This document shows, in pieces, positions 1 through 15,244 of a DNA stretch of 15,244 bases (the first letter of the stretch is position 1; the number at the start of each line of letters is the position of its first letter). Under the pieces are notes generated by a model, which saw nothing but the letters and a program-made list of their open reading frames with translations, ran no database searches and was not told the DNA's origin. The stretch is from NCBI GenBank assembly GCA_903895005.1, contig CAITSH010000205.1:1-15244 (forward strand). The letters are read 5' to 3'. The DNA comes from an uncultured Pseudomonadota bacterium. Lineage in GTDB: Bacteria; Pseudomonadota; Gammaproteobacteria; Burkholderiales; SG8-39. The position numbers and the translations under genes are program-made.

Positions 1-1
1 C

Positions 2-541
2 ATTGCCCGCGCACAGCCGGGCAAGCTGAGCTACGGGTCGGCCGGTGTCGGCACGGCGAGTCATCTGGCAGGCGAATTGTTCAAGTCCATGGCACGCGTC
101 GACGTGACGCATATTCCATACAAGGGCAACGTGCCGGCCATCACCGACCTGCTGGCCGGGCAGACCCAAATGGTGTTCGCCACCATGCCCACCGTGTTGC
201 CGCACGTAAAGGCAGGCAAGTTGAAGGGCTTGGCGGTGCTCGGTCTCAATCGCTCGGCGGCGGCACCCGAGGTGCCGACCCTGTCCGAGTCCGGGCTAAA
301 CGGCTTTGAGGTGAATAACTGGATCGGGATTTTCGGCCCCGCGGGCATGCCGCCGGCCATCACCACGCGACTCAACACCGCGGTGCTCGATGTAATGCGC
401 CTGCCCGAAGTGCGCCAGCGCATGCTCACCGAGGGGGCGCGCTTCACCGCCACGACGCCGGAGCAATTCACCGCGTTTGTCGCCGCCGAAACGGCAAAGT
501 GGGGCAAGCTGATTCGCGACGTCGGTATTCGCGCCGATTAA
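2..541 (+). CDS. Bug/TctC-family periplasmic solute-binding protein, 3' part
   Basis: Partial gene, open from the left edge of the window; the visible 179 residues are roughly the C-terminal half of a family usually near 320-330 residues. Bug (TctC-like) proteins bind small carboxylates or related solutes in the periplasm, sometimes delivering them to a TctAB-type transporter. The identification rests on the ordered family motifs: a G-S-A-G-x-G-T-x-S-H-L-A-G-E stretch near the left edge, then IPYKG followed by A-I-T-D-L-L-A-G-Q, then a TMP-x-x-LPHV-x-AGKL-x-x-LAV block, EVPTLSESG, and a final G-P-A-G-M-P-P segment before the C-terminal helices. The stop is TAA at 539-541. The signal peptide and first lobe lie outside the window. 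No membrane subunit follows; the next gene is an unrelated methyltransferase 165 bases downstream. The ligand cannot be read from the sequence. Confidence 0.93.
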   Translation: MARAQPGKLSYGSAGVGTASHLAGELFKSMARVDVTHIPYKGNVPAITDLLAGQTQMVFATMPTVLPHVKAGKLKGLAVLGLNRSAAAPEVPTLSESGLNGFEVNNWIGIFGPAGMPPAITTRLNTAVLDVMRLPEVRQRMLTEGARFTATTPEQFTAFVAAETAKWGKLIRDVGIRAD

Positions 542-693
542 GGCCGCGGCCGGGCGCTCGACCCGGTGTCGCCCCCGACCGGCCCCGCTTTACAGCCAGC
601 TCCGGGCATTGGAGAATGCCGTTCTGCGGTCGGCAGCAATCTGGAAACATCCGCCGCAAACCCTGAGTTGGACCCGCCTTGAACCGCCCGGAT

Positions 694-697
694 GGAG
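694..697 (+). promoter_or_regulatory. Ribosome binding site (GGAG) that selects the ATG at 707
   Basis: GGAG lies 9 bases before the ATG at 707 and inside the codons that would follow the alternative in-frame ATG at 692. The 692 ATG has no comparable site upstream. A start at 707 also gives a standard signal-peptide N terminus (Met-Leu-Thr-Thr-Arg), so 707 is preferred. Confidence 0.6.
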
Positions 698-706
698 ACG
701 AACGCG

Positions 707-1519
707 ATGTTGACGACCCGAGTATTTTCCCTGCGCAGCGGCCTTGTAGCGCTGCTGTTGTCGCTTGTCCTTGGCGCCGGCGCGCAGGCACAGCCCAAAC
801 CCGAGTTTCAGCCCGAGGTCGGCCAGGCCGGCAAGGACGTGGTGTGGGTACCCTCGCCCGAGCAGCTCGTGGACAAGATGCTCGACATGGCCAAGGTCAC
901 ACCCAATGATTTCGTCATGGACCTTGGGTCCGGCGACGGCCGCACCGTCATCGCCGCGGCCAAGCGCGGTGTGCGTGCGACGGGCGTGGAGTACAACCCC
1001 GATATGGTGGTCCTGTCGCGGCGCAACGCCGAGAAGGCCGGCGCCAGCCTCGCGACCTTTGTACAGGGCGACATTTTCCAGACCGACCTCACCAAGGCGA
1101 CGGTCATCACGCTGTTCCTGCTCCCCGACCTCAACGTCAAGCTGCGCCCGACCATCCTTACCATGAAGCCGGGCACGCGCGTTGTCTCCAACACCTTCCG
1201 CATGGGCGATTGGACCCCGGATGAAACGGTCGAACTCGGATGCGGTTCCTACTGCACGGCATTCATGTGGATCGTGCCGGCGCGCATCGAAGGCAATTGG
1301 AAGAGCGCGCAGGGCGATTTGAGCTTCAAGCAGGAATACCAGAACTTCAACGGGACTGCCGGCGGGGCCCCGCTCACCGGCGGCAAGCTCAGCGCCGACC
1401 AGATCAGCTTCAGCGTCAGCGGCACGCAGTACACAGGTCGCGTCATCGGTGACGCCATTGAGGGGACGTTCAAATCTTCCGCTGGCGGTGGCGCCTGGAA
1501 GGCGGCGCGCGTCAAATAG
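707..1519 (+). CDS. Class I SAM-dependent methyltransferase with N-terminal export-like segment
   Basis: 270 residues from the preferred ATG. Residues 1-28 read as a Sec signal peptide or membrane anchor: Arg at 5 and 10, a Leu/Val-rich core at 13-24, then Ala-Gln-Ala at 26-28 as a plausible cleavage site. The methyltransferase core follows: a V-P-S/T-P-x-x-x-V-x-x-M-L lead-in, motif I D-L-G-S-G-D-G at 72-78, and the acidic SAM-ribose position in V-E-Y-N-P about 20 residues later, then G-D-I-F and L-L-P-D-L. This order resembles the bacterial relatives of the FAM173/ATPSCKMT lysine methyltransferases; that comparison is from memory. About the last 75 residues are Gly/Ser/Thr-rich and predicted beta, suggesting a small separate C-terminal domain. 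The substrate is unknown. The odd point is the export-like N terminus on an enzyme needing cytoplasmic SAM; an uncleaved anchor with the catalytic domain in the cytoplasm is an alternative. It stands alone between a Bug gene and a sensor kinase. Confidence 0.85.
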   Translation: MLTTRVFSLRSGLVALLLSLVLGAGAQAQPKPEFQPEVGQAGKDVVWVPSPEQLVDKMLDMAKVTPNDFVMDLGSGDGRTVIAAAKRGVRATGVEYNPDMVVLSRRNAEKAGASLATFVQGDIFQTDLTKATVITLFLLPDLNVKLRPTILTMKPGTRVVSNTFRMGDWTPDETVELGCGSYCTAFMWIVPARIEGNWKSAQGDLSFKQEYQNFNGTAGGAPLTGGKLSADQISFSVSGTQYTGRVIGDAIEGTFKSSAGGGAWKAARVK

Positions 1520-1561
1520 GCCTGCGGCGGGGCGCCGGGTCGGCTTTGCCTTACAATAATT

Positions 1562-1594
1562 CAGCCCTAAGCTTTGGCTGCATTTTGATCGGAT
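1562..1594 (+). terminator. Weak candidate terminator after the methyltransferase gene
   Basis: CAGCC (1562-1566) can pair with GGCTG (1576-1580) around a 9-base loop, followed by CATTTTG. The stem is only 5 base pairs and the T run only 4, so this is a weak candidate about 40 bases after the stop codon. Confidence 0.25.
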
Positions 1595-1602
1595 TGGAAA
1601 TT

Positions 1603-1709
1603 CCCTTCACCCTTCACAATTGGGTGAAGTGCCATGAAAGCAGGCCGCCAGCCACCGGAAAAAGGGGGGTTTTGCCGGCCTAACTCCGGGATGAACCGCG
1701 TCTGCCCGG
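1603..1709 (+). promoter_or_regulatory. Leader with several possible hairpins upstream of the sensor kinase
   Basis: The leader before the kinase start is rich in self-complementarity. CCCTTCA occurs twice in tandem (1603-1609, 1610-1616), so two alternative 5' arms compete for one 3' arm: CTTCACCC (1605-1612) with GGGTGAAG (1622-1629), or CTTCAC (1612-1617) with GTGAAG (1624-1629). Further on, CCGG-AAAA (from 1655) faces TTTT-G-CCGG (1670-1678) across a run of six G, and CCGGG (1686-1690) can pair with CCCGG (1705-1709). The order of some short pieces (GAAA loop, GCC-A-CCGG, GGCCTAA) faintly recalls a class I cyclic-di-GMP aptamer, but its most conserved core strings are absent. Function is undetermined; no clear -35/-10 pair was found here. 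Confidence 0.3.
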
Positions 1710-1734
1710 CCCTATTCTTGCAAGCAGCCTGGAT

Positions 1735-4719
1735 ATGCGGCCAGGATGGAACCACCGCCCTCCCATCATGCTTCCCGACGCCGGACGCCAATACGAGCAG
1801 GACCTCCTGCGTGACATCGAGCGCGTACGCAGCGTTCTGTCCGAGTGCCGCCGTGCATTGGTGCGGGCCGACGACGAAACCCTTTTCCTGCAGGACATGT
1901 GCCGTATCGCGGTTGAGCTTGCCGGCTACAAACTCGCCTGGGTCGGGCTTGTGCGTCATGACGAGGCGTGCAGCATCGAGGCGGTTGCCTCGGCATCGGA
2001 TCAGGGCGGTTTGTTCACCGGTGTTCGCGTGTCCTGGGGCGATAACGAGTTTGGCAGCGGTCCTGCCGGCCACGCCGTGCGCAGCGGCCGCTCGCAGGTG
2101 GTGCAAAATCTGCACGGCGCACACGGGTTTGGCAGCTGGCGTCCGCGGGCCCTGGGGCCGCAACACCAGGCTGCGGCGGTGCTGCCCCTGAGAATCGGCG
2201 GCGAGACCGACCAGGTGATCGGCGTCATGTGCATCATCGCCGGGCAGTCCGATGCGTTCGGCAAATTGGAACTCGACCTACTTGAGGACGTCGCACGCGA
2301 TCTCGGATTCGGCATCGGGACGCTGCGCGGGCGCAGCGCGCAACGTCTCGCCGAGGCCGAACTGCGTGCCAGCGAGCAAAGGTTCAGGGCGACTTTCGAC
2401 CGGGTGTATGTCGGCGTTGCGCATGTCGATCCCGACGGGCGCTACCTTCTGGTCAACCGTCGCCTGGAGGAAATGCTCGGCTACGATCCGGGGGAAATGA
2501 CAGGCATGTCGATACGCGACATGTCCCATCCGGATGATCGTCATGCAACCGACGAGATCCGGGCGCGCATGCGTTCGGGCGCCATCGACGGCTTCCAGTT
2601 CAAGAAGCGTTACTTCAAAAAGGACCGCTCGATCATATGGGTGGCGCTGACCGTTTCGGTCATGCGTGCTTCAGACGGCCGACCGCTTTACGACATTTCC
2701 GTAATCGAGGACATTACCGGGCGTGAGCGTACCGAAGCGCTGCGACAACTCGAACACACCATCACCCGCCAGCTTGCCGAGGCGGAAAGCGCTTCCGAAG
2801 CGCTGCAGGCGGCGATGCGCGCCATCTGCGAATCTGAGGCTTGGGACTGCGCGCGCTACTTCGTTCCCGGCAACCAACCGGATGTGCTGCATTTTTCCGA
2901 CGGCTGGGCCGGCAATGATCCTGCCATCGCAGCCTTCTTGCGCGACTCGGAAGGTTTCCGATATGACACGAGCGTGGGCATACTGGGTGTTGCCTGGCGC
3001 GAGGGCAGGCCCGCCTGGTCGGCGGATATCAGCACCGATCCGCGCGTGGCGCAGGGTGCGGTGGCCTTGCGCCACGGCATGCGCGGTTTGTTCGTCTTTC
3101 CGGTGCGCGCGGACGGCCGAGTCGTTGGTGTGCTGGTGTTCAGCAGCCGCGCGGTACGCGAGCCCGAACAGCGCTCGGTCGACGCCATGGAGACGATAGG
3201 TACGCAGATCGGACAGTTTTTGCAGCGCAAGCGCGCCGAGGAGGCGCAACGGCGGTTTCGTGTCGCCATGGATACTTCGGCCGACATTATTACGCTGGTC
3301 GACCCGGAAACCATGCGTTATATCGACGTCAACGCCACCGCCTGCGAGCCGCAGGGCTATACGCGCGAGCAGATGCTGGCCATGGGGCCGCAGGATGTCA
3401 GTGACCTGCCGAAAGAGGAATTTGCGCGCCAGTTTGCCCTGACGATTGCAAGCGGTGAATCCACGAGGCTGCTTGCCACCCACCGGCGGGCCGATGGCGT
3501 GAAATTCCCCATTGAAGTCGTGCGCCGTGCGGTGCGCTCCGAGGGGCGCTGGATCATCGTATCGGTGCTGCGCGATATATCGGAGCGCGTCGAGGCCGAG
3601 GCAAGCTTGCGCCGAAGCGAGGAACGGTTCCGCAAGCTTGCGGCCCTGTCATCGGATAGTTTCTGGGAGACCGACGCCCAGCACCGCTTTATCCATGTCG
3701 TCAGTGGCACGCGGTTTGGCGTCGTCTACGAGGCGAAGGAGCACCTGGGCAAGGCGCGCTGGGATATGCCATCGGTTTCACCCGGGGTCGCCGGATGGGA
3801 ATGGCTGCGCGAAACCATGGACGCGCACGAATCTTTCCATGAGTTTGAATTCGCCCGTGCCGACACGGATGGTCGCATTCATTACCGCATGATCAGCGGC
3901 CAGCCCGTGTTCGCCGAGCACGGTGTCTTTGTCGGTTACATTGGCGTTGCCCGGGACATCACGTCGCGCAAGCGCGACGAGGCGAAGATGCTGGAGCTCA
4001 ATACGCAGCTCGAAGCGCGTGTCGCGCAACGCACCGCAGACCTCGAGCGCGCCAACCGCGAACTGGAGGCCTTCAGTTATTCGGTTGCGCACGACCTGCG
4101 CGCGCCCCTGCGCGCCATCAACTCCTTCAGCGCCATCGTGCTCAAGGAAAATGCCGGCAAGCTCGACGCGGCGTCGGCCGATTACCTGCGGCGTGTGCAG
4201 GACGGCGGCCTGCGCATGGGCGAGCTGGTGGACGACCTGCTCGACCTCGCGCGCATCTCCCGCCAGGAACCACACCGTATCGACCTTAACCTGGCGACCA
4301 TCGCCGGCAAGGTGCTTGCGACGCTGACCGATGCGAATCCCGGACGCAAGGTGGAGGTGGCGATGAGCGGCAGCATGCCCGCCAACTGCGATCCGGCCCT
4401 GATGGAAATCGTCCTTTCCAATCTCGTCGGTAACGCCTGGAAGTTCACCGGCAAGGCTGCGGCCGCGCGCATTGAGATCGGCGCCGAGGATCGCGAGGGC
4501 CGCCGGGTGTACTTCGTCCGCGACAATGGCGCCGGTTTTGAAATGCAGTACAGCCAGAAGCTGTTCACGCCCTTCCAGCGTCTTCACGGCCGCGACGAAT
4601 TTGAGGGTACCGGCATCGGCCTGTCCCTCGTAAAGCGCATCATCGACAAGCACCATGGCGATGTCTGGGCCGAGGGCGAGAAGGGCCGCGGCGCGTGCTT
4701 TTATTTCACGCTGGGTTGA
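1735..4719 (+). CDS. Soluble multi-sensor histidine kinase (GAF-PAS-GAF-PAS-PAS-HisKA-HATPase)
   Basis: 994 residues with no signal peptide or membrane helix, so a cytoplasmic sensor kinase. Domain order, with rough residues: GAF 30-195, PAS 211-331, GAF 345-500, PAS 505-622, PAS 626-748, a short coiled linker, dimerisation/phosphoacceptor domain 775-845 and ATPase domain 885-994. The phosphoacceptor is His786 in S-V-A-H-D-L-R-A-P-L, the form common in phytochrome-like kinases. The ATPase shows the N box with Asn896 and Asn900, the G1 box D930-N-G-A-G and the G2 box E957-G-T-G-I-G, so it should be active. There is no receiver domain and no response regulator gene in the window. ATG 1735 is the first usable start, since an in-frame stop lies at 1681 and no GTG or TTG intervenes; ATG 1768 is an alternative. 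Neither has a strong ribosome binding site. The first GAF lacks an obvious chromophore Cys, and the ligands of all five sensor domains are unknown. Confidence 0.93.
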   Translation: MRPGWNHRPPIMLPDAGRQYEQDLLRDIERVRSVLSECRRALVRADDETLFLQDMCRIAVELAGYKLAWVGLVRHDEACSIEAVASASDQGGLFTGVRVSWGDNEFGSGPAGHAVRSGRSQVVQNLHGAHGFGSWRPRALGPQHQAAAVLPLRIGGETDQVIGVMCIIAGQSDAFGKLELDLLEDVARDLGFGIGTLRGRSAQRLAEAELRASEQRFRATFDRVYVGVAHVDPDGRYLLVNRRLEEMLGYDPGEMTGMSIRDMSHPDDRHATDEIRARMRSGAIDGFQFKKRYFKKDRSIIWVALTVSVMRASDGRPLYDISVIEDITGRERTEALRQLEHTITRQLAEAESASEALQAAMRAICESEAWDCARYFVPGNQPDVLHFSDGWAGNDPAIAAFLRDSEGFRYDTSVGILGVAWREGRPAWSADISTDPRVAQGAVALRHGMRGLFVFPVRADGRVVGVLVFSSRAVREPEQRSVDAMETIGTQIGQFLQRKRAEEAQRRFRVAMDTSADIITLVDPETMRYIDVNATACEPQGYTREQMLAMGPQDVSDLPKEEFARQFALTIASGESTRLLATHRRADGVKFPIEVVRRAVRSEGRWIIVSVLRDISERVEAEASLRRSEERFRKLAALSSDSFWETDAQHRFIHVVSGTRFGVVYEAKEHLGKARWDMPSVSPGVAGWEWLRETMDAHESFHEFEFARADTDGRIHYRMISGQPVFAEHGVFVGYIGVARDITSRKRDEAKMLELNTQLEARVAQRTADLERANRELEAFSYSVAHDLRAPLRAINSFSAIVLKENAGKLDAASADYLRRVQDGGLRMGELVDDLLDLARISRQEPHRIDLNLATIAGKVLATLTDANPGRKVEVAMSGSMPANCDPALMEIVLSNLVGNAWKFTGKAAAARIEIGAEDREGRRVYFVRDNGAGFEMQYSQKLFTPFQRLHGRDEFEGTGIGLSLVKRIIDKHHGDVWAEGEKGRGACFYFTLG

Positions 4720-4772
4720 AGTTCCCGGATCGACAGACCAGCCAGTTCAGCAGGGCGCCGAGGCAAAAGGTT

Positions 4773-4802
4773 TTGACAGCGTGAGGGGGCTGCCGCGACA
4801 AT
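4773..4802 (+). promoter_or_regulatory. Sigma70-type promoter candidate for the aldolase-hydratase-Bug operon
   Basis: A perfect TTGACA (-35) at 4773-4778 and GACAAT (-10, four of six matches) at 4797-4802 are separated by 18 bases. Transcription would begin near 4809, where CGGGCC (4809-4814) and GGCCCG (4825-4830) could form a hairpin at the 5' end of the message, leaving a leader of about 165 bases before the GTG start at 4977. The rest of the 257-base gap after the kinase holds no gene, and no terminator was seen there. Confidence 0.55.
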
Positions 4803-4976
4803 GGACTCCGGGCCCGCAGCGCGCGGCCCGATAGCCAAAGCTCTGATGTCTCACGATTGATCGAGTAAAAGATTATCCCGTAACCGCGTGACCGCAAGCC
4901 GCCAAAAGCTCGGTGTCACGCAGGACAAGCCCGCCCGCCCCGTGCAGGCGCGGCGCCCAACCAAGGTGGAAAACCA

Positions 4977-5723
4977 GTGACCCGACCCAACCGAATCAAC
5001 AAGGCCATCGCCGCCGGCCGCAAGGCGCACGGCTACAGGCTGACCATTCCCGCGCCGGCCATCGTCGAGATGCTGGGTGTGCTCGACTTTGATTATGTGC
5101 TGATCGATGACGAGCACGGCGTGTTCGGCAACACCGATCTCGATGATATTTGCCGTGCCGCCGACCTGGTCGGTGTGACGCCGATCGCGCGCGTTCCAGA
5201 CGTGAGCTCGGCCACCATCAACCGGCGCCTGGATCGGGGTATCCGGGGCATCGTCGCGCCCCACGTGGCGACCGAGGCCGACGCGCGCCAGCTGGTGAGC
5301 GCCTGTTATTTCGGACCGTTGGGGACGCGTTCGCTGGGTGGTGCGCGCGGCGTCAATTACCAGCTCGGAATTCCCGACATGCCCGCCTACTACCGTCAGA
5401 GCAACGAAAACATTTTCATCGCGGCGATGATCGAGGATGTCGAGGGCATGGACAACATCGAGAAGATCTGCGCGGTTCCCGGCATCCATTGCATTTACAT
5501 CGGCGCCAACGATTTCGCGCAAAGCCTGGGCTATCCCGGAGACCAGAACCATCCGGCGGTGAAAAAGACCATGGCCGAACTCGCCGACCGCGTGCACAAG
5601 TGCGGTGGCAGGATGCGCGAGGACTGCCTCATCCTGGGCAACCTGCCTGATATGCTGGTCAATGGCGCAAGCAAGTTCGCCCCTGAGGCGGCGGTTGCCG
5701 CGCTCAAGGCCATGAAGGGCTGA
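4977..5723 (+). CDS. HpcH/HpaI-family aldolase (2-oxoacid aldolase or lyase)
   Basis: 248 residues, the usual family length. The family performs metal-dependent retro-aldol cleavage of 4-hydroxy-2-oxoacids or related acids, giving pyruvate or another 2-oxoacid. Visible signatures: the D-D-E-H-G motif with candidate catalytic His47; Arg72 in I-A-R-V; the Y-F-G-P-L-G-T-R-S-L-G-G-A-R stretch; metal ligand Glu153 in M-I-E-D-V; and Asp179 in I-G-A-N-D-F-A-Q-S-L-G. All expected catalytic residues are present. Translation starts at GTG 4977, preceded by AAGGTGG ending 7 bases upstream. The preferred promoter is at 4773-4802. It is the first gene of an operon with an aconitase-type hydratase pair and a Bug receptor, suggesting it cleaves the hydratase product, in the way dimethylmaleate hydratase and dimethylmalate lyase work in sequence in nicotinate breakdown (with a lyase of another family). 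The true substrate is not known. Confidence 0.9.
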   Translation: MTRPNRINKAIAAGRKAHGYRLTIPAPAIVEMLGVLDFDYVLIDDEHGVFGNTDLDDICRAADLVGVTPIARVPDVSSATINRRLDRGIRGIVAPHVATEADARQLVSACYFGPLGTRSLGGARGVNYQLGIPDMPAYYRQSNENIFIAAMIEDVEGMDNIEKICAVPGIHCIYIGANDFAQSLGYPGDQNHPAVKKTMAELADRVHKCGGRMREDCLILGNLPDMLVNGASKFAPEAAVAALKAMKG

Positions 5724-5756
5724 GGCCTGGCGTCAAAAGCAGTAACGCGCCAAGAT

Positions 5757-5821
5757 CCAAGGTACCAAGGTACATGGGCGCCAAAGGCACCAAAGGCACC
5801 AAAGGCACCAAAGGCACCAAA
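5757..5821 (+). repeat. Short tandem repeats (8-mer x2, then 9-mer x5) before the large hydratase subunit
   Basis: Two copies of CCAAGGTA (5757-5764, 5765-5772) are followed after four bases by five tandem 9-base units: GGCGCCAAA (5777-5785), then four identical GGCACCAAA units (5786-5794, 5795-5803, 5804-5812, 5813-5821). The array lies in the 118-base gap between the aldolase stop and the next gene and ends 9 bases before that gene's ribosome binding site (GGAG at 5831-5834). It is outside both coding regions, so copy-number change would alter the spacer length rather than the proteins. The 9-base unit is a multiple of three and on the minus strand would read Gly-Ala-Phe, but no real minus-strand gene is evident. 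Confidence 0.95.
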
Positions 5822-5841
5822 GTCAAAATCGGAGAATCGTA

Positions 5842-7134
5842 ATGGGAATGACTGCAACTGAAAAAATCATCGCGCGCGCCTGCGGCCTGGCTTCGGTCAA
5901 GCCGGGCGACGTGGTGCACCCGAATCCGGACCTGGTATTCCTGCACGACGGCCAGGTCGAGAACAGCAAGAAAATGCTCGACGAGTTGGGCATTGACCGT
6001 GTGCGTAATGCCGATAAGGTGGTGTTTGTGACCGACCACGAGGTGATCTACACTTCGCCGCGCGCGGCGCAGCGCGGCGTCAACATCCGCTCGGCCGCCA
6101 AGACCTGGAAGATCAAGAATTTCTTCGACGTCGGGCAGGGTGGGCACGGCCACGTGTTCCCGATCGAGACCGGCATGGTGATGCCGGGCATGTTCATTTT
6201 TGCCAACGACATGCACGTTACCAACTTTGGGTCCGTGGGCGCCTTCGGCCTGCGCGCCGGTAGCGAGGTGACCTCGGTGCTGGCCATGGGCACGCTGTGG
6301 ACGCTGGTGCCAAAGACCGTGCGCCTGACGCTCAACGGCAAGCTGCGTCCGGGTGTGTTCGGACGCGATGTGGGCTTTCGCGTCTCCAAACACCTTGCCG
6401 GCGGGGAGAAGGGCGACTGGGGCACCGACATCACCTACCGCGTGCTTGAACTCGCGGGTCCGGGCCTGGATGAATTTGCGCTCGACCAGCGCGTCGCGCT
6501 GTGCAATACCCCCACCGAGATCAACGCGATCAACGTGTTCGTGCCGCCGTCCAAGGCGGTGCTCGAGCGCATCGCTGCCGCGGCGGGCAAAAAGGCCTCC
6601 GACCTGGCGCCGGTGTACAGCGATGCGGACGCACAGTTCGAGGCCGACCTCAGCTTCGACCTTTCAACGCTGGAACCGCAGGTTGCGCTGCCCGGTGCGC
6701 CCGAGAACGCCGTCGACGTTTCCACGGTGGTGGGCAAAGCCGTCAACCACGCCTACATCGGCTCCTGCGGTTCGAGCATGTACGAGGACATGGCGCTGGC
6801 GGCGCGGGTATTGCGCGGGCGCAAGGTTGCGCCCGGCACGCGTCTTTTCGTGGTGCCCGGGTCGGTGCAGACGGCAAAACGCCTCGCCGACGAAGGCCTG
6901 ATGTCGGTGTTCCAGGAAGCCGGCGCCATCATGTTGCAGTCGGGCTGCGGCCCCTGCGCCGGCGGTGTGCTCGGCTTGATGCATTCGGGGGAGGTGTCGA
7001 TTTCGACCGCGGCCACCAACGGCGCCGGCCGCATGGGAGCGAAGGATTCGGAGTGTTACCTGGGCAGCCCCGCCACCGTGGCGGTGTCGGCGGTCGCCGG
7101 CAAGATTTCCGATCCGCGCTCGCTGCAGTACTAA
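5842..7134 (+). CDS. Aconitase-superfamily hydratase, LeuC-like large subunit (divergent)
   Basis: 430 residues, typical of stand-alone LeuC-type large subunits. The family carries a [4Fe-4S] cluster and dehydrates or rehydrates hydroxy-di/tricarboxylates. The three cluster Cys are in place: Cys309 (I-G-S-C-G-S-S) and Cys369/Cys372 (S-G-C-G-P-C). Other recognisable sites are Asp65-His66, His104, Asp123-x-His125, the A-F-G-L-x-x-G-S-E block, G-A-G-R397-M-G and the terminal S-P-A-T-V-A-x-S-A family block. Several usually fixed residues differ: GSC is followed by Gly-Ser instead of Thr-Asn, D-S-H-T has become D-M-H-V, and the Arg of the usual N-R-N-F-x-G-R motif aligns with Thr392. These are hand alignments. 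The substrate is therefore probably not 3-isopropylmalate. Start ATG 5842 has GGAG 7 bases upstream. The small subunit follows 38 bases downstream. Confidence 0.88.
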   Translation: MGMTATEKIIARACGLASVKPGDVVHPNPDLVFLHDGQVENSKKMLDELGIDRVRNADKVVFVTDHEVIYTSPRAAQRGVNIRSAAKTWKIKNFFDVGQGGHGHVFPIETGMVMPGMFIFANDMHVTNFGSVGAFGLRAGSEVTSVLAMGTLWTLVPKTVRLTLNGKLRPGVFGRDVGFRVSKHLAGGEKGDWGTDITYRVLELAGPGLDEFALDQRVALCNTPTEINAINVFVPPSKAVLERIAAAAGKKASDLAPVYSDADAQFEADLSFDLSTLEPQVALPGAPENAVDVSTVVGKAVNHAYIGSCGSSMYEDMALAARVLRGRKVAPGTRLFVVPGSVQTAKRLADEGLMSVFQEAGAIMLQSGCGPCAGGVLGLMHSGEVSISTAATNGAGRMGAKDSECYLGSPATVAVSAVAGKISDPRSLQY

Positions 7135-7172
7135 AGACCAACGACTGACCACGCGATTTTCCGGAGAATACG

Positions 7173-7730
7173 ATGTCTGCTACCAAAGACGATTTCGCTT
7201 TTCAGTGGCGCCTCAAGGGCAAATGCCACAAGTTCGGCCATGACATGGGGCACGACGGCCCTGTGATGAATTTCAAGTACGTCATCGACCGTGTCACCGA
7301 CCCGGCGATACTCATACCGCACGTGTTCGAGGAGTCCGATCCGGAATTCCGCGCCCGTGCCAAGCCCGGCGACATCATCATCGCCGGGCGCAACTTCGGC
7401 AAGGGCAAGGCCCACGTGCAGGGCTATATCGCGATGCAGGCGATGGGCATAGGCATGCTGTGCGAGTCGATGCCCTTCCTGACCTATCGCGGTGCCATCA
7501 GTGTCGGCCTGATGCTGATGGCCGAATGCGTCGGCGTAAGCGAGATGGCCGAAGGCGGCGATGACATCGACGTCGATTTTTCCACCGGAAAATTCATCAA
7601 CCTGACGCGCGACATCAAGCACGAATTCCCGCCCGTTCCCGAGGGGCTGCGCGATACCGTGCGTCTCGGTGGCACCAAGGGTGTGTTGCAGCACTGGTGG
7701 GAAACCGAGGGCAAGAAGGCGGCAGCCTAG
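7173..7730 (+). CDS. Aconitase-superfamily hydratase, LeuD-like small subunit (divergent)
   Basis: 185 residues, near the usual small-subunit length. It would supply the swivelling domain that closes over the cluster and substrate of the preceding large subunit. Family features include D-P-A-I-L-I-P near residues 43-49, the G-D-I-I-I-A-G-R-N-F-G block (Gly72-Arg73-Asn74-Phe75-Gly76) and the following Y-R-G-A-I-S-V-G-L strand. In LeuD and aconitase the block continues with C/S-G-S-S-R-E, whose Ser and Arg act in catalysis and carboxylate binding. Here it reads K77-G-K-A-H-V-Q, so both the Ser and Arg positions are changed. This could mean a different substrate and active-site chemistry or, less likely given the intact frame and operon position, loss of activity. 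Start ATG 7173 follows GGAG at 7163-7166. Translation is probably coupled loosely with the large subunit. Confidence 0.85.
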   Translation: MSATKDDFAFQWRLKGKCHKFGHDMGHDGPVMNFKYVIDRVTDPAILIPHVFEESDPEFRARAKPGDIIIAGRNFGKGKAHVQGYIAMQAMGIGMLCESMPFLTYRGAISVGLMLMAECVGVSEMAEGGDDIDVDFSTGKFINLTRDIKHEFPPVPEGLRDTVRLGGTKGVLQHWWETEGKKAAA

Positions 7731-7738
7731 TACGCAAA

Positions 7739-7774
7739 CCGCCGGGCGGCGCCGGGTCGGTACCAGCCCGGCGG
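7739..7774 (+). repeat. GC-rich inverted repeat between the small subunit and Bug gene
   Basis: CCGCCGGGC (7739-7747) is a perfect inverted repeat of GCCCGGCGG (7766-7774). An alternative, tighter hairpin pairs CGCCGGG (7750-7756) with CCCGGCG (7767-7773) around a 10-base loop. No T run follows, so this is unlikely to be a full terminator. It may stabilise the upstream message or attenuate the Bug gene. Pairing potential is visible; function is inferred. Confidence 0.5.
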
Positions 7775-7823
7775 CACTGCCCGGTCATACCCCCGCCACA
7801 CCGGAGCATACCGGGGGCGGTAC

Positions 7824-7829
7824 AAGGAG
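7824..7829 (+). promoter_or_regulatory. Ribosome binding site (AAGGAG) selecting the ATG at 7837
   Basis: A strong AAGGAG lies 7 bases before ATG 7837. The frame is open further upstream to 7669, overlapping the preceding gene, but only the 7837 start has this site and begins directly with a signal peptide. Confidence 0.85.
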
Positions 7830-7836
7830 CAGTCGA

Positions 7837-8832
7837 ATGAAACCTTTTTCACGCTGGTCACGGTCGTGCGCCCTCCTGTTTGTTGCGCTGCTGGGTGCGC
7901 TTTCAATGGGCGTGCCCGCGCACGCGCAGGACTTTCCGGTCAAGCCGGTGCGGCTAATCGTTGCGCAGGCCGCCGGATCGAGCGCCGACATCCTGATGCG
8001 CCAGATGGCGCAAAGGCTGAGTGAGTCCTGGGGCCAGCAGGTCATTGTCGACAACCGGCCCGGCGCAAACGGCATCATCGGCATGGATGCGCTCGCCAAG
8101 GCGCGTCCCGACGGTTACACCATCGCCATGGCCGCACCCAGCCCGATGACCGTCAACCAGTTCATCTACAAGGACCTGCCTTACAAACCGCTGGAAGACT
8201 TTGCGCCGGTGACGCAAACCACCGGCATCACCTTCGTGCTGGTTGCCAACCCCAACCTGCCCGTCAAGACCGTGGGCGATTTGGTGGCGCTGGCGAAGCA
8301 AAAGCCCGACGGACTCAATTACAGCTCGCCCGGGGTGGGCAACCTCAGCCACCTTGGCGCCGAACTGCTGTCGAGCGAGGCCGGTATCAGGATGCGCCAC
8401 ATACCCAACAAGGGTGACACGCCGGCGCTGCTCGATGTCATCGCCGGCAACACAGACTTCACCATCATCACGCTGCCCGCGGCCCTGCCGCATATCCGCT
8501 CGGGCAAGCTGCGATTGGTGGCCGTATGCGGCCGCGCCAGAAGCCCGGTTTTTCCGGAAGTGCCGACCATCGCCGAGAGCGGGTACGGCGGCGTGGTGAT
8601 CGAAGGCTGGTCCGGGATCATCGCTCCGGCGGGCACGCCGCCTGATGTGGTCGCCAGGTTGCAGCGCGACATCAGCAGGCTCTTTCTCGCGCCCGAGTTC
8701 AAGGAGGCCGTGGGCAAACAGGGGGCGGATATCGCGGGCACATCGCCCGAAGCCTTCGCAACGTTCATCCGCGCCGAGGCGGATAAATGGTCCCGCGTCA
8801 TCAAAACATCGGGTATCAAACTCAATCAGTAA
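7837..8832 (+). CDS. Bug/TctC-family periplasmic solute-binding protein
   Basis: 331 residues, complete. Residues 1-30 form a Sec signal peptide: Lys2/Arg6/Arg9, a hydrophobic core from 11 to 26 and Ala-His-Ala at 28-30 before Gln31. The mature protein begins with the family's F-P-x-K-P-V-R-L-I-V strand, then A-G-S-S-A-D-I, V-D-N-R-P-G-A-N-G, A-R-P-D-G-Y-T, Y-S-S-P-G-V-G-N-L-S-H-L-G-A-E, I-P-N-K-G-D-T-P-A-L, L-P-H-I-R-S-G-K-L, E-V-P-T-I-A-E-S-G and A-P-A-G-T-P-P. Bug proteins capture small organic acids or related solutes in a two-lobe cleft. As the last gene of the aldolase-hydratase operon it probably binds the substrate of that pathway or a precursor. No TctA/TctB membrane subunits are nearby, so it may use a distant transporter or act as a sensor. 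The ligand cannot be told from sequence alone. Confidence 0.95.
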   Translation: MKPFSRWSRSCALLFVALLGALSMGVPAHAQDFPVKPVRLIVAQAAGSSADILMRQMAQRLSESWGQQVIVDNRPGANGIIGMDALAKARPDGYTIAMAAPSPMTVNQFIYKDLPYKPLEDFAPVTQTTGITFVLVANPNLPVKTVGDLVALAKQKPDGLNYSSPGVGNLSHLGAELLSSEAGIRMRHIPNKGDTPALLDVIAGNTDFTIITLPAALPHIRSGKLRLVAVCGRARSPVFPEVPTIAESGYGGVVIEGWSGIIAPAGTPPDVVARLQRDISRLFLAPEFKEAVGKQGADIAGTSPEAFATFIRAEADKWSRVIKTSGIKLNQ

Positions 8833-8849
8833 CCCGCCAGTGGGCGGGT
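8832..8849 (+). terminator. Compact hairpin at the operon end, candidate terminator
   Basis: ACCCGCC (8832-8838) pairs perfectly with GGCGGGT (8843-8849) around the 4-base loop AGTG. The stem begins on the last base of the Bug stop codon and lies between two converging genes, the usual place for a shared terminator. No T run follows on either strand, so it may be factor-dependent or only protect the message end. Confidence 0.45.
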
Positions 8850-8874
8850 AACGAGGCCGCGGCTAAGCCCGGGT

Positions 8875-9258
8875 TCAGACCTTGACGAACAGCGTCACCA
8901 GCGGGTGCGCCCCGACCTGGCGGCTCCAGTGGCCGTGCACCGCGGGATCAAAGTTGGCCCCCTCGGGCAGCAGGTCTGCAGAGTAAAAATGCTCGCCCGG
9001 CTTGAAGCTTCGCGTGCTGCCGTCCTGAAGGCCGATTTCCATTTCCCCTGAGAGTACAAACAGCCATTGCGGTTGGGTGCTGCAATGGAACTGGCTGCGA
9101 AAGCCCACCGGGCTCTGACGCATCTGGCACCCGGTCGCCGGCAGCACGGCTGACAGCATGGACTGGGGCGTGCCCCCGGTCAGGGCCAGGGTCTCATCGC
9201 GAAATTTCGCACGGCCGTCGCTATCGGTATACAAGATGACTTTGGTGAAGGTGCTCAT
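8875..9258 (-). CDS. Small cupin-fold protein
   Basis: 127 residues when started at the ATG whose complement is at 9256-9258 (Met-Ser-Thr-Phe-Thr-Lys). The frame is open for another 119 codons upstream, but that sequence is low-complexity and not protein-like. The core is a single cupin barrel: F57-H58-C-S-T-Q-P-Q-W-L-F-V-L-S-G-E-M-E-I is the first conserved motif and F-K-P-G-E-H-F (85-91) starts the second half. The usual metal-binding H-x-H-x(3,4)-E pattern is not intact: only His58 is present, and the Glu position is Gln or Trp. His90, His108, His110 and His118 remain as possible ligands. Such cupins can be small enzymes or binding proteins; the role is unknown. It converges with the Bug operon and lies back to back with the reductase gene. 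The ribosome binding site is weak (an AGAGAAAG-type purine run at long spacing). Confidence 0.8.
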   Translation of the reverse strand: MSTFTKVILYTDSDGRAKFRDETLALTGGTPQSMLSAVLPATGCQMRQSPVGFRSQFHCSTQPQWLFVLSGEMEIGLQDGSTRSFKPGEHFYSADLLPEGANFDPAVHGHWSRQVGAHPLVTLFVKV

Positions 9259-9714
9259 GGCGTGATCTGGCTTTCTCTGCGTGGGCGCGGGATCTCGCGG
9301 CGAGGATAGCAACAATCCGCTGGCCGCGCTGTGCCGCAAACGCACGCGGCATTGTTTCGCACCGGTCTTGGCTGCGCTATTCAGTTGGTGTAAAGGACGC
9401 ATATATTGTGACTGTGCCGTCGCACTTTGCGTAGCGCAGCCGCCACCGGTGCGATGGCAATCCCATCCCCGACTCCCGCTGAAGACACGCCGCATCGGGC
9501 TGGGGTGTGACTGCGTACATCGCGTTGCCTCCGCGGGCAGGCAGCTCCGGCGCGCATCAGGCAAAATAAGCGCTTCCGACCTGCTGCGTGGACATAAAGT
9601 AAGACCCGGCGGCAACGCTTCACATTGTTTCGCCGATACGGTGTTGCTGTTTCAAAGTGTCATCTTGGCACCGCACCAGTCCCGAAACACCCCAGTACTG
9701 CAAAGGAAATCAAT
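9259..9714. other. Intergenic region between two divergent genes
   Basis: About 456 bases separating the cupin (-) and the reductase (+). The open frames here are short, rich in Cys and Arg and have no recognisable motifs, so no gene is called. An AT-richer patch near 9380-9410 (including TATATT at 9402-9407) is the likeliest promoter area, but no hexamer pair with correct spacing was found on either strand. The last 14 bases contain the reductase's ribosome binding site. Confidence 0.6.
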
Positions 9715-9717
9715 CTG
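9704..9717 (+). promoter_or_regulatory. Ribosome binding site followed by a CTG start codon
   Basis: AAAGGA (9702-9707, core AGGA at 9704-9707) is followed after 7 bases by CTG at 9715-9717 and then the codons Lys-Ile-Cys-Ile-Phe-Gly-Ala-Gly-Ala. That is exactly where ketopantoate reductases normally begin with Met-Lys-Ile. No ATG, GTG or TTG lies in frame between TTG 9625 and this point. Confidence 0.65.
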
Positions 9718-10680
9718 AAGATCTGCATATTCGGCGCCGGCGCGGTTGGCGGGCATTTCGCGGCGCGACTTGCGGCCGCGGGTAACGACGTATCGGTGGT
9801 CGCACGCGGTCCTAATCTTGCAGCCATTCGAGCGCGTGGCCTGGTGCTGCACACCGGCGACAAACGCATCGAAGGGCGCGTGCGCGCCAGCGAGGATCCC
9901 GCGGACCTGGGGCCCCAAGACGTGATTCTGGCCACGCTCAAGGCGACCGGCCTGGGCTCTCTCGCGGATGGCGTCAAACCGCTTCTTGGCCCGGATACCG
10001 CCGTGGTGTTCGCGCAAAACGGTGTGCCCTGGTGGTATGCGCAAGGCCTGTCACCGTCGCGGCCGCGTCCCCCCGACCTGTCGCGCCTGGACCCGGGTGG
10101 GGTTCTTGCGCGCAGCATTGCCCCGGAGCGTGTGGTCGGTGGCGTGATTTTTTCCGCCAACACGGTGGTGGAGCCCGGCGTCATCAGCAACGCCACGCCC
10201 CAGAACAACCGGTTGAGCCTGGGCGAGACCGACGACCGGCCGAGCACGCGCCTTGACGCGCTGCGCGCGGCGCTCATCGCCGCCGGGATCGATTCCCCGC
10301 CGGTGCCCGACATTCGCGCCGTCGTCTGGCACAAGCTGTTGTTTAACCTGATGTCCGGGGTCTCCGCGCTCACCGAGCAGCCGGGCAAGATCATGATGGC
10401 CGATGCGGAGGTAAGCGCCGTTGTTCACGCGTTGATCCGCGAAGGCATCGCCATCGGTGCCGCGCATGGCATCGCGCTTGAACCGGTGATGCCCAACAAC
10501 ACCATGCACAAACCATCGATCCTGCAGGACTACGAAATGGAACGACAGATGGAGGTCGAGGCCCTGTTGCAGGTTCCGCTCGCTTTTGCCCGCTCTGCCA
10601 AGGTGGCGGCGCCCATCCTGGAGGTGGTGACTGCCCTGGTGTCAATGCGTGCGACGGCAAAAGGCCTGTACCAGAGATAG
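9715..10680 (+). CDS. Ketopantoate reductase family protein (2-dehydropantoate 2-reductase-like)
   Basis: 321 residues counted from the CTG at 9715. The family reduces 2-oxoacids such as ketopantoate with NADPH. The N-terminal Rossmann motif G7-A-G-A-V-G-G binds the cofactor. Further family sites are Asn102 in A-Q-N-G-V-P, catalytic Lys207 in V-W-H-K-L-L-F-N-L and the C-terminal K-P-S-I-L-Q-D-Y-E-M-E-R-Q-M-E-V-E block. The N-G-V-P-W-W-Y form followed by a Pro-rich loop marks a paralogue group that need not make pantoate, so the name panE is not assigned. The other possible start, TTG 9625, would add 30 residues with no family match and has no clear ribosome binding site. The gene has its own terminator 14 bases after the stop and appears monocistronic. 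Possible partners are the neighbouring cupin or the aldolase pathway, where it could reduce a 2-oxoacid product; this is speculative. Confidence 0.88.
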   Translation: MKICIFGAGAVGGHFAARLAAAGNDVSVVARGPNLAAIRARGLVLHTGDKRIEGRVRASEDPADLGPQDVILATLKATGLGSLADGVKPLLGPDTAVVFAQNGVPWWYAQGLSPSRPRPPDLSRLDPGGVLARSIAPERVVGGVIFSANTVVEPGVISNATPQNNRLSLGETDDRPSTRLDALRAALIAAGIDSPPVPDIRAVVWHKLLFNLMSGVSALTEQPGKIMMADAEVSAVVHALIREGIAIGAAHGIALEPVMPNNTMHKPSILQDYEMERQMEVEALLQVPLAFARSAKVAAPILEVVTALVSMRATAKGLYQR

Positions 10681-10693
10681 ATGACCGGTAACC

Positions 10694-10734
10694 ACCCGCA
10701 AAGCCGCGCCTGGCGCGGATTTGCGGGTATTTTT
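10694..10734 (+). terminator. Strong intrinsic terminator of the reductase gene
   Basis: ACCCGCAAAGCCGCGCC (10694-10710) pairs with the reverse complement at 10712-10728 with a single G-A mismatch (10703/10719), giving about 16 paired positions and a minimal loop, followed directly by TATTTTT (10728-10734). Position and structure are those of a rho-independent terminator, and it insulates the downstream rod-protein gene. Confidence 0.95.
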
Positions 10735-10868
10735 CGATATGCTGGGGGCATTCCCGGCTATGGTTTTATGTTCGTCGCGACGCATCCGGGGGTATCCGAA
10801 CGGCTCGCGAGTAGAATGCAGGTCATGAAACCAATGCGGTCCATGGCGATGAGCGGAGGCGCTGCAGC

Positions 10869-13800
10869 ATGAGCAAACTGCTCGATAAACTCAAGCAAGC
10901 GGAACGCGATCACAATGCCAAGACGACACCGGAAGGCCTGGTCGGGCAGACCGATGCGGCGGCGTCTGATCTGGCGCGTACCCGTGCGGTCAGGACGCGT
11001 GCGGCGGAACAGGCTGTGGCGGACTTGCGCGCACGCATTGACACCGATCGGGGCGCCGAGTCGGCTGTGCAGGCGCGCGCCGCCGAGGACAAGCGCGCCC
11101 TGGATCTGGCGCGTGAACGCCAGGCCGCCGAGGCCGAATTGCGCCGTATTGCACATTCGCGCGTCGAAGCCGAAACCAAGGCCGCCCGTGTTTCTGCAGA
11201 ACGGGAGCGGGCCGAGGCGCAGGCGCTGACCGAGTCGCGTGCGCGCGAGGAGGCGGAGCGCAAATCGGCCGCGCTCGCCGAGAGCCGGCGGCAGCAGGAA
11301 CTTCGCACCGAGCAGCACGCGCGTGAGCGTGCCGAGGCTGAAAGCCAGGCCGGTGCGCTGATGGCCGAGCGTCTCGCCGCCGAGGAGCAGGTGCGGCGCC
11401 TCGCGCGCGAACGCGTGGTCTCCGAGCAGCGCGCCCTTGAGGCGGCGCGCGAACGAAAAGTCGCCGAGGACAAACTCGCACGCGAAGCCGAGGCACGCGT
11501 GGCCTCGGAGGCGGCAGCGCTGCGCATGGCCGAGGAACGTGAAAGCGCCGAACGCGCCGCTCTTGCCGACGCGCAACTGCGCGCCGAAGCGGAAAGCAAG
11601 GCGCTCAACCTTGCCGAGCAGATGCGCCAGCATGAAGCCGAGGCTGCGCGCCTTGCCGAGGCGCGCAGCGAGGCAGAGGAACTGGCCCGTGTCGCGGCGG
11701 TCGAGCGCGCAGCCGCCGAGCGGCGCGCACAGGATGGGCTGCGCGAGCGCGAGGCCATGGAATCTCTGGCCGCGCGCCGCGCAAAAGCGCGCGCAGATGC
11801 CGATTCCGAGGCGCTGCGTGTCGGGCAGGAACGGGCCCAAGCCGATGCACGTGCCACTGTCGAGGCGCAGGCACGCGCCGAGGCCGACGAACAGGCCGCA
11901 GCCCTGGCCGAGCAGCGCCGCGTCGTCGAGGAGGCGGCCGAACGGCAGGCAATGGAACGCGCCAATGCCGAGGGGCAAGCCCTCGCCGCAGCCGATCGCC
12001 GGCGCCTGGAAGCCGAGGCACTCGAGCGTGCCTCGCGCGCGCGCAGCGAGGCCGACAAAGATGCCGAGCAACGCGCCCTTGAACGCGCGCAGCTGGATGC
12101 CGAAATGGCACGCGTCCTCTCCACCAGCCTGAAGGCGGAAACCGAGGCCGCCGCACGCCTGCAGGCACGCCTGCAGGCCGAGACCGTTGCGCAGACGGCG
12201 GCCGAAGAGTGCGCCGCGGCCGAGTTCGCGATGACACAAACAGCGGGTCAGGCTGCGGAGGCGGACGCACAATTGCAGTTCGTCGCCGAGGCGCGTCGCA
12301 TCGCTGACGCCGAGGCGGTGGAGCAGACGCAGCAACGCGTCCTCGCCGATATGCGCGCCCAGAAGGCGGCGAAGGAGCGGCAGGAGGCCGAGTCACGCGC
12401 CGCCGAAGCCGCAGCAGAACGGGTTGCGCAGGAAACCGCGGCGGCGCAAAGCGCCGCCCAGCGCAGCGCGGCGGAACAGGATGCCCAGGGCGCCGCCAAC
12501 CGGCGCATCGAGGCCGAACGCGCCCTTGCGCGCGCCGCGGAAGAGCGCATCCGCAACGAAGCGCAGCTGCGCGAGCAGGCCGAACACCGCGCACGTGCCG
12601 AACAGGAAGCGGTAAAGCAGTCGCAGGCCCTGGCGGAGGTGGAGGCACGCGCCGCCGCCGAAGCGGCTGAACGTGCGAACACCGATGAACGCGCCGCCGC
12701 CGAAACCCTCGCACGCGCCGCGGCCGAGGCTGACGCGGCGTCGCAGGCGGCTGCGCGGGTTGCCACGGAACAGGCCGCGCGGGAGGCCGCGGCCCGACGC
12801 ATCGAGGCGGATCAGGCCCTGATCGAGGCGGCGCGAAACAAGGAGGCGGGTGCCCTGGCACTGGCCCTGGAAGAGTCTGCGCGTGCGGCGACCGATGCCG
12901 AGGCTGCGCGTGTCGCCGGAGAACGCGCCGAGGCTGAAGCGCGTGCCCTTGCACTCGAACAGTCGCGCACAGAGGCGGCAGCCGCGGCGATTGCCGCGCT
13001 CGCCGAACGTCAAAGAAGGGAAACTGATGCGACCGCGCTTGCCAATGAAAAAATAGTCGCTGAAAAAAATGCGGTGGCGCTTGCAGCGGAACTTGCTCTC
13101 GCGGAGCAGGCCCTGGGTTTGGCGGCGGCCGGTCGTGCCGCCGCCGATGCGACGCTGCTGGCCGAGGCCGAGGCGCGCATCGCCGCAGAGGAAGATGCGG
13201 CCCGCCTTGCGGCGCAGCGTACCGATGCCGAGGCACACGCGCTCGAATTGGAACAGGCGCGCGCGAAGGCGGCGGCCAGGGCGCTCGCTGCGGCAACGTC
13301 GCGGGAACAAAAAGACGTTGGTGCAACGCGTATTGCCAACGAACGCATCGCCGCGGAAAAACAGGCGGGCGCACTGGCGGCGGAACAAGCCGCAGCAGAG
13401 GGGGCGCTCGCCGCCGCAGCTGCCGAGCGTGCAAAAGCCGATGCAGCACTGGTCCAGGAGGCGCAGGCGCGCATCAGCGCCGACGAGCTCGCGGCAGAGG
13501 CGGCACGCAACAGGGAACGCGAGGAGGCCGCTGCGTTCAAACTGGCTTCAGCACGCGCAAAAGTCGAGCAACGCGCCATCGACGCCGCGGCCAGGCGCAG
13601 CGTCGCGGAGCGGCGTGCGCAGGCGGCATTGGAGCAGCGCATCGCCTCTGAGAAAAACGCAGACGCGCTTGCACTTCAGGCGCAACAGGCCGGCGCCGGG
13701 GCTGCAGAGGCCGGCGCGGCGCGTAGCGCGCTTGAAATGCAAATGAAGGGACCGACGACGAGGCCGCGACGAAAATGGCTGGGCGAGGCTGCCGTGGCGG

Positions 13801-13967
13801 TGGCTTGCGTCATCGGCGTCGCGCTTTACTTCGCCGCCTTCCCCGGACCGAAGGCACCCCCTGCGCGTGCGCCGGGCCCCGAACTTCCGCTGCAGTTGCG
13901 ACTCGATGAGGGTGTCGAAAAAATTCCCTCCGGCCTGGCGAAGATCGAGAGAAAAAAACGCAAGTAG
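10869..13967 (+). CDS. Giant Ala/Glu/Arg-rich helical rod protein with C-terminal membrane anchor
   Basis: 1032 residues; no family recognised. Residues 1-16 (M-S-K-L-L-D-K-L-K-Q-A-E-R) resemble the short N-terminal motif of GspB-like and other proteobacterial proteins (comparison from memory). A linker to about 38 precedes a continuous helical region. From 81 to 948 it consists of 62 units of exactly 14 residues, with weaker units at 39-80 and 949-962. Unit consensus is A-x-x-R-x-x-A-E-x-x-A-x-x-x; 14 residues equal two heptads, so a coiled coil or a long salt-bridged single helix fits. R-P-R-R-K-W (965-970) is followed by a membrane segment at about 974-991, then a Pro-rich segment (992-1007) and a basic C-terminal end. 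With no signal peptide and positive charges before the helix, the rod is probably cytoplasmic and tethered to the inner membrane. GGAGG lies 9 bases before ATG 10869. A lone TAGAAT (10812-10817) is a weak promoter candidate. Alternatives: cell-envelope scaffold, TolA-like spacer or positioning protein. Confidence 0.88.
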   Translation: MSKLLDKLKQAERDHNAKTTPEGLVGQTDAAASDLARTRAVRTRAAEQAVADLRARIDTDRGAESAVQARAAEDKRALDLARERQAAEAELRRIAHSRVEAETKAARVSAERERAEAQALTESRAREEAERKSAALAESRRQQELRTEQHARERAEAESQAGALMAERLAAEEQVRRLARERVVSEQRALEAARERKVAEDKLAREAEARVASEAAALRMAEERESAERAALADAQLRAEAESKALNLAEQMRQHEAEAARLAEARSEAEELARVAAVERAAAERRAQDGLREREAMESLAARRAKARADADSEALRVGQERAQADARATVEAQARAEADEQAAALAEQRRVVEEAAERQAMERANAEGQALAAADRRRLEAEALERASRARSEADKDAEQRALERAQLDAEMARVLSTSLKAETEAAARLQARLQAETVAQTAAEECAAAEFAMTQTAGQAAEADAQLQFVAEARRIADAEAVEQTQQRVLADMRAQKAAKERQEAESRAAEAAAERVAQETAAAQSAAQRSAAEQDAQGAANRRIEAERALARAAEERIRNEAQLREQAEHRARAEQEAVKQSQALAEVEARAAAEAAERANTDERAAAETLARAAAEADAASQAAARVATEQAAREAAARRIEADQALIEAARNKEAGALALALEESARAATDAEAARVAGERAEAEARALALEQSRTEAAAAAIAALAERQRRETDATALANEKIVAEKNAVALAAELALAEQALGLAAAGRAAADATLLAEAEARIAAEEDAARLAAQRTDAEAHALELEQARAKAAARALAAATSREQKDVGATRIANERIAAEKQAGALAAEQAAAEGALAAAAAERAKADAALVQEAQARISADELAAEAARNREREEAAAFKLASARAKVEQRAIDAAARRSVAERRAQAALEQRIASEKNADALALQAQQAGAGAAEAGAARSALEMQMKGPTTRPRRKWLGEAAVAVACVIGVALYFAAFPGPKAPPARAPGPELPLQLRLDEGVEKIPSGLAKIERKKRK
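11109..13712 (+). repeat. 62 tandem coding repeats of 42 bases (14 residues), no indels
   Basis: Divided into 42-base units starting at 11109, the frame stays in register to 13712. By hand count Arg is at unit position 4 in 52 units (Lys in two more) and Asp/Glu at position 8 in 57. Positions 1, 7 and 11 are mostly Ala. The DNA of the units is well diverged although GCCGAG and GCGCG-GAACG words recur, so the array is old and held by selection on the protein rather than recently duplicated. The Arg-to-acidic spacing of four residues would give one intrahelical salt bridge per unit. Confidence 0.9.
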
Positions 13968-14033
13968 CTGGAAACCCCCGACTGGCGCGGCTTTCCGGCT
14001 ATCGTTGCCCCCCGCGGCAGACTCCGGATCGGA

Positions 14034-15011
14034 CTATTCCGGCGTCAAGCCCGACTGCTTCACCGCCGCGCCCCACTTCACCGACTCGCTGCGAATGAAC
14101 GTGGAAAATTCTTCGGGCGTGCTCCCGACCGGTTCCGCGCCGGCCTTGGACAGCGCTTCACGCACGTCGCTCATCGCCAGTACTTTCACCACTTCATCGT
14201 GCAGGCGGCGGATGACCTCGGGCGGCGTGCCGGTCGGTGCGACAAGGCCGGTCCAGCCGGTGACCACCACCGAGGGGAAGCCCAGTTCGCTCATGGTCGC
14301 AACATCGGGCACGGCGGACGAACGTTTCGGCTGGCATACGGCCAGCGCGCGCAGCTTGCCGGCCCTGACATGCGGCAGCAACGCGGGCATGGTGCCCACG
14401 ATCATGTCGATCTGACCGCCCAGCAGGTCGGTGATCGCCGGGGCCTCGCCCTTGTAGGGGACGTGCAGGAATTTCACGCCGGTGGCACCGGCGAGCATTT
14501 CGGCGGCGAGGTGGCTCTGGTTGCCGGCACCGGCCGAGCCGTAGCGGACAAGCTCCGGTTTTGCGCGCGCTGCGCTGATCAATTCCTGCGCGCTCTTGTA
14601 CGGTGAATTGGCCGGGACGGTCATCACGAACACGATCGAGGTGGTCTGTGTCACCGCGGTGAAATCGCGCAGCGCGTCATAGGGCACCTTCTTGTAGACG
14701 TGCTGGTTGATGGTGAGCGTACTCGGGGAAGTCATCAGGAAGGTATAGCCGTCAGGTGTCGCGCGCGCGGCGGCTTCGCCAGCGATCATGCCGTTGGCGC
14801 CGGCGCGGTTGTCGATGATGAAGGTCTGGCCAAGGGCTTCGCCGAGTTTCTGCCCGATAAGCCTCGCGGCGATGTCGATGCTGCCGCCCGCGGACTGCGA
14901 GACGATGAAACGCACCGGGCGCGAGGGCCAGGCCTGTGCCGCAGCGGACGCGGGGAGCAGCAGTTGTAATAGCAGAGCCGCCGCAATCGTAATCAGGGTC
15001 GTGAGTCTCAT
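14034..15011 (-). CDS. Bug/TctC-family periplasmic solute-binding protein
   Basis: 325 residues from the ATG complementary to 15009-15011; GGAG lies 5 bases before it. The frame is open further upstream but only this start gives a signal peptide: Arg2, hydrophobic 6-19, then Ala-Ser-Ala-Ala-Ala-Gln-Ala at 21-27 with cleavage near 25-27. The mature protein shows W-P-S-R-P-V-R-F-I-V, G-G-S-I-D-I, I-D-N-R-A-G-A-N-G-M-I, A-T-P-D-G-Y-T, Y-G-S-A-G-A-G-N-Q-S-H-L-A-A-E, V-P-Y-K-G-E-A-P-A-I-T-D-L-L-G-G-Q, T-M-P-A-L-L-P-H-V-R-A-G-K-L and A-P-T-G-T-P-P. It follows a PrpD-like gene by 22 bases on the same strand, so the two are very probably co-transcribed and the ligand may be that enzyme's substrate. 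It differs clearly from the Bug protein at 7837-8832, so it is not a recent duplicate. No transporter membrane genes are seen. Confidence 0.95.
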   Translation of the reverse strand: MRLTTLITIAAALLLQLLLPASAAAQAWPSRPVRFIVSQSAGGSIDIAARLIGQKLGEALGQTFIIDNRAGANGMIAGEAAARATPDGYTFLMTSPSTLTINQHVYKKVPYDALRDFTAVTQTTSIVFVMTVPANSPYKSAQELISAARAKPELVRYGSAGAGNQSHLAAEMLAGATGVKFLHVPYKGEAPAITDLLGGQIDMIVGTMPALLPHVRAGKLRALAVCQPKRSSAVPDVATMSELGFPSVVVTGWTGLVAPTGTPPEVIRRLHDEVVKVLAMSDVREALSKAGAEPVGSTPEEFSTFIRSESVKWGAAVKQSGLTPE

Positions 15012-15033
15012 GGATTCTCCGCTTGAAATGAAA

Positions 15034-15244
15034 TCAGGGATTGAAATCGACCAGCGTGCGCATGTCATCGCACCCGTCAATATGGAGCAGCGCATCGCGC
15101 AGGGTCCCGGCCCTGTCTTGGCCCCACAGCGGCACGGCAAGATCGTTGTATTTGCGTTCAAGGTCGGCGACCGCATGGGGGCGGGTTGGCTCGCCGCTGG
15201 TGATGATACAGCGCCCTTCGTAACGCGTGCCGTCCTTCATGCAG
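15034..15244 (-). CDS. MmgE/PrpD-family protein, C-terminal end (partial)
   Basis: Only the last 69 or so codons are in the window; the gene continues beyond the right edge, and its TGA stop is at the complement of 15034-15036. The visible order, D-G-T-x-Y-E, then an S-G-E-P-x-x-P stretch, then D-L-E-R-K-Y-x-D-L-A and a closing A-x-x-L-R-D-A-L-L-x-I-D segment, matches the C-terminal end of MmgE/PrpD proteins. This family includes 2-methylcitrate dehydratase, cis-aconitate decarboxylase and related enzymes that act on branched organic acids. The catalytic residues lie outside the window, so the reaction cannot be told. It is followed 22 bases later by a Bug receptor, a pairing that fits an organic-acid uptake and catabolism unit. 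A call from a fragment this short remains somewhat uncertain. Confidence 0.75.
   Translation of the reverse strand, partial: CMKDGTRYEGRCIITSGEPTRPHAVADLERKYNDLAVPLWGQDRAGTLRDALLHIDGCDDMRTLVDFNP

Follow-up and report, generated by a model that had tools for sequence, protein, structure and literature searches.

A 14-residue-repeat rod protein with a predicted C-terminal membrane helix and the HD-GYP genes that accompany its relatives

The rod gene and its 14-residue array

The window, i.e. the whole 15,244-nucleotide stretch analysed here, codes for a 1032-residue rod protein whose gene directly follows the gene of the ketopantoate reductase PanE. The locus is organised as follows.

9715-10680 (+): gene of the ketopantoate reductase PanE, immediately 5' of the rod gene, from the neighbour annotation
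10855-10859 (+): GGAGG, possible ribosome-binding site read from the sequence 9 nt 5' of the ATG
10869-13967 (+): rod gene, an ORF of 1032 codons with a syntenic orthologue at L002:11881-15078 (dN/dS 0.04-0.28)
10869-10907 (+): N-terminal motif MSKLLDKLKQAER, with variants in homologues (alignment of nine, and further members); proposed docking element
10983-11273 (+): conserved rod head, residues 39-135 (residues 39-107 compared with L002: 91% identical, dN/dS 0.042)
11109-13712 (+): array of 62 14-residue units (residues 81-948), from unit count, autocorrelation and phase statistics
12909-13496 (+): neighbouring blocks of 98 residues, or seven units each, at residues 681-778 and 779-876 (58% protein and 62% DNA identity)
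13788-13844 (+): predicted membrane helix, residues 974-992, with a basic flank on its N side, conserved in homologues
13845-13964 (+): 40-residue C-terminal tail with PLQLRLD (residues 1007-1013)

The promoter scan yielded 0 sites (0.1 expected) and the terminator scan 4, which is no excess over the 5.3 expected. Three TctC (tripartite tricarboxylate receptor) proteins are also encoded within the 15 kb, at 77-541 (+), 7834-8829 (+) and 14034-15176 (-).

The original prediction, drawn from the letters alone, divided residues 81-948 into 62 gapless in-register units. This division is borne out, no indel being found, and the recount gives the same figures as the earlier hand count, with Arg at unit position 4 in 52 of the 62 units and an acidic residue at position 8 in 57 (42 Glu and 15 Asp). 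Ala occupies position 1 in 46 units, position 7 in 42 and position 11 in 45. The lag-14 peak looked for in the identity autocorrelation is present (0.311; 1000 residue shuffles reached no more than 0.228 at lags 2-59), and values of 0.28-0.39 recur at every multiple of 14 up to 112. The highest value, 0.387, lies above that of lag 14 and falls at lag 98, or seven units, a feature absent from the original prediction. The pair 681-778/779-876 is the best 98-residue block at all lags tested, and this region contains 98 residues without counterpart in L002. When 14-mers are counted with a free start, 61 of 61 above-threshold units fall in a single phase between residues 53 and 934, so the array begins before residue 81; the same count on a shuffle of the window protein gives 8 above-threshold units. 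The DNA of the units has diverged as had been claimed, with a mean nucleotide identity between units of 0.43, and the 52 Arg codons at position 4 are of five kinds (CGC 32, CGT 10, CGG 8, CGA 1, AGG 1). The array is therefore not a recent DNA repeat.

Contig L002 belongs to the metagenome-assembled genome G001, the closest relative of the window among the genomes compared, and was located with a neighbouring aconitase-family protein as bait. The public record of this metagenome bin (CAMAWC010000063.1) is labelled Bordetella parapertussis, a label that is doubted. Its rod protein has 1066 residues and its gene lies among the same surrounding genes as in the window. Three blocks of the rod without gaps have dN/dS ratios of 0.15, 0.19 and 0.26 between the two; the ratio is 0.27 for residues 958-997 and 0.04 for residues 39-107. 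Over residues 39-383 the differences number 50, 53 and 161 at sense codon positions 1, 2 and 3, with a dN/dS of 0.15. The selection that had been proposed for the frame thus stands (dN/dS 0.04-0.28 against a syntenic orthologue) and, judged from these substitution patterns, the rod frame is a gene under purifying selection. The majority of invariant columns in alignment A3 lie within the rod head, residues 39-135. Both rods keep one phase over about 940 residues and, as a result, their length differences inside the rod amount to whole units. Across 900 residues the repeat holds its register and an Arg/Glu face of the helix, and the other unit positions drift.

As predicted, the rod is likely to be helical. 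Residues 39-957 contain no proline, and Arg is followed by Glu at i,i+4 in 77 pairs against a mean of 26 and a maximum of 39 in 300 shuffles. AlphaFold places helices at residues 32-428, 462-602, 610-741 and 762-942, with breaks between them and a mean pLDDT of only 61.5 (two sequences). The length of 130 nm calculated earlier may be taken as an upper bound that assumes an unbroken helix. The most informative unit positions, 4, 8, 11 and 1, have heptad (3-4-3-4) spacing; in the order 1, 4, 8, 11 they carry Ala, Arg, Glu and Ala. Positions 2, 3, 6, 9, 10 and 13 are polar on average and fall within 80-200 degrees of the helical wheel, on one side. Hydropathy power is 7.6 at a period of 3.5 residues compared to 55 at 2.0 and 42 at 4.67; this low value and the Arg and Glu in the conserved stripe may speak against a plain coiled coil. 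The C-terminal membrane segment also stood up to analysis, residues 974-992 being the strongest hydrophobic segment of the protein (mean hydropathy 2.24); a second hydrophobic stretch near residue 735 reaches 1.5. The 15 residues preceding the predicted helix have a net charge of +4 and those following it +1, from which an N-in/C-out topology is inferred.

The absence of a recognised family is confirmed in the libraries searched. The window protein has no match in Pfam or NCBIfam at E <= 1 nor among PDB sequences at E <= 1e-5, and the other family members tried likewise gave no Pfam, NCBIfam or PDB-sequence match. A protein database queried with the C-terminal and N-terminal regions of the rod protein returned nothing, and the whole L002 orthologue found nothing at E <= 1e-10 among the best 7998 word-sharing candidates. 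In phmmer, at the same database size, the window protein scores E 1e-223 with L002 and 3e-72 with L019, so rod proteins are either absent from that protein collection or lost to its word and length filters; these E-values are too strong for scoring bias to be the sole reason for the empty search. When genome contigs were scanned by DNA pattern for the rod, no relative emerged, though L002 is in that collection, and plasmid records had no match to the rod. No account of such a rod was recognised in the open-access literature, seen in part and with most subscription papers outside it.

Homologues with common ends and rods of variable length

A 135-residue N-terminal query has matches in eight of 101 genomes related to G001, G001 included. 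The N-terminal alignment finds matches in 14 of the 98 genomes of G001's family at E <= 1e-8, 12 of them strong; among the candidates scored per genome, it retrieves G001 alone both in the order (399 genomes) and in the class (369 genomes, E <= 1e-6). With the C-terminal alignment, seven of the 399 genomes of the order match at E <= 1e-4, and 32 of the 98 family genomes have raw, candidate matches at E <= 0.01. One of the seven, the match in G184, is a J-domain-like protein that lacks the repeat when read by eye and looks false.

Members share their two ends. An N-terminal motif near MS[KR]LxDKLKxAER is found in variants across members, the window protein among those that carry it, and is absent from the fusions described below and from the paralogue L024. 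Of the members whose C terminus is intact, all but the tandem copy L050b have the C-terminal hydrophobic segment. The tail motif, close to PLxLRL[DE], is found exactly or in close variants in 15 aligned members, and the window protein has both membrane helix and tail. The family, which has no match in the libraries searched, carries zero to about 80 units between the same two ends.

A matrix built from the window units reveals one dominant phase (z 12.5-41) in 14 of the 15 homologue sequences scored, L052 being omitted because its rod piece is shorter than 60 residues. The z value of L024 lies in this range with a negative mean score, and L050 (z 3.7) drifts in phase along the protein. In 367 units from ten homologues, chosen for a dominant phase and with their spans trimmed, position 4 is Arg or Lys in 89% and position 8 is Glu or Asp in 93%. 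Of the 23 sequences that have at least two units, nine, namely the window, L002, L047, L050b, L096 and partial L018, L021, L049 and L069, have unit spacings that are all multiples of 14, and in L017, L019, L020, L022 and L023 nearly all are; the other nine are less regular, chance hits being included among their off-phase matches. The strict register originally claimed holds for the window, for its orthologue (about 940 residues) and for long stretches of several homologues, but it is loose in L050, L068, L080, L081 and L024.

The paralogue L024:7038-10481, in genome G001, codes for 1148 residues with a 14-residue repeat, a membrane helix, a PLQLQLD tail and a different N terminus. It adjoins fliR (Pfam) and, by eye, further flagellar export genes. 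Directly after the L050 rod lies the tandem copy L050b (L050:11297-12034), a protein of 246 residues and some 12 units that lacks a clear membrane helix.

Rod length, taken as repeat span divided by 14, ranges widely. L067 has 142 residues and no array, a single 14-mer in its tail being a chance match. Short rods have 12 units in L050b, 23 in L068, 30 in L096 and about 40 in L020 and L023. These are followed by L017, L019 and L047 (44-45), L048 (50), and L050 and L081 (61). The longest are the window (63 by span), L002 (67), L024 (70) and L080, whose 85 units by span become about 80 without the part beyond its membrane helix. The molecular ruler suggested by the original prediction is not borne out by homologues whose rods vary between none and about 80 units; with such variation, selection is unlikely to act on one fixed distance. 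Given these lengths and the enzyme genes described below, a tether of variable length is more probable than a fixed ruler.

Association with HD-GYP genes

A gene for a REC-HD-GYP protein, of c-di-GMP phosphodiesterase type, lies directly upstream of the rod gene in 10 of 16 homologous loci, and nine of these ten pairs overlap by 4 nt at their stop and start codons. All ten upstream genes encode the motifs HDxGK and HHExxDGxGYP; eight were assigned by Pfam, those of L020 and L068 by motif and similarity. L002, L017, L018, L049, L050 and L051 have no HD-GYP gene directly upstream, and upstream of the rod in L017, L018 and L050 is a gene that reads, by eye, as that of a ferredoxin oxidoreductase. 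A REC-GGDEF-EAL gene is encoded further upstream in L019, L020, L021, L047 and L048. On the downstream side, L019, L020, L023, L047 and L048 have a gene for the potassium transporter Kup.

In two genomes the enzyme and the rod are one protein. An intact ORF of 1332 codons in G190 joins REC and HD_5 (Pfam) to the repeat, the membrane helix and the tail, and one of 968 codons in G401 joins REC-HD-GYP to rod and membrane helix and ends in a tail that matches the motif poorly. The HD-GYP-rod frame of G039 stops after 804 codons and the membrane helix and tail are in another frame, an interruption that may reflect decay or an assembly error. The fusions name a partner for the rod family. They begin with REC-HD-GYP where separate rods have the N-terminal motif, a coincidence of position which suggests, from sequence comparison, that the motif is a docking element for the enzyme. 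The rod head after the fused enzyme resembles the window weakly (22 residues, E 7e-4). G061 has a rodless member directly after HD-GYP, and in G046 an HD-GYP/Kup pair has no rod between its genes; the contig carries the rod at a distance of about 6 kb. L083:416-1749 (genome G050) features an HD-GYP frame overlapped by a frame that ends in the rod-family tail and has no rod; with a short PanE piece nearby, it looks like a cluster remnant.

The window departs from this arrangement. Its rod gene, like that of L002, comes directly after PanE, with REC-HD-GYP neither directly upstream nor fused, and none of the ten neighbour proteins scanned in the window has an HD domain. In L020, L023 and L047 (where the PanE match is partial) an HD-GYP gene is placed between the PanE homologue and the rod. 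Nine draft genomes of uncertain completeness were surveyed at E <= 1e-60 for relatives of the HD-GYP protein of L019. Copies 58-66% identical occur in G471, G046, G039 and G401, a 48% identical one in G472 and only a 40% identical one in G001; G058, G025 and G375 had no match at this threshold. From the PanE adjacency and this survey, the window rod seems to have lost its HD-GYP neighbour while remaining under selection. The absent gene is the main gap when the tether reading is applied to the window protein, and the HD-GYP link itself is beyond what the window sequence alone could show.

The PAS/GAF histidine kinase encoded upstream in the window (994 residues, 1735-4719, +) was considered as a displaced kinase of the HD-GYP clusters. 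It is distant from these and probably not an orthologue, its longest alignment with the kinase of L019 showing 31% identity compared to 51-59% among the cluster kinases of five other loci.

Possible roles and relation to known systems

The explanation we favour, to which we give an even chance, is that of a helical tether or scaffold anchored by its tail, which ancestrally served a c-di-GMP phosphodiesterase whose gene has gone from the window locus. From the N terminus on, the protein would comprise a short motif, a long helical rod in the cytoplasm, possibly continuous and oligomeric, one membrane helix that anchors it in the inner membrane and a short, presumably periplasmic tail. Each unit of 14 residues would make four turns, or about 2.1 nm, and reach would evolve largely by whole units. 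The ancestral cargo, a putatively active REC-HD-GYP phosphodiesterase, would sit at the N-terminal end, attached through docking in the case of separate, overlapping genes and covalently in the fusions. In the window lineage the rod would have been kept presumably for another partner or for an HD-GYP enzyme encoded elsewhere. A more specific version is put forward tentatively: a modular, length-adjustable tether whose 14-residue steps keep the phosphodiesterase off or along the inner membrane, the overlapping genes, the fusions, the missing rods and the rod that outlives its enzyme gene in the window being states of one system. The selected property may be reach, avidity or lateral assembly. 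The tether is supported by the repeat and the selection on it, the C-terminal helix and tail motif, the upstream overlap, the fusions, which start with the enzyme in place of the N-terminal motif, and the rodless member after HD-GYP. It is weakened by the six of 16 loci and the window without HD-GYP directly upstream, by the surveyed genomes with no close HD-GYP copy, by the weak match of the rod head after the fused enzyme, by the weak 3.5-residue hydropathy signal and by the low AlphaFold confidence with breaks.

The same rod could build a cytoskeleton, self-assembling through lateral contacts of its Arg/Glu/Ala face into filaments attached to the membrane, with a role in shaping, stiffening or marking the cell that is independent of c-di-GMP enzymes. 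Selection persists in the window and L002 where HD-GYP is absent from the locus, the paralogue lies beside fliR, and positions 4, 8, 11 and 1 are in 3-4-3-4 spacing with polar positions on one side. Such filaments nevertheless appear rather unlikely to us in view of the REC-HD-GYP overlap and fusion in other genomes, the rodless member at the same gene position and the weakness of the 3.5-residue hydropathy periodicity. If instead the N-terminal motif, membrane helix and tail were the working parts and the rod a tolerated, nearly neutral expansion, middle and late rod should not have dN/dS values of 0.14-0.28, unit residues 4 and 11 should not be kept in 88% of aligned orthologous positions, nor the register over 900 residues. 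We find this improbable, even with a rodless 142-residue member that has the same ends directly after HD-GYP, lengths of 0 to about 80 units and a first part of the protein that evolves more slowly than the remainder.

A ruler that sets one fixed cellular distance would account for the exact register of 62 units. It is very unlikely given homologues with none to about 80 units, and the part of a review available (PMC5082667) sets spacers, which keep their length, against other coiled coils. Hardly any credence is left for an unexpressed frame whose repeat arises as a side effect of GC-rich DNA or of a gene on the opposite strand: long antisense ORFs (525, 404 and 614 residues) do overlap the rod gene, but the codon-position bias of 50/53/161 against L002, with its dN/dS of 0.15, rejects them as source of the repeat, and the conserved ends and the gene overlap in homologues also speak for a real protein. 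If the tether reading is true, natural rod lengths could be swapped to learn whether it matters how far from the membrane a second-messenger enzyme sits.

Several known architectures resemble the rod in part. Crescentin, a bacterial intermediate-filament-like coiled coil, is also a long repetitive helical rod; the window protein differs by ending in a membrane helix and short tail and has no PDB-sequence match at E <= 1e-5. TolA has an N-terminal membrane helix, an Ala-rich helical middle part and a TolA domain. The Ala-rich helical part adjoining one membrane helix is common to both proteins, but the order is reversed in the rod protein, whose membrane helix is C-terminal with the rod on its N side, and there is no TolA match; assignment to TolA was consequently rejected. 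The HubP/FimV family is defined by its LysM domain, and the rod protein has neither FimV nor LysM match (Pfam, NCBIfam, E <= 1). According to the part of PMC9061725 available, the polar landmark HubP/FimV recruits the phosphodiesterase PdeB in Shewanella and binds through its C-terminal FimV domain. If the tether reading is right, both are membrane-linked scaffolds that place a c-di-GMP phosphodiesterase, which makes HubP the closest functional likeness, qualified by the failed FimV-domain test. The rod has its membrane helix at the C terminus, and the fused enzyme is N-terminal compared to the C-terminal binding domain that this excerpt gives for HubP.

Single alpha-helix (SAH) domains are described, in the excerpt of PMC5347031, as rich in Arg, Glu and Lys. 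The rod has in common with them a long helix and many Arg/Glu pairs at i,i+4 (77), but it is 35% Ala (300 of 868 residues) and only 35% charged with one conserved face, and it was rejected as a SAH domain on this composition, which lacks their dense Glu/Lys/Arg content. Coiled-coil spacers, tethers and scaffolds (PMC5082667, seen in part) are likewise long repetitive helices with a conserved 3-4-3-4 stripe; that of the rod contains Arg and Glu, with a weak 3.5-residue signal and a variable length.
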